64,000 nt of DNA from Thioalkalivibrio nitratireducens DSM 14787 (GTDB lineage: Bacteria; Pseudomonadota; Gammaproteobacteria; Ectothiorhodospirales; Ectothiorhodospiraceae), in assembly GCF_000321415.2 (NCBI RefSeq), contig NC_019902.2, positions 310,001-374,000 of the forward strand, read 5' to 3'. Numbering within the stretch: position 1 is the first letter of the stretch; each line of letters starts with the position of its first letter. Below the pieces are notes generated by a model. The model did not search any database. It was not told where the DNA came from and saw nothing but the letters and a program-made list of their open reading frames with translations. A program made the position numbers and the translations under genes. This document shows positions 1 through 64,000 of this stretch, in pieces.

Positions 1-207
1 CTCTTCAACACGCTGGTGCCGGCCGTAGTGAAGGATCATTACACCGCAGGATTCTCGAAGGTCCTGAGGCCCCGGTCCCATCTGCATGTTTCGGCGATGG
101 CGACATCCAGCAACAGCGTCCGGGATCCAAACCCGCTCTCGGACCAAACGATCCGGATTCAGATGCGGCAGTACGCCCTGGAAGTCGGTTATAGCTACCG
201 CTTCTGA
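1..207 (+). CDS. C-terminal end of an outer-membrane beta-barrel protein (OmpP1/FadL-like), partial
   Basis: The reading frame is open from the first base and stops at 205-207, so only the last 68 residues are in the window. The fragment has alternating hydrophobic and polar residues and ends in GYSYRF, an aromatic C-terminal signature used by the BAM complex to recognise outer-membrane barrels. The stretch PAVVKDHYTAGFS resembles the late strands of the OmpP1/FadL/TodX family of hydrophobic-compound channels. The FadL assignment rests on memory of the family pattern and is moderate; the outer-membrane barrel assignment is firmer. About 230 bases without a gene follow. Confidence 0.55.
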   Translation, partial: LFNTLVPAVVKDHYTAGFSKVLRPRSHLHVSAMATSSNSVRDPNPLSDQTIRIQMRQYALEVGYSYRF

Positions 208-436
208 AGCGGCTTGGGCTGCTCGCCGAATCAGGCTGGTGCGGGTCGGGTCTATCCCCTGATGGCACCGGAATGGGAATCTATGCGTCCACTGACAGCA
301 GGGATACCTGATCCCGGCATGGGCTCTGAATGTTTCCCTGCGCAGGATGTCCACAACCGTAGCTGGGACGCGAGACCGGCCTGTGCGAGCGCCGGCCCCC
401 CCACGCCCACCTGCGCGTGTGGCCTATGTTGAGAAG

Positions 437-679
437 ATGACAGAAACACAGAAACATGGAGCGGAAATTGTGGCTGACAACGCCAATGGAACCGAAGAGG
501 ACCCAACGCCACCGCGCGTTCGGTGCAGGGAATGCCTGAAGGAGATTCCGTCGTCCGAGGCCGAACAGCCCGAGGCGGAAGAGTACGCGCTTTATTTCTG
601 CGGCCTCGAGTGCTTCCAGAAGTGGCATGAACGCGCCGAGAAAGAGATTGCGCGGCGTGAAGGCGACAACCAGGACTGA
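437..679 (+). CDS. DUF3330 domain protein (small cysteine-containing protein)
   Basis: An 80-residue protein. The core has the pattern CRECLKEIPSSEA followed by YFCGLECFQKW, four cysteines in two CxxC/CxxxC-like pairs, which matches my memory of the DUF3330 family. The spacing suggests a small metal-binding or redox module; no enzymatic role is known. The frame is open further upstream to 347, but that extension is proline/arginine-rich and atypical, so the ATG at 437 is preferred. The C-terminus is charged (EKEIARREGDNQD). It lies just upstream of the aconitase gene with a 47-base gap, so co-transcription is possible. Confidence 0.7.
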   Translation: MTETQKHGAEIVADNANGTEEDPTPPRVRCRECLKEIPSSEAEQPEAEEYALYFCGLECFQKWHERAEKEIARREGDNQD

Positions 680-726
680 TCCACGCTGACCTGCTGAGAG
701 GCCAATCAAACCGCACGGAGTCTGTC

Positions 727-2661
727 ATGCGTCGATTGAACCTGACCCGCAAGCTTTTCGAATCGCACCGGGTTTCCGGCAGCATGGAGGCGGGCGAGGA
801 ACTGGCCCTGAAAGTCGACCATACGCTGACCCAGGATGCCACGGGAACGCTGGTCATGCTCGCCTTCGAGGCGATGGAGATCGACCGGGTGCGAACCGAA
901 TTGTCGGCCCAGTACGTCGACCACAACCTGATCCAGCAGGATTTTCGCAATCCCGATGATCACCTGTTTCTGCAAAGCGCGTGCCGCAAGTTCGGCCTGT
1001 GGTTCAGCCCGGCCGGCAACGGCGTCAGCCATCCGCTGCACCAGGAGCGCTTCGGCATCCCAGGCAAGACGCTGGTCGGCTCGGACAGCCACACCCCGGC
1101 GGCCGGGGCGCTGGGCATGCTCGCCTTCGGGGCGGGCGGCCTCGAAGTCGCACTGGCCATGGCCGGCCGCCCGCTGTTCCTGAAGATGCCCCTCGTGGTC
1201 GGTGTGCGCCTGACCGGCCGGCTGCCCGACTGGGTCAGCGCCAAGGACGTGGTACTGGAAATGCTGCGGCGTTACGACGTCAAGGGCGGGGCGAACCGGA
1301 TCTTCGAATACCATGGCCCCGGACTCGACGGCCTGTCCGCGATGGACCGGCACGTCATTGCCAACATGGGCACCGAAATGGGTGCGACCACCAGCGTGTT
1401 TCCCTCCGACGGCGAGGTGAGGCGGTTCCTGGCCAGCCAGCAGCGCGAGGGCGACTGGGTCGAACTGCTGGCCGACGAGGATGCCGACTACGACGAGCAC
1501 GTGGAACTGGACCTCTCGTCGCTCGAGCCCCTGATCGCCTTGCCCGGCAGCCCCGGCAATGTCAGGCCCGTGCGCGAGGTGGCCGGCGAGCCGGTGTACC
1601 AGGCGTATGTCGGGTCCTCGGCTAACCCGGGCCTGCGTGACTTCGCCGTGCCCGCGATGATGGTCGAGGGGCGCCACGTACATCCGGGGGTATCGTTCGA
1701 CATCAACCCGACCTCGCGCCAGATGCTGGAAAGTCTCACCCTGGAAAGCTACCTGGGCCGGCTGATCCGGGCCGGCGCCCGAATCCACCAGGCCGGCTGC
1801 AACGGCTGCATCGGCATGGGCCAGGCGCCGGCGACCGACCGCAACAGCCTGCGCACGGTACCGCGCAATTTCCCCGGCCGCTCCGGCACCCGTGAAGACC
1901 GGGTCTTCCTGTGCAGCCCGGAGACCGCCACCGCCGCGGCGCTGACCGGAAAGATCACCGACCCGCGTGAACTGGGCATGGACTATCCTCGATTCGGCGA
2001 GCCGCAAGCGCCGAAGATCAATCGCGAGATGTTCGTCGCGCCCGCCGACGAGGCCGGCGACATCGAACTGACCAAGGGGCCGAACATCAAGACGCTGCCA
2101 GACCTCGAGCCGATTGCCCGGGATTTCCGTGCACCGGTGCTGATCAAGCTCGGAGACAACGTTTCGACCGACGACATCCTGCCGGCGGGGAGCGAGATCC
2201 TGCCCCTGCGCAGCAACATCCCGGCGATCTCCGACTACGTGTTCAGGAATGTCGGGCGGGAGTTCAGCGATCGGGCCGGCGATCTGGACGCCTTCGTGAT
2301 CGTGGCCGGCAAGAACTACGGCCAGGGCTCCAGCCGGGAACATGCTGCCCTGGCTCCCCGCTTCCTTGGCCTGCGGCTGGTGTGTGCGCAGTCCTATGGC
2401 CGCATCCACTGGCAGAATCTGGTCAATTTCGGCGTCATCCCGCTGAGCTTCGCCGACCCGGACGACTACGCGTCGATCGAGGAAGGCGACGAACTGGCGA
2501 TCGACGATCCCGTCGGGGCGCTGGAAGCGGGCGGCCAGGTGGACGTTCACAACAAGACACGGAAACGGACCTATACCCTGCAGCACGAACTGTCGCAACG
2601 CCAGATCGACGTGATCCGCGCCGGCAGCCTGATCAACCGGCTCCGCGAGGAAGACCGCTGA
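727..2661 (+). CDS. Aconitate hydratase, Aquifex-type (acon_putative subfamily)
   Basis: A 644-residue aconitase of the short subfamily, which is shorter than AcnA (about 890) and closest to the type first defined in Aquifex. It would interconvert citrate and isocitrate in the TCA cycle. Visible features are the GSDSHTPAAGALG substrate loop near residue 120, CNGCIGMGQAP with C358 and C361 as two of the three usual [4Fe-4S] ligands, and the swivel domain with GDNVSTDDILPAG and NYGQGSSREHAALAPR. The first cluster ligand is normally the Cys of GSCTNS. Here the equivalent stretch reads GSSANPG (S297-S298), so the usual cysteine is absent. DUF3330 lies upstream and a decayed conjugative element downstream. 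Confidence 0.9.
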   Translation: MRRLNLTRKLFESHRVSGSMEAGEELALKVDHTLTQDATGTLVMLAFEAMEIDRVRTELSAQYVDHNLIQQDFRNPDDHLFLQSACRKFGLWFSPAGNGVSHPLHQERFGIPGKTLVGSDSHTPAAGALGMLAFGAGGLEVALAMAGRPLFLKMPLVVGVRLTGRLPDWVSAKDVVLEMLRRYDVKGGANRIFEYHGPGLDGLSAMDRHVIANMGTEMGATTSVFPSDGEVRRFLASQQREGDWVELLADEDADYDEHVELDLSSLEPLIALPGSPGNVRPVREVAGEPVYQAYVGSSANPGLRDFAVPAMMVEGRHVHPGVSFDINPTSRQMLESLTLESYLGRLIRAGARIHQAGCNGCIGMGQAPATDRNSLRTVPRNFPGRSGTREDRVFLCSPETATAAALTGKITDPRELGMDYPRFGEPQAPKINREMFVAPADEAGDIELTKGPNIKTLPDLEPIARDFRAPVLIKLGDNVSTDDILPAGSEILPLRSNIPAISDYVFRNVGREFSDRAGDLDAFVIVAGKNYGQGSSREHAALAPRFLGLRLVCAQSYGRIHWQNLVNFGVIPLSFADPDDYASIEEGDELAIDDPVGALEAGGQVDVHNKTRKRTYTLQHELSQRQIDVIRAGSLINRLREEDR

Positions 2662-2928
2662 CGCCAGCCGGGACCGGCCTCACGGCTACGGCCCGTCGCG
2701 CATCCAGCCCGCCCGGCCCGGCTCGGCCTTGCGAAAGAACGCGGTGCGTGACCGAGTCCTTCCGCTACCGGCGGCTCTAGCAGGCTGTCGGACTTGGGCT
2801 GCTCCTACTGCGCCGGCGGGAGGGGCGGTGCATTTTCCCTGATTCCTCGTTCCGTACATGGCACCGGCGGGGCCGGCTGCGCAGACCGGCACGATCCCCC
2901 GGATGGATGTCGCGCCCCGCCCGCCGGT

Positions 2929-3283
2929 GTGTTCGATTTGCGCACTCGGCTGCCGATCACCAGCCCCGGCCTGCAACCGGGTCGCCTGACCCGGGATGCG
3001 CCCCCACAAGGTCAAGGAGCGTCGGCAGTACCTGTCTTGACCGTTGTGCCTCGTGGGCAGCGGTTTCCGGTCGCTGCATTGGCTCGGCACGCATGGCGCG
3101 ACCCTGCGCGCGATCGGCGCGACGTGTCTGGCGGTCGCGGTGCCCGACACCGGTGCCTGAGAGCAGCTCGTGACGGCGAGGCAGGGGCTGCCCATCGTGC
3201 CGGTCCCAGGGGGGGGGCTGGCCGAGACACTCGGGCATGCGGTGTATCCGGTCCTGATGGCCCGCGAAGGGTTCGAGCAGTAG
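2929..3283 (+). pseudogene. Remnant of an ICE protein of the PFL_4695 (TIGR03765-like) family
   Basis: Joining frames gives a recognisable conjugative-element protein. The pieces are VFDLRTRLPITSPGLQPGRL from 2929, then CLVGSGFRSLHWL, LRAIGATCLAVAVPD, an in-frame stop, LPIVPVPGGGLAETLGH and YPVLMAREGFEQ ending at the stop 3281-3283. The order and motifs follow the integrating-conjugative-element PFL_4695 family (signature like AVGLAVNV ... LPVVPVSGDDLARRLGLRHYPVL). At least one frameshift near 3045 and one internal stop show that it is dead. The family match is from recall of the pattern and was not searched. Location directly before a TraD-like remnant agrees with the order in PFGI-1/ICEclc-type elements. 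Confidence 0.7.
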
Positions 3284-3285
3284 CC

Positions 3286-3577
3286 GTGCAGCGGCATCCG
3301 GTCGAAGCTTTGCTGCGCCCGCCCGTGGAGTGGTGGTCCGCGTTCGTCGCCGGCACCTCCGCCGTGGTCGCGGTGGTGGCGCCGTGGGCCCTGACGATGA
3401 CGTCCTCTGTGGGCATGGCTTGCCGCCGCTGCGCTGATGACCTTCGCCCTGTGGCGCGTCGTACAGGGGGTTCGGGTCGTGCGCGACCAGCGCAACGCGG
3501 TGCGCTTCCGGCAGCTCGATGGCATCGCGAAACGCCTCACCAGCCTGGAAAAGGCACTTCAGGAACGGGATCCGTGA
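3286..3577 (+). pseudogene. Remnant of an ICE TraD-type conjugative coupling protein (N-terminal part)
   Basis: A GTG at 3286 opens a frame with HPVEALLRPPVEWWSAFVAG and VVAPWALTMTSSVGMA. A +1 shift near 3420 then continues as AAAALMTFALWRVVQGVRVVRDQRN. This is the two-transmembrane N-terminus of the SXT/TOL or PFGI-1 class TraD coupling ATPase. The rest, including the Walker motifs, is missing; the frame closes at 3575-3577 after a short lysine/leucine-rich tail of unclear origin. It follows the PFL_4695-like remnant by two bases, matching the conserved gene order of these elements. Together the two scraps mark an old conjugative-element insertion after the aconitase gene. Confidence 0.65.
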
Positions 3578-3839
3578 CCTTGCCGCTGCTCGGGTCCTGT
3601 CCAGTTCGGTCCGCACCGCAGCGGTATGCCGGCCCTTTCTGCATCGCATACAGCTGCCAGAATAGCGCCCGGCAAGCGGGCGTTCACGCCTCGATCTGAT
3701 TCGTGGATATTCCTCAGGATCCTTATGGCCAGCATGCGCACGTCGTCGGCAATCACGCCGAATCCCGCTCGTGTTCGCCCGCGGCCGAGTGAGTCTTTCG
3801 CCGTAGCTGGGGCCCCGCCCATCGGGCGACGCCCCTGGG

Positions 3840-5054
3840 TCAGGAGGCCTTGCCTGTAGCGGCGCAGACATTCTTGCCTAGCTCCAGCTCGCTGGCCTGG
3901 GCCTCGTCCGGCTGGTCCAGGCCAGCGTTCGCCCGCTTGATGTCGAAGTAGGCGTCCGGGAGTTCAGGGAGGTTCTCCAGAATGTAGCGGTTGAAGGCTT
4001 CCTCGCCGTCCGCCACCTTGGCCAATCCCGGATTCCGCGTCTTCAGCCCACCCAGGTTCGCCTGGTAGCGCCCCTCCGGGTCGGCCACGGTGATATCGCT
4101 GAAATGCCCCGGCAAGACGACGATGTCGTCGTCAAGTTGCATCAGCTCAAGCAGCGAAAGGTACAGCAGCGGCGTCCAGGTCTCCGCCTTGCCGCCCAGG
4201 TCGGGACGCGCGATCGATTCCAGGAACAGGCTGTCACCGGTCAGCAGATAGCGCTTCTCGACCAGGAACGCGACCATGCCCAGGGTGTGCCCCGGGATGT
4301 GTAAAGCCTCGAACTCTGCCTGCCCGACATGGATGGTCTGCCCCGCATGCAGAAACTCGTAACTGATCTGCGCGGGCACCATATCCACCGGGTGAATGGC
4401 GTCATAGGGATGCAGGTGGTACGGAACCTGCCAGCGCTCGCCGAGCATCGGCCCGCCACTCAGGTGATCCGCATGCAGGTGGGTATCGAAAACGCCGATA
4501 ATGCTGGCGTCGTGTCCGGCCACCAGGTCGTGGTAGATGTCGATGTGACGGCCGGGATCGAAGATAGCGGCGCATTGGTCGCTGATCAGCACATGGCTGA
4601 TGCAGCCACGCGCCGGACGCACCACCTGATAGAGGCTGTAGCGCTCTTCCTCCGTTACGCGGCGCCAGTAGTAGAACCGACCCCACGCCTCCATGCCGCC
4701 TTCCAGGTTGACCGCCTCGAAATCCAGATTGCGCAGGGCCTCAGCCACGTAGCTCGAGGTATGTCCCTCGGGACAGACGGCGAGGATGGTGCGGTCCGCC
4801 GGCAGTTCGTCCATCAGGTGCGCGCGGATACCCCTGATCGCCGCCTCTGTCACGTCGTCGTCGTCGGCTTCGGCATCGAGATCGAGCAACTCGAAGTACG
4901 GAATGTTCTTCGTCGGGAGGGGGCTGGGCCCTTCCACCCGCCACTGCGCAAACTCGTCTGCATTGCGCAGGTCGAGGATGAACATCGGTTCGTTTTGAAG
5001 TAAGTGCTCCCAGGCCGAGGCCGGGGTCCAAGCAGTCTCGCGCTTCTTCAACAT
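3840..5054 (-). CDS. Rhodanese / metallo-beta-lactamase (persulfide dioxygenase-like) fusion
   Basis: A 404-residue soluble protein with two domains. Residues about 10-135 are a rhodanese domain (DLRNADEFAQWRVEGP; catalytic loop CPEGHTSS). Residues about 150-345 are a metallo-beta-lactamase fold with THLHADHLSGG, HIPGHTLG, TGDSLF and LPGHF, the metal ligands of ETHE1/glyoxalase-II type enzymes. It probably handles glutathione persulfide or another sulfane-sulfur carrier, joining sulfur transfer to persulfide oxidation. The well-known PRF fusions have the lactamase domain first; here the rhodanese comes first. The gene stands alone, with a long gene-poor stretch upstream. Catalytic assignment is by family; the substrate is inferred. 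Confidence 0.88.
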   Translation of the reverse strand: MLKKRETAWTPASAWEHLLQNEPMFILDLRNADEFAQWRVEGPSPLPTKNIPYFELLDLDAEADDDDVTEAAIRGIRAHLMDELPADRTILAVCPEGHTSSYVAEALRNLDFEAVNLEGGMEAWGRFYYWRRVTEEERYSLYQVVRPARGCISHVLISDQCAAIFDPGRHIDIYHDLVAGHDASIIGVFDTHLHADHLSGGPMLGERWQVPYHLHPYDAIHPVDMVPAQISYEFLHAGQTIHVGQAEFEALHIPGHTLGMVAFLVEKRYLLTGDSLFLESIARPDLGGKAETWTPLLYLSLLELMQLDDDIVVLPGHFSDITVADPEGRYQANLGGLKTRNPGLAKVADGEEAFNRYILENLPELPDAYFDIKRANAGLDQPDEAQASELELGKNVCAATGKAS

Positions 5055-5863
5055 GTCACGCCTCCCCCGTGGCTTCAGGTGGTGTCACCGTACGGTTACG
5101 GGTCCCACTTCCACGGTTTCGAAGTGAATGCAATGCAACAGCTATTCGGACTGGTTATGCTAACAACCCCAATGCGACGGAAAATAAATGCTCCGACCTT
5201 GCATGGTTTCTTAATCGTATCGATTGTGCCGGCTCCCGCGTGCGCTGGTACCCGTTGCGCGTTTGACACATCTAGGTTGCCATGCAGGACCGATGGATTG
5301 TCGCGCCGCACCATTGCCCCCCACGCAGGGATACCCAGGATTGGCGTCGGAGCCGCCGGCGTTCCTGCCTGTGAGCTTCGTGACTGCCACCACCGGATCC
5401 GGACGCACCGCAAAGAAAGACCTGATTATCACGGAAGCTCCGCCGAGGTCCCCTTCGCGCGCAAGGCGCGCTCCTACGGGTTCTTGCCCTTGTGGGCTTC
5501 ATGGATCGCATCGCAATCCATGAAGCCTTCGGGATCGGCCAATATCTGCGCCAACAACAGGAACTTGCGGCACAGATAGTTGCGATGCGGTCCATATCAG
5601 GAGCCTGCCTTGCAGGCGAAGATCTTGTCGGTTTCGCTGCGGTCAATGCGATTCTCCTAGCCTGCGGAGGATTCGTGATAATCAGGACGAAAGATGCGCA
5701 CGGTGCGGCCCACACCGATCGACGACCACGGACCGGGGCGTCAAGTCTTATGTTCCGATATCGGGTGTTCCAGGGCACGGACCGCACGGGCCCACCGTGA
5801 CCTACTCGCCCTCATCCCAACTCACGGGTGCACGAGAACCCCTCCCGTGACGCCACGGTCGCG
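5055..5863. other. Gene-poor stretch with no convincing gene
   Basis: No frame on either strand looks like a functional gene. The first 150 bases (5100-5220) are comparatively AT-rich and probably hold the promoter of the minus-strand rhodanese/lactamase gene. Bases about 5490-5600, read on the minus strand with one frame change, give a decayed peptide (MDRIATICAASS, then LLAQILADPEGFMD) that recurs in related form near 62.85-62.92 kb. Confidence 0.5.
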
Positions 5864-6866
5864 TCAACGATCGATCCCGCATTCGTCGTCCAGCCTCGCG
5901 CCCTTCCTCTCATCGACGGGAAGCGTGAGCCTCCCCTCGGCCGGGGGATCCGTTTCCAGGGCATGGACGGCCCACAGGCTGAGCGCTGGACCGCGATACC
6001 CTTTGGGTGGCGCCAGGGTGACCGGGGCATGGCACACGCTCAAGGTGGTGAGGCGCGCCTTGCGCCCCCCTTTGCCGGGCGTCTTCAGGGTCTGCTCGGC
6101 CACCACCGGCTGTGCCTCGAGGTGTCCCCACAGCAGCGGGGCGTCCTCGCCCACGACCACCCGGCGTTGCCGGCTGCGGTTGGCCCGGACCAGAAAGTCC
6201 GCGGCGTGCGGATGCTGGCGGCCGCGCGCGAACAGCTCCAAGATGTCGGCCTCGCGGTCGGCGACACTGACCACCCGGGTGCCGGGGATCAGCGCCTGGA
6301 TCCGGCTGGCCTGGGTGTGACTGGTCAGCCAGCGCAGGGCCTCGGTCCCCTCGATGCCCTCGCCACGCGGGGACTTGGTGCCGGCGGCGGTGTCTTCCCG
6401 GGCCCAGCGCTCGGCATCGAGGATGCCGAGCACCCGGCCCTCGGGGGTGAAGGCCAGGGTGTCATGCAGCTTCAGGCCCTGGGCGCCATCGGCACGGGTG
6501 TTGATCGGCCCCAGACCCTCGGTGCGGCGATGCGTGCTGTAGTTCAGGCTGGTGGTGTCCTGCGCCGCCAGCACGAGCTACCTCCCCCCCTAACCTGTGG
6601 ATCCGGAAACCCTCTGACACGGCCCGGGCCTGCGCCTGACAGGGCAGCGCCCGCGCTGCCGCCAGTTCGATCCGCCCTTCCCGATCCAGGGGCAGCAGCA
6701 CCTTGCGCGCATCCATCTCGCGCAACTGCCCCGAGGTACTGCGTCAGCCCAGCCACTTGCACAGGCGCCACGACAACCCCACGCGGGTGATGCCCAGCTC
6801 CTCCTGGAGGCCGGCACCGATGCGCGCGATCCATTCCGCGCCGAAGGTGTGGCCGAAGAGCTTCAT
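5864..6866 (-). pseudogene. Truncated, frameshifted IS4-family transposase
   Basis: Read from an ATG at 6866, the N-terminus (FGAEWIARIGAGLQEELGI, then REMDARKVLLPLDREGRIEL) is a DNA-binding helper domain interrupted by a TGA near 6746. A frame change near 6575 leads into the catalytic core: QDTTSLNYSTHRRTEGLGP, GLKLHDTLAFTPEGRVLG, and VSVADREADILELF, which carries an acidic catalytic residue. The protein ends early at 5864, so the C-terminal third with the YREK/glutamate region is missing. It is therefore inactive. Its 5' side probably has an inverted repeat around 6893-6919 (rightmost bases ctgactatctgac, read on the minus strand), which touches the broken NAD(P)-binding gene. Confidence 0.8.
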
Positions 6867-6916
6867 GGCGCCGTACGATAGCGCCAGAAACGGGCCGTGT
6901 TCAGTGCGTCAGATAG

Positions 6917-7039
6917 TCAGGCGAATTCGGCATGGCGTGCCACGAGCCGGACCTTCACTCCGTCGGCCAGCAACCGCGAGGCCAGCGCCCGTCCGACAAG
7001 GCCGGTGCCACCAAGCAGCGTCACGCGCCGAATGTTCAC
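6917..7039 (-). pseudogene. N-terminal fragment of an NAD(P)-binding epimerase/NDUFA9-like protein
   Basis: A GTG at 7039 opens a 40-residue frame, MNIRRVTLLGGTGLVGRAL followed by ASRLLADGVKVRLVARHA. This is the first beta-strand, the GxxGxxG nucleotide loop and the second strand of an extended short-chain dehydrogenase (NDUFA9/NmrA-like). The frame stops immediately where the IS4-type sequence begins, so the gene appears to have been cut by that insertion. It lies 120 bases downstream of the 3' end of the interrupted rhodanese gene, so the two were probably once neighbours in an operon. Confidence 0.6.
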
Positions 7040-7252
7040 GGTGCGCTCACCCGGTCACGCTGTTCGACGCCAATCGAGGATCGTCAACCCTCCGCCTATC
7101 GTGAGACGTTGCCGGCCGTGACCTCAAGCGCCGGAACCAGCGATGAGAAAACATGATGTCACGCGGCGATCTGCTGCTCGAACCAGTCCTTGATGCCGCC
7201 CTCATAGTCATGGACATTGGTGAAACCAGCTTCTTCGGGCTTCCTGGCTGCC

Positions 7253-7260
7253 GTCGGTGA
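7253..7260. repeat. Target-site duplication, left copy (GTCGGTGA)
   Basis: Eight bases, GTCGGTGA, directly outside the left inverted repeat. The same eight bases stand directly outside the right inverted repeat at 9611-9618. Eight base pairs is the duplication length typical of the IS66 family. Confidence 0.92.
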
Positions 7261-7282
7261 GTATGACTTTAGCTGCCTGAAA
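7261..7282 (+). repeat. Left terminal inverted repeat of the IS66/DruA element
   Basis: Twenty-two bases beginning GTATGACTTTAGCTGCC. They are the reverse complement of the right end except at the fifth base (G here, C in the reversed right end). Confidence 0.92.
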
Positions 7283-7310
7283 CGATCGGCGCAGGGGGAG
7301 GCGGTGTGTG

Positions 7311-8638
7311 TCAGGCGGCTTCGGCTGCGGGTGCCGGGCAGATAAACGCGAGGGGCTCGCCGACGATGGCTGCTTCGGTGAGCGTGCGCAGGAAGGCGAG
7401 CGGCTCGTGTCCGCGGAGTTCCGCCGTGCGGAACAGGGACAGCAGCAGTGCGTGAGTTTCGGCCCCGCTTCGGAGCGGTTCTGCTGGCAGACCTTGCGGG
7501 TCAGCACGGGCGTGCGCATCTCTTGCTCGCCGCGGAAGTTGGCCAGGCGTTTGATCAGGCGCGTGGCATCGGCATCCGCGAACCGGGTGGCGATCAGGTC
7601 GTTGAGGCGTTGGTGCAGGCGTCGTTTGCGGCGTTGGTAGACGCTCGGTTCCAGTTCGGGGCGGCGCAGCTTCAGCCGGATCGCATCCTGGAACAGGCGT
7701 TGGATGCGGCGTCGGGCGTCGCGCCAGGGGATCGAGGTATTGCGTTGATCGACCCGGCGCAGTTCGGCGAACAAGTGGAACAGGCAGCGTTGTTTGGCCC
7801 AGGTCTCGACCGCGTTGTAGGCGGCGTAGAAGTCACAGACCAGCAAACCGTCGAAGATTTCGCCCAGAACGGCCAAGACCACCGCGGCATTGCGCCGGCG
7901 TTCGATCCGGAAATAGGCCAGGTCTTCGGTGCAGAAGGCCCAGAGCCAGTGGGTGGTGCCGTTGACCCGCCAGCCGGTTTCGTCGGCGTGCAGAACACCG
8001 GCCTGGCGGATCGCCTGTTCCAGCTGCACCCCATAAGGCGCCAGTGTCTGGCCGAGCCGGATCCAGGACTGGGTGAGTCCGCCGGCACTGACGCGCAGCC
8101 CGAACAGCTGCTGGAGAATGGTGACCAAGTTGCCCACGCTGATGCCGAGACGGTAATGCAGCCAGGCGCTGTAGATGATGACATTCAGGCCGAGCGTCGC
8201 GCGCGGCAGCGCCGCAGTGACCGTGGGCGTGACGATCTTGCGGCAGTGACCACACCAGTGGCCGTGGACGGTGTGCGCATGGGTGTTGACGGTTCCCGGT
8301 TCCAGATCCTCGATGAGACGGGTATGGGAACGGATGGGGGTGCCGACGGGGTGGCCGCAGTCGGGACAGGTCTCGAGCCGGTGTTCCACCGGCGCGTCGA
8401 TGGTCTGCGGTACCGGCCGGCAAGCCCCGGGATGGCCCGCCTTGCGCCCGGGCTTGCGTCGGCGCCGTGGCGCCGCCGGCTTCTTGAAGGGTGCGACCGT
8501 CGCCGAGGGTTGCAGTGGGTCCGCGGCGGGGGCCGACTGTCGGTCCCACTGCTCGGCCTTGTGCGCGAGTTCGAGGATCTTGGCCACGGCCACCTCGCGC
8601 GGCCCGTCGAGCAGCGCACAGGCCTCCTCGCGGGTCAT
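7311..8638 (-). pseudogene. IS66-family transposase (TnpC-like), inactivated
   Basis: Starts at the ATG at 8638, overlapping the end of the DruA-like gene by four bases. It has an N-terminal helical part, a basic KPAAPRRRRKPGRKAGHPG linker, a zinc-binding region (CPDCGHPVG ... CGHCRK), and the DDE core with the first aspartate in HADETGWRV and the second in DFYAAYNAV. After ANFRGEQ the sequence jumps to MRTPVLTRKVC. About 20 residues that normally include the NNxAE catalytic glutamate are missing. A further frameshift lies near 7455, after which the usual C-terminus (LLLSLFRTAELRGHEPLAF ... ICPAPAAEAA) continues to the stop at 7311. Confidence 0.88.
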
Positions 8639-9533
8639 GGTTCCAGCAGCGCCGGCCGCCAGCGGCGCGTCAGCGGCCGCACCCAGACGTCCTTGGACAC
8701 GGCATGTGCCCGGTAGGCATTGCCGCGCTTGGCATGGCCCCGGGTCTGGCCCAGGCACTGCCAGTTGGCCGCCCGATAGCAGGTGCCGGCAAAGCGCGCC
8801 GGATCGACGAAGGTCTCCGCCAGCACGATGCGTTGCCCACCCGGGCCTGCCACGCGGCGGCAAGCCCGCGCAGCGACTGCCCCAGCACCTTCGAGGCCAG
8901 ATGGCTCTACACGGCACCCACGGCAGGATCAGAAAGCGGACGTTGTTCACCACCCCGACCAGACGCTGGCGCCGCAGCTCGGGCGTCCAGCCGATCCAGC
9001 GGTCCCGACAATCGACCTTCCAGGCGGCACTGGCCCAACCCAGGCAGGCCACCACCTGCCCGTCGAGCCACACCAATTGCTTGAGGTACGCGCCCACTAG
9101 CTTGGGACGCCCCAGGTAATGGTGGTGATGGACCAGATAATCCCAGAGGTAGCGCTCGGGCCCCTCGGCCGCGCGGATCTCGAGCGCCCCATAGGTATCC
9201 ACCCGCCCGGCCAGCGGCCGCTCCTCGAACAGCGGCCGTTGCCGATAATCCGGGACCGCGTGATTGTTCTTCTCCCGCAATCGCGGCGGCAACTGAATGT
9301 GCCCGGCCTCTTCCAGGCGCAGCAGCAGATCCCGCGCGGCGTACTCCTTGAGCGCCCCGTTCGCCTGCCGCCCAGTCCCACCCCTCACACAGTCGTCGGG
9401 CGATCGCGCTGCGACCGCGGGCCGCTCCCTGTGCCGTGGCCGCCTGCGCGATCTGCGCGCGAATCGTCGCGAGATCCTCGGCACGCACATCGCGGCCTCG
9501 GTAACGCAGCAGCACCCTGTCGCTCTGTCCCAT
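8635..9533 (-). pseudogene. DruA-family (DUF4338) protein gene, frameshifted
   Basis: Four frame segments join into one DUF4338 protein, the family that includes DruA of the Druantia anti-phage system. Segment one from 9533 gives ARGRSAIARRLCEGWDW. Segment two gives ANGALKEYAARDLLLRLEEAG, YLVHHHHYLGRPKLVGAYLK, CRDRWIGWTPELRR and NNVRFLILPWV. Segment three gives HLASKVLGQSLRGLAAAWQAR. Segment four gives GQRIVLAETFVDPARFAGT and CYRAANWQCLGQTRG. Frameshifts fall near 9375, 8915 and 8850. It lies inside the IS66 element directly before the transposase, so here it behaves as a transposon gene rather than a stand-alone defence gene. Confidence 0.85.
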
Positions 9534-9588
9534 GGGCACCACACGCTACCAGCAGATGCGCCGTGACGCCAGCCCCCTGTGCCACTTT

Positions 9589-9610
9589 TTTCAGGCAGCT
9601 AAAGTGATAC
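9589..9610 (-). repeat. Right terminal inverted repeat of the IS66/DruA element
   Basis: Twenty-two bases ending AGCTAAAGTGATAC, the mirror of the left end with one mismatch. The inner 17 bases are identical. Confidence 0.92.
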
Positions 9611-9618
9611 GTCGGTGA
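9611..9618. repeat. Target-site duplication, right copy (GTCGGTGA)
   Basis: Identical to 7253-7260 and in direct orientation. Removing one copy restores the rhodanese reading frame. Confidence 0.92.
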
Positions 9619-9843
9619 GGCATCGCACTCGAAACTGGCACAGTCAACCACGATCGTGCGCTTCTTCCCACTGGCCACGACTTCAACGTGACCGGCAAGA
9701 TCATCGTTTGCCACCGGAATGCTGATCGAGGTACGGGTGTGCTGCTTGTTGAAGTTTTCGCATGGCAGCACATTGACGAGAATGAAGTCCGCATGTTCGA
9801 CGTCGTTCATTCGCCTGAGTGTGTCGCGATCGATGCGTTTCAT

Positions 9844-10681
9844 GAGTGGTGAACTCCTGCATGCGGACGAGGTGAGCACTGCCCGAACGCGCGGGATAAA
9901 CGCGTTCTGCGCGCTTTCCGTGACTGCAATGGTTGCAGGCGGCGGGCGCTTTGCGAAGACAGGGCCATGTTGCACCGTTGTCCTTGACAATCCGATCGTC
10001 GGCCTGTGTGGTCACTCCCGCGCCAGATTTCGCGCTCGCCGACATCTCCGACCAGACCCCCCCCTTTGTTGCACTGCTGGCTTTACTACCTGCGACGAGC
10101 TTCAGCGTGAAAGTTCCGGTCACTCCCTTCGAAGCGAACGGCCTATTTCAAGTGCGGCGGAGGCCCCATCCAGTCTCACAGGTCAGGCCTTTGAAGTGGT
10201 TCAATAGTCGCGGGCACTCTGTCAAGCCTCGTAGGCTGGAGATCGGAGGTGTTCATGAGCAGAGCCAACACGACCTCGGTGTACGGCGGAGTCCAAGACG
10301 AAGCCGGCGGGCCTCGCCATTGATAATGCGAAAGCCCCTCTCCCGCTTGCCGGAGAGGGCGGGGGAGGGCCGGGTTCGGCGCCGCATCCCCGGCCCAACC
10401 GCAACCAATTCCCCGCGAGCGGGGGAGGAAGCGGTTCATCGTGCGGCGTGGCAGATCACGCCATGATCGTTAGCCAGATGCTTGGCAAGGGGATTGCCGA
10501 GGGGCGGTTGACCGCAATCATGCGTATTGACGCGCGCCGATACGTGGCGGCAGGATTGGGTCCAGACGCTCATAATTTTGCCGTTCTTCGGACCGGGGTT
10601 GCACTGCATGCCTCTCGCTGTTGGCTATGCGTGCAAAGCCTGAAGTCCCCGGGGAACCCAGAACTCAGCAAGGCATGTCCC
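9844..10681. other. Intergenic stretch with a hairpin repeat and no convincing gene
   Basis: No protein-like frame was found. A 22-codon frame at 10255-10323 has a good Shine-Dalgarno (GGAGGTG) but no recognisable product. Bases about 10332-10435 hold a REP-like pair of hairpins (cccctctcccgcttgcc / gagaggg, then ccccgcgagcgggg) related to the tandem array at 16.83-17.15 kb. The last 230 bases are open in the frame of the encapsulated ferritin but do not look coding. Confidence 0.45.
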
Positions 10682-11059
10682 ATGACCAGCGAGACCCTCC
10701 ATGAGGAGCAATCCACACTCGACACGGAAACCATCGACCGGCACCGCGCGATTACCTCGTTGATGGAGGAACTGGAGGCGGTCGACTGGTATGACCAGCG
10801 CATCGATGCGGCCACCGATGGAAGCCTGCGGGCGATTCTCATCCACAACCGCGATGAGGAAAAGGAACACGCCGCCATGCTGCTGGAATGGCTGCGGCGC
10901 AAGGATCCGAAGTTCGATGAGTACTTTCGGCGCTATCTGTTCAGCGCAGCCGACGTCACGGAGATCGAGGATGTACAGGAAAGCGATGAACCCTTGCCTG
11001 GCGATGCCGACCACACAGACGGCTCGCTCGGCATCGGCAGCCTTCGGGAGGAAAACTGA
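10682..11059 (+). CDS. Encapsulated ferritin (EncFtn), encapsulin cargo
   Basis: A 125-residue four-helix half-ferritin. It contains LMEELEAVDWYDQRI and NRDEEKEHAAMLLEWLRRKDP, the ExxWYxxR and ExxH metal-site pattern of the EncFtn family, whose decamers form the di-iron ferroxidase site. The C-terminus carries a cargo-loading peptide, DGSLGIGSLR, the LGIGSLR-type tag that docks proteins inside encapsulin shells. The longer frame upstream lacks homology, so the ATG at 10682 is used. It lies directly before the shell gene (2-base gap). Role: oxidise Fe(II) and pass it into the shell for mineral storage. Confidence 0.93.
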   Translation: MTSETLHEEQSTLDTETIDRHRAITSLMEELEAVDWYDQRIDAATDGSLRAILIHNRDEEKEHAAMLLEWLRRKDPKFDEYFRRYLFSAADVTEIEDVQESDEPLPGDADHTDGSLGIGSLREEN

Positions 11060-11061
11060 CC

Positions 11062-11868
11062 ATGGATGACCTGAAGCGCGACCTCGCCCCCTTGTCCGAG
11101 CGGGCCTGGACGGAGATCGAAACGGAAGCCAAGCGGACCCTCAAGCGCACCCTTGCCGCGCGCAAGCTGGTCGATTTCACGGGGCCCCTCGGCTGGTCGG
11201 TCTCCTCGATCGGGCTAGGACGACAGGAGGCCGTGTCCGCGGCGGCACAACCGGGTGTCAGGGCCGCCCTGCGCACGGTCCAGCCTCTTGTCGAACTCGT
11301 CGCCCCATTCGTTCTGGACCGCCGGGAGATGGAGAATATCGATCGCGGCGCCAGGGACCCGGACCTGCAGTCGTTAAGGAGCGCGGCGCGGGCGATTGGC
11401 ATGGTGGAGGACCGAGCGGTGTTTCACGGTTATGCAGCGAGCCGGATTGAAGGGATCACCGAGGCTGCAGCCAGCACGACATTGCCCCTCACCACCGACT
11501 ATGTCCAGTATCCCGAGGTGGTCGCCAAAGCGCTGGACCGGTTGCGCAGCGCCGGAATCGATGGCCCCTACGCCATCGCGCTCGGACCCCAGTGCTTCAC
11601 CGGTCTCACGACCACCACCACTATGGCGGGTTATCCGGTGTTCGAACATGTGCGCCGGCTGCTGGACGGCCCCCTCGTCTGGGCCCCGGCCGTCGAGGGA
11701 GCGGTCGTCGTGAGCCTTCGAGGCGGCGACTTCGAGCTCAGCGTCGGCCGTGATTTCTCGGTTGGCTACAGCAACCATACCGATACCGCGGTGCACCTTT
11801 ACCTGCAGGAGAGCTTTACCTTTCGGGTATTGGCGCCCGAGGCGGCCGTTCCGCTCGCCTACAGCTGA
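11062..11868 (+). CDS. Encapsulin shell protein (family 1, HK97 fold)
   Basis: A 268-residue shell protein. Hallmarks are the N-terminal LKRDLAPLSERAWTEIETEA (cargo-binding helix region), RKLVDFTGPLGWSVSSIGLG, the E-loop region, IDRGARDPDLQSLRSAARAI, VEDRAVFHGY and the C-terminal SVGYSNHTDTAVHLYLQESF. Shells of this family self-assemble into 24-42 nm icosahedral compartments. With the EncFtn gene it forms a two-gene iron-storage nanocompartment operon. The length and ends match the family, so it looks functional. Confidence 0.95.
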   Translation: MDDLKRDLAPLSERAWTEIETEAKRTLKRTLAARKLVDFTGPLGWSVSSIGLGRQEAVSAAAQPGVRAALRTVQPLVELVAPFVLDRREMENIDRGARDPDLQSLRSAARAIGMVEDRAVFHGYAASRIEGITEAAASTTLPLTTDYVQYPEVVAKALDRLRSAGIDGPYAIALGPQCFTGLTTTTTMAGYPVFEHVRRLLDGPLVWAPAVEGAVVVSLRGGDFELSVGRDFSVGYSNHTDTAVHLYLQESFTFRVLAPEAAVPLAYS

Positions 11869-12062
11869 GGGCGGCGCGCCCCGGACGCATCTCCGGAATG
11901 GTGATGGAATCGATCCATCCCCCGGCGAATGTACGGTTCCGGCGTTGGCTCAGGTCCATCGGCTCGCGATCGGGACTCCCGGTGCCTGTGCCCCAAGGGC
12001 ATCCACTCGAGCGCGCACCGGACCACCCGCGATCCGGTTGAGCCACCAAAGGGGTGACGGAA

Positions 12063-13597
12063 ATGAAGGCCTATGATCTGATCCTCATCGGAACCGGCCA
12101 GGCCACGGGGGTATCCTCGGGACGCTACTGGACCACGGCATGAACATCGCGGTCATCGAGAGTGAACGGGTGGGTGGATCGTGCGTGAACTGGGGCTGCA
12201 CGCCGACAAAGACATTGATCGCCAGTGCCCGTGCGGCACACATGGCGCATCGGGGCGACGATTTCGGGATACGGATTCCGGACTTCTCGATTCGGTTCGA
12301 CACGGTCATGGACCGGGTCAACGGCATTCGCATGCCCTCCAGCGAGCAACTTGAATCCTGGCTCGAAAAGGTTGCCGGCTTCTATCCTGGGGCAGCGAGC
12401 TTCGTCGACGCTCATACGGTGGCGGTCGATGGCACCGCAATCCATGGCGAGGTCATTGTCATCCATACGGGCACGCGCTCACGCACGCCGCCGATTCCCG
12501 GCATCGAAACCGTGCCATGGCTGGACAACCGCGGCATTCTGGGCCTAACCGAGGTCCCCGAGCACCTCCTGGTGTTCGGCGCCTCGTACATTGGTCTCGA
12601 ATTCGCGCAGGCATACCGCCGGCTCGGCAGCCAGGTCAGTGTGTTCGACAACCGTGAGCGCATTGCCAGCCATGAGGACCCCGACGTCAGCGCGATCGCC
12701 CTGGAGATATTGCTGGCGGAAGGCATCGAATTCTACCTGGGTGCGGAAGCCACGCGCCTGGCGCCGGGAAACCACTTCCCGGACGGCGCCGCCCTGACCT
12801 GCCGCCAAGCCGACGTCGAAAGGACCGTCGAGGGGGCGCATCTGCTGATCGCGGTCGGCCGCGTACCTAATACCGACCGGTTGAACCTCGATGCCGCCGG
12901 GATCGCGGTGGACGAGCAGGGATTCATCCCCCTGGATGATGTGGGGCGCACTTCGATCCCTCACATCTACGCACTGGGCGACGTCAACGGCCGTGGTGCC
13001 TTCACCCATACCTCAGTCCATGACGGTCAGGTGTTTCTGGATCACCTGACAGGAGGACAACGGAAGATCAGCGACCGGACACCGATTTACTCGATGTTCA
13101 TCGACCCACCATTGGCCCGGGTGGGTCTGTCGGAGACCGAGGCACGCCAAGGTGGAAAGGCGGTCCTCATGGCAACGATGCCCATGAGCAAGGTCAATCG
13201 TGCCCGGGAAAAGGACGAGACGGCCGGTCTGATCAAAATCCTGGTGGACGAAGAAAGTGATCGGATTCTCGGAGCCACCGTCTTCGGCGTGGGTGGTGAC
13301 GAGGTCATCGGCATGCTGGCTCTCGCAATCCACGCAAAGCTGCCCTACCGCGTACTGCAGGAGACCCTGCTGCCGCATCCAACGGTCTCCGAGATGATTC
13401 CATGGGTTTTCCCCCAATTTGAAACGCCTCGAGTAGCTCCTGCTCCTGTTCCTAGGAGCAACGCGCGCCAGCACCCGGAACGGTTCCGTCAGCGTGGCTC
13501 CTGCTCCCAGGAAATCCAACCGCCTACACCGAACTATTCCCTGTGCGGGGGTACTGTCAAGTCTTGGCCCAAGCCGCTTCGGAACAGCGACGGCTGA
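12063..13597 (+). pseudogene. FAD-dependent pyridine nucleotide-disulfide oxidoreductase (mercuric reductase-like), N-terminal frameshift
   Basis: An ATG at 12063 begins MKAYDLILIGTGQATG, the first half of the FAD-binding loop, then runs out of frame at a run of five G (12107-12111). One added G restores GILGTLLDHGMNIAVIES, which is open from 12140 as a 485-codon frame. The body is otherwise intact: redox pair in GGSCVNWGCTPTKTL, second nucleotide loop FGASYIGLEFAQAYR, FAD site IYALGDVNGRGAFTHT and the active HPTVSEMI. The last 57 residues after PQFETP look like read-through into unrelated sequence. Its nearness to the encapsulin pair suggests a possible reductase partner, which is inference. 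The shift could also be a sequencing error in a homopolymer. Confidence 0.8.
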
Positions 13598-13920
13598 TCG
13601 GGCTGCTGAAATAGGCCGGTCGGCAGGTGTTGCTCGACCGCATCCAAAAAAAAGCGCAACGCACTGTTGAGGACTTCGCAGTTGTGCTGGAGGTGATAGC
13701 GTAGCCGCTTGGGTACGGACAGGACCCACTGGCGCACCGGCACACGGGGCAGGACATGATCGGCCAGACGCGCCGCGGTCTCGGCCATGCGCCGCGTGTT
13801 GCACGCCGGGTAGACACCCCGGCCATTGCAGGAGAAAGCGATCAGAAACTCATGGCCGCAGTCGCCACAGCGGGCGCGGGCAAATCCGTGGGTCATGCTG
13901 CCGGCCTCGCATCTACGAGG
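13560..13920 (-). pseudogene. Fragment of an IS91-family transposase (N-terminal zinc domain)
   Basis: Minus-strand frame with HGFARARCGDCGHEFLIAFSC, CNTRRMAETAARLADHVLP and VRQWVLSVPKRLRY. This is the zinc-binding N-terminal domain and following stretch of IS91/IS801 rolling-circle transposases (usual pattern CxxC ... SCKxRGxCPSCxxRRMAETAAxL). The tyrosine catalytic domain is missing. It adjoins the altered 3' end of the flavoprotein gene, so an IS91-type event may have caused that read-through tail. Confidence 0.7.
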
Positions 13921-13933
13921 CGTTTCCCCCTGA

Positions 13934-14158
13934 CCTGCTCCCAATGCGGGGGCCGAGATGCGGATCATCGCCGTCATCACCGAGGCGCTGGGCGTTCGGG
14001 CCATCCTGCCGCGCATCGCCCAGGCGCGGGGTCGGCCGGAGTGGTACGAAGGCGCTACGGTGAATGCCATCGACGCCGAAGCATGCCCTGCCGGCGATCC
14101 CTGCACCCAGCCCGCGCCGGAGTACGAGTACGGGTACGATCAAACGGTGTTCTGGTAA
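13934..14158 (+). pseudogene. Fragment of an IS91-family transposase (C-terminal end)
   Basis: Plus-strand pieces TCSQCGG (about 13934) and MRIIAVITEALGVRAILPRI (from 13958), ending at 14158 in an acidic tail. This is the usual IS91 C-terminus (RLRCPRCGGxMRxIAxITEPxVIRxIL). One frame change separates the CxxC piece from MRIIA. It points away from the N-terminal fragment on the other strand, so the two cannot be a single broken gene. Confidence 0.55.
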
Positions 14159-14377
14159 AGCGGCCCACCGACAGGCTGCTGGCTCGCCTTTGTTGCTTTC
14201 CGGACACGCTCCCACTGCCGACTGGAAAATTCGGCTCCAACAACCTCCCGCAGGCCGATTTCGGGCAACCGGGTGGCCACCGCTGCGCAGAATGGGCGGT
14301 CGCGGGGGCTTGAAAGTCCCCTTGGGCGCCCGAATATTGCGCAGCAGACCATTGGATTTCCTATCCTTCCTTGTCCT

Positions 14378-14659
14378 TTAGTGGGTTTGGGTCTCGTTTT
14401 CCAGCGCGCGCATGGTGATTTCCCGATGGAGGTTGGTCACCTTGGTACAGAGCATGCTCAGATCCGGGTGGGCTTCACACAGGTATCTGATCTGCATTGT
14501 GTCGTGAAGGCTTGCCTGCAGATAACGGATATCGTCCGGGTCCATCAGCCCGCCCCGATTCAGGCGTTCCCTGATGGCGAAAAGTTTGGGAAGGCGGTGG
14601 TTGTTCAGCTGGCGCAACACCGCAGATACGAGGCAAGCCTCCTTTTCCGCTTCGGTCAT
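14378..14659 (-). CDS. Hypothetical protein, 93 aa
   Basis: Not recognised. The ATG at 14659 has a strong ribosome site (GGAGG, seven bases upstream), and codon use resembles the neighbouring genes, so it looks real. The protein is acidic and mostly helical by composition (EAEKEACLVSAVLRQLNNHRL, IRERLNRGGLMDPDDIRYL), with three cysteines and no signal peptide or membrane span. It stands alone between IS91 scraps and a short secreted frame; no context hints at its function. Confidence 0.6.
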   Translation of the reverse strand: MTEAEKEACLVSAVLRQLNNHRLPKLFAIRERLNRGGLMDPDDIRYLQASLHDTMQIRYLCEAHPDLSMLCTKVTNLHREITMRALENETQTH

Positions 14660-14800
14660 GGCGCATCCTCCGCACCGATGAAACTTCCAGGCATTTCTCT
14701 AGAGCATCCCGTCCGTGCCTGCAACGTCCGATTTTTTCGAACGCTGCGTCCGGCAGGTTCCAGAATTCGGGAGATCCACGATCCTCAACGCAGGGATTCT

Positions 14801-14989
14801 CTAGGAAACCATCAGTTGCCGGTAGATCCTGGGCAGGCCGCCGTACGATCGGGAAGCCGTCGTGGCCGTCCATCCCCACTGCGCTGATTTCCTCGGCGGC
14901 CAATCCAGGCGGACGCCTTGCTCTCTCTGCGCCGCGCTGGCGAATACGGCGGCGAGGGCGACCAACACACTCAAGAACAACGATCGCAT
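14801..14989 (-). CDS. Small exported protein or truncated gene, 62 aa
   Basis: Starts MRSLFLSVLVALAAVFASA, a good Sec signal peptide with a likely cleavage after ASA, preceded by AGGAG six bases before the ATG at 14989. The rest (about 43 residues) shows no family signature and is rich in tryptophan and arginine, which suggests that a frame change or truncation removed the original mature part. The start region looks genuine and the product is doubtful. Confidence 0.4.
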   Translation of the reverse strand: MRSLFLSVLVALAAVFASAAQREQGVRLDWPPRKSAQWGWTATTASRSYGGLPRIYRQLMVS

Positions 14990-15151
14990 GTCGGTCTCCT
15001 TGGAGTCCGTAGCACGCGGTGTGTGTCAGCATAGATGGACGGTGGCCGCATACTGAATCGTGAGGGATTCTTGATACCTCCCGTGCGGCAACTGCCAGAG
15101 CCGACTTGAGACCCGGACGGTGGGTGGCGGCGGTGCTCGGCCCTTTCCGGT

Positions 15152-15898
15152 CTACCGGAGGTCGCCGTAGAGGAGTTGCAGTGTGGTCAGCGCCGCGATG
15201 GCGGCGGTCTCGGTGCGCAGGATCCGGGGTCCGAGCCGCAGCCCGCGGAACCCGGCATGCCGGCCTTGGGCGCGTTCCTCGGAGGTCAGGCCGCCCTCGG
15301 GGCCCACCAGGAGCGTAACCGGTCCGGCGCTCGCGTCGGCCTCCTGACAGCGCCAGACGCCGGCGGGGACGCCTTCCGGGTCGGCCAGCACGCGCAGGCC
15401 TTCGCGCGGCAGGTCCGCCAACGCCTGCGCGAAGTCTCTGGGCGGGTCGAGCCGCGGCAGCTCGTTGCGGCCGCACTGCTCGGCCGCGGCGCGCAGCACG
15501 CCGTGCCAGTGTGCCCCCTTGCGCTCCAGGCCCCGGTGTGCGGCGGCCGAGCGGCTGCGGGCGCTGAGCACTGGCCAGATCTCGCCGACGCCAAGTTCCA
15601 CCGCCTTCTGGATCGCGAGGTCCATGTGGTCGCCTCGGGCGATGCCCTGAAGCAGCCGCAGCGGCAGTTCCGGAGTGGTCGGGGCGGCGGCGACCGCCCC
15701 TATTTCCACGGCCCCACCGCGCCGCCCGGACAGGATCAGGCGGGCATGGTGCTCTGAACCTCGACCGTCGAAGACCTGGCAGGGGGCGCCGTCGCGCAGG
15801 CGCAGCACCGAGACCGCGTGGCGCAGCAGATCGGGGGGCAGTTCGACCCGGCGGCCGGGAGCCAGGTTCGCGTCGAGCAGCAGCCGGGGGCAGCGCAT
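15152..15898 (-). CDS. rsmE: 16S rRNA (uracil(1498)-N(3))-methyltransferase RsmE
   Basis: A 248-residue SPOUT-family methyltransferase, the usual length. It has an N-terminal PUA-like domain (LRHAVSVLRLRDGAPCQVFDGRG) and a C-terminal trefoil-knot with LLVGPEGGLTSEER, LRLGPRILRTETA and a closing LQLLYGDL, the SAM-binding signature. It methylates U1498 of 16S rRNA after 30S assembly. It lies 10 bases after metF on the same strand, a common arrangement in which the enzyme shares a transcript with methyl-cycle genes. Confidence 0.95.
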   Translation of the reverse strand: MRCPRLLLDANLAPGRRVELPPDLLRHAVSVLRLRDGAPCQVFDGRGSEHHARLILSGRRGGAVEIGAVAAAPTTPELPLRLLQGIARGDHMDLAIQKAVELGVGEIWPVLSARSRSAAAHRGLERKGAHWHGVLRAAAEQCGRNELPRLDPPRDFAQALADLPREGLRVLADPEGVPAGVWRCQEADASAGPVTLLVGPEGGLTSEERAQGRHAGFRGLRLGPRILRTETAAIAALTTLQLLYGDLR

Positions 15899-15908
15899 CG
15901 CGTCGGGC

Positions 15909-16778
15909 TCAGCGCGGCTGGGCCAGGCCCAGGTTGTTCCAGATCGCCTCGGAGGGGCCGGCCTGGTTCATCGAGTAGAAATGCAGCCCCGGCGCTCCGT
16001 CGTCGAGCAGGCGCTGGCACAGCCGGGTCACGACCTCGATGCCGAACACCCGGATCGAGGCGCTGTCATCGCCGTAGGCTTCCAGCCGCTTGCGGATATA
16101 GCGCGGGATCTCCGCGCCGCAGGCGTCCGAGAAACGCGCGAGCTGGGTGTAATTGGTGATCGGCATGATGCCGGGTACGATCGGGATGTCCATGCCCATT
16201 GCGCGCACGCGGTCGACAAAGGCCACGTAGGCATCGGGATTGTAGAAATACTGCGTGATGGCTGCATCGGCGCCCGCTGCGACCTTCTTGCGGAAGTGCT
16301 CCAGATCCTTCTCGGCGTTCGTGGCCTCGGGATGGAACTCGGGATAGGCGGCAACCTCGATCGTGAAGTGATCGCCGAACTGCTCGCGGATGAACGCCAC
16401 CAGTTCCGCTGCGTAGCGGAATTCGCCGAGGCCGCCGCCGACCCCGGTGCCCGAAGGCAGATCCCCGCGCAGTGCGACCAAGCGCCGCACGCCGTGGTCG
16501 CGATAGGTCGTCAGCAGATCCAGCAGCTGCGCCCTGGACGACGAGATGCAGGAGATGTGCGGGGCCGCAGCGACCGCGCCCTCGCTCTGGATCTCGAGCA
16601 CCGTTTCCAACGTGCGGTCACGGGTGGAGCCGCCGGCGCCGAAGGTGACCGAGAAATACGCGGGATCCAGGGCGGTGAGGCGGGCTCGCGCCCGGCGCAG
16701 CCGTTCCGTTCCCTCGGGGTTCTTGGGTGGGAAGAACTCGAAACTGAACGCAGGTCGGGTATTCGGGGTGTGATTCAT
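15909..16778 (-). CDS. metF: Methylenetetrahydrofolate reductase (NAD(P)H)
   Basis: A 289-residue FAD-dependent TIM-barrel enzyme that makes 5-methyltetrahydrofolate for methionine synthesis. Seen are FSFEFFPPKNPEGTERL at the N-terminus with the catalytic glutamate, VTFGAGGSTRDRT, PHISCISSS, LRGDLPSG and ITQYFYN. The start at 16778 follows a GAGGA ribosome site; the longer open frame upstream runs into hairpin repeats and is not coding. It is separated from ahcY by a 440-base repeat array, so co-transcription with ahcY is possible but the array may attenuate it. Confidence 0.96.
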   Translation of the reverse strand: MNHTPNTRPAFSFEFFPPKNPEGTERLRRARARLTALDPAYFSVTFGAGGSTRDRTLETVLEIQSEGAVAAAPHISCISSSRAQLLDLLTTYRDHGVRRLVALRGDLPSGTGVGGGLGEFRYAAELVAFIREQFGDHFTIEVAAYPEFHPEATNAEKDLEHFRKKVAAGADAAITQYFYNPDAYVAFVDRVRAMGMDIPIVPGIMPITNYTQLARFSDACGAEIPRYIRKRLEAYGDDSASIRVFGIEVVTRLCQRLLDDGAPGLHFYSMNQAGPSEAIWNNLGLAQPR

Positions 16779-16830
16779 GGGTGTGTCCTCGCGGGATGTT
16801 CCCGTGTTGTGCGGGTGAAAGGCAGTGCGC

Positions 16831-17151
16831 TGCCCCTCCCCAACGCCTCCCCCGTGAACGGGGGAGGGGCTTTGCTCCCCTCTCCCGCTTGCGGGAGAGG
16901 GGCCGGGGGTGAGGGTGAGTGCACCGCGGCCGGGCTGTGCTCTGCCCCCTCCCCAACCCCTCCCCCGTGGACGGGGGAGGGGCTTTGCGCCCGTCTCCCG
17001 CTTGCGGAAGAGGAGCCGGGGGTGAGGGTGAGTGCACTGCGGTGGGCCGTGCACTTACCCCCTCCCCAACCCCTCCGCCGTGAACGGGGGAGGGGCTTTC
17101 TCCCTTCTCCCGCTTCCGGGAGAGGGGCAGGGGATGAGGGTGAGTGCACCG
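16831..17151. repeat. Three tandem copies of a ~112-bp double-hairpin repeat
   Basis: Units begin near 16831, 16943 and 17057. Each holds two GC hairpins: cctcccccgt/acgggggagg and cctctcccgc/gcgggagagg, ending in gagggtgagtgcac. Period is about 112-114 bp with roughly 85-90% identity by eye. A shortened fourth piece follows at about 17180-17210. Related hairpins stand at about 10332-10435. These fit REP/BIME-type intergenic elements; no gene is present in this stretch. Confidence 0.85.
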
Positions 17152-17216
17152 TGGCCGGGTGGTGCCCGGCCGTTTCCAGCCCCCGCCCCGTGGGAGGGGC
17201 AGGGGACGGGCCTCGC

Positions 17217-18635
17217 TCAGTAGCGGTAGTGCTCGGGCTTGAACGGGCCTTCGACCGGGAGACCCAGATACTGGGCCTGGTCGTCGGTCAGCTGCGTCAG
17301 CTGGGCGCCCAGCTTCTTCAAGTGCAGGGCCGCGACCTTCTCATCGAGATGCTTGGGCAGGACGTAGACCTTGTTCTCGTAACGGTCGCCGTGGGCGAAC
17401 AGCTCGATCTGGGCCATGGTCTGGTTGGTGAACGAGTTCGACATCACGAAGCTCGGGTGCCCGGTGCCGCAGCCCAGGTTCACCAGCCGGCCCTCGGCGA
17501 GCATGATGATCCGCTTGCCGTCCGGGAAGATCACGTGATCGACCTGCGGCTTGATGTTTTCCCACTGGTACTTGCGCAGGCCGGCGACGTCGATCTCGGA
17601 GTCGAAGTGGCCGATGTTGCAGACGATCGCCTGATCCTTCATACGCGCCATGTGGTCACGGGTGATCACGTCCTTGTTGCCGGTGGCGGTCACGAAGATG
17701 TCGGCCTTGTCGGCAGCTTCTTCCATGGTCACCACGCGGTAGCCTTCCATCGACGCCTGGAGCGCGCAGATCGGGTCGATCTCGGTGATCCAGACGGTCG
17801 CGCCCAGCCCGCGCAGCGACTGCGCGCTGCCCTTGCCGACGTCACCGTAGCCGCAGACCACCGCGATCTTGCCGGCGATCATCACGTCGGTCGCGCGCTT
17901 GATCGCGTCGACCAGCGACTCGCGGCAGCCGTAGAGGTTGTCGAACTTGGACTTGGTGACCGAGTCGTTCACGTTGATCGCGGGGAAGGCCAGCTCGCCG
18001 TCCTTCTGCATCTGGTAGAGGCGGTGCACGCCGGTGGTGGTTTCCTCGGTCACGCCGCGGATGTTCTTCTTGATGTTGGAGTACCAGTTCGGCGAGGTCT
18101 CCAGGCGCTTGCGGATCGCGGCGAACAGCGCGCGTTCCTCGTCGTTGGTCGGGTTGTCGAGGACCGACGGATCGCTCTCGGCGCGCGTGCCGAGCATGAT
18201 CAGCAGCGTCGCGTCGCCGCCGTCGTCGAGGATCATGTTCGGGGTGCCGCCGTCATGCCATTCGAAGATGCGGTGCGCGTAGTCCCAGTACTCTTCCAGG
18301 GTCTCGCCCTTGAACGCGAAGACCGGGGTGCCGTTCGCGGCAATCGCGGCTGCAGCATGGTCCTGCGTCGAGTAGATGTTGCAGGACGCCCAGCGCACCT
18401 CCGCGCCCAGCGCCTCCAGCGTCTGGATCAGCACCGCGGTCTGGATGGTCATGTGCAGGGAACCGGCGATGCGCGCCCCCTTCAGCGGCTGGTCCTTGGC
18501 GAACTCGTCGCGAGTCTGCATCAGACCGGGCATCTCGGTCTCCGCGATCGCGATCTCCTTGCGGCCGAAGTCGGCCTGGTTGATGTCCTTGACGATGTAG
18601 TCGGTGTTGTCGGTCGGGTTCATCACAGCATTCAT
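17217..18635 (-). CDS. ahcY: Adenosylhomocysteinase (S-adenosylhomocysteine hydrolase)
   Basis: A 472-residue enzyme that splits S-adenosylhomocysteine into adenosine and homocysteine, relieving inhibition of methyltransferases. Motifs: [35 protein letters not shown]-type loop (here [17 protein letters not shown]), NAD-binding [33 protein letters not shown] and the invariant C-terminal KPEHYRY. The insertion around residues 150-190 is typical of the proteobacterial long form. Upstream on the same strand lies a SAH riboswitch, so expression should rise when SAH accumulates. metK precedes it and metF follows. Confidence 0.97.
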
Positions 18636-18657
18636 GGTGTACGGACTCCGTGAGTCT

Positions 18658-18735
18658 GGATGAGCGCCGTTGCATGGTTGAAAAGACCCCCGGCTGAGCC
18701 TGACGGATGTCCGCTGCAGCGCTCCTCAGCCGGGG
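18658..18735 (-). promoter_or_regulatory. SAH riboswitch upstream of ahcY
   Basis: Read on the minus strand, the segment contains GGCTGAGGAGCGCTGCAGCG, then GTCAGGCTCAGCC, then CAACGGCGCTCATCC. These are the three conserved blocks of the S-adenosylhomocysteine riboswitch. The first GAGGAGCGCUGC block pairs partly with AGGCUC to form P1/P2, and the final ACGGCGCUCA pairs back in a pseudoknot-like P4. The 3' block is about 22 bases before the ahcY start, consistent with SAH-switched ON control of ahcY. Placement between metK and ahcY matches other proteobacteria. Confidence 0.92.
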
Positions 18736-18752
18736 TGATCCGGTGCCGGGCG

Positions 18753-19928
18753 CTATGCGAGCCCGGCTGCGGCGCGGAGTTCTTCCGCGCGGTCGGTGCG
18801 TTCCCAGGGCAGGTCGACGTCATCGCGTCCGAAGTGCCCGTAGGCCGCGGTCTGCCGATACAGTGGCCGCAGCAGATCCAGTGCCTGGATCAATCCCCAG
18901 GGCCGCAGATCGAAATGTTCACGCACCAGCGCGACGATCCGGTCGTCGTCGACTCGGCCGGTGCCGAAGGTGTCGACGCTGATCGAGGTCGGTCGGGCCA
19001 CCCCGATCGCGTAGGACACCTGGATCTCGCACTTGTCGGCCAGCCCGGCCGCGACGATGTTCTTCGCCACGTACCGGCCGGCATAGGCGGCGGAGCGATC
19101 GACCTTCGACGGGTCCTTCCCGGAGAAGGCACCGCCGCCGTGGCGGGCCATGCCGCCGTAGGTGTCCACGATGATCTTGCGGCCGGTCAGGCCGCAGTCA
19201 CCGACCGGCCCCCCGATCACGAACTGCCCTGTCGGGTTGATGTGGATCTGGTCGCGCGCGCAGTGCTCCAGCCACTGTGCGGGCAGCACCGGGCGCAGGA
19301 TCTCTTCCATCACCGCCTCGTGCAGATCCTTCTGGGTGATCTCCGGTCGGTGCTGAGTGGACAGCACGACTGCATCGATACCCGCAGGCCGCCCACCAGT
19401 ATAACGCAAAGTGACCTGACTTTTCGCGTCGGGGCGCAGCCAGGCCAGCGTTCCGTTCTTGCGTAGCTTCGCCTGGCGTCGCACCAGCTGGTGTGCGTAA
19501 TAGATCGGTGCCGGCATCAGCGTCTCGGTCTCCCGGGTCGCGTAGCCGAACATCAGCCCCTGGTCGCCCGCGCCCTGGTTCGCGCGGTCGGAGACGTCCC
19601 GGTCGACGCCCATCGAGATGTCCGCGGACTGCTGACCGAGCGCATTGAGCACCGCGCAGGTATGGCCGTCGAACCCGACTTCCGAGTTATCGTAGCCGAT
19701 CGCGCAGACGGTCTCGCGCACGATCTTCTCGTAGTCGAGCGTCGCGCGTGTCGTGATTTCCCCGGCCAGCAGCACCATGCCGGTCTTCACCAGCGTCTCG
19801 CAGGCGATGCGGGCGTGCGGATCCTGGGCGACGATGGCATCGACGATCGCGTCCGAGATCTGGTCGGCCATCTTGTCGGGATGGCCTTCAGAGACCGATT
19901 CCGATGTGAAAAGGAAGCTGCTGGGCAT
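18753..19928 (-). CDS. metK: S-adenosylmethionine synthetase
   Basis: A 391-residue enzyme that forms S-adenosylmethionine from ATP and methionine. Signature parts: [21 protein letters not shown] at the N-terminus, a YGDQG-type loop read here as [33 protein letters not shown] (P-loop-like phosphate site) and [14 protein letters not shown] near the end. It is the first gene of the minus-strand methyl-cycle cluster; its product and the product of ahcY are linked through SAH. The start at 19928 is supported by the conserved [19 protein letters not shown] opening. Confidence 0.97.
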
Positions 19929-20259
19929 GCGATCGGATCCTCGGGGCTGTGGGCGAGAGCGGGGTGGCCGCGAGAGTCTAACGCCTCGGAAACGTCATTT
20001 CTAAGGCAGCCGCCGAAACCGCCGGGATATCTCCGATGGGCAGGTGGCCCGTGCCCGGCGGGCTTCGGACTTGCCCCGGGCCAGGAAAGCGGACAAAATG
20101 CAGCGCCTTTAATCCGGGGCTGCACCCGGCGAAGACGCGCCGGCCGACCTGCTTATTGCGCCGCCAGAAGAATAACGAACAACAACGCGGCCGGCGCCTG
20201 CGCATGGTCGGGCATCCAGTCCTGACCCGATTCAAGAATACATCAGCCAGGAGATCCGC
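19929..20259. other. Divergent promoter region between metK and tkt
   Basis: A 331-base spacer that must carry promoters for both strands. A 10-base inverted repeat (gcgccggccg at 20137-20146 and cggccggcgc at 20188-20197) is visible. The tkt ribosome site AGGAG precedes the start by eight bases. No reading frame here looks like a gene. Confidence 0.5.
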
Positions 20260-22257
20260 ATGCCTTCCCGCAGAGAGCTTGCCAACGCCATACGCGCCCT
20301 ATCCATGGACGCGGTCCAGAAAGCCAACTCCGGTCATCCCGGTGCGCCGATGGGCATGGCGGACATCGCCGAGGTGCTCTGGAACGACTACCTGAAGCAC
20401 AATCCGGCGAATCCGGGCTGGCTCGACCGGGACCGCTTCGTGATGTCGAACGGCCACGGTTCGATGCTGGTCTACTCGCTGCTGCACCTGACCGGCTACG
20501 ACCTGCCGATGTCCGAGCTGCAGCAGTTCCGCCAACTGCATTCGAAGACCCCGGGCCATCCCGAGTACGGCTATACCGCCGGCGTCGAAACCACCACCGG
20601 CCCGCTGGGACAGGGCCTGACCAACGCGGTCGGCATGGCGCTGGCCGAGCGTGCGCTGGCGGCGCACTTCAACCGCGATGGCCATGACATCGTCGACCAC
20701 CACACCTATGTCTTCCTGGGCGACGGCTGCCTGATGGAGGGCATCTCGCACGAGGCCTGCGCGCTCGCCGGCACGCTGGGGCTGGGCAAGCTGATCGCGT
20801 TCTACGACGACAACGGCATCTCCATCGACGGCGAGGTCGATGGCTGGTTCACCGATGACACCCCGAAGCGCTTCGAGGCCTACGGCTGGCATGTGGCGCG
20901 TGACGTCGACGGCCACAGCGCCGACGCGGTCAAGGCCGCGATCGAGCAGGCCCGGGCCGAGACCGGCAAGCCGACGCTGATCTGCTGCAAGACCGTCATC
21001 GGCTTTGGTTCGCCGAACAAGCAGGGCAAGGAGGAGTGCCACGGCGCGCCGCTGGGCAGCGACGAGATCGAGCTCGCGCGCAAGGAACTCGGCTGGCACC
21101 ACGCCCCGTTCGAGATCCCGGCCGAGATCCAGGCCGCCTGGAACGCCAGGGAACAGGGCGCGAAGGCCGAGGCCGGGTGGGGCGAGCGATTCGAAGCCTA
21201 CCGTGCCGCCCACCCGGACCTGGCGGTCGAACTCGAGCGCCGCATGCGCGGCGAACTGCCGGCAGACTGGGCCGGCAGCGCCGCCGCCTTCGTGCAGCAG
21301 ACGGTCGAGAAGGCCGAGAAGGTCGCGAGCCGCAAGGCCTCCCAGAACGCGATCGCCGGTTATGCCCCGGCGCTTCCGGAACTACTCGGCGGTTCGGCCG
21401 ATCTGGCTGGCTCCAACCTGACGCTGCATCCCGGTTCCAAGGGGATCAGCCGCGAGGATCCGGCAGGCAATTACGTGTTCTACGGCGTGCGCGAGTTCGG
21501 CATGGCCGCGATCATGAACGGCATCGCGCTCCACGGCGGGTTCATTCCCTACGGCGGCACCTTCCTGATCTTCTCCGACTATGCCCGCAATGGCATCCGG
21601 ATGTCGGCGCTGATGAAGCAGCGGGTTCTGTACGTGCTGACGCACGATTCCATCGGCCTGGGCGAGGACGGCCCGACCCACCAGCCGGTCGAGCAGACCC
21701 CCAGCCTGCGTCTGATCCCGAACCTGAACGTCTGGCGCCCCTGCGACGCGGTCGAGACCGCGGTGGCCTGGAAGTCCGGGATCGAGCGCAATGACGGTCC
21801 GTCGGCGTTCATCCTGTCGCGGCAGGGTCTTGCGCCCCAACAGCGCGACGGCGAGCAGGTCGCCGCGATCGCCCGCGGCGGTTACGTGCTGCGGGATTGC
21901 GAAGGGACCCCCGAACTGATCCTGATTGCCACCGGGTCCGAGGTGGCCATCGCCGCCGCGGCTGCGGAGAAGCTCGCGGGCGAGGGTCGCCGGGTACGCC
22001 TGGTCTCGATGCCGTGCGTGGAACTGTTCGAGCAGCAGGATCCCGCCTACCGCGAGGCGGTACTGCCGGCCGAGGTGCGCGCCCGCGTTGCAGTCGAGGC
22101 CGGTGCGACCGTCGGCTGGTACAAGTTCGTCGGCCTCGATGGCGCGGTGATCGGGCTGGATCGCTTCGGCGAATCCGCTCCCGGCGATGCGCTGATGGAA
22201 TACTTCGGCTTCACTGCCGACAATGTCGCCCAGGTGGCCCGCGACATCCTGAACTGA
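20260..22257 (+). CDS. tkt: Transketolase
   Basis: A 665-residue thiamine-diphosphate enzyme that moves two-carbon units between sugar phosphates in the Calvin and pentose phosphate cycles. Seen: [38 protein letters not shown], the ThDP-binding [18 protein letters not shown] ... FYDDNGIS, the transketolase signature around [12 protein letters not shown], and a C-terminal domain ending [11 protein letters not shown]. First gene of a plus-strand tkt-gap-pgk-pyk-fba cluster with a good ribosome site. In autotrophic gammaproteobacteria this cluster serves CO2 fixation; no Rubisco genes are in the window. Confidence 0.96.
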
Positions 22258-23286
<1,029 letters not shown>

Positions 23287-23302
23287 GTCCGATCGGCACC
23301 GT

Positions 23303-23336
23303 CCGGGCACGGGCGACCATGGTCGCCCGTGCCCGG
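23303..23336. repeat. Perfect 34-bp palindrome between gap and pgk
   Basis: The segment starts ccgggcacgggcgacc and is its own reverse complement across all 34 bases, centred between 23319 and 23320. It could form a very stable hairpin in the gap-pgk transcript. No run of T follows, so it is not a standard rho-independent terminator; a role in mRNA stability or partial attenuation is inference. Confidence 0.85.
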
Positions 23337-23424
23337 CGCGGAAGCCGGAGAGGCGTTCGGCAAGTGCACGGACATTTGCCCAACACCTTTCATTTCGCCC
23401 GAGCTTTGACTGAGGAGTGCTGCC

Positions 23425-24603
23425 ATGTCTGTCCTGAAGATGACCGATCTCGACCTCAAGGGTAAGCGCGTATTGATCCGGCAGGATCTCAACGTGCCGG
23501 TCAAGGACGGCAAGGTCACTTCCGATGCCCGGATCCGTGCCAGCCTTCCGACCGTACAGCAGGCCCTCGAGGCGGGCGCCCGGGTGATGCTGATGTCGCA
23601 CCTTGGCCGTCCCACCGAGGGTGAATTCTCCGAGGCCGACTCTCTGGCGCCGGTGGCGACGCACATGGGCGGCCTGCTCGAGCGCGACGTGCGCCTGGTG
23701 CGCGACTATCTGGGCGGGGTCGAACTCGCCGATGGCGAGGTCGTGCTGCTCGAGAACGTGCGCTTCAATAAGGGCGAAAAGAAGGACGTCGAAGAGTTGG
23801 CGAAGAACTACGCTGCGCTCTGCGACGTGTTCGTGATGGACGCCTTCGGCACCGCGCACCGTGCCCAGGCCTCGACCCACGGGGTCGCGAAGTTCGCGCC
23901 GCAGGCGTGTGCCGGCCCGCTGCTGGCGGCGGAACTCGACGCGCTGGGCACGGCGCTGGACAACCCGCAACGGCCGCTGGTCGCGATCGTCGGCGGCTCC
24001 AAGGTCTCGACCAAGCTGACCGTGCTCGAATCGCTGTCGAAGGTCGTCGACCAGTTGATCGTCGGCGGCGGTATCGCCAACACGTTCATCGCCGCTCAGG
24101 GACACCCGGTCGGGCAGTCGCTGTGCGAGCATGACCTGATCGATGAGGCGAGGCGGCTGATGGAGGCGGCGGAGGCGAAGGGCAGTACAATTCCGGTGCC
24201 GACCGACGTGACCGTCGGCCAGGAGTTTTCGGAATCGACGCCGGCGGTCGTCAAGAGCGTCGCTGACGTGAGCGACGGCGACATGATCTTCGATGTCGGT
24301 CCCGAGACGGCTTCCACCTACGCTGCGCTGTTGCACAAGGCCGGTACGATCGTCTGGAACGGCCCGGTGGGCGTGTTCGAGTTCGACCAGTTCGCGGCCG
24401 GAACCAAGGCGCTCGGCGAGGCAATCGCCGAGAGTGACGCGTTCTCGATCGCCGGTGGCGGCGATACGCTCGCCGCGATCGACAAATACGGGCTGGCCGA
24501 GCGGATCAGCTACATTTCCACTGGTGGCGGTGCGTTCCTCGAATTTCTCGAGGGCAAGACCCTTCCGGCCGTCGCGATGCTTGAACAACGCGCCAAGAAT
24601 TGA
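23425..24603 (+). CDS. pgk: Phosphoglycerate kinase
   Basis: A 392-residue two-domain kinase using ATP to phosphorylate 3-phosphoglycerate in the Calvin cycle (reverse in glycolysis). Motifs: [80 protein letters not shown] and the nucleotide loop [14 protein letters not shown]. The ribosome site TGAGGAG precedes the ATG. The stop overlaps no gene; pyk begins 35 bases on. Confidence 0.97.
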
Positions 24604-24638
24604 AGGATTCCATCGCCGTGGTACAGGAGCCTCCCCGG

Positions 24639-26078
24639 ATGCGCCGAACCAAGATCGTGGCCACGCTGGGGCCCGCGACCGACAGCGGACACGCGCTGGA
24701 GGATCTGGTCCGGGCCGGGGTCGATGTCGTCCGGGTGAATTTCTCCCATGGCGATCCCGACAGCCATCGTACCCGGGTGCGCCGGATCCGCGAGGCCGCC
24801 GATCGCGTCGGGCGCTGCGTAGGCGTCCTCGGCGACCTGCAGGGGCCGAAGATCCGTATCGCCCGCTTTCGCGGCGGCGAGGTGGAACTCGCCGAGGGCG
24901 ACGCGTTCGCGCTCGATGCGAGCCTCTCGGGCGATGCCGGCGACCGCACTCAGGTGGGCCTGACCTACCCGGACCTCCCCAAGGACGTCCGGGCCGGCGA
25001 CGTGCTGCTGCTCGACGACGGCCGCCTCGTGCTGAATGTCGATTCGGTCAGCGGGCCGCGGATCGAGACGACCGTGGTGGTTGGGGGTACGCTGTCCAAC
25101 AACAAGGGCATCAACCGCCAGGGTGGCGGCCTGTCCGCGCCCGCGATTACCGAGAAGGACCGCGAGGACATCCGGCTCGCGGCCGAGCTCGAGGTCGATT
25201 TCCTTGCGGTGTCGTTCCCGCGCTCGGCCGACGATGTTCATCTCGCCCGGTCGCTGCTGCGCGACGCGGGCGGCGATGCTTCGGTCTGCTCGAAAATCGA
25301 GCGGGCCGAGGCGCTCGATGCGCTTGACGAGATCATCTCCGCATCCGACGTGATCATGATCGCCCGCGGTGATCTGGGGGTAGAGATCGGCGACGCCGAA
25401 TTGCCCGCGGTACAGAAAAACCTGATCAGCCGCGCACGCAAGCTGAACCGGGTGGTGATCACCGCGACCCAGATGATGGAGTCGATGATCCAGAGTCCGA
25501 TACCGACTCGTGCCGAGGTCTTCGACGTGGCCAATGCGGTGCTCGACGGGACCGACGCGGTGATGCTCTCGGGCGAGACCGCCACCGGCCGCTACCCGGA
25601 CAAGGTCGTCGCCAGCATGGGCCGTATCTGCGCAGCGGCCGAGCGCCAGCGTGCGGCGCGCCGGTCCACGCACCGGATGGACAGCTACTTCGGCCGGGTC
25701 GATGAGGCGATCGCGATGGCCACGATGTACACAGCGAATCACTTTGATGTCGCCGCGATCGCGGCATTGACGGAGTCCGGGGCTACACCGCTGTGGATGT
25801 CGCGGATCAGTTCGGGCATCCCGATCTTCGCGCTGACCCAGCACCACAAGACCAGCCGCCGCCTGACCCTGTACCGGGGCGTATACCCGGTGCAGCTCGA
25901 TGCGATCCCGGAGACCCACGAAGAAACCAACCGCGAGGCGATCCGGTTGCTGCTCGAAGAAGGGGTCGTCAAGGATGGCGAACTGGTCATCATCACCAAG
26001 GGTGATCTGAACGGCGTGCCGGGCGGCACCAACGCGATGAAAATCGTGCGCGTAGGCGAGACCGTCGCCGTTCCCTGA
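24639..26078 (+). CDS. pyk: Pyruvate kinase
   Basis: A 479-residue enzyme converting phosphoenolpyruvate and ADP to pyruvate and ATP. Seen are RRTKIVATLGPATDSG at the start, VRVNFSHGDPDSHRTRV, DLQGPKIR, KIERAEALDALDEII with the catalytic lysine, IARGDLGVEIGDAELPAVQK and VMLSGETATGRYP. The frame is open further upstream, but AGGAG nine bases before the ATG at 24639 and the family start MRRTKIVATLGPAT favour this start. Between pgk and fba it belongs to one operon; including pyk among Calvin genes links fixed carbon to pyruvate. Confidence 0.96.
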   Translation: MRRTKIVATLGPATDSGHALEDLVRAGVDVVRVNFSHGDPDSHRTRVRRIREAADRVGRCVGVLGDLQGPKIRIARFRGGEVELAEGDAFALDASLSGDAGDRTQVGLTYPDLPKDVRAGDVLLLDDGRLVLNVDSVSGPRIETTVVVGGTLSNNKGINRQGGGLSAPAITEKDREDIRLAAELEVDFLAVSFPRSADDVHLARSLLRDAGGDASVCSKIERAEALDALDEIISASDVIMIARGDLGVEIGDAELPAVQKNLISRARKLNRVVITATQMMESMIQSPIPTRAEVFDVANAVLDGTDAVMLSGETATGRYPDKVVASMGRICAAAERQRAARRSTHRMDSYFGRVDEAIAMATMYTANHFDVAAIAALTESGATPLWMSRISSGIPIFALTQHHKTSRRLTLYRGVYPVQLDAIPETHEETNREAIRLLLEEGVVKDGELVIITKGDLNGVPGGTNAMKIVRVGETVAVP

Positions 26079-26140
26079 TACCATTTGCGCCACCGTTGCG
26101 CTGACCCATCCCCACCCGAATCCTGTAAGGAGGAGCACAC

Positions 26141-27205
26141 ATGGCACTGATTTCCCTTCGCCAGCTGCTGGATCATGCCGCCGAGCACGGTTATGGCATG
26201 CCAGCCTACAATGCGAACAACATGGAGCAGGTCCATTCGATCATGGAAGCGGCGGCCGCCGTCGATTCGCCGGTGATCATTCAGGCCTCCGCCGGTGCCC
26301 GCAAGTATGCCGGCGAGCCCTTCCTGCGCCATATCATCCTGGCTGCGGTAGAGCAGTATCCGGACATCCCGGTCTGCCTGCACCAGGACCACGGCGCCGA
26401 GCCGGCGGTCTGTTTCCGCTCGATCCAGTCCGGGTTCACGTCGGTGATGATGGACGGCTCGCTGATGCCGGACATGAAGACCCCGGCGACCTACGAGTAC
26501 AACGTGGACGTGACCCGGAAGGTGTCCGAACTCGCGCACGCAGTGGGGGTGTCCGTCGAGGGCGAACTCGGTTGCCTCGGTTCGCTCGAGACCGGTATGG
26601 CCGGCGAGGAAGACGGCTCCGGCGCCGAGGGTGTGCTGTCGCACGACCAGCTGCTGACCGACCCGGACGAGGCCGCTGACTTCGTGAAGAAGACCGCTGT
26701 CGACGCGCTCGCGATCGCGATCGGTACCTCGCACGGCGCGTACAAGTTCACGCGTCCGCCGACCGGCGACATCCTGGCGATCCAGCGCATCAAGGAAATC
26801 CACGCGCGCATCCCGGACACCCACCTGGTGATGCACGGCTCTTCGTCGGTGCCGCAGGACTGGCTCGAGATCATCAACAGCTTCGGCGGCGACATGGGCC
26901 AGACCTACGGCGTGCCGGTCGAGGAGATCCAGGAAGGCATCAAGCACGGCGTGCGCAAGGTCAATATCGATACCGACCTGCGCATGGCCTCCACCGGAGC
27001 GATCCGCAAGTTCCTCGCGGAAAATCCGAAGGAGTTCGATCCGCGCAAGTTCCTGATCGCTTCTACCAAGGCGATGAAGGGAATCTGCCAGGCTCGCTAC
27101 GAGGCCTTCGGTTGCGCCGGCATGGCGTCCAAGATCAAGCCGGTCAATCTCGATACCATGGTCGCCCGTTACAAGAGCGGTGAACTGGATCCGAAGATCA
27201 ACTGA
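26141..27205 (+). CDS. fba: Fructose-bisphosphate aldolase, class II
   Basis: A 354-residue zinc-dependent aldolase. Motifs: [40 protein letters not shown] with zinc-site histidines, [36 protein letters not shown] and the phosphate-binding [16 protein letters not shown]. This long form (about 350 residues) is typical of Calvin-cycle bacteria and may also act on sedoheptulose bisphosphate; the latter is inference. Ribosome site AAGGAGGAG. A strong terminator follows at 27265-27288, closing the tkt-fba cluster. Confidence 0.96.
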
Positions 27206-27264
27206 TCGATCAGCCGGGATCCGGGGTGTCCGCAACTCCTGCGGCGCCCCGGATTCGTGCGCGA

Positions 27265-27288
27265 GGGGGGCTTCGGCCCCCCTTTTTT
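27265..27288 (+). terminator. Rho-independent terminator after fba
   Basis: A 7-bp GC stem ggggggc / gcccccc with a ttcg tetraloop followed by six T. This is a textbook intrinsic terminator 60 bases after the fba stop and likely ends the tkt-gap-pgk-pyk-fba transcript. Confidence 0.95.
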
Positions 27289-27415
27289 GTGACGATGCCA
27301 GCCACGCTGCCGCGGCGTCGCGGTCTGATAGGCTTGTCCCGGTACGAGTTCATCCGCTGTTCAGCGCGGCTGCGCGATTCTGCGGCCTGCGCGCAGCGCT
27401 ACGAGGAGATTCCCG

Positions 27416-28231
27416 ATGAAAGTCCTGACCGTTGTTCTGATGCTATTTGTCTGGACCTGGGCTGCGACGGCCCAGGCGCAGCTCACGCGCGAGGTCGACC
27501 CGCAGCAGGTCATCGATGACGCACGCGAAACGTTGCACGGCATCACTGCGAACCCCGACTACGAGGCGCTGGTCGCCGATCTGGAGGTCGCCCGGGGCGT
27601 GCTGATCTTTCCGCGGGTTATCCGGGGTGGCTTCTTCGTCGGGGGCTCCGGCGGGCTCGGCGTGTTTCTGGCCTGGGACGACGATCGCGGCGACTACAGC
27701 CCGGCAGCCTTCTACTCGCTCGGCGCGGTCAGCCTGGGTCTGCAGTTCGGGGGCGAGGTAGCCGAGGTCGTGATGGTGGCCAAGACCCAGCGCGCGGTCG
27801 ATTCCCTGTTCGCATCGGCGTTCCGGCTGGGAGGGGATGCCTCGGTCGCCGCGGGGCCGGTCGGAGCCGGGCGCCGTGTCACCGTGACCGCGGATTTCAT
27901 CTCCTATGCCCGGTCCCAGGGCGCGTTCATGGGCATGAGCCTCGAGGGCTCGATGCTGCGCATCCGGGACGATTTCAATGAGTCGTATTATGGCGAGCGC
28001 CTGCGTCCGGTGCAGATCATCGAGGGACGCAAGGTCGACGCGCCGGGAACGCAGGCGCTGCGGCAGGATCTGCTCGGTTTCCGTCGGGCCGGCAGTGCAG
28101 CGCCGCAGCCGCATCCCGCACCGGCAGACGAACCGGCCGCCGCCACTCCGGCTGTGCCTCAGGAGCCGGCTCCGGTCGAGCCGGGGTCGGGTGGCCTGAC
28201 GATCGAAGAACTCCAGGTCGAGAGGCTCTGA
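27416..28231 (+). CDS. SYLF (Ysc84-type) lipid-binding domain protein, exported
   Basis: A 271-residue protein with a signal peptide (MKVLTVVLMLFVWTWAATAQA), then a SYLF/DUF500 domain at about residues 50-200: LEVARGVLIFPRVIRGGFFVGG, GVFLAWDD, YSLGAVSLGLQFGGEVAEVVM and ARSQGAFMGMSLEGSMLRI. The domain binds phospholipids in eukaryotes; bacterial members are periplasmic and of unknown role. The C-terminal 60 residues are proline/alanine-rich and probably disordered. Its 3' end overlaps the convergent bioD gene by 73 bases. Confidence 0.9.
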   Translation: MKVLTVVLMLFVWTWAATAQAQLTREVDPQQVIDDARETLHGITANPDYEALVADLEVARGVLIFPRVIRGGFFVGGSGGLGVFLAWDDDRGDYSPAAFYSLGAVSLGLQFGGEVAEVVMVAKTQRAVDSLFASAFRLGGDASVAAGPVGAGRRVTVTADFISYARSQGAFMGMSLEGSMLRIRDDFNESYYGERLRPVQIIEGRKVDAPGTQALRQDLLGFRRAGSAAPQPHPAPADEPAAATPAVPQEPAPVEPGSGGLTIEELQVERL

Positions 28232-28893
28232 TCCACCTGCGCCGGGGATGCGCCCTCGGCGAACGTGAATACTGGGGCGTCGGTCCGGCGGGCCAGCGCC
28301 GCGCGGTTGTCCATCGCGGGATGGGCATCGGCGCGGCGCCGGTTGAGTACCACCGCGGCGAGTCGCAGGCCGCGCCGGTCTAGTGCCTCCAGCGTCAGCA
28401 GGCACGTGTTCAGGGTGCCCAGCCGGTCCTCTGCGACCAGGACGACCGGATCGTCCAGCGCCTCGGCCAGGTCCGCGTTCAGCCCGTTCTCGCAAAGAGG
28501 CGAGTACAGCCCGCCGGCACCCTCGGTGATGCGCCAGGTTCCCGCGGGCCGGGCGCAGGCCGCGATCAGCTCGTCCAGGTACAGTGGCCGGCCCGCCAGC
28601 CGTGCTGCCAGATCCGGTGCCAGTGGCTCGACGAGGCGAAACCGGGTGACTTCGGCCAGGCGACCGGAAGGGAAGCCGGCGGCCGCGGTGAGCAGTGCCC
28701 CGTCGGCAGGGTGAGGTTCGCCGCCGTGCAGCACACAGCCCGACTCGACCGGTTTGCGCGGTGCGACCTCGATCCCCAGCGCACGCCAGTTGCGCGCCAG
28801 CGAACAGGCGATGAAGGTCTTGCCGACGCCGGTGTCGGTCCCGGTGACGAATACGCCTCCGGCGTGGGAACGCGCGGCGTGGGCGAGGTTCAC
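28159..28893 (-). CDS. bioD: ATP-dependent dethiobiotin synthetase
   Basis: A 244-residue P-loop enzyme closing the ureido ring of dethiobiotin. Motifs: [19 protein letters not shown] (P-loop), [20 protein letters not shown] and [21 protein letters not shown]. Length is slightly above the usual 220-230 because the C-terminus extends 20 residues into the convergent SYLF gene. The start overlaps the purC stop by four bases (ATGA), so it is translated from the purC transcript; no other biotin genes are nearby. Confidence 0.94.
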
Positions 28894-29789
28894 GCCGGCT
28901 CGGCGGTCAGCCGGCGCAGTGCCTCCCGGTAGCGCTCGGCGGTGCGGGCGACGATCTCGTCGGGAATCGACGGTCCGGGGGGTGTCTTGTCCCAGGCGAG
29001 CCCCTCCAGGTAGTCGCGCACGAACTGCTTGTCGAAGGATTCGGGGCTGATCCCGGGGCGGTAGCGTTCCTCCGGCCAGAAGCGCGACGAGTCCGGGGTC
29101 AGCACTTCGTCGATGAGGTGCAGGCGGCCGTCCGTGTCGAGCCCGAATTCAAACTTGGTGTCGGCGATCAGGATGCCCCGGCGCCTGGCATGCTCCCGGG
29201 CCATTGCATAGATCTCCAGGGAGCTCTTGCGCAGCTGTTGCGCAAGTTCGGCGCCGATCAGGCCGACCACGTCGTCGAACGCGATATTGGCGTCATGCTC
29301 CCCGAGCGCCGCCTTGGTGCTGGGGGTGAAGATCGCCTCGGGCAGACGCGCCGCCAGTTCGAGCCCTTCGGGCAGGTCGATTCCGCAGACCTTGCCGCTG
29401 GCCCGGTAATCCTTCCACCCCGAGCCGATCAGGTATCCGCGCACCACCGCCTCGACCGGCAGCGCGCGCAGGCGGCGCACGACCAGGCTGCGGCCCTCCA
29501 GCGGCGCGCGTACCGCGGGGTCGGCGACGACGTCGGCCAGTGCGATGTCGGTGAGCTGGTTCGGGATGCCCAGCGCGGCCTCCACTTTGCGCATCCAGAA
29601 CACGGTGATCGCGGTCAGGATCCTGCCCTTGTCCGGGATCGGGGTGGGTAGTACCACGTCGAACGCAGACAGGCGGTCGCTGGTGACCATCAGCAGGTGA
29701 TCGTCGCCCACCGCATAGAGGTCGCGGACCTTGCCGCGATGGATCAGGGGCAGGTCCGGGATGTGGCTCTCGAGCAAGGCTTCTCGCAT
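28890..29789 (-). CDS. purC: Phosphoribosylaminoimidazole-succinocarboxamide synthase
   Basis: A 299-residue SAICAR synthase, the longer form seen in many bacteria and yeast. Motifs: [28 protein letters not shown] (split here by conserved K and D/R), [46 protein letters not shown] and [12 protein letters not shown]. It ligates aspartate to CAIR in purine synthesis. It is cotranscribed with bioD; purE and purK lie just beyond on the other strand, so purine genes cluster across a divergent promoter region (29790-30037). Confidence 0.96.
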
Positions 29790-30037
29790 CCGCCCAGTTT
29801 AGCCCGAAGCCGGCGCCGGGGGCATCCCGCAGTGGCTCGGCTGCGCAGCGGACGAGACCGGCGTCGTGCCCGCGGGACGCAACGGATCCGGCACTGCCGG
29901 TCCGACGCCAGCAGCACCGCTGCCGTTTCCTGCTGGCGCCAGGGCTGCCACATTCCCCGGCGTGAGCGCTCGCCGCCGGAATGCGTGTGCGGGTGGTTCT
30001 TGCCCGTACCGGCTGCCGGGGCTATCTTTGCCAGCCT

Positions 30038-30541
30038 ATGGAATCGACGAACCCCAGGGTTGGCGTGGTGATGGGCAGCAGCTCCGACTGGCCCACGATG
30101 GAACAGGCTGCGGCCATCCTCACCGAGTTGGAGATCCCGTTCGAGGCTCGCGTGGTGTCGGCCCACCGCACGCCGGACCTGCTGTTCGAGTATGCAGAGC
30201 AGGCGGTCGGGCGGGGGCTGCAGGCGATCATCGCGGGTGCGGGCGGGGCGGCCCATCTGCCGGGCATGCTGGCCGCGAAGACCCTGGTTCCGGTCCTCGG
30301 CGTGCCGGTGGCCTCACGCCACCTGAAGGGCCAGGATTCCCTGTTGTCGATCGTGCAGATGCCGAAAGGCATCCCGGTCGCGACGTTCGCCATCGGCGAA
30401 GCGGGCGCGGCCAACGCGGCGCTGTTTGCGGCGGCGATGCTCGCCAACGCCGACCCCGCGCTGCGCGCGCGCCTCGAACGGTTCCGGCAGCGCCAGCGCG
30501 ACGCGGTTCTGACGCAGGATCTGCCGCCGGTGCCCGGGTGA
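30038..30541 (+). CDS. purE: 5-(carboxyamino)imidazole ribonucleotide mutase
   Basis: A 167-residue class I PurE. Seen: [72 protein letters not shown] and [19 protein letters not shown], the substrate and octamer contacts of the family. It converts N5-CAIR to CAIR, the step after PurK. The ATG at 30038 gives the usual length; the upstream open frame lacks similarity. Its stop overlaps the purK start (GTGA). Confidence 0.97.
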
Positions 30542-31704
30542 TCCTGCCGCCGGCGATCCTGGGCCTGCTTGGCGGCGGGCAGCTCGGGCGCTATGTCACG
30601 ATCAGCGCACGCACGATGGGGTACCGGGTCTGGGTGCTGGATCCCGACCCTGACAGTCCTGCCGGGCAGCTGGCAGACCGCCATCTATGCGCGCCCTTCG
30701 ACGACCGCAGCGCACTCGGCGAGCTCGCCGCGAATGCGGCGGTGATCACCTGCGAGTTCGAGAACGTGCCGGCGGCCAGTGCCGAATGGCTGGCGCGGCA
30801 CGCCCTGCTCCGGCCCGATCCCCGGGCGCTGGCGGTGGCCCAGGATCGTATCGTGGAGAAGCGCTTCCTGGAGGCCGCCGGCGTGGCGCTGGCGCCGTGG
30901 CTGCCGATCGACGACGTAGACGCCGCAAGGGCCACGGTTCCGGACTGGGAGTTTCCGGCGATCCTGAAGACCGCGCGGCTGGGCTACGACGGCAAGGGCC
31001 AGCAGCCGGTCACGGCGCCCGGCGGCGTGGTCCGGGCCTTCCGCCAGCTCGGGGAAGTGCCGTGCGTGCTGGAACAAAAGGTGGATCTGGAACGCGAGGT
31101 GTCGGTAATTCTGGCGCGGGATCCGGACGGCCGCTGCCGGAGCTTCCCGGTGGCGGAGAACGTGCACCGCGGTGGGGTTCTGCATGTGAGCCGGGTTCCG
31201 GCCCGGATCCCGGAGTCGGCTCGTGCCCAGGCCGAGGCGATTGCGCAGCATGTCGCCGAGGCCCTCGAGTACTGCGGCGTGCTCGCGGTGGAGTTTTTCG
31301 TGACCGGGGCGGGTGAGCTGCTGGTCAACGAGATCGCGCCGCGTCCGCACAATTCCGGGCACTACACGCTGGACGCGGTGACCGTGTCCCAGTTCGAGCA
31401 GCAGCTGCGCGCAGTCTGCGGGCTTGCCCTCGCCCCGGCGGAACCGATCGCGCCGGTGGCAATGCTGAACCTGCTGGGAGACCTGTGGCCGGCCGACGGC
31501 TCGCTGCCGGACTTCTCCCGGGTGCTGGCGCAGGGGCGGGCCCGGCTGCATCTGTATGGCAAGCCCGCTGCCCGCCCGGGTCGCAAGATGGGGCACCTGA
31601 ACCTGCTCGGTCCGCCGGGGGACGCGGACGCGGCGCAGGCCGTCCGGCTGGCCGAGTCGCTGTGGATGGACCTGGCCGGCCGAGCCGGAGGGGATGCGCG
31701 ATGA
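30538..31704 (+). CDS. purK: 5-(carboxyamino)imidazole ribonucleotide synthase
   Basis: A 388-residue ATP-grasp enzyme carboxylating AIR. Motifs: [102 protein letters not shown] and KMGHLNLLG. It starts with GTG at 30538, overlapping the purE stop by four bases, so translation is coupled. It overlaps the downstream methyltransferase start by four bases as well. Confidence 0.96.
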
Positions 31705-32327
31705 GCGATTCGCGCTGGAGCGTGCGTACCCGGGCCGAACGGCAGCGGCTCCGGAAGGAGCTGAAGGCCGATCTGCGTTTCGCGGACGTGCTCGCGGGAG
31801 AGCGCCTGGAGTTTGTAACCACCTGGGGGCTGTTCTCCCCGCGGCGCATCGACGACGGCAGCCGGCTGCTGCTGGAACATGTCGAGCCGGATCCCGCGGA
31901 CCGTTGTCTGGATCTGGGCTGCGGTTACGGACCGATCGGCCTGGTCTTGGCCCGCAAGGTGCCGCAGGGGCACTGCACGCTGGTCGACAAAGATTTCGTT
32001 GCGGTCGACTACAGCCGGCGCAACGCGGCGCTGAACCGGATCGCCAACGTCGACTGCCTGCTTAGCAACGGCTTCGACCAGGTGGCCGAGCGTCGTTTCG
32101 ATCTGGTTGCCTCCAATCTGCCGGCCAAGGTCGGGCGGGAACTCCTGTACACGTATCTGCTGGATGCCTGGGACCAACTGAACCCGGGCGGCCGCCTGTA
32201 TGCCGTAACGATCACTGGCCTGCGCCGCTTCATCGAGAAGGGCTTCAGGGAGGTCTTCGGCAACTACGACAAGCTCAAACAGGGCCGGGACTACACGGTA
32301 GCCCTGGCGGTTCGCGAACCCGACTGA
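31701..32327 (+). CDS. Class I SAM-dependent methyltransferase (small-domain RsmC/RlmG type)
   Basis: A 208-residue protein with the SAM-binding motif CLDLGCGYGPIGLVLA, acidic VDKD in motif II, DLVASNLPAKVGRE in place of the NPPY loop, and a C-terminal GGRLYAVTITGLRRFIEKG. It resembles the MTS/PF05175 small-domain methyltransferases acting on guanine N2 in rRNA, but the catalytic NPPF/Y is NLPA, so the substrate is unclear. The start ATG overlaps the purK stop (ATGA), so it belongs to the purE-purK operon. Confidence 0.85.
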   Translation: MSDSRWSVRTRAERQRLRKELKADLRFADVLAGERLEFVTTWGLFSPRRIDDGSRLLLEHVEPDPADRCLDLGCGYGPIGLVLARKVPQGHCTLVDKDFVAVDYSRRNAALNRIANVDCLLSNGFDQVAERRFDLVASNLPAKVGRELLYTYLLDAWDQLNPGGRLYAVTITGLRRFIEKGFREVFGNYDKLKQGRDYTVALAVREPD

Positions 32328-32356
32328 GCACGGCTTCCCCGCCTACCGATTCGTCG

Positions 32357-33022
32357 ATGCCTCATATCTCCGTTGCCTTTCCGCTCTGGCTGCAGATCGC
32401 CGCCGCTGTCGCTCTGGCGCTGCTGCTCGGGTGGATGCTGCGCCAGATGACCTGGAATGACATCTTCGTCCCGGGACGCATCCAGCATTTCGTGATCGCG
32501 GCGCTGCTGATGCTGCTCATCTGGAGTCTGCGCGCGCAGTCGGTGGACGGGCTGGCGATGCATTTCCTGGGCGTGACCGTGGTGACGCTGGTGTTCGGCT
32601 GGCAGCTTGCGGTGCTGATGGTGTCGCTGGTGGTCGTGATGCTCGCCGTGCTCGGCATCGTGGAACCGCTGCAGGTGCCGCTGACCATCCTGCTGTCGGG
32701 CGCGCTCCCGGCGCTGGCGGTCTGGGGGCTGCTCGGGTTCAGCGAGCGCCGGCTGCCGCCGCACATGTTCATCTACCTCTACGTGGTCGGTTTTTTCGGC
32801 GGCGCGCTTTCGGTGCTGGTGGTGATGGGCAGCTACTCGGCGCTGTTCGGCCTGTTCACCGAGGTGCCCTGGGAGCTCGTCTATTCCGAGTACCTGCGCT
32901 ATACGATGCTGCTGATCCTGCCGGAGGGTGTGCTGAACGGGATGCTGATCACGGGCCTGGTGATGTTCCGTCCGGAATGGGTGGTAACTTACTCGGATGC
33001 GCGCTATGTTGATGGTCGTTAA
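32357..33022 (+). CDS. CbiM-like energy-coupling factor transporter permease
   Basis: A 221-residue membrane protein with six to seven hydrophobic spans (for example WLQIAAAVALALLLGWML, HFVIAALLMLLIWSL and VVTLVFGWQLAVLMVSLVVV). The layout LILPEGVLNGMLITGLVMF near the end fits the CbiM/PF01891 family of cobalt/nickel ECF permeases. The N-terminal metal-site histidine typical of CbiM (MHIxDG) is not present; the start MPHIS holds one His. Substrate therefore uncertain. No ATPase or CbiQ partner is adjacent. It begins 29 bases after the methyltransferase. Confidence 0.75.
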   Translation: MPHISVAFPLWLQIAAAVALALLLGWMLRQMTWNDIFVPGRIQHFVIAALLMLLIWSLRAQSVDGLAMHFLGVTVVTLVFGWQLAVLMVSLVVVMLAVLGIVEPLQVPLTILLSGALPALAVWGLLGFSERRLPPHMFIYLYVVGFFGGALSVLVVMGSYSALFGLFTEVPWELVYSEYLRYTMLLILPEGVLNGMLITGLVMFRPEWVVTYSDARYVDGR

Positions 33023-33112
33023 TGTCCGGTTCAGGATGGCCGTGTAGCCTGACGTTGACTCAAGAGAAGTCCGAAGAGCTTCAACCCGCACAACCCCTGT
33101 AGGAGGATGAGC

Positions 33113-33430
33113 ATGAAGAAGATGATGGTAGTCGTGGCCGGCGTGATCATGGCTGCGGGAATGACTGGTGCCCACGCAGCCGACATCGATGCCGGCAAGG
33201 CCAAGTACGAGTCGACCTGCCTGAGCTGCCACGGTGCCGAGGGCAAGGGCCAGGCGATCTTCCCGCCGGTGACCGGCCAGGATGCAGCCTACGTCACCGA
33301 GAAGCTCGAGCAGTACCGCGCCGGCGAGCAGGTCGGGCAGCACACCGCGCTGATGGCCCCGCACGCGCGTACGCTGAGCGACGAGGACATCGCCAACGTA
33401 GCGGCCTACATCGAGGCCGAGTTCAACTGA
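33113..33430 (+). CDS. Small periplasmic cytochrome c (class I)
   Basis: A 105-residue precursor. Signal peptide MKKMMVVVAGVIMAAGMTGAHA with cleavage after AHA, then a single haem site CLSCH, a PPVTGQDAAYV loop, the probable axial Met in ALMAPHARTLS and a final helix DEDIANVAAYIEAE. It matches cytochrome c553/c4-half type electron carriers. AGGAGG at 33101-33106 abuts the ATG at 33107 and is six bases before the ATG at 33113, so 33113 is favoured. A terminator follows. Confidence 0.93.
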   Translation: MKKMMVVVAGVIMAAGMTGAHAADIDAGKAKYESTCLSCHGAEGKGQAIFPPVTGQDAAYVTEKLEQYRAGEQVGQHTALMAPHARTLSDEDIANVAAYIEAEFN

Positions 33431-33487
33431 CCGCTGCCGGCTGCTGCTGGAACGGATCGCTGGGTCCGTTCCGGCGCTGACCGATAC

Positions 33488-33520
33488 GCCGCCGTGAGCC
33501 ACCGCTCCCGGCGGCTTTTT
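33488..33520 (+). terminator. Rho-independent terminator after the cytochrome c gene
   Basis: Stem gccgccg (33488-33494) with cggcggc (33509-33515), a 14-base loop, then five T. It ends 90 bases after the cytochrome stop. Confidence 0.85.
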
Positions 33521-33642
33521 CATGCCCGATGCGGGGGCGGCACTGCAGCGGCTTTTGCCACGGCGACGGGCTTCCGGTAAAGTTTCGCGGTTCTTGAGCG
33601 CGCGTTCGCGTGCCCGTCCGAATTCGACCGCGAGGTTCCGCA

Positions 33643-34332
33643 ATGGCCCTACCCGACCTGATTGCCCCGTCCATTCTCTCCGCCGATTTCGCCCGCCTGG
33701 GCGAGGAAGTCGACAACGTGCTGCGCGCCGGTGCGGACATCGTCCACTTCGACGTGATGGACAACCACTACGTGCCCAACCTGACGATCGGCCCGCTGGT
33801 CTGCGAGGCACTGCGCAAGCATGGCGTGACCGCGCCCATCGACGTGCACCTGATGGTCAAGCCGGTCGACCGCATCATCCCGGACTTCGCGAAGGCGGGC
33901 GCGAGCTATATCACCTTCCACCCCGAGGCGTCCGAGCACATCGATCGTACCCTGCAGCTGATCAAGGCCGAGGGCTGCAAGGCGGGGCTCGTGTTCAACC
34001 CGGCGACGCCGCTCTCGCATCTCGACTACGTGATGGACAAGGTCGACATGATCCTGCTGATGTCGGTGAACCCCGGCTTCGGCGGCCAGAAATTCATCCC
34101 GGCGACGCTGGACAAGCTGCGCGAGGCCCGCCAGCGCATCGACGCCTCGGGACGCGAGATCCGGCTCGAGATCGACGGGGGCGTGAAGGCCGACAACATC
34201 CGCGAGATCAAGGCCGCGGGTGCCGACACCTTCGTCGCGGGTTCGGCGATTTTCGGTGCGGGCCGGGACGAGGATCCGAACCGCTACGACAGCATCGTCG
34301 CCGCGATGCGCGCGGAACTCGCGAAGGCCTGA
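33643..34332 (+). CDS. rpe: Ribulose-phosphate 3-epimerase
   Basis: A 229-residue TIM-barrel epimerase interconverting ribulose-5-phosphate and xylulose-5-phosphate, needed to regenerate ribulose in the Calvin cycle. Motifs: [65 protein letters not shown] and [11 protein letters not shown]. The ATG at 33643 gives the standard N-terminus. gph follows closely, a pairing common in autotrophs because Rubisco oxygenation makes phosphoglycolate. Confidence 0.97.
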
Positions 34333-34346
34333 GGCGCTTGACTGTC

Positions 34347-35030
34347 GTGTCGCTGCCTCGCCCGAAGATGATCCTGATCGATCTGGACGGAACCCTGATC
34401 GACAGCGTTCCGGACCTGGCTTTCTGTGTCGACGCGATGATGCGCGAGCTCGGTCTGCCCGAGCGCGGCGAGGCCGCCGTGCGCACCTGGGTCGGCAATG
34501 GCGTCGAACGGCTGGTGCAGCGTGCGCTCGCCAACGATCTGGATGCGCTTCCGGCCCCGGACCTGTACAAGCGGGCGCTGCCGGTGTTCCTGCGGCTCTA
34601 CCAGGAGAACACTTCCGGGCGCAGCCGGCCGTACCCCGGGGTGCGCGAGGGACTCGACCGGCTTCAGGCCGACGGATACCGGCTGGGCTGCGTGACCAAC
34701 AAGGCCGAGCGCTTCACCTTGCCGCTGCTGCGTGACACGGACATCCTCGACGCGTTCGAGCTGGTGGTCTCGGGCGACACGCTCGCACAGAAGAAGCCGC
34801 ATCCCGCGCCGCTGCTGCACGCTGCCGCCAGTTTCGGGGTCGCGCCGGCCGAGTCCCTGATGGTCGGTGATTCCCGCAGCGACGTGAAGGCGGCGCGCGC
34901 CGCCGGTTTCCGGATCGTCTGCATGAGCTACGGCTACAATCACGGCGCCGACATCCGCGACGAGCACCCGGACGCGGTGCTGGATCGCCTCGACCAGCTG
35001 CCCGAGCTGCTGCGGGACCGGGCGGCGTGA
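34347..35030 (+). CDS. gph: Phosphoglycolate phosphatase
   Basis: A HAD-family phosphatase of about 227 residues. Motif I is [14 protein letters not shown], with the nucleophile Asp and general acid Asp. The cap follows, then motif II in GCVTNKAE, motif III lysine in [12 protein letters not shown] and motif IV in [17 protein letters not shown]. It removes phosphate from 2-phosphoglycolate formed by Rubisco oxygenase activity. The start is uncertain: TTG 34338, GTG 34347 and ATG 34368 are all in frame without a clear ribosome site. The gene lies just behind rpe. Confidence 0.92.
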
Positions 35031-35070
35031 TGCGGCGGCGCGGACGGCATCCGCGTGCGGGGCGGTGTGC

Positions 35071-36552
35071 ATGAGCCCGGACCAGTTCGATCGTCTCGCC
35101 GGCGAGGGGCATAACCGGATTCCGCTGGTGCGCCAGGTGCTGGCTGACCTCGACACCCCTCTGTCGGTCTTCCTGAAGCTGGCGAACCAGCCGTATTCCT
35201 ATCTGTTCGAGTCCGTGCAGGGCGGCGAGAAATGGGGGCGCTACTCGTTCATCGGCCTGCCGGCCCGCACGCTGGTCCGGGTCCGCGGGCATTCCATCGA
35301 GGTCGAGCATGCCGGTGCGGTCGTCGAACGCGTCGAACACGACGATCCGCTCGCCTGGATCGAGGCCTTCCAGGCCCGTTACCGTGTTCCCGACCTCGGC
35401 GGGATGCCGCGTTTCACGGGAGGACTGGTCGGCTACTTCGGTTTCGAGACGGTGCAGCTGATCGAGCCCCGGCTCGCCGGGACGGACAAGCCCGACGCAT
35501 TGGGGCTGCCGGATATCCTGCTGATGGTGTCCGACGAGGTCGTGGTGTTCGATAACCTGGCCGGACGGCTTTACCTCGTCGTGCACGCGGATGCCACCCG
35601 TTCCGACGGACAGGCGGAGGCCTCCGCGCGCCTGGACCGTCTCGAAGCGCGGCTGCTGGAGCCGCTGGCCCGGGCCGAGCCGCACATGCGCCCGCACGCG
35701 GTACCGGAGTACTCTTCCGGTTGGTCGGCCGGGGCGTTCAAGGCCGCGGTGGCAAGGGCACAACGCTACATCGTCGACGGCGACGTGATGCAGGTCGTGC
35801 TCGCCCAGCGCATGAGCGTACCGTTCAGCGCGCCGCCGCTCGATCTTTACCGCGCACTGCGCGGACTGAATCCGTCTCCGTATATGTTCTACATGGACCT
35901 CGGCGACCACCACGTGGTCGGCGCCTCGCCGGAGATCCTGGTGCGCCTCGAGGATGAGCGGGTTACCGTCCGGCCGATCGCCGGCACCCGCCCGCGGGGC
36001 CGCAGCGAGGAGGAGGACCGGGCGCTCGAGGCCGATCTGCTCGCGGATCCGAAGGAACGGGCCGAACACCTGATGCTGATCGACCTCGGGCGCAACGATG
36101 TCGGCCGGGTCAGCCGTACCGGCACGGTGCGCGTCACCGATACCATGGTGGTCGAACATTACTCGCACGTGATGCACATCGTCTCGAACGTCGAGGGCGA
36201 ACTGCAGCCGGGATTGAGCGCGATGGACGTGCTGCGAGCCGCTTTCCCGGCAGGTACGGTCAGCGGTGCGCCGAAAATCCGCGCACTGGAGATCATCAAC
36301 GAGCTGGAACCCGTGAAACGGGGTGTCTACGCGGGTGCTGTCGGATACCTGTCCTGGTCCGGTAACATGGACACCGCGATCGCGATCCGTACCGCGGTGC
36401 TGCACGACGGCGTGCTGCACATCCAGGCGGGGGCCGGGGTCGTCCACGACTCGGTGCCGGAGAACGAGTGGCAGGAAACGCTGAACAAGGGCAGGGCCGT
36501 GGTCAGGGCGGCGGAGATGGCGATCGCCGGGCTGGGCCCGCGGCGCGACTGA
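35071..36552 (+). CDS. trpE: Anthranilate synthase component I
   Basis: A 493-residue chorismate-using enzyme. N-terminal half: [34 protein letters not shown], with the LLES-type region that binds feedback tryptophan. C-terminal half: [73 protein letters not shown] and [23 protein letters not shown]. With TrpG it makes anthranilate. It is separated from trpGDC by a hydrolase and a regulator, so the tryptophan genes are split into two groups. The start at 35071 is chosen over the GTG two codons earlier. Confidence 0.96.
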
Positions 36553-36578
36553 ACCGCGTACGCATCGGGGCGGGCGTG

Positions 36579-37373
36579 ATGCTGCGTGGAATCTGGGTGG
36601 CCGTGCTGCTGTGCCTGCTGCCGCTGCCGGTGGCGGCCCAGGTGATGCTGCTGATTCCCGGGCACGAGGGGCAGCAGTTCCAGGCCTTTCGCGAGGCTGG
36701 CGCCCCGATCCCGCTGACGAGTTCCGGGTGGGTCGACGGCGGGCAGATGCTGCCGTCGCTGCGGGGGGTTGAGTTCGACCGTTCGCCAGAGGCCTCCAGC
36801 CGGGTCTTCTATACCCTGCTGATGCCGACCGAGCGGCCGGTCTCGATGCAGGCCGAGTGGCTGAATCTCTACCTGGATGCGGCCACCCGGCGCCACCCCG
36901 GCGAGCCGGTGATCCTGGTGGCACATTCGATCGCCGGGGTCGTCGCCCGGTATGCGCTGGTCACGCGGAAACGACCCGAGGTCGAGAGCCTGATCACCAT
37001 CGCCAGCCCCCATGTCGACGGCAGCATGATCCAGTTCGGCGATTTCTTCTGGCAGTCACCGCTGGGCACCTACACACCGCTGCTCGGGTCTGGTGGCCTG
37101 CAGCGCCTGCTCGAACTCTATGCCGGCATCAGCGTGAACCAGCCGGGCAATATCCTGCGCTGGCTGGCGCACCAGAGCCACCCAGACATCCGCTACGTGA
37201 GTATCATCCGGCTGCTCGACACCGTGGTCGACCCGATGCTGCAGGATATGAACCGGGTGGCCAACCTGCGCGGGCGCTCCGAAGTGCTGTGGAGTCCCGC
37301 CGGGCACGCGCTGGAGGCAGGCGATGGCACGCTGCTCGCGGCCCTGTTCCTGGAGTCGGTCCGGCGCGACTGA
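36579..37373 (+). CDS. Exported alpha/beta hydrolase (lipase-like)
   Basis: A 264-residue protein with a signal peptide (MLRGIWVAVLLCLLPLPVAAQ). Its alpha/beta-hydrolase core has LLIPGHEGQQFQAF (oxyanion region), VILVAHSIAGVVARYAL with the nucleophile serine in AHSIAG, ITIASPH and a late SPAGHALEAGDG carrying the candidate catalytic histidine. The pattern fits PGAP1-like or lipase-type esterases. Substrate unknown. It begins 26 bases after trpE on the same strand but is functionally unrelated to tryptophan synthesis. Confidence 0.8.
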   Translation: MLRGIWVAVLLCLLPLPVAAQVMLLIPGHEGQQFQAFREAGAPIPLTSSGWVDGGQMLPSLRGVEFDRSPEASSRVFYTLLMPTERPVSMQAEWLNLYLDAATRRHPGEPVILVAHSIAGVVARYALVTRKRPEVESLITIASPHVDGSMIQFGDFFWQSPLGTYTPLLGSGGLQRLLELYAGISVNQPGNILRWLAHQSHPDIRYVSIIRLLDTVVDPMLQDMNRVANLRGRSEVLWSPAGHALEAGDGTLLAALFLESVRRD

Positions 37374-37451
37374 ACGCTGGTGAACGGATAACCCCGCCCG
37401 CTTGTGCGGACAGGGGCCCGGATCGCCCGTCGGGCGATCCGGCTCTTCGGA

Positions 37452-37931
37452 TCAGGCGGCGTTGTCGAAGATGAAATGGTGCCGCGCGCGGTGCTGGCGC
37501 AGGTCGGGCTTGCCCATCACCTTCTGTACCTCGGGGTGGTTCGCGAACTCGTCCAGCGTGATTCCGTCCAGGAAATCGTGCAGTTTCTGGTCGAACTCCT
37601 GCCACAGCCGTTCGGTGAGCGGCAATTCCTCTTCCGAATCGCTGGGATGCTGCTTCAGGCGGTTCAGGTTCATCGTGTCCCCGAGGGCGTCGATGATGTT
37701 GGCCACGCTGATCTTGTCGGGCCGACGGGCCAGCCGGTAGCCACCGCCCGGTCCGCGAATGCCCTCGACCAGTCCGCCCTTGCGCAGTTTCGCGAACATC
37801 TGTTCGAGGTACGACATCGAGATCCCCTGACGCTCGGAGATCCCGATCAGGGTTACGGGTCCACTGCGTTCGTGGATGGCGATGTCCATCATCGCGGTGA
37901 TTGCGAAGCGGCCCTTGGTGGAAAGTTTCAT
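37452..37931 (-). CDS. Rrf2/IscR-family transcriptional regulator without cluster cysteines
   Basis: A 159-residue winged-helix regulator. The DNA-binding half is near-standard IscR: MKLSTKGRFAITAMMDIAIH, ISERQGISMSYLEQMFAKLRKGGLV and RGPGGGYRLARRPDKISVANII. IscR normally holds a [2Fe-2S] cluster through three cysteines around residues 92-104. Here that stretch reads NRLKQHPSDSEEELPL and the whole protein has no cysteine. It may sense something else or act as a constitutive regulator. No isc genes adjoin it. The start at 37931 has AAGGAG upstream; a promoter with an IscR-like site lies at 37963-37992. Confidence 0.88.
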   Translation of the reverse strand: MKLSTKGRFAITAMMDIAIHERSGPVTLIGISERQGISMSYLEQMFAKLRKGGLVEGIRGPGGGYRLARRPDKISVANIIDALGDTMNLNRLKQHPSDSEEELPLTERLWQEFDQKLHDFLDGITLDEFANHPEVQKVMGKPDLRQHRARHHFIFDNAA

Positions 37932-37962
37932 GGCGGACTCCTTGCATCGGTACTGTAGACGC

Positions 37963-37992
37963 ATTAAAGCAAAGCCTGACAATTTTAGTCAA
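37963..37992 (-). promoter_or_regulatory. Sigma-70 promoter with IscR-like operator upstream of the Rrf2 gene
   Basis: On the minus strand, TTGACT (37992-37987) is followed after 18 bases by TTTAAT (37968-37963). The segment TTGACTAAAATTGTCAGG also resembles the IscR type 1 site (TTGACT...GTCGGG) and overlaps the -35 element, which suggests autoregulation. This is by eye only. Confidence 0.55.
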
Positions 37993-38305
37993 GAATGAGA
38001 GGCAAAGCCGAAAGGCGAATGCGTTCGCCCTCGGGCGCGCACGCATCGCCGCAGCCCGCGGGCGGTTTCGGGGCAGCCCCCGGTCCTGAACGCAGGCCAG
38101 CGACGCGCCGCTGTCCGTGCATGCTGCATGCGCGCAGCGGCTCGGGCGCGCCGCGCAAAAATGGTCGTGGCGTCCGCAGACGGTTTATGCTATGCGCCCC
38201 AGGCCTGGCCGCGGGCCGTCCGCGTGGCTCACGGAGTGCGTCGTCTTCGGTTTCGACCCCGGCGTCCGGCGTCACGGCCCGCCAGCAAGATAGGAAGAGC
38301 GTTCG
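37993..38305. other. Intergenic region without a recognised gene
   Basis: About 310 bases between the regulator promoter and trpG. Short arginine-rich frames exist but none resembles a gene. It presumably carries the trpG promoter. Confidence 0.4.
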
Positions 38306-38899
38306 ATGATCCTGATGATCGACAATTACGACTCCTTCACCTTCAATCTCGTGCAGTACCTCGGCGAGCTGGGGGCGGAGGTCGCGGTGCACCGCAACGA
38401 CCGGATCGATCTGGAGGGGGTGCGCCGGCTGGCACCGGACGGGATCGTGATCTCCCCGGGGCCCTGTACCCCGAACGAGGCCGGTGTGTCCCTCGAAGTG
38501 ATCCGCACTTTCGCCGGCGAGATCCCGATCCTGGGGGTCTGCCTGGGGCACCAGGCGATCGGGCAGGCCTTCGGGGGGCGCGTGATTCACGCGAAGGCGA
38601 TCATGCACGGCAAGACCTCGCCGGTGTTTCATTCCGGGCAGGGCGTGTTCGAGGGCCTGGACAACCCGCTCGAGGCGACGCGCTATCACTCTCTGGTGAT
38701 CGAGCAGTCCAGCTTGCCGGATTGTCTCGAGGTGACCGCGTGGACCCAGGACGAGAGCGGCCGGCTGGATGAAATCATGGGGGTGCGCCACCGCACGCTG
38801 CCGGTCGAGGGCGTGCAGTTCCACCCGGAATCCATCCTCACGCGGCAGGGTCACCAGCTGCTGGACAACTTCCTGAAGCGCGTCGCGGTCGCGGCGTGA
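38306..38899 (+). CDS. trpG: Anthranilate synthase component II (glutamine amidotransferase)
   Basis: A 197-residue class I amidotransferase. It has [27 protein letters not shown], the nucleophile cysteine in [16 protein letters not shown], and the histidine/glutamate pair in [10 protein letters not shown]. It supplies ammonia to TrpE for anthranilate, and may also serve aminodeoxychorismate synthase (PabA role) because many gammaproteobacteria share one subunit. First gene of the trpG-trpD-trpC group; a 106-base gap to trpD. Confidence 0.96.
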
Positions 38900-39005
38900 G
38901 CCCGGTACGGGGCATCGGAAGCGAGCGGATGGGTCGTCTGCGCGGGCCGCGGACGGTAGACTGTCGACCGCGTTTTCGATTCCAGTCAGCAACAGGGGTG
39001 GGCGG

Positions 39006-40037
39006 GTGACCATACAGGAAGCGATCGCCGCTTTGATCGAGCGGAAGAACCTGGATGCCGGGGCGATGACCTCGGTGATGCGCACGGTGATGACGGGGCA
39101 GGCGACGCCGGCACAGATCGGCGCCCTGCTGGTCGCATTGCGCATGAAGGGCGAGACGCCGGACGAGATCGTGGCCGCGGCCCGGGTGATGCGCGAACTC
39201 GCGACCCGGGTGCAGGTGCCTACCGACGGTCTGGTCGACACCTGTGGGACCGGAGGCGACGCATCCGGCACCTTCAATGTGTCCACCGCGTCGGCGCTGG
39301 TCGCGGCGGCGGCCGGCGCACGCGTGGCCAAGCACGGCAACCGCTCGGTGTCGTCCCGCTCCGGCAGCGCGGACGTGCTCGAGTCGCTCGGGGTGCGCCT
39401 GGGCATTGCCTTTGAGGGCGTGGCGGCCTGTATCGAGCGCCTCGGGGTCGGGTTCCTGTTCGCGCCGGCGCACCATGGCGCGATGCGCCATGCGATCGGC
39501 CCGCGCCGCGAGCTCGGCGTGCGGACCGTGTTCAACGTGCTCGGGCCGCTGACCAACCCGGCGGGCGCCCCCAACCAGGTGCTGGGCGTGTTCGACGCGC
39601 AATGGCTCCGCCCGCTGGCCGAGGCCCTGCAGATGCTGGGCAGCCGGCATGTGCTGGTGGTGCACGCCGAGGATGGCCTGGACGAGATCAGCATCGCGGC
39701 CCCGACCCGGGTCGCGGAGCTGCGCGACGGCGTGATCCGCGAATACACGCTGGTACCGGAGGATCTCGGTCTGGAACGCGCGCCACTCGACAGTATCCGG
39801 GTCGACAGCGTGGACGCGTCGGCGGCGATGATCCGCTCGGTGCTCGCGGGTGATCCGGGCGCGGCGCGGGATATCGTGCTGATGAATGCCGGCGCGGCGC
39901 TGTATGTCGGCGGCTACGCGGCGAGTCATGCGCAGGGTGTGGCGCAGGCGGCCGAGGCGATCGACAGCGGTGCCGCCAGCGAACGCCTGCGCCAGCTCGT
40001 GGAACTGACGCAGGGATTGCCCGAATGGCAGGCGTGA
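39006..40037 (+). CDS. trpD: Anthranilate phosphoribosyltransferase
   Basis: A 343-residue enzyme. Motifs: [36 protein letters not shown] (phosphoribosyl pyrophosphate loop), [53 protein letters not shown] (split at conserved residues) and GLDEIS. It starts with GTG at 39006. Its last 13 bases overlap the start of trpC, so translation is coupled. Confidence 0.96.
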
Positions 40038-40861
40038 TGCCCGGCCCGGCCGGGGTACCCGACATCCTGCAGCGGATCCTCGCGCGCAAGCAGGAAGAGA
40101 TCCAGGCGCGTTGTGCGGCGCGTCCGTTGCCGGAACTCGAGGCCCGGGCCCGGGCCGCCGATCCACCCCGCGGCTTCCGTGCGGCGCTCGCGGCGCGGAT
40201 GGAACTGGGCCTGCCCGCGGTCATCGCCGAGATCAAGAAGGCCAGTCCGAGCAAGGGCGTGCTGCGTGCCGATTTCGATCCCGCCGCGGTTGCCGGCAGC
40301 TATGCCCGGCACGGCGCGGCCTGCCTGTCGGTGCTGACCGATATCGATTTCTTTCAGGGGTCAGACGACTACCTGCGCCAGGCCCGTGCCGCCTGCAGCC
40401 TGCCGGTACTGCGCAAGGACTTCGTGATGGATGCCTATCAGGTTTACGAGGCGCGTGCGTTGGGAGCCGACTGCATCCTGCTGATCGTGGCCGCGCTGGA
40501 CGATGCGCAGATGCGCTCGCTGTACCGGCTGGCGCAGGAACTCGGCATGGACGTGCTGGTGGAGGTCCACGACGGGGCCGAACTCGGGCGCGCACTGGAC
40601 CTGGATGCCGGGCTGATCGGGATCAACAACCGCGACCTGCGCAGCTTCGAGACCCGCCTGGAGACGACGCTGGATCTCTGCGCGCAGGTTCCGGAGGGCG
40701 TGCTGCTGGTCACGGAGAGCGGGATCCACCAGCCTGCCGACGTCGCCCGGATGCGGGCGGCCGGGATCGAAGCGTTCCTGGTGGGGGAAGCCTTCATGCT
40801 GGCCCCGGACCCGGGCGAGGCGCTGCAGCGCCTGTTCGGGGCAGGGCCGGATGCAGCCTGA
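40025..40861 (+). CDS. trpC: Indole-3-glycerol phosphate synthase
   Basis: A 278-residue TIM-barrel enzyme. Motifs: [28 protein letters not shown] (catalytic lysine), [46 protein letters not shown] (with the second lysine), [22 protein letters not shown] and LVGEAFM. Two starts are possible, 40025 (13-base overlap with trpD) or 40037 (TGATG coupling). No trpF fusion is present, so the PRAI step must be encoded elsewhere. Confidence 0.96.
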
Positions 40862-40880
40862 ACGGCGCGGCGCCGGCCGG

Positions 40881-41516
40881 TCAGCGGGTACCGAAGACGA
40901 CGATGGTCTTGCCGTGGGCGCTGATCATCCCGCGCTCCTCAAGGTCCTTCAGCACCCGCCCCGCCATCTCCCGCGAGCAGCCGACGATCTTCGCGATCTC
41001 CTGGCGCGTGATGTGCAGCTGCATTCCGTCGGGGTGGGTGATCGCGTCCGGCTGCCGGGCCAGGTCCAGCAAGGTCTGTTCGATGCGCCCGGTGACGTCC
41101 TCGAAAGCGAGATGCCGGAGTTTCTCCGATGTCCTGCGCAGGCGCTCGGCGATTTGCCCGGTCAGCATGATCAAAACCTCGGGATCGCGCATCACCAGTT
41201 CGCGGAAACGGGTGTAGGTGATCTCCGCGGTTTCCGTCTCCTCCCGGGTGATCACCGTCGCGCTGCGCGGATCGTCCTGGAAGAAACCCAGTTCGCCGAA
41301 GAATTCGCCCTTGTTCAGGTAGGCCAGCACGAGTTCCTGGCCGTCGTCTTCGACCAGTACGCGCACCGACCCGCTGACGAGATAGTACAGGGCGTCCGGG
41401 GGCGTCCCGGACAGGATGATGGTGCTGTGCTTCGGGTAGCGCCGCCGGTGGCAGTGTTCGAGCAGCCGCTCCAGTGCGGGATTCGGCGGTGGCGGTGCAG
41501 GAATCAGGCGGTTCAT
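40881..41516 (-). CDS. crp: cAMP receptor protein (CRP/Vfr-type global regulator)
   Basis: A 211-residue CRP-family regulator. The cAMP pocket GEFFGELGFFQDDPRSATV retains the glutamate, arginine and serine that hold the cyclic nucleotide in E. coli CRP. The helix-turn-helix RQEIAKIVGCSREMAGRVL and the C-terminal SAHGKTIVVFGTR are almost identical to CRP/Vfr. The divergent neighbour is an OsmC-like gene, the same arrangement as crp-yhfA in E. coli. cpdA at 52.6 kb would degrade its ligand. Confidence 0.93.
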   Translation of the reverse strand: MNRLIPAPPPPNPALERLLEHCHRRRYPKHSTIILSGTPPDALYYLVSGSVRVLVEDDGQELVLAYLNKGEFFGELGFFQDDPRSATVITREETETAEITYTRFRELVMRDPEVLIMLTGQIAERLRRTSEKLRHLAFEDVTGRIEQTLLDLARQPDAITHPDGMQLHITRQEIAKIVGCSREMAGRVLKDLEERGMISAHGKTIVVFGTR

Positions 41517-41607
41517 GCATGGTACCGTAGGCGCTTGCAGACCATAAGCTTAGCAGACTGCCGGTCCGCGGGCGGCCGGGGACTGGCGCAGGGAGGAGGT
41601 GCAGCCA

Positions 41608-42063
41608 ATGCAGGTGCGAGTGAAGTGGATGGACGGTATGGCCTTCGTCGGCGAGACGGGGACCGGGCATGCGCTGGTGATGGACGGTGCCCCCGAGTTC
41701 GGCGGGCGCAACCTCGGCGCGCGGCCGATGGAAATGTTGCTGCTCGGGCTCGGCGGCTGCACGGCCTTCGACGTGATCGCGATCCTGAAGAAGGCCCGCC
41801 AGCCGGTGCTGGACTGCGAGGTCACGGTGGATGCGACCCGTTCGGAGAAGGTGCCGAAGGTGTTCACCGAGATCCGCGTACACTTCCGGGTTTACGGCAA
41901 TGGCCTCGCCGAAAAACAGGTCGCCCGCGCGGTGGAGCTCTCGTCCACCCGCTATTGCTCCGCGTCGATCATGCTCGGGGCCTCCGCGAAGATCTCGCAC
42001 GATTTCGAGGTGATCGAGGGGCTCGCACCGCGCAACGGCGCCGCCCGCGAGACAGGAAAGTGA
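41608..42063 (+). CDS. OsmC-family protein (YhfA-like)
   Basis: A 151-residue OsmC/Ohr-fold protein. It has MQVRVKWMDGMAFVGETGTG, ARPMEMLLLGLGGCTAFDV with the first cysteine of the redox pair, and SSTRYCSASIMLGASAKI with the second. OsmC relatives reduce organic peroxides or bind small thiols; the YhfA branch is uncharacterised. Strong ribosome site GGGAGGAGG before the ATG. Divergent from crp, as in enterobacteria, so conserved neighbourhood supports a link to CRP control. Confidence 0.9.
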   Translation: MQVRVKWMDGMAFVGETGTGHALVMDGAPEFGGRNLGARPMEMLLLGLGGCTAFDVIAILKKARQPVLDCEVTVDATRSEKVPKVFTEIRVHFRVYGNGLAEKQVARAVELSSTRYCSASIMLGASAKISHDFEVIEGLAPRNGAARETGK

Positions 42064-42131
42064 ATCGTTGACTCCCGGTTCAGGGAGTCTAGAATTCAGC
42101 GCTCTTTTGGTTGGGGCTGGAGGATACCGCC

Positions 42132-42944
42132 ATGCTGGCTCGCCACAACAAGCGCATCAAGCTCCACGGGTTCAACAACCTGACCAAGAGCCTGAGCTTC
42201 AATATTTACGACATCTGCTATGCATCGGGTGAGCGGCACCGCGACGAGTACATCGCGTACATCGACGAGGCCTACAACGCCGCACGCCTGACACAGATCC
42301 TGACCGACGTCGCGCAGCTGATCGGTGCGAACATTCTCGACATCTCGCGCCAGGACTACGACCCGCAGGGCGCTTCGGTGACGATGCTGATCTCCGAGGA
42401 GCCCGTCGCCACCGAGCGGATCGGCTACACCGAGGGTCCGGGGCCGCTGCCGGAGACCGTTCTGGCGCACCTCGACAAGAGCCACATCACCGTGCACACC
42501 TACCCTGAATCCCATCCTGAGGGCGGGATCGCCACCTTCCGAGCGGATATCGATGTCTCAACCTGCGGACGGATCTCGCCACTGCGGGCGCTGAACTACC
42601 TGATTCACAGCTTCGAGTCCGACATCGTGATCATGGACTACCGGGTGCGCGGCTTCACCCGCGACATTCGCGGCAAGAAACATTTCATCGATCACAAGAT
42701 CAACTCGATCCAGGACTTCCTGTCGCGCGATACCAAGGACAAGTACCAGATGGTGGACGTAAACGTCTATCAGGAGTACCTGTTCCACACCAAGATGGTG
42801 CTGAAGGATTTCGATCTCGACAACTACATGTTCGGGCTCGGGAAGGAAGACTACTCGGCCAGGGAAGCCGGGCGCATTGCGAAGCTGCTGAAGCGCGAGA
42901 TGATGGAGATCTTCTACGGCAAGAACATGAGCCGCGCGCCCTGA
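42132..42944 (+). CDS. speD: S-adenosylmethionine decarboxylase (proenzyme)
   Basis: A 270-residue E. coli-type SpeD. The self-cleavage region reads [19 protein letters not shown]; cleavage before the serine creates the pyruvoyl group. Other parts: [38 protein letters not shown] (here [12 protein letters not shown]) and [27 protein letters not shown] (read in two halves). It makes decarboxylated SAM for SpeE. The start at 42132 has GGAGG upstream. speE and speA are 12 kb away. Confidence 0.96.
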
Positions 42945-42997
42945 GGGCATGCGCAACCGCGTGCCGGTCCCCCCAGCGCGCAGGGCGGGGCGGCGAT

Positions 42998-43639
42998 TCA
43001 GATCCAGTAGGCGGTGCGTGTCATCACCCCGGCCATTGCCGGCATCAGCAGCTTTCGCACCGGCCAGGGCAGTGGCTGGCCCCCGAGATCCATCGCCTTC
43101 GCGCCGTGCTCGACCTCCTCCTGCTTCATCTGCTGCAGGATTGCGGCGGAGACGTTGTCCTGCCGGGGCAGGCGTTGCAGGTGGTGATCCAGATGCCGTT
43201 CCACCTGGCGCTCGGTCTCGTCAACGAAACCGAGGCTGTAGCGGTCACCGGCAAAACCCGCGGCGGCGCCCATCACGACCGAACCCAGGTACCAGAAGGG
43301 TCCGAGCAGGCTGGTATGCGTGCCCATCTGGTGCGCGCGTTCGGCGCACCAGTTCAGGTGGTCACCCTCTTCGCGTGCGGACTGGTCCAGCCGGCTGCGC
43401 ACCTCCGGGCGGCGTGAACTGAGCATCTGGCCCTGATAGAGGCCCTGGGCCGCGATCTCGCCCGCATGGTTGACCCGCATCAGGCGGCCGACCAGACGGC
43501 GCTCCCCCGGTTCCAGGTGCGGCTCGGGCAGGCCCTGCGCTGGTGATGGCCGCCCGGTTGCGCGGGCGTGTCCCGAGGCCACCTTCAAGAAGGCATCTGC
43601 CTGGCTGATCAGTTCGTCGAACAGGGAAAGACGTCGCAT
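42998..43639 (-). CDS. coq7: Coq7-type demethoxyubiquinone hydroxylase
   Basis: A 213-residue di-iron monooxygenase of ubiquinone synthesis. Carboxylate/histidine ligands are visible in RVNHAGEIAAQGLYQGQ, REEGDHLNWCAER, DETERQVERHLDHHL and KQEEVEHGAKAMDLG. It hydroxylates the ring at C6, the role filled by UbiF in E. coli. The C-terminal MTRTAYWI matches the family. The gene is monocistronic, transcribed toward speD. Confidence 0.95.
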   Translation of the reverse strand: MRRLSLFDELISQADAFLKVASGHARATGRPSPAQGLPEPHLEPGERRLVGRLMRVNHAGEIAAQGLYQGQMLSSRRPEVRSRLDQSAREEGDHLNWCAERAHQMGTHTSLLGPFWYLGSVVMGAAAGFAGDRYSLGFVDETERQVERHLDHHLQRLPRQDNVSAAILQQMKQEEVEHGAKAMDLGGQPLPWPVRKLLMPAMAGVMTRTAYWI

Positions 43640-43670
43640 TCCGTGATACTAGGGCGCCGCCGAGGCGCCA

Positions 43671-44936
43671 TCAAGTAGGCCCGGGACGAGGCGGCAGGCG
43701 CTCGCGCAGGAACGCGGCCGGGGACACCATGCGCAGGGATTCCGGTGTCTGCAATGCGCGCAGATGCACGCTGCAGCCGACGTTCGGACTCACGATCACG
43801 TCGGCACCGGTCGCGGCCAGCGCCGCCAGCGTCGGCCGGCCGAGTGAATCGGCCAGCGCCGGCTGGGAAAGCATCGCGGTCCCGGCTGCGCCGCAGCAGT
43901 TCCCCGGTGGCGTGACCGCCGCCAATGTGACTCCCGGCAGCCGCTCCAGCAGGCGCCGGATTCCCGCGGTCTCGCGTGTCACATTGCGCAGCGTGCAGGG
44001 AAGGTGCAGCGCCACCCGGACCGGGTCGTCGCGCCACCGGACCCGGTCCGCCGGCAACTCCGCGAGCAGTGCGGTCAGGCTCGTGACACGCTGCTGCCAC
44101 CGGATCTGCGGATACTCGCGCAGCTGCGCCTCGCAGCCGCTGTCCAGCGCCAGGATTGGCCGGGTTCCGGTGCCGAACGCCGCCTCGTTGCGCCGGCGCA
44201 GTGCGTCGGCCTCGGCCGGCCGGCCGAGGTGTTGATCCAATGCCCCGCAACAGACCTGGTTGCGCGGTACCCACACCTGCAGACCGAACGCGGAGAGCAC
44301 CTCGAGCGCGGCTGCAGCATCCGGCCCGGTAAAGAACGCGTCCATGCAGCCGGTGAACAGCAGCACGTCCGCGGTGTCAGGGCCGGTGGGCGCCGGCAGC
44401 GCCGGCATGCGCCGCAGCGAGGGTCCCGTGTGCCGCAGCACCCGCCCGAGGCGCGAACGCGCCGGCAGCAGGTGGCGCAGCCCCAGCCAGTGGGCGGTCC
44501 GGGCGGCCAGCGCCGCGAACCGGCGCGCGGATCGCCGCCGCAGAACCAGGTTGCGCAGGGGCGCGACCAGCCGGTCCGGGATCGGGTGCCACCGGCGGGC
44601 CGGGTTCTCGCGCAGGATCGTGCGCGTGGCGTCCATCAGGGCCGCGAACGGCACGCGGGCCGGACAGACCGCCTCGCAGGAGCGGCAGCCCAGACAGCCC
44701 TCGAGGTGGGCCCGGAGGCGCTCGTTCCCGGGATCCAGCCGGCCCTGTGCCAGGCCCTGCATCAGGGTGATGCGGCCGCGCGGCGCGTCGCCCTCATCCC
44801 GGTGCGCGGCATAGGTTGGGCAGTGCGGCAGGCACATTCCGCAGAGCACGCAGCGGTCCGCCGCGGCGAGCGCCGCGGCGAACGGTGCGGCAACGGCTCG
44901 GTCCGGCCCGCCGTCGGCGCTCGATTCGGTTGGCAT
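43671..44936 (-). CDS. GlcF-like iron-sulfur heterodisulfide-reductase-type protein
   Basis: A 421-residue protein with two [4Fe-4S] ferredoxin clusters near the N-terminus, CVLCGMCLPHCPTY and CLGCRSCEAVCPA. Two CCG domains follow (VCCGALDQHLGR near residue 230, NCCGAAGTAML near residue 350). This is the layout of glycolate oxidase subunit GlcF. Role: pass electrons from glycolate (made by Gph from phosphoglycolate) or a related 2-hydroxyacid to the quinone pool. No GlcD or GlcE lies next to it here. The start at 44936 is chosen; upstream codons lack support. Confidence 0.87.
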   Translation of the reverse strand: MPTESSADGGPDRAVAAPFAAALAAADRCVLCGMCLPHCPTYAAHRDEGDAPRGRITLMQGLAQGRLDPGNERLRAHLEGCLGCRSCEAVCPARVPFAALMDATRTILRENPARRWHPIPDRLVAPLRNLVLRRRSARRFAALAARTAHWLGLRHLLPARSRLGRVLRHTGPSLRRMPALPAPTGPDTADVLLFTGCMDAFFTGPDAAAALEVLSAFGLQVWVPRNQVCCGALDQHLGRPAEADALRRRNEAAFGTGTRPILALDSGCEAQLREYPQIRWQQRVTSLTALLAELPADRVRWRDDPVRVALHLPCTLRNVTRETAGIRRLLERLPGVTLAAVTPPGNCCGAAGTAMLSQPALADSLGRPTLAALAATGADVIVSPNVGCSVHLRALQTPESLRMVSPAAFLRERLPPRPGPT

Positions 44937-45135
44937 GGATTTTACTTGCGACGGCTGCACCCGTTCAGGATACCTGCAGCGAGGGTGCGTCTGCGCGGAT
45001 CGCAGGTGGACAATGGGGTCGTCGGTGCGAGAGTCGGCGTGTGGGGCGATGCCCCGGCGGTGGCATCGGGCACCCTGGCGCGTGTCGCGGCGGCCGCCCG
45101 GACGCTATGATGGCAGGCCGACCGGCGGAGGTGAC

Positions 45136-45441
45136 ATGGCCTACTACGAGCGACACATCTTCTTCTGCAACAACATCCGCGACGACGGCAATTGCTGCGA
45201 GGACCACGGGGCGACCGAGATGCGCGCCTATGCGAAGGAACGCGCGAAGGCCATGGGCATCCACGGCAAGGGCAAGGTACGGGTCAATACCGCGGGCTGC
45301 CTGGACCGGTGCAACGAGGGCCCCGTGGCGGTGGTGTACCCGGAGGGGGTCTGGTACACATACCAGGATCGCCGCGACATCGACGAGATTCTGGAAGAGC
45401 ACCTCAAGGGTGGCCGCGTGGTGGAACGCCTGCGTATCTAG
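45136..45441 (+). CDS. Thioredoxin-like [2Fe-2S] ferredoxin
   Basis: A 101-residue protein. Four cysteines fit the shethna/NuoE-like fold: HIFFCNNI, DDGNCCEDHG and NTAGCLDRCNEGPVAVVYPEG, which contains the family motif GCxxxCxxGPxxxVYPxG. Strong ribosome site GGAGGTG before the ATG. It is divergent from the GlcF-like gene, with about 200 bases between. Probably a small electron carrier; partner unknown. Confidence 0.9.
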   Translation: MAYYERHIFFCNNIRDDGNCCEDHGATEMRAYAKERAKAMGIHGKGKVRVNTAGCLDRCNEGPVAVVYPEGVWYTYQDRRDIDEILEEHLKGGRVVERLRI

Positions 45442-45633
45442 CGGTCCGTGCCTAAGGTGCGTCACCCGATCGCTTCGCCAAACACGCCGGTGCCGTGCTC
45501 GGCAAGTTGGCAACAGGCGGGCGATTCCTGCATCTGCCCGGCTGCCCATCGGCACCCGGCTTTCCGCACGGTCCGCTGCAGTGCCCGTGACCCCTCGCGG
45601 ATGCGCCGCGGGCGACAGCCCAGGTTCAGCGGC

Positions 45634-45662
45634 TTGACATTGGCGCGCCGGCGCTCGAGAAT
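45634..45662 (+). promoter_or_regulatory. Sigma-70 promoter of tRNA-Met
   Basis: TTGACA at 45634-45639, a 17-base spacer and GAGAAT at 45657-45662, 13 bases before the tRNA. Consensus -35 with a 4/6 -10 and ideal spacing. Confidence 0.8.
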
Positions 45663-45675
45663 TCGCAACCCGCAT

Positions 45676-45752
45676 GGCTACGTAGCTCAGCTGGTTAGAG
45701 CACATCACTCATAATGATGGGGTCCCCTGTTCGAATCAGGGCGTAGCCACCA
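45676..45752 (+). tRNA. tRNA-Met (CAT anticodon, elongator type)
   Basis: A 77-base cloverleaf including an encoded CCA. The acceptor stem ggctacg pairs with cgtagcc. The D-arm is gctcagctggttagagc, and the anticodon stem catca/tgatg frames loop ctcataa with CAT. The T-arm is ccctg ttcgaat caggg. Sequence is nearly identical to E. coli elongator tRNA-Met (metT), so the elongator rather than initiator or Ile2 identity is favoured. Confidence 0.96.
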
Positions 45753-45778
45753 CCTCTTCCGTGCGCCCGACCCTGCCG

Positions 45779-45988
45779 ATGAAACGCTACGGTATTCGCA
45801 TCACGCTCCCCCAAGACAGCACCCTGCGGGCACCGCATCTGCTCGGGCCGGAATGGGAGTCGTTCCGCTGGTTCGACAGCGAGGCCGAACGCGAGCGCGC
45901 GCTGGCCGAGATGTCCCGGACCCTTCCCAACTACCGCAGGGGCGATCGTGTGTCCCAGGTGCTGGAGCGGGTCGAGCGCGACGCCTGA
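45779..45988 (+). CDS. Small hypothetical protein, 69 aa
   Basis: Not recognised. The frame MKRYGIRITLPQDSTLRAPH continues with LLGPEWESFRWFDSEAERERALAEM and ends VSQVLERVERDA. Codon use is like real genes and it sits 27 bases after tRNA-Met, perhaps on the same transcript. The pattern suggests a small alpha/beta protein with no cysteine, signal or membrane span. Possibly a conserved small protein of Chromatiales. Confidence 0.65.
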   Translation: MKRYGIRITLPQDSTLRAPHLLGPEWESFRWFDSEAERERALAEMSRTLPNYRRGDRVSQVLERVERDA

Positions 45989-46010
45989 AGTCGCTCGCTA
46001 CGCGGCGGGG

Positions 46011-47041
<1,031 letters not shown>

Positions 47042-47042
<1 letters not shown>

Positions 47043-48478
47043 CAAAGGCTCCAGGTATGTACCGGTCGGCCGGTGGCCTGCCAGGCTCGGTACGCGCGCG
47101 TCAGGGCCGTCATGTCGTCGCCGTGCCGGTCGACCCATTGCTGCTGCCAGACGCTGCCGGTCTGGCCCGACTGGATCCGGGCCGCGATGATGCCAAGCAG
47201 GTGGTCGCGCTCGTTGGCGTCGATCCCGAGCCGCTCGAGTCCCTCCGCCGCCCTGGGGAGCAGCTGGTGCTGCAGCAGTTGCCGGGCCGGCTGCGGGGCT
47301 CCGCCGTCCCACTGCAGTCGACCCTTCAGGCCGTAGCGCGCCGCCGCGTAGAAATTGTCGCGCGCACTTGCGAACGGAAGCGTTCCGTGGCCCGCGCCCG
47401 GGCTGGCCACCAGGTGTTCGACCAGGCCCAGCAGCAGTGCGGCATTGGCCAGCATGTCTGGCAGGGTCGGACCGGCGGGCAGGCTGCGGTGTTCGATGCG
47501 CAGGTTGAAGCTGCCGTCCGGATCCACGCCCAGAATCGGCCGGTTCCAGCGCCAGATCGTGCCGTTGTGCAGGCGCAGGTGCGGCAGACCGGGATCGTTT
47601 TCGGCCAGGCGGCTGGGCAGCAGCACCGGGAAGTGCTCCAGGTTCTCGACGAAGGCCTCGATGATGCTTTCGCGCAGGTAGCCGCTGCCGAAGGTCACCC
47701 GGCGCAGCGGCCCGCGGGCCGACTCGCCGAAGCCGCCGACCTCGACCGCCTGTTCGAACAGCGGGATCCGCGTTTCCTCCCACAACCGTTTCGAGAACAC
47801 GAACGGCGTGTTCCCGGCCGCGGCCAGCACCGGGCCGGATGCCGCCAGCGCGGCGTTGTAGACCCGGTGCGCCACCGCGGGTGCGGTCTCGATGTGGATC
47901 TGGAACGAGGTCGCCGCTGCCTCCAGCATCACGTCGCAGTGTTCGTGGCGCAGGTGCTCCTGGCCCTCGATGTCCAGGCGCAGCGGGCGTTGCGCGCGGC
48001 GTTCGAGTACCGCCGCGTTCAGCGCGCGGAAACGGGTGCGCCGCGACATGTGATGCAGGCCGAGCTGTTCCGGGGTCAGGGTGGGCAAAGAGCCGGCCAG
48101 CAGGATATGGCCGCCGATCTGCTCGGCGGCCCGCTCGGCGCGGCGCAGCGTCTTCGCCAGTTCCGTCATCATTTCGCAGAAGCAGTCCGGTCCCGTGCGG
48201 AACACGCTGGAATTGAGTTCCACGTTGAACTGTGCGAGTTCCAGCGTGGCCAGTGGGCTCGCGAAGGCCTCCAGGAAGGCCTCGTTCCGAGGCAGGGGCT
48301 GGCAGGCGTCGTCGATCAGCCAGGCCTCGATCTCAAAGCCGATCCGCGGCTGTCCAGGGCCTGGGTCCTCCTGGCTGCGCAGCCAGTGGCCCAGGCGCCG
48401 GGTCTCGCACTCGAGATTGTGGGCGAAGCGCCGGTCGTCCTCCGCCGTGAACCGGTGTTCGCTGATTTCCTCGCCCAT
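47042..48478 (-). CDS. GCS2-family glutamate-cysteine ligase-like protein
   Basis: A 478-residue carboxylate-amine ligase. Seen: RIGFEIEAWLID (first metal/substrate glutamates), ELAQFNVELNSSVF, HCDVMLEAAATSFQIHIET, and an arginine-rich strand LRIEHRSLPAGPT. These fit PF04107 (YbdK/EgtA/GshA2-type). It would form a gamma-glutamyl bond, but the amine is unknown, because many family members are not true GshA enzymes. Coupled to the aspartoacylase-like gene downstream and eight bases after a helical hypothetical protein. Confidence 0.85.
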
Positions 48479-48485
48479 GACTCCG

Positions 48486-48932
48486 TCACTCCTCGTCCTC
48501 GTTGGCCCCGTCGTAGAGGCTTTCGAGCAATTCGCCCCAACGCTGTTCGTGCAGTTCGATGAAAGTCAGCAACCGATGCCGGAACGCCAGGTATTCGGAC
48601 TCGAAGCGTTCGAAGTCCTGGCCCTCGGTCACCCGCTTCGCGGCCCGGTCGGTCTGGAGCAGGCTGTCGCGCAGATTCAGGCTGGCCGCCATCGCGCCCT
48701 TGACTCGTTCCCGTTCGCGGGGGATCCATTTTCGGTCCGACAGCAGCGAGCGCAGGCTCTCCCCGATCTCCAGCATCCGCTTGCGCAGCCGTGGCAGGGC
48801 TCCGATGGTACCGCTCCTGAGATCGGCCCATACCACCATGACCATCAGGCGGCCCCAGGATTCACGCAACTCACGGACCGTTTCGGGGTCGAAGGCGAAG
48901 GCAGCGTCCAGCTTTTCGGGATCGAAGGACAT
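48486..48932 (-). CDS. Hypothetical helical protein, 148 aa
   Basis: Not recognised. From the ATG at 48932 it reads MSFDPEKLDAAFAFDPETV and is strongly helical throughout (LRKRMLEIGESLRSLLSD, SEYLAFRHRLLTFIELHEQ), with an acidic end NEDEE. Soluble, no cysteine, no signal. It lies seven bases before the GCS2-like ligase and probably heads that three-gene operon. Coiled-coil-like composition suggests an oligomer or regulator. Confidence 0.75.
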   Translation of the reverse strand: MSFDPEKLDAAFAFDPETVRELRESWGRLMVMVVWADLRSGTIGALPRLRKRMLEIGESLRSLLSDRKWIPRERERVKGAMAASLNLRDSLLQTDRAAKRVTEGQDFERFESEYLAFRHRLLTFIELHEQRWGELLESLYDGANEDEE

Positions 48933-49039
48933 CGGGTGGGCTCCGTCCAGCCGGGCAAGGTGCTGGAATAGCGGCTGGAGGACAAGCGTCCTACAGCCTA
49001 CAAGAACACGCAAGATCGCGATGACGGTCGGGTGAGGAG

Positions 49040-49588
49040 ATGAGCATGGCAACGTGGCTCAGGCAGCGACGTTTGCGTCAGCAGGTGTGTGAATTGCGCC
49101 CACAGCTCTACAGAACGGCGTTTGCCTGGTGTCACGATGCCGCCCTGGCCGACGACTTGGTGCAGGAAGCGATGATGAAGGCGCTGACCCGCCTGAAGAC
49201 CCTGCAGGACGACGCCGCGCTGAAGGCCTGGGTGTTCCGGATCATGACCAACTGCTACCGGGACTGGGGCCGGCGCCAGCGCGATACGGTAGACGTGGAC
49301 GACATCGAACTGCCCTGCGACGACGCCTGCCCGGAGACCGAGCGCGGCCGGGTGGTGCTCGACGTCCGCCGGGCGATGGCGCGGCTCAGTGACGACCATC
49401 GGCAGGTAATCGCGCTGGTCGATATCGAGGGCTTCGCGTATGCGGAGGTCTCGGAGGTGCTGGGCGTGCCGATCGGAACGGTGATGAGCCGCCTGAGTCG
49501 TGCCCGCGGGCAGTTGCGCAAGCTCCTGCTGGAGCAGGCGGACCAGCGGTCTCCGGCGCTCAGATTGATCAGGAATACCCATGAGTGA
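49040..49588 (+). CDS. ECF-type RNA polymerase sigma factor
   Basis: A 182-residue sigma-70-family factor with only regions 2 and 4. Region 2: CHDAALADDLVQEAMMKALTRL ... WVFRIMTNCYRDWGRR. Region 4: LSDDHRQVIALVDIEGFAYAEV ... LGVPIGTVMSRLSRARGQLRKLL. Starts at ATG 49040 or 49046. Its 3' end overlaps the next gene by eight bases, and that gene encodes a membrane anti-sigma factor, so the two form a regulated pair. Confidence 0.95.
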   Translation: MSMATWLRQRRLRQQVCELRPQLYRTAFAWCHDAALADDLVQEAMMKALTRLKTLQDDAALKAWVFRIMTNCYRDWGRRQRDTVDVDDIELPCDDACPETERGRVVLDVRRAMARLSDDHRQVIALVDIEGFAYAEVSEVLGVPIGTVMSRLSRARGQLRKLLLEQADQRSPALRLIRNTHE

Positions 49589-50330
49589 CCGTCGTCCCAG
49601 CGAAGAGATCCTGAACGCGTTCGTGGACGGAGAGTTCTCTCCCGAAGATCGGCTGGGAACCCTGAAGACGATCGCGGCGGACGAGGCGCTGAGCCGCGAT
49701 GTCTGCGATCTCTACCAGTTGAAGGAACTGGTGGCCATGGCCTATCGCGCTGATACGCTCCCGGCCCCCGATGTCCGGCAGTGCCGCACCGGGGAGCGTC
49801 ACCCGGCTGCGTGGCTGACCGCGGTGGCTGCCAGCTTGGTGGCGCTGGCGCTGGGCACGATCGCAGTGCTCGAGATGACCCGCGAGCAGGTGCTCGATGG
49901 GCCGCAGCAGGTGGCGACCGCGCCGGACGGAACCGCGGCGACGGTCCCAGACGCCGGCGAGCGTGCCGACCAGGTGCTTCTGCACGTGACCGATGTCCAG
50001 ATCGACGACGCGGAGGTACTGTTCGACGACATCGAGTTCATGTTCGAGACCGCGTGGTTGCACGGCCAGGATCTCGAGGTGCAGGTCGTGGTGCACGGCA
50101 ACGCGATGGACCTGGTGCGCGCGGATCTCGCGCCGTTCCCGAATCGGATCCGGGAGCTGGTGCATACCTATCCCGGGCTCAGGATCACGGCCTGCGGCCA
50201 GTCGCGCGCCCGGCATGAACGGCAGGAGGGCCGGATGATCGAGTTCCTGCCCTGGGTCGAGGAGGTCGAGTCGGGGGTGCGCGAGGCCGCGCAGAAGCAG
50301 CAGCAGGGGTGGACCTACATCCGTGTCTGA
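49581..50330 (+). CDS. Membrane anti-sigma factor fused to a periplasmic DsrE-like domain
   Basis: A 249-residue protein with three parts. Residues 1-70 (SEEILNAFVDGEFSPEDRLG ... VCDLYQLKELVAMAYR) look like a zinc-less anti-sigma domain. Residues about 75-97 (AAWLTAVAASLVALALGTIAVL) are one membrane span. Residues about 130-249 form a DsrE/DsrF-type domain (VLLHVTDVQ, LEVQVVVHGNAMDLV, LRITACGQSRARHERQ, GWTYIRV) with one cysteine at the position usual for the family. The N-in, C-out layout would put the DsrE domain in the periplasm as a sensor. Overlaps the sigma gene by eight bases and the next gene by eight. Confidence 0.85.
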   Translation: MSDRRPSEEILNAFVDGEFSPEDRLGTLKTIAADEALSRDVCDLYQLKELVAMAYRADTLPAPDVRQCRTGERHPAAWLTAVAASLVALALGTIAVLEMTREQVLDGPQQVATAPDGTAATVPDAGERADQVLLHVTDVQIDDAEVLFDDIEFMFETAWLHGQDLEVQVVVHGNAMDLVRADLAPFPNRIRELVHTYPGLRITACGQSRARHERQEGRMIEFLPWVEEVESGVREAAQKQQQGWTYIRV

Positions 50331-50862
50331 CGCAGTCCACAGACGTTTGCCGGGCGCGGCAGCCGGGCGCTGCCCCGACCACGTGGGGTGGGGGCGTGAT
50401 CGTGGATCGCCGCAGCCCGCGTGCGCCGAACGGCGCCGTTTCCATCTTGGGATCCTGTTCGGGTTGCTGGCGGCTGCCAGCGGCGCCGCGTGGGCCGGGC
50501 AGGGCCGTTCGCGCGTCGTCTATCACGTGAACCGCGGCGATGCCGAAACCCACCTGAACGCGTTGCAAAGGGTGCAGGACCATATCGATGCCGTCGGGGC
50601 CGAGAACATGGAGGTCCGCGTCGTGTTGCACGGCAGCGGTCTCGATCTGCTGCTGGCGGCCCATGACGACGCGAGGATCCGGGACGGGGTGGATTCTCTG
50701 AAGCTGCAGGGCGTGCGCTTCGAGGTCTGCGGTCACACGATGGCCCGGCGGCAGATCCCGGTCGACGCGCTCTACGACGCCCGCGACGCCGATGTCGCGC
50801 TCAGCGGTGTTGCGCGTATCTTGGACCTGCAACGGCAGGGCTACACCTATGTCAAACCCTGA
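50323..50862 (+). CDS. Exported DsrE-family protein
   Basis: A 179-residue protein. After a long basic lead, a hydrophobic stretch LGILFGLLAAASGAAWAGQG serves as a signal or anchor. The mature part is a DsrE-type domain: VVYHVNRGDAETHLNALQRV, MEVRVVLHGSGLDLLL, VRFEVCGHTMARRQIP (the family cysteine) and QRQGYTYVKP. It is a paralogue of the domain fused to the anti-sigma factor just upstream; both end in GWTYIRV or GYTYVKP. The start may lie later than 50323. It ends the sigma operon and is followed by a terminator. Confidence 0.86.
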   Translation: MSDAVHRRLPGAAAGRCPDHVGWGRDRGSPQPACAERRRFHLGILFGLLAAASGAAWAGQGRSRVVYHVNRGDAETHLNALQRVQDHIDAVGAENMEVRVVLHGSGLDLLLAAHDDARIRDGVDSLKLQGVRFEVCGHTMARRQIPVDALYDARDADVALSGVARILDLQRQGYTYVKP

Positions 50863-50897
50863 GTTCTACTCTCCCCCGACCCTCTAGCGAGGGTGCT

Positions 50898-51620
50898 CTA
50901 CGGAGCCTTGACCCGGCGCAGGCCGGGTTTTTTTTGGCCGGCTGCCAGAGTCCCCTCGGTTCGGAGCGCCGCATCGAGCGCATGCAGGCGCTCGGGTGTG
51001 CCGACATCGATCCAGGTTCCACGATACCGTTCTCCGCTGACCGCGCCGGCAGCGATCGCCGATCGCAGCACGGGCGAGAGTGGGCAGCGACCCCGGGGCA
51101 GGGCCGCGAACAGTTCCGGCCGGTACCAGCCGATGCCGCTGAACGTGTGGCGCGGCACGCCCGCGAGGGAGACCCTGCCGTCGTCGTTCAGCGCGAAATC
51201 CCCGTTCGGGTGATGCCCGGGATTGTCCACGAGCACCAGGTGCGCGAGCGTGTCCTGGCCGAGCAGGGGCGGGGTCAGCGGGTGGTCGCACCAGATATCG
51301 GCATTGAGCACCAGGAACGCCCCGGGGCTGAGCCAGTCCAGGGCCTCGCGGATTCCGCCCGCCGTTTCCAGCGCGCCCGGGGGTTCGTGCGAGTACCGGA
51401 TCCGTATCCCGAACCGGCTGCCGTCCCCGACCCGTTCCACGATCCGGTCGCCGAGGTGGGCCACGTTGATCACCACTTCGCGGTAGCCGGCGGTGTACAG
51501 GCGCCGGATCCCGTGCTCGATCAGCGTCGCGCCTCCGGCCTCGAGCAGCGGCTTCGGTGTGTGGTCGGTCAGCGGCCGCATGCGTTCGCCGCGTCCTGCC
51601 GCCAGGATCATTGCGCGCAT
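50898..51620 (-). CDS. murU: N-acetylmuramate alpha-1-phosphate uridylyltransferase (MurU-like nucleotidyltransferase)
   Basis: A 240-residue sugar-nucleotide transferase. N-terminus MRAMILAAGRGERMRPLTDHTPKPLLE is the family nucleotide-binding loop, then NVAHLGDRIVERVGDG, LVLNADIWCD and YRGTWIDVGTPERLHALD. Paired with an AmgK-like kinase upstream (13-base overlap), it fits the AmgK-MurU peptidoglycan recycling bypass that makes UDP-MurNAc from free MurNAc. The last codons contain the terminator of the convergent sigma operon. Confidence 0.9.
   Translation of the reverse strand: MRAMILAAGRGERMRPLTDHTPKPLLEAGGATLIEHGIRRLYTAGYREVVINVAHLGDRIVERVGDGSRFGIRIRYSHEPPGALETAGGIREALDWLSPGAFLVLNADIWCDHPLTPPLLGQDTLAHLVLVDNPGHHPNGDFALNDDGRVSLAGVPRHTFSGIGWYRPELFAALPRGRCPLSPVLRSAIAAGAVSGERYRGTWIDVGTPERLHALDAALRTEGTLAAGQKKPGLRRVKAP
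50911..50935 (+). terminator. Rho-independent terminator of the sigma/DsrE operon
   Basis: Stem acccggc / gccgggt with a gcag loop and seven further T. It lies 49 bases after the exported DsrE stop, inside the 3' end of the convergent murU gene, where it encodes the KKPGLRRV part of that protein. Confidence 0.9.
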
Positions 51621-52642
51621 GGCCGCCCCGCGCGGTCGAAGTGCGAGTGGAACCAGCGCGCCACCGGCGCAACCTCCGGCGCCCGGAGACCGCGGTCGAG
51701 CAGCCGCCACAGCCGAGGCTGATGCACCTGGTACCCGGGCTTGCCGTCGCGGCGTGCGAGGCGGGTGAAGATCCCGATGATCTTGACCGTGCGCTGCACC
51801 CCCAGCACGCGGTAATGATGGAGGAACGCCGATCGCGGCCAGGATCCTGCCGCGAGGGCCGCGTCGAGCAGTTCGGTCTGCACCCCGGGGGACACATCGC
51901 GGCGGGCATCCTCGAGCAGCGATACCAGGTCGTAGGCGGGGCTGCCGACTACCGCGTCCTGGAAGTCCAGCAGCCCGCAGGACTCGATGCCCTGCGCATC
52001 CGGCAGCAGCATCAGGTTATCGACGTGGAAGTCGCGCAGCACCAGTGTCGGCGGCAGTTCTGGGAGCGCCGCAAGGGTTTCGTTCCAGGCCTGTTCGAAC
52101 GCGGTGCGCACCTCCGCATCGGCCGCGTGGCCCCGGACTTCGGGCCAGTACCAGTCGACGAACAGCCGGACCTCGCGCAGCAGCAGGTCGGCGTCGTAGG
52201 CCGGCAGCGCGCCCCGTTCCGGAAGTGCGGGCGCCTGTCGGGCCCAGCCCGTCTGGAGGGCCTGCAGGGTGTCGGCCGCCAGCCGGTACAACGCGCGTTC
52301 CGATACCCCGGCGGCGAGGGCCCTCGTGAAGGTGCGATCGCCAAGATCCTCGAGCAGGATGAAACCCCGTGCCCGGTCGCTGGCCAGGATCTGCGGCGCC
52401 CTCAGATCCAGCGCGTGCAGGATGCCGGCCACCCGCAGAAAGGGCCCGATGTCCTCGCGTTCGGGGGGCGCGTCCATGATCACGACCCCCTGGCCGCCGC
52501 GCTGGCTCCGGAAATAGCGCCGGAAACTGGCATCGCTACCCAGCGGCCATGCCGGTGCGAAGCCCGGGTCGATCTCCCGCAGCCAGTGGTTCAGGGCGTC
52601 CGCCCGCGGGTCGGGGCGCGGCTCGATTGCTGCTGCGCTCAT
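51608..52642 (-). CDS. amgK: N-acetylmuramate/N-acetylglucosamine anomeric kinase (AmgK-like)
   Basis: A 344-residue aminoglycoside-phosphotransferase-fold kinase. Motifs: PLGSDASFRRYFR, GVVIMDAPPEREDIGPFLRVA, ILLEDLGDRTF, and the catalytic LVLRDFHVDNLML followed by GLLDFQDAVVGSPAYDLVSLLEDAR (split by metal-binding Asp). It phosphorylates the anomeric carbon of MurNAc for MurU. It overlaps cpdA by four bases and murU by 13, so cpdA-amgK-murU is one tightly coupled operon. Confidence 0.92.
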   Translation of the reverse strand: MSAAAIEPRPDPRADALNHWLREIDPGFAPAWPLGSDASFRRYFRSQRGGQGVVIMDAPPEREDIGPFLRVAGILHALDLRAPQILASDRARGFILLEDLGDRTFTRALAAGVSERALYRLAADTLQALQTGWARQAPALPERGALPAYDADLLLREVRLFVDWYWPEVRGHAADAEVRTAFEQAWNETLAALPELPPTLVLRDFHVDNLMLLPDAQGIESCGLLDFQDAVVGSPAYDLVSLLEDARRDVSPGVQTELLDAALAAGSWPRSAFLHHYRVLGVQRTVKIIGIFTRLARRDGKPGYQVHQPRLWRLLDRGLRAPEVAPVARWFHSHFDRAGRPCAQ

Positions 52643-53427
52643 GCGGGCAGGGGGCCGGTACCGGCGACGCGCCGGATATCGGTCTCGAGGCGCCCGTCCG
52701 GGTACAGGGTCAGTACGCGATAGCCGGCAGCGTCCGGATCGAGCGCGAAATCCTCCGATCCGGGCAGGAACTGCACGCAGGTGGACGGGCTTCCGAGCAG
52801 GCGTAGATGCCCGTGCATCGCGTCGAAGGGCTGGTGAATGTGCCCGAACACGCAGGCCCGCACGCGGGGATGGCGTTCCAGCACGGCGAGCAGGTCGCTG
52901 CCGTTCTGCAATCCGATCGCATCCAGCCACAGGCTGCCGACGGGCACCACCGGGTGGTGGACCGCCACCAGCACCCAGTGCTCCGGATGGCGGGCGAGGC
53001 ATTCCTTGAGCCGGTCGAGTTCCTCCGGTCGCAGCCGCCCGGCGGCGTGCCCGGGCCAGCACGAGTCCAGACCCACGACCAGCCAGTTACCGAGCCGGTA
53101 CTCGTCGTCGAATCCGTGGCCCGCGGCGACGAAGGTCTTCCGGGCAAGCCCGGGGTCGTCATGGTTCCCCGCGAGCGCCAGGATGGGTGCGCCGAGCGCG
53201 GCGAGACGCGATTCCAGCCGGTGGTAAGCCTGCGCCTCGGGATCCTCGGCGAGATCCCCGGTCACGAGCAGCAGTTCGGGGAACGGCTGCTGCTCCACGA
53301 TGTCGGCGAGCACCGCCTCGAGTTGGACATCGCTGTCGGGGTAACCGGGACGCAGCGGTCTCGGGCTGCGGCCGAGGTGCGTGTCGGTGATCTGGACCAG
53401 GGTTGCGGTCGGCTGTGTCGTCGCCAC
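52639..53427 (-). CDS. cpdA: 3',5'-cyclic-AMP phosphodiesterase
   Basis: A 262-residue calcineurin-like metallophosphatase. Metal motifs: QITDTHLGRSP, LLVTGDLAEDPEAQAY, LALAGNHDDP, VAVHHPVVPVG and CVFGHIHQPFD. The class III phosphodiesterase pattern matches CpdA, which breaks down cAMP. It starts with GTG at 53427. With crp at 40.9 kb it completes a cAMP response; the adenylate cyclase is not in the window. Confidence 0.92.
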   Translation of the reverse strand: MATTQPTATLVQITDTHLGRSPRPLRPGYPDSDVQLEAVLADIVEQQPFPELLLVTGDLAEDPEAQAYHRLESRLAALGAPILALAGNHDDPGLARKTFVAAGHGFDDEYRLGNWLVVGLDSCWPGHAAGRLRPEELDRLKECLARHPEHWVLVAVHHPVVPVGSLWLDAIGLQNGSDLLAVLERHPRVRACVFGHIHQPFDAMHGHLRLLGSPSTCVQFLPGSEDFALDPDAAGYRVLTLYPDGRLETDIRRVAGTGPLPA

Positions 53428-53583
53428 GTTAGTTCTTCCCTCACGCTCGCCGGTGTCCCGGGCGTTTCCACGATGGCGCCCTCGCGCCACGGGTTCGACT
53501 ATACTGGTTCAGTTGCATCAAACACGAGTACCGTTTCCCGCGTCCGTGATTCGGTCGCGGCTCCCAAGGTGAAGGAAGTCGGC

Positions 53584-53994
53584 ATGGATACAGCACCCCC
53601 GGAATACCGACCCTCGGCGGACGAGCCGTACATGAATCCGCGTCAGCTCCAGTACTTCCGGCGCAAGCTGGAGGTGTGGCGCGAGGAACTGATCGAGGAG
53701 TCGGAGGAGACCCTCGAGCACCTGCGTACCGAGAACTGGCAGGAGGCCGACCCGAACGACCGTGCGACCCACGAATCCGAGGCGAGCCTCGAACTGCGCA
53801 CGCGGGACCGCTACCGCAAGCTGATCGGCAAGATCGACTCGGCGCTGCGCCGGATCGATCGGGGCGAATACGGCTACTGTGAGGAAACCGGCGAACCGAT
53901 CGGGCTCGCGCGCCTGGAGGCGCGACCGATCGCGACGCTCAGCGTCGAGGCCCAGGAAGCGCACGAGCACGACGAGCGCCGTCGCTGGGAGTAA
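53584..53994 (+). CDS. dksA: RNA polymerase-binding transcription factor DksA, zinc-site-poor form
   Basis: A 136-residue coiled-coil factor that enters the RNA polymerase secondary channel with ppGpp. Coiled-coil arms: MNPRQLQYFRRKLEVWREEL and RDRYRKLIGKIDSALRRIDRG; the acidic tip NWQEADPNDRATHESEA carries the DxxDxA-like motif. The globular end YGYCEETGEPIGLARLEARP then ATLSVEAQEAHEHDERR keeps only one of four zinc cysteines, as in alphaproteobacterial DksA. Fe/Zn-free function is therefore likely. Monocistronic. Confidence 0.95.
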   Translation: MDTAPPEYRPSADEPYMNPRQLQYFRRKLEVWREELIEESEETLEHLRTENWQEADPNDRATHESEASLELRTRDRYRKLIGKIDSALRRIDRGEYGYCEETGEPIGLARLEARPIATLSVEAQEAHEHDERRRWE

Positions 53995-54074
53995 CGCCGG
54001 TCCCGCGTGGATTTCGGAAGCCTCTCGGCGGGGGTACCGGGGTGCGGGACCCGGAATCTGGCAGCGAGCGCGGC

Positions 54075-54929
54075 TCAGCCGGACAGTTTCCGGCGCAGGA
54101 ACTCGGGTGTCGCGCCGGCGGCTCGGTGGATCGCGGCGTTGTAGTAGTCGGAGTGAAACGCGAGCGCCTCTGCTGCCTGCTCCCGGTGGAACCCAACGGT
54201 GCCATCCTTCGCTGCGATGGTCGCCGTCCACCAGCCGGAAGGGTAGCTGGCCTGCGGGAAGTGGATCGTCATCACGTCCAGGAAGCCCGCCGCCCGCAGG
54301 CTGTCGTGCATCGGCCCGATGATGCTGTCGGCGTGCAGCAGCGGTGACTCGCTCTGCTGCACCAGCAGCCCGTCGCGCCCCAGGGCCCGCAGGCAGTCCC
54401 GGTAGAAGGCGGTGGAGAACAGCCCCTCGGCCGGCCCGACCGGGTCCGTCGAATCCACGATGATCACGTCGACCGTGCCCGGCCCCGCGCTCTTCACATG
54501 GGCGATTCCGTCGTCGAACAGCAGCCGTGCGCGCGGGTCGTCGTTGGAGTCGCACAATTGTGGGAAGTACTGCTCCGACAGCCGGGTCACGCGCTCGTCG
54601 ATGTCCACCTGCGTGGCCATGTGGACGCAGTCGTGTTTCAGCACCTCGCGCAATGTACCGCAGTCGCCGCCGCCGATGATCAGCACGTTCTTCGGGGCCG
54701 GGTGCGCGAACAGCACCGGGTGGGCCATCATCTCGTGGTAGATGAAGTTGTCGCGGTCGGTCAGCATCACGCAGCCGTCGATCACCATCAGCCTGCCGAA
54801 GCCCACGGTGTCGTAGATTTCGATCTTCTGGAACGGGGTCTGCTCCTCGTGCAGCTTCTCCCTGATGCGCAGGGAAAAACCAATGATGTCTTGATCGGTT
54901 TCGCTGAACCAGTTCTCGTCTAGGGTCAT
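54075..54929 (-). CDS. speE: Polyamine aminopropyltransferase (spermidine synthase)
   Basis: A 284-residue enzyme transferring aminopropyl from decarboxylated SAM to putrescine. Motifs: QKIEIYDTVGFGRLMVIDG, VLIIGGGDCGTLREVLKH, MATQVDIDERVTRLS, IIVDSTDPVGPAEGLFS and YPSGWWTATIAAKDG. The start at 54929 gives the family N-terminus MTLDENWF. speA is divergent next to it, and speD lies at 42 kb, so all three steps from arginine (with agmatine hydrolysis elsewhere) are near. Confidence 0.96.
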   Translation of the reverse strand: MTLDENWFSETDQDIIGFSLRIREKLHEEQTPFQKIEIYDTVGFGRLMVIDGCVMLTDRDNFIYHEMMAHPVLFAHPAPKNVLIIGGGDCGTLREVLKHDCVHMATQVDIDERVTRLSEQYFPQLCDSNDDPRARLLFDDGIAHVKSAGPGTVDVIIVDSTDPVGPAEGLFSTAFYRDCLRALGRDGLLVQQSESPLLHADSIIGPMHDSLRAAGFLDVMTIHFPQASYPSGWWTATIAAKDGTVGFHREQAAEALAFHSDYYNAAIHRAAGATPEFLRRKLSG

Positions 54930-55088
54930 CGTCTGCGGGCTCCGGCGGTGGGTGGCGCGTATGATACGTTTTCGTGGGCGGGAGAGGGGAGAAGGCCCCA
55001 TCGCCTGCGCGCAAGCGCTCGCGACGGAGTCGCATATGGAACCGCCAACCCCGGGAAGGGGTCACGGCACGGCACCAGGGGAATACGC

Positions 55089-56972
55089 ATGAACGAATCC
55101 AACTGGACGCTGGAGCAGGCGCGACGCGCCTACCGCATCGAGCACTGGAACGGCGGTTTCTTCGAAATCAACGGGAGCGGCCATGTGGTGATGCGGCGCC
55201 CGGACTGGCCGGACCACCCCGGGGTCGACCTGTTCGAACTGGCGCAGCGCCTGCGCCAGGAGCACATCGGCCCGCCGGTGCTGGTGCGCTTCCAGGACAT
55301 CCTCGGTTCCCGGGTGCAGCGTCTGACCCGGGCCTTCGCCCGTGCGGCGGAAGAACTCGAATACGATGGCGGCTACACCGCGATCTACCCGATCAAGGTA
55401 AACCAGCAGCATTCCGTGGTGCGGCGCATCCTGTCCGAGCCCGGCACCCGGGTGGGCCTGGAGGCCGGCTCCAAGCCTGAACTGATGGCCGTGCTGGCGC
55501 TCGCCCCGGCAGGCGCGGCGATCATCTGCAACGGCTACAAGGACCGCGAGTACGTGCGCCTCGCGCTGATCGGACGGCGGCTCGGACACCGGGTCTACAT
55601 CGTTGTCGAGAAGCCTTCGGAGCTCGAGGAAGTGATCCGCCAGTCGGCGGATATGGGGATCCCGCCGCTGCTGGGCCTGCGCGTGCGGCTGGCCTCGATC
55701 GGCAAGGGGAAATGGCAGAACACGGGTGGCGAGAAGGCCAAGTTCGGCCTGTCCGCGGCCGACGTGCTGCATCTGCTGGAACGGCTCCGGGAGATGGAAT
55801 GGCTGACGCAGCTACAGCTGCTGCACTTCCACATGGGGTCGCAGATCGCGAACATCCGGGATATCCAGGCCGGCATGGGTGAGGCCGCGCACTACTTCGC
55901 GGCGCTGAACGATGCCGGTGCGCGGTTGCAGGTGGTCGATGTCGGCGGTGGCCTCGGGGTCGACTACGAGGGCACGCGTTCGCGCAACGACTGTTCGATG
56001 AATTACTCGGTCGAGGAGTATGCGCTGAACATCCTGCGCCCGCTGGCGCAGATCTGCCGCGATCAGCACCGGCCGATGCCAGAGATCTTCACCGAGTCCG
56101 GCCGCGCGATGACCGCCCACCACGCGGTGCTGATTACCAACGTGATCGACTGTGAACGGGCGCCCGGAGCGACGGCGCCGGCCGCGGCCGAGCCCGGTGA
56201 GCCTTCGGCGCTGGCCGACATGCGCGCACTGTTCGAGGATGGTCGCCGCCCGGCCTCCGAGATCTATCACGACGCCGCGTACGGGCTGTCGGAGTCGCAG
56301 GCACGCTTCGCCCGTGGCCTGCTGTCGCTGGACGACCGTGCCCGGGCCGAGGAACTGTACTTCGCGATCTGCCAGCGGCTGCTGCAGCAGGCGGGCGCCG
56401 CGCTGCCCGGCGAGATCCGGGCGGAACTGGTCGACAAGCTCGCGGACAAGTACTTCTGCAATTTCTCGGTGTTCCAGTCGATCCCGGATGCGTGGGCGAT
56501 CGACCAGGTTTTTCCGGTGCTGCCGCTGCACCGGCTCGACGAGCCGCCCGCGCGCCGGGCGGTGCTGCAGGATCTGACTTGCGATTCGGACGGGCATGTC
56601 GACCGCTACGTCGAGGGTGAAACGACCACCAGCACGCTGGCGCTGCATCCCTGGCGCGACGGCGAGGAGTACTTCCTCGGGATTTTCCTGGTCGGGGCCT
56701 ACCAGGAGATCCTGGGCGACCTCCACAACCTGTTCGGAGATACCGATTCGATCAACGTCGAACTCACCGAGGACGGCGGATACCGGCTGCTCGACCCGGA
56801 GCGGGGCGATACCGTCGACGAGTTGCTGCGCTACGTGCACTTCGAGCCCGACGTGCTGCGCCGGGCCTACCGCGACAAGATCTACGCGATCGGGCTGCGC
56901 GGCGCCGAGGCCGGGAAGCTGCTCGCGGAACTCGAGCAAGGCCTGACCGGCTACACCTATCTCGAAGATTGA
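55089..56972 (+). CDS. speA: Biosynthetic arginine decarboxylase
   Basis: A 627-residue PLP enzyme of the alanine racemase fold. It has YDGGYTAIYPIKVNQQHSVV with the PLP lysine, GLEAGSKPELMAVLALA, CNGYKDREYVRLA, LHFHMGSQIANIRDI, VVDVGGGLGVDYEG, a long C-terminal half with CNFSVFQSIPDAWAIDQVFPVLPL, and the carboxylation-site region DLTCDSDGHVDRYV. It converts arginine to agmatine, the first step toward putrescine and spermidine. Divergent from speE. Confidence 0.97.
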   Translation: MNESNWTLEQARRAYRIEHWNGGFFEINGSGHVVMRRPDWPDHPGVDLFELAQRLRQEHIGPPVLVRFQDILGSRVQRLTRAFARAAEELEYDGGYTAIYPIKVNQQHSVVRRILSEPGTRVGLEAGSKPELMAVLALAPAGAAIICNGYKDREYVRLALIGRRLGHRVYIVVEKPSELEEVIRQSADMGIPPLLGLRVRLASIGKGKWQNTGGEKAKFGLSAADVLHLLERLREMEWLTQLQLLHFHMGSQIANIRDIQAGMGEAAHYFAALNDAGARLQVVDVGGGLGVDYEGTRSRNDCSMNYSVEEYALNILRPLAQICRDQHRPMPEIFTESGRAMTAHHAVLITNVIDCERAPGATAPAAAEPGEPSALADMRALFEDGRRPASEIYHDAAYGLSESQARFARGLLSLDDRARAEELYFAICQRLLQQAGAALPGEIRAELVDKLADKYFCNFSVFQSIPDAWAIDQVFPVLPLHRLDEPPARRAVLQDLTCDSDGHVDRYVEGETTTSTLALHPWRDGEEYFLGIFLVGAYQEILGDLHNLFGDTDSINVELTEDGGYRLLDPERGDTVDELLRYVHFEPDVLRRAYRDKIYAIGLRGAEAGKLLAELEQGLTGYTYLED

Positions 56973-56982
56973 ACCGCGCGTG

Positions 56983-57333
56983 ATGCACTGTTACGTCTAT
57001 CGTAGCAGCCGAAGACCGGACACCTACGTGTATCTTTCGCGGGGCGATGATTTCACCGACGTGCCCGCGTCACTGCTCGACGCGCTCGGCCGGCTCGAAT
57101 TCGCGCTCGAGCTCGGCCTGACCCCCGAACGGCGTCTCGCGCGAGAGGACACGGCGACCGTGCTCGCCAACCTCGAGTCCAGGGGCTTTCACCTGCAGCT
57201 GCCCCACCGGGGGAATGACCGAACGCGCCCTGGCCCCGGGTTGCGGCGGAGCGCGACCGGGGGGTGCGCGGCAGCGAAAGCGGCAAACGGGTATAATCCG
57301 TGCCCTTTTCTCTATCGAGTCCGCCCCGCATGA
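56983..57333 (+). CDS. YcgL-domain protein
   Basis: A 116-residue protein. The first 75 residues are the YcgL domain: MHCYVYRSSRRPDTYVYLSRGDDF, VPASLLDALGRLEFALELGL, RRLAREDTATVLANLESRGFHLQLP. The function is unknown, but YcgL is common in gammaproteobacteria. The C-terminal 35 residues are atypical and end at the typA start (ATGA overlap). It may be translated with typA. Confidence 0.87.
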   Translation: MHCYVYRSSRRPDTYVYLSRGDDFTDVPASLLDALGRLEFALELGLTPERRLAREDTATVLANLESRGFHLQLPHRGNDRTRPGPGLRRSATGGCAAAKAANGYNPCPFLYRVRPA

Positions 57334-59147
57334 CCGCGAACCTTCGCAATATCGCCATCATCGCCCACGTCGATCATGGCAAGACCACCCTCGTCGACCA
57401 GTTGCTGCGCCAGTCCGGCACCCTCGACGCCCGCACCGAACAGGGCGAGCGCGTGATGGATTCCAATGCCATCGAGAAGGAACGCGGCATCACCATTCTC
57501 GCAAAGAACACCGCGATCCGCTGGCAGGACTACCGGATCAACATCGTCGACACGCCGGGGCACGCGGATTTCGGTGGTGAGGTCGAGCGGGTGCTGTCGA
57601 TGGTCGATTCGGTGCTGCTGCTGGTCGACGCGGTCGACGGCCCGATGCCGCAGACCCGCTTCGTGACCTCGAAAGCCTTTGCGATGGGGTTCAAGCCCAT
57701 CGTGGTGGTGAACAAGATCGATCGGCCCGGCGCCCGTCCGGACTGGGTCATCGACCAGGTCTTCGACCTGTTCGACCGTCTCGGCGCGACCGACGAGCAG
57801 CTGGACTTCCCGGTCGTCTATGCATCCGCGCTGCAGGGTTATGCGGGCCTCGAACCGGACGTTCGCGCAGGCGACATGAACTGTTTGTTCGAGACCATCG
57901 TCGAGCGTGTGCCGCCGCCGGATGTCGATGAGGCCGGCCCGTTCCAGATGCAGGTCTCGTCGCTGGACTACAACAGCTACCAGGGGCTGATCGGCATCGG
58001 CCGGATCCGCCGTGGCCGCATTCGCAGCAATTCGCCGGTCAAAGTGGTCGACCGCGCCGGCCATGTCCGCAACGGGCGCGTGCTGCAGATCATGGGCTTC
58101 CACGGGTTGCAGCGAATCGAGGTGGCGGAGGCGGCGGCCGGCGACATCATCACCTTCACCGGGATGGACGAACTCTACATCTCGGACACGCTCTGCGACC
58201 CGGCGTGCGCCGAAGGGCTGCCGCCGCTGACCGTCGACGAGCCTACCGTCAGCATGACCTTCCAGGTGAACACCTCCCCGTTCGCGGGCCGCGAGGGCAA
58301 GTACGTGACATCGCGCGTGCTGCGCGACCGCCTGCTCGAGGAGCTCAAGCACAACGTCGCGCTGCGCGTGGAGGAGACCGACGACGCCGACCGGTTCAAG
58401 GTGTCCGGCCGCGGGGAGCTGCACCTCGGCATCCTGATCGAGAACATGCGGCGCGAGGGCTACGAACTCGGCGTCTCCCGCCCCGAGGTGGTGCTGCGCG
58501 AGATCGAGGGCGAGATCTGCGAACCCTACGAACGGGTCGCGATCGACATCGAGGAGGCGCACCAGGGTGCGGTCATGGAGGCGCTGGGCACCCGCCGGGG
58601 GGAACTGCAGGATATGGTGCCCGACGGCAAGGGCCGCGTGCGCCTGGACTACGTGATGCCGTCGCGCGGCCTGATCGGCTTCCAGACCGAGTTCCTGACC
58701 ACGACCTCGGGCACCGGCATTCTCCATCACGTGTTCGAGCACTACGGGCCGTACCGGGCGGGAGCGATCGGTGCGCGCAACAACGGGGTGCTGATCGCCA
58801 ACGGTGCGGGCAAGGCACTGGGGTACGCGCTGTTCAACCTGCAGGATCGCGGGCGTCTGTTCATCGGCCCGGGCGAAGAGGTCTACGAGGGCATGGTGAT
58901 CGGCATCCACTCGCGCGACAACGACCTCGTGGTGAACCCGCTGAAGGCCAAGCAGCTCACCAACATCCGCGCATCCGGCTCCGACGAGAACATCCTGCTG
59001 ACGCCGCCGATCCGGATGACGCTGGAACAGGCGATCGAATTCATCGATGAAGACGAGCTCGTCGAAGTCACACCCGAGAACATCCGCATCCGCAAGAAAT
59101 TCCTGCTCGAGCACGAGCGCAAGCGCGCCGCCCGGGCCAGCGCCTGA
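57330..59147 (+). CDS. typA: Ribosome-associated GTPase TypA/BipA
   Basis: A 605-residue translational GTPase. GTP-binding motifs: [16 protein letters not shown] (G1), [10 protein letters not shown] (G2), [16 protein letters not shown] (G3), NKIDRPGA (G4) and SALQGY (G5-like). EF-G-like domains III and V and the unique C-terminal domain follow ([44 protein letters not shown]). It helps 50S assembly and stress growth. ycgL overlaps its start by four bases. Confidence 0.97.
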
Positions 59148-59372
59148 GGCGCCTCCGCCGGCCCTCGATGCGTCGTGACCCGGGGTTTCCCCCGGGCGCA
59201 GGATGACTTGCCGGGGCGAAGGCGCCGGTCCGGGGTCGGGGCGCAAGCACCAGCGCCTCCTTCCTTTGCCATCGACGCGGTGACACCGGAACCGCACGCG
59301 GCCTTCACTTCGTGTTGGACGCGCGCTATCCTGACCCGTAGCGGTTTCAAGCCTCATGGATGGAGGCCAGCG

Positions 59373-59894
59373 ATGCGCAGGGAAGCGGGGCTTACCCTGG
59401 TAGAACTCCTCGTCACGATTGCGGTGCTCGGTGTGCTGCTGGGCCTCGGCGTGCCCAGGTTCGGGAACTGGGCCGACGACGCGCGTCTGGTCACCGCCAC
59501 CAACCGATTCGTCTCCGCACTCCATTTCACGCGTTCGGAGGCGATCCGGCGCAACGCCCGGGTCACGTTGTGCAACAGCGCGGACGGCACGACCTGCGCG
59601 GCCGATGGCGGCTGGGAGCAGGGCTGGATCGTGTTCGTCGACACCGGTGGAACCGGGGAGCGGGACGAGGGCGAACCACTGCTGGCGGTCGGGCAGGCGG
59701 TGGCCGGCGGCATCGCGATCAGCGGCAACGGCCCGGTGCGGCGCTACGTCTCCTATGTCGGTCTGGGCGCCACGCGGCGAGCGAACGGCGCGCTGCAGAT
59801 GGGGACGCTGAGTCTCTGCGGGGCGCGTGAGGGCCGGCAGATCGTGATCAGCCGCACCGGCCGCCCGCGCCTGCAGCACGGAGGCTGCGCATGA
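59373..59894 (+). CDS. fimT: Minor type IV pilin, FimT/GspH family
   Basis: A 173-residue prepilin. The prepilin peptidase site is short and clear: MRREAG then LTLVELLVTIAVLGVLLGLG, with Glu at +5. Disulfide-forming cysteines appear in VTLCNSADGTTC. GspH-like region LVTATNRFVSALHFTRSEAIRRNARVTLCN. First gene of a minor-pilin operon, with ribosome site GGAGG. Minor pilins prime assembly of type IV pili at the inner membrane. Confidence 0.92.
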   Translation: MRREAGLTLVELLVTIAVLGVLLGLGVPRFGNWADDARLVTATNRFVSALHFTRSEAIRRNARVTLCNSADGTTCAADGGWEQGWIVFVDTGGTGERDEGEPLLAVGQAVAGGIAISGNGPVRRYVSYVGLGATRRANGALQMGTLSLCGAREGRQIVISRTGRPRLQHGGCA

Positions 59895-60331
59895 TCCCGC
59901 TCGCGCGTCGGACCCCGGAGATCCGGCGGGGCCGCCGCGGCGCGGTGCGTGCGTTCAGCCTGGTGGAACTGCTGGTGGTGATCGCGGTGCTCGCGCTGCT
60001 GGCGGCCATCGCCTGGCCGTCCTACCGCGACACGGTGCTGAAGTCGCACCGCGCGGATGCCCGGGCCGCACTGCTGCAGGCGGCCCACCGGCTGGAGCGC
60101 TGCCATACGCTGAATGGCGCCTATACCCATCCCGACTGCGTGATTCCCGAGACCTCGCCGGACGGGCATTACCGGCTGATCGAGCCGGAACCGCGCACTG
60201 CGCTCGGCTACCGTCTTCGCGCCGTCCCCATCGGACCGCAGGCGGCCGACGCTGGAAACTGTGCCTGGCTGGAACTGGATCAGCGCGGGCAGCGGACGTC
60301 ATCGGGTCACCCCGGGATCTCCTGCTGGTGA
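59891..60331 (+). CDS. pilE: Type IV pilin-like minor pilin, PilE family
   Basis: A 146-residue prepilin with leader ending in AVRA before FSLVELLVVIAVLALLAAIAW, so alanine replaces the usual glycine at -1. It then reads RDTVLKSHRADARAALLQAAHRLERC and a C-terminal disulfide pair (CVIPE ... CAWLELD). It overlaps fimT by four bases (ATGA). The PilE/PilA-like type completes the fimT-pilE-pilV-pilW-pilX order. Confidence 0.88.
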   Translation: MIPLARRTPEIRRGRRGAVRAFSLVELLVVIAVLALLAAIAWPSYRDTVLKSHRADARAALLQAAHRLERCHTLNGAYTHPDCVIPETSPDGHYRLIEPEPRTALGYRLRAVPIGPQAADAGNCAWLELDQRGQRTSSGHPGISCW

Positions 60332-60873
60332 CGGGCGGTGACATGAGCGTGTCGGGCCGGATGATCCCTGCGGCGCCGGTACGGGGCGGAGTCCGGTTCA
60401 CGTGCAGCGCGGATTCCGTACGTCCCGGGGCGGTGGCGCCACGATGCCGGATCGGACCGGCTTCCCGGTCGCGCCGCGGTTTCACGCTGATCGAAGTGCT
60501 GATCGCGCTGCTCGTGTTCGCGTTCGGGCTTCTGGGTTGCGCTGTGCTGCAGCTGGGTACCCTGCAGGCGACCCATTCTTCCTATCAGCGCACCGTTGCC
60601 AGCATTTTCGCGATCGACATCGGAGAACGGCTCTGGGTGAATCTCGCCAACGGCCAGATCCAGACCGACTGGCTGGCGGACTGGCAGGATCAGCGTTCCT
60701 GCGGGACCGACGACGGCCACGTCTGCCTGCCCGACTTGCAGGTCGCGGTGGGCCGCGACGGCGATCGTCATCGGATCACCGTGTCATGGGCGGAGACGCG
60801 CTTCGACGACGCGACCGACAGCCGCACCGAGTTCGACTACGTTCTCACTCTGCCGCCCGAGACGCTGCCGTGA
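60328..60873 (+). CDS. pilV: Minor type IV pilin PilV
   Basis: A prepilin with processing site SRSRRG before FTLIEVLIALLVFAFGLLGCAVLQLG, typical for PilV. The open frame begins with a GTG at 60328 overlapping the previous stop, which would give a leader of about 51 residues. A second GTG at 60433 gives a normal 16-residue leader and may be the true start. The rest (SIFAIDIGERLWVNLANGQ, CLPDLQVAVG) matches PilV proteins. Stop overlaps pilW start (GTGA). Confidence 0.88.
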   Translation: MTGGDMSVSGRMIPAAPVRGGVRFTCSADSVRPGAVAPRCRIGPASRSRRGFTLIEVLIALLVFAFGLLGCAVLQLGTLQATHSSYQRTVASIFAIDIGERLWVNLANGQIQTDWLADWQDQRSCGTDDGHVCLPDLQVAVGRDGDRHRITVSWAETRFDDATDSRTEFDYVLTLPPETLP

Positions 60874-61496
60874 ACAGGGCCCGGCGCCGTGATGGCTGGT
60901 GGCGCCCTGCGAACCCGCAGCGGGCCTTTTCTCTGGTCGAGCTGCTGGTGGCGATGGCGCTCGGCCTGTTGCTTGCCGGCGCGGCCGCCGGCGTGACGCT
61001 GAGCGTGCGCCAGGTATCCTGGGAACAGGATCGTGTCGCTTCCCTGAAGGAGAACCTCCGATTCGCGTCCGAGTTCATGATCCGCGATATTCGGCCCGCC
61101 GGCCTGCTCGCCACCGGCGGACTGGATCTCGCGGCGGGTCTGGAGCCGGGCGATCCGGACCAGGCCGTCCAGCAGGTGTTCACGGTCCGCAAGGCCGGAA
61201 TGAACTGCCTGGGGCAAACCGGTACGTGGGTCGCCAGTGTGTACAGCGTCGCGAACGGGCAGCTGCGCTGCGGCAATGACGCCGTTCCTCCGCAGGTTCA
61301 GCCACTGGTCGATCACGTGCAGTCGATGACCGCGGTCGCGCTGAACGCCGACGGTGCCCCGGACTGGAACCGCCCGGTGGCGCTGCGCGTCGAGCTGGTG
61401 CTGCGCAGTCCCGAAGGGGCGCCGGAAACCCCGTATCGTCTGGAGTTCGTGGCCGGCCTGCGCAACGCGGTGCTGGAGCAGTATTCGTTCGACTGA
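60870..61496 (+). CDS. pilW: Minor type IV pilin PilW
   Basis: A 208-residue prepilin with leader NPQRA before FSLVELLVAMALGLLLAGAA, again alanine at -1. It then reads LKENLRFASEFMIRDIRPAGLL, a PilW-family stretch, and a paired-cysteine region NCLGQTG ... LRCGND. Starts with GTG, overlapping pilV by four bases. PilW is usually longer (about 350), so this is a short form. Next gene is pilX. Confidence 0.86.
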   Translation: MNRARRRDGWWRPANPQRAFSLVELLVAMALGLLLAGAAAGVTLSVRQVSWEQDRVASLKENLRFASEFMIRDIRPAGLLATGGLDLAAGLEPGDPDQAVQQVFTVRKAGMNCLGQTGTWVASVYSVANGQLRCGNDAVPPQVQPLVDHVQSMTAVALNADGAPDWNRPVALRVELVLRSPEGAPETPYRLEFVAGLRNAVLEQYSFD

Positions 61497-61508
61497 GGAG
61501 GCATTGTC

Positions 61509-62672
61509 ATGGCACGGAGCGCCGACGGGCAACGGGGGCTGGTGCTGATCGTCGTGCTGTCGCTGATCACGATCGCGAGCCTGGTTGCGCTGAACGGAAT
61601 GCAAGTCGCACTGGTGAACGAACGGGTGGCCGCCAACCAGCGGCTGGTTACCGAGGCCTTCATGGCGGCCGACACCGGTTGGGTACAGGCGGGGCGCTGG
61701 TGGGAGGCGTCCACCGACGGCGAGCCGAATCATCGACGTTACTGGAACGATGCCTCCGGCGCGCTCGCGGCCATCGGGGAACTCGATCGGACACCGCGCC
61801 CGGGGTTGCGCTGGACTGTGGATGAAATCCGCTTCGAGGGCGACGTGGTCTGGATGACCAGCCGTGGTGCGCCCGTCGGCGGATCCACGGTCCGCGAGAT
61901 CAGTGTCGGGTATCGTCGGCCTGCGTCGGCGTCGATGGAGCGCCTCGCACCGATGACGCTCGCCGGTCCCCTGGGGGACTACTCGGCGCCGGATCTGCGC
62001 GGTCTGACCGGATCGCCAGAGGCCGACGCCGGGCCGGCGATCGCGACCGTGAGCGCGGACGACGCGGAGCGGTTGCGCTTGCAACTGTCGGACGACGAAC
62101 TGGAGCGGCTGCCGGGTGGCATCGACATCGCGGACAGCGGCCTGTCCGATGCCGAGGGCCTGCGGGCGCTGGTCGATGCCATCGCCAGAGCGCCGGGGGC
62201 GTACGATGGCCCGTTGCCCGGCGACCTCGGGTCGTCCGAGAACCCGGGCATCCGGGTGGTTCGTGGGACCGACGGACAAGCGGTCGATCTGCATCTGACC
62301 GGAAGGGTCCGGGGTGCTGGAATCCTGGTGGTCACGGGCAACCTGTCGCTGGAACAGGCCCCGGACTTTTCCGGGCTGATCATGGTGCTCGGCGAGGTGT
62401 TCGAGATCCACCGCGGAGCCGGGCGCATCGACGGCGCGATCGTACTGCACCGCATCGCCGATACCGCGGCCCGAGAATGGTCGACCGACCCGAACGGCAG
62501 TGGCTTCCGGGTCGCCGGAAGGCTGGAACTCGGGCCGGGGCGGGAGGCCCTGAACCGGGTATGGGATCTACTGCCCGGGGAGACGCGGGCGCTGTGGGAG
62601 GAACTCGCCGGTACGACCGGCCTGGCCCGATCAGGGCGGCTTTTCGGCTGGTCCGAATCGCCGCGGATCTGA
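61509..62672 (+). CDS. pilX: PilX-like minor pilus assembly protein
   Basis: A 387-residue protein. N-terminal PilX region: GQRGLVLIVVLSLITIASLVALNG then ERVAANQRLVTEAFMAADTGW, without the classical pilin processing Glu+5. The long C-terminal part (LTGRVRGAGILVVTGNLSL, FSGLIMVLGEVFEIHRGAG, AIVLHRIADTAAREW) resembles the DUF7305/beta-helix-like domain in long PilX homologues. It ends the operon; the usual pilY1 is not found downstream. Confidence 0.84.
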   Translation: MARSADGQRGLVLIVVLSLITIASLVALNGMQVALVNERVAANQRLVTEAFMAADTGWVQAGRWWEASTDGEPNHRRYWNDASGALAAIGELDRTPRPGLRWTVDEIRFEGDVVWMTSRGAPVGGSTVREISVGYRRPASASMERLAPMTLAGPLGDYSAPDLRGLTGSPEADAGPAIATVSADDAERLRLQLSDDELERLPGGIDIADSGLSDAEGLRALVDAIARAPGAYDGPLPGDLGSSENPGIRVVRGTDGQAVDLHLTGRVRGAGILVVTGNLSLEQAPDFSGLIMVLGEVFEIHRGAGRIDGAIVLHRIADTAAREWSTDPNGSGFRVAGRLELGPGREALNRVWDLLPGETRALWEELAGTTGLARSGRLFGWSESPRI

Positions 62673-63038
62673 TGCCCCGCGTTCGTTGCGCGACCGGTCT
62701 TGCGTCTTTCGGGGCGATGCGTACCGTGATGGTCGCCAGGGTGAGCAAGACAGTCACGGAAGAACACCGAGATCACGGGAAAAGCGCTTATTATCAGGGC
62801 CTTTTGATTTTTTTCGTGTTCGTCTGTGGCCCGTCGTCCTCCCTCGGGATCGGCCAGCATCTGTGCCAAGAAACTCTCATTGGAACAGCTGGTTACGAGA
62901 AGATCCATATCAGGCGGAAGAGCGAAGCGTCATCCGCCGGTCGGCGTTCGCACTGCCCCGGCGCTGCGCGGTACCCCCGACGCAGCGCCTGCGTGTCGGG
63001 CGCAGCGATCTGGTGATGAGCGTCCCGCGCATGGCCCA
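62673..63038. other. Intergenic stretch with a decayed dispersed repeat
   Basis: No functional gene seen. On the minus strand 62740-62908 encodes a peptide MDLLVTSCSNESFLAQMLAD followed by a DEHEKNQKALII stretch, related to the decayed peptide at about 5490-5600. The AT-rich tract at 62785-62825 is unlike the surroundings. Confidence 0.45.
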
Positions 63039-63800
63039 CTAGGGTCCCGGGAGCAGCAGCGCCACGCCGGTCAGTACCGTCACGATCTCGAACACCCGTT
63101 TGACCAGACGATTGCCGTAGCGGTGCGCGAGACTGGCGCCCAGATATCCGCCGGCAAAGCTGCCGATCAGCAGCGCTGGCAGCCAGTCCCAGCGTACCTC
63201 CCCGAGCGTGCCCAGTACCAGGGCCCCGGCCCCGTTCCAGAATAGTCCGACCAGCACCAGGGTGTAGGCGACCGCCTGCGTGTACGACAGCCCGTACCAG
63301 CGGACCAGCCAGAGCGTGACCATCAGCCCGGTGCCCGAGGTCAGTGACCCGTTCAGGATACCGATCAGGAACAGGCCCAGCGTGCCGGTTGCGGCATGGG
63401 CCGTGCCTCTGGCCACGGCGACGGTTGCCTGTCCGAGCTGCGGACGGCGCCACGAGTACCAGCCCAGGGCGATGGTCAGGATTCCGAGCGCGACCTCTCC
63501 CGCCCGGGGTGGTATCTCGAGAACCAGCAATGCACCGATGATCACCCCGGGCAACCCGGCCACCAGGATCAGCGCTAGTCGTCGGGAGTCGAATGTGTTT
63601 TCCTTGAGATGGCGGGCACTGGCGCCGGCGCCCAGCGCCACCGAGGCGATCTTGTGGGTCGCCAGCGCTACCGGAAACGGCAGCCCCAGGAAGATGAGTG
63701 CCGGCAGTTGCAGCAGTCCGGCCCCGCCGCCGGCCAGGGCCGAGAGGCCATTAGCTACCAGCGCGATCAGGATCAGACCAAGGTGATCGAGGATGGACAT
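63039..63800 (-). CDS. Sulfite exporter TauE/SafE family permease
   Basis: A 253-residue membrane protein with about eight spans. The two-fold repeated motif is present: NGLSALAGGGAGLLQLPALIFLGLP near the start and NGSLTSGTGLMVTLWLVRWYG in the middle. Other spans include LALILVAGLPGVIIGALLVL and GYLGASLAHRYG. The TauE/SafE family moves sulfite, sulfoacetate or similar anions; the substrate here is unknown but a sulfur compound fits the host. Start at 63800. Confidence 0.88.
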   Translation of the reverse strand: MSILDHLGLILIALVANGLSALAGGGAGLLQLPALIFLGLPFPVALATHKIASVALGAGASARHLKENTFDSRRLALILVAGLPGVIIGALLVLEIPPRAGEVALGILTIALGWYSWRRPQLGQATVAVARGTAHAATGTLGLFLIGILNGSLTSGTGLMVTLWLVRWYGLSYTQAVAYTLVLVGLFWNGAGALVLGTLGEVRWDWLPALLIGSFAGGYLGASLAHRYGNRLVKRVFEIVTVLTGVALLLPGP

Positions 63801-63831
63801 CGCACAGACGTTACGCAAAGGAGGGCTGCTG

Positions 63832-64000
63832 GTGCCATTGCTGCTTGCCCCGCCGCTGCTCGATGCGCAGATCTACCGCTGGGTGGACGATGCGGGGGTC
63901 GTGCATTTCTCGACCACACCGCCGCCGGAAACGGCCGACCGAGAGCGCAGAGTGCTCGATCGCCTCGGAATCGAGCGGCGGGTGCTGCCGGCCCCAATGA
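63832..64000 (+). CDS. DUF4124 domain protein, partial (continues past the window)
   Basis: A GTG at 63832 lies seven bases after AAGGAGG. It reads MPLLLAPPLLDAQIYRWVDD followed by AGVVHFSTTPPPET. The segment IYRWVDDAGVVHFST is the hallmark of DUF4124, small exported proteins of unknown function. An in-frame ATG at 63793 is possible. The N-terminus is a short signal-like stretch. The gene is divergent from the TauE/SafE permease and runs off the window. Confidence 0.85.
   Translation, partial: MPLLLAPPLLDAQIYRWVDDAGVVHFSTTPPPETADRERRVLDRLGIERRVLPAPM

Follow-up and report, generated by a model that had tools for sequence, protein, structure and literature searches.

A DruA-carrying insertion sequence interrupts a rhodanese gene in Thioalkalivibrio nitratireducens DSM 14787 and is, by its sequence, a short-kind IS66-type transposon whose two genes, druA and tnpC, overlap. 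DruA recurs as a partner both of IS66 and of other transposases. In the reading that we favour, at a probability of roughly 0.55, TnpC would transpose the element and DruA would be a putative DNA-base modifier that aids its survival or its transposition. The window referred to below is the whole 64,000-nucleotide stretch of DNA that was analysed.

The ends of the element were set by 22-bp inverted repeats and an 8-bp target duplication (Table 1), exactly to the base as claimed in an earlier note on this DNA, and the view that a single IS66-type element carrying DruA sits inside the rhodanese gene was borne out by the ends, the duplication and the restored frame. Under looser matching the inverted-repeat similarity in the window element reached 38 nt at 84%. 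The terminal motif (at most 3 mismatches) occurred twice in the window versus 0 times in 100 shuffles, and eight times in the whole 4,002,350-bp genome, where all eight occurrences were the ends of four copies of the element; the pattern read backwards had 0 matches in the same 4,002,350 bp. Chance repeats as the origin of the ends were ruled out by the shuffles and the genome-wide count. All four copies had inverted ends and an 8-bp target duplication, with the duplication of one copy differing by 1 bp, and the four shared their ends, so that elements of this kind with different ends, which would have spoken against the earlier note, did not appear. A full copy of the element was found in none of 57 other related genomes.

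Table 1. Positions within the window of the element, its ends and genes, and the interrupted gene.
Feature	Position	Strand	Basis or remark
Rhodanese gene, 5' part	9611..9843	-	flank joining, Pfam, homologue
Rhodanese gene, 3' part	7159..7260	-	flank joining, homologue
DruA-carrying IS66-type element	7261..9610	-	2350 bp, genes on minus strand; ends common to 4/4 genomic copies
Terminal inverted repeat, druA (gene-start) end	9589..9610	-	22 bp, 1 mismatch to the other end
Terminal inverted repeat, tnpC (gene-end) end	7261..7282	+	22 bp, 1 mismatch to the other end
Target duplication GTCGGTGA, copy 1	9611..9618	.	identical to copy 2
Target duplication GTCGGTGA, copy 2	7253..7260	.	identical to copy 1
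druA of the window copy	8636..9533	-	extent by homology; frame broken by single-base length changes
tnpC (IS66 DDE transposase) of the window copy	7311..8638	-	extent by homology; start overlaps druA stop by 4 bases (ATGA)

The flanks, once joined through a single copy of the duplication, gave an open frame of 108 residues that scored as Rhodanese (PF00581; E 1.8e-8, 35.1 bits against a cut-off of 22.2), and both the span of the gene, 7159-9843 with the stop codon included, and its restoration by excision agreed with what had been proposed. An intact 108-residue homologue with 62% identity that spans the insertion point was present in one of the other 29 genomes of the genus (G018) and itself scored as Rhodanese (E 4.4e-15), which indicates that the restored frame represents a real gene, though one rare in the genus, the remaining 28 of these 29 genomes giving no match at E <= 1e-8. 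By eye, the G018 homologue had neighbours unlike those of the interrupted gene. The same flanks without an intact rhodanese, named in the earlier note as a refuting outcome, did not appear, the sole match in the genus being intact. Judged by its sequence, the rhodanese gene was simply knocked out by the insertion. Its description as the loss of a sulfurtransferase was overstated, given the rarity of the gene within the genus and the 17 other rhodanese-domain matches left in the same genome, including two cases of two in one frame, and therefore no loss of sulfur metabolism follows. We regard the conclusion on sulfur as weak and the partnership between a transposase and DruA, a probable Mom-like enzyme, as the finding worth following. 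Other features of the window included one of these 17 rhodanese domains at 4680-5024 (minus strand), which lies in a frame of 414 aa and is separated from the interrupted gene by a few kb, and an SAH riboswitch at 18655-18733 (minus strand, 63.1 bits).

Three sister copies of 2408-2410 bp (L002, L003 and L004) began and ended at the same bases as the window copy and were flanked by CATATCAG twice, GGGACTTG twice and GAGCGCAT/GAACGCAT with 1 mismatch, respectively. The tnpC gene was open in all three (460 aa) and druA was open in L002 and L003 (298 aa) and broken in L004. In the window copy, Pfam DruA matched part of an open frame at 7208-9544 (E 9.3e-19) and tnpC was damaged by a 54-base deletion and, further on, by a frameshift. 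The window copy has probably lost self-driven movement and would depend on intact copies. There is a substantial chance, a little short of even, that errors of sequencing or assembly account for the broken druA frame and that the window copy may thus be less decayed than it looks, as the first 1000 columns of its alignment to the intact L003 were 100% identical apart from single-base length changes, several of the changes in the window copy fell within short G or C runs, and the druA of L004 carried two such changes as well. This does not account for the 54-base deletion in tnpC, nor for the last part of the window copy, where identity to the other copies was only about 85% and the sequence had truly diverged, so that the window copy and the others are not simple duplicates.

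The surroundings of two sister copies were also noted. L002 (C1:2928621-2931030 of this genome) sat within a spacer of a CRISPR-like array with a 28-bp repeat and a period of 60, and a second array with another repeat type was located nearby (L002 flanks 1091-1488 and 3935-4924). A stretch common to the element ends and the CRISPR-like repeat beside L002, AGCTGCCTG, was taken as chance since the ends of the related elements L051 and L052 were without it. L003 (around C1:834025-836434) was flanked by two open frames (490 and 500 residues) that, by eye, seem to be one split helicase-like frame.

The DruA of the intact L003 copy (P0001) matched the Pfam family DruA (PF14236, E 6.3e-32), and the transposase of the intact copy (P0002) matched Pfam DDE_Tnp_IS66 (1.6e-40, 139.8 bits against a cut-off of 23.1) and the NCBIfam IS66 model (238 bits against a cut-off of 180). 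IS66 elements have inverted ends and 8-bp target duplications, and classical members carry tnpA and tnpB. No match to either gene was obtained in L002 and L003 with HMMs built for this analysis at E 1e-3, and the element is therefore not a classical member of the family. It resembles a short kind with tnpC only and without tnpA and tnpB, such as ISBst12, in its DDE_Tnp_IS66 transposase, inverted ends and 8-bp duplications, but differs from it in that druA precedes and overlaps tnpC. Relatives of TnpC at E <= 1e-40 occurred in this genome only, of 398, and a scan of viral contigs gave none. DruA matched no phage and two plasmid records.

Nine DruA query sequences gave at least 593 matching stretches and 570 relatives, and the best 80 of the 570 were kept; these are the closest to the DruA of this element and the IS66 share among them is thus biased upward. 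A downstream frame of at least 100 aa was present in 78 of these best 80 loci, and NCBIfam placed the 78 frames, with overlaps, in IS66 (63), IS1182 (3), IS6 (2) and one each in IS1634, ISKra4, ISLre2, ISH6 and IS5. With an HMM built for this analysis, IS66 was found at most 700 bp downstream of druA on the same strand in 67 of the best 80 of 570, and the linked loci covered 14 named phyla plus 4 unassigned loci, many of them in metagenome-assembled genomes. Upstream of druA, tnpB was present in 41 of the 67, undetectable despite at least 450 bp of sequence in 14, and the sequence was too short to tell in 12. Pfam confirmed the tnpB frames in 5 of 5 tested, and the preceding frame, tnpA by position only, had no Pfam match in the same five. 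At least two of the 14 loci, L095 and L102, fell among tnpB-bearing relatives on the transposase tree and may have lost tnpB.

Inverted ends and perfect 8-bp duplications enclosed druA in L078, L089, L090 and L116. These four elements were recovered once the search for ends, which near druA had given only low-complexity matches in one locus, was widened upstream, and control joins at up to 3 mismatches gave 0 of 231. Six further loci, whose ends carried 4 mismatches and whose duplication carried 1, were set aside as probably due to chance. Short relatives had end-like inverted pairs, including L075 (22/22) and L051 and L052 (3 mismatches each), and no duplication was seen where it could be checked, most being on draft contigs and the L051 contig beginning at the end itself.

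ATGA or GTGA was located at the druA stop in 47 of the 67 linked loci and was absent from 20, and this start lay in the open TnpC frame in 33 of the 47 and outside it in 14, where about 6 ATGA would be expected versus the 33 seen (third-position A 0.116; TGA in 53 of 67 stops). Trees were built for 55 DruA/TnpC pairs, from this element and from 54 of the 67 loci, those with transposase frames under 400 aa having been dropped. The two trees shared 18 of 52 splits versus a mean of 0.2 and a maximum of 2 after relabelling, and the distances were correlated at 0.596, a value reached in 0 of 2000 permutations, which speaks for long co-inheritance of DruA and TnpC with some apparent partner exchange. 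The short IS66 kind was scattered over the DruA tree (FastTree, midpoint root), and partners were thus probably exchanged at times. As a background, the best IS66 match was taken from each of 30 of the 68 matching genomes in a 150-genome draw, with own-genome DruA copies not included, and DruA was present within flanks of up to 1.5 kb in 0 of 30 loci. DruA-bearing elements thus look like a minority of IS66, which can do without DruA. A literature search that excluded most subscription journals found no paper with both DruA and IS66.

Realignment of Foldseek's top 1000 PDB chains placed Mom of phage Mu (PDB 8bv8), at about 18% identity and with a lead of 2 Z units, as the best PDB row for DruA, which has the GNAT fold with an aligned catalytic serine. 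DUF4338 was met in three earlier publications, and a passage of one of them calls it a GNAT domain (PMC10853773). Profile and family searches likewise singled out Mom (PF25680), and the motif G-x-x-Y-x-A-x-N-[FW]-x(3)-G was common to both proteins, with the residues aligned to the Mom serine and the motif kept in all 80 of the best 80 of 570 relatives. D240 of DruA, opposite Mom D139, was D in 67, E in 12 and Q in 1 of these best 80 of 570. The active-site residues of Mom include R101, D139 and Y149. The Pfam Mom model gave 14.1 bits for P0001 and 11.4 bits for L051, both below the cut-off of 27.1, and DruA is therefore likened to Mom and not filed as Mom. Among the best 80 of 570, the best Pfam Mom match reached E 1.1e-9 and 35 had none at E <= 0.05; there was no match at E <= 1 for the ISKra4-type DruA of L159 or for three longer DruA proteins of 401-433 aa. 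By sequence alone, no PDB relative of DruA was found (best E 0.48 for the single protein, none at E 1 for the profile). Unlike Mom, DruA has an additional N-terminal region (about 110 residues) and lies beside a transposase gene in insertion sequences; phage Mu is itself a transposing element.

The first 71 residues of the DruA model formed three helices and two short strands, and the N-terminal part matched no family or PDB entry significantly, its best hit being Pfam AlkZ-like at 0.0079 in 2 of 28; a winged helix would be a guess. These helices and strands, the lack of tnpA and tnpB matches in L002 and L003, and the 14 linked loci without detectable tnpB, although L095 and L102 may have lost theirs, would suit a noncatalytic accessory of transposition, a DNA-binding helper that replaces TnpA and TnpB in short elements. 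We consider such a role unlikely, as tnpB and druA occur together in 41 of 67 loci and DruA is thus not simply a replacement, the N-terminal part lacks a significant match, and the positions opposite the Mom serine and motif are invariant in the relatives compared. The prospect that DruA is an ordinary GNAT, which would acylate a protein such as TnpC or a host factor and not DNA, appears slimmer again given the lead of Mom among structures, the profile and family searches that single it out, and the motif that the two have in common.

The association of DruA with transposases extended beyond IS66. Eighteen DruA matches, some of them pieces of one gene, were found in contig C1 of this genome, with three transposase types as partners: IS66 (the four copies described above), ISKra4 (L159, druA then the transposase) and an IS4/Tn5-type transposase to which DruA was fused. 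The fusion, a 784-aa protein, was identified at the one place scanned out of eight in the genome, of which five had a 784-aa frame and three had similar scores and shorter frames. DruA was also fused to an ISAs1 transposase in L046, which is on a Thiodictyon plasmid and scored above the family cut-off, and in L031, which scored below it, and druA adjoined an IS4-type transposase in L028. In these elements DruA is joined or fused to a transposase as in the present one, with the transposases belonging to other families. Further observations were L147 and L166, which by eye resemble damaged kin of the L159 element; some 3 kb ahead of the window, a DruA remnant that shares one frame with a DNA-binding domain of IS4/Tn5 type (L214:525-1829, C1:305800-307800); and a 401-aa DruA gene adjoining a frame that looked by eye like TniQ (L144, G273).

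The Pfam domain is shared with DruA of Druantia type I (PF14236/DUF4338), from which the present protein differs in its length of about 300 aa and in the lack of other Druantia genes, as only druA and tnpC and none of DruB-DruE were present inside the element. At E 0.01 neither P0001 nor P0002 matched any PADLOC family, and the PADLOC DruA models weakly matched L045 (1.4e-5) and L028 (5e-5), which are transposon-linked or lone DruA proteins. That DruA is a passenger, a Druantia defence piece gained by chance, is improbable, for although the Pfam family is named after Druantia, L045 and L028 weakly match those models and IS66 without DruA is common, the element has just two genes whose products escape PADLOC, DruA is linked to IS66 in most of the best 80 of 570 loci with shared tree splits, and within this genome it also adjoins transposases of the ISKra4 and IS4 types.

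In the mechanism that we infer for a druA-tnpC element with a base-modifying DruA, TnpC would bind the element ends and perform DDE strand transfer, and DruA, produced from the same message, would modify a DNA base, most likely at an adenine amino group as in Mom, which in phage Mu yields an N6-methylcarbamoyl derivative of adenine. The modification could be carried by the element and its intermediates so as to survive restriction in a new host, or be placed at the ends or the target so that transposition, then dependent on it, is timed or steered. More tentatively, and with rather less confidence than in the mechanism just described, the DruA family may represent transposon-borne Mom-type modification enzymes that were recruited repeatedly (IS66, ISKra4, IS4/Tn5, ISAs1) and mark or protect insertion sequence DNA, with the DruA of Druantia co-opted for defence. 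Insertion sequences are usually thought to carry only the genes needed for moving. If the proposed mechanism is true, simple transposons would chemically mark DNA by means of a Mom-like enzyme co-translated with the transposase, which could explain how they evade restriction or set the timing of transposition, and DruA would gain a concrete, testable activity.
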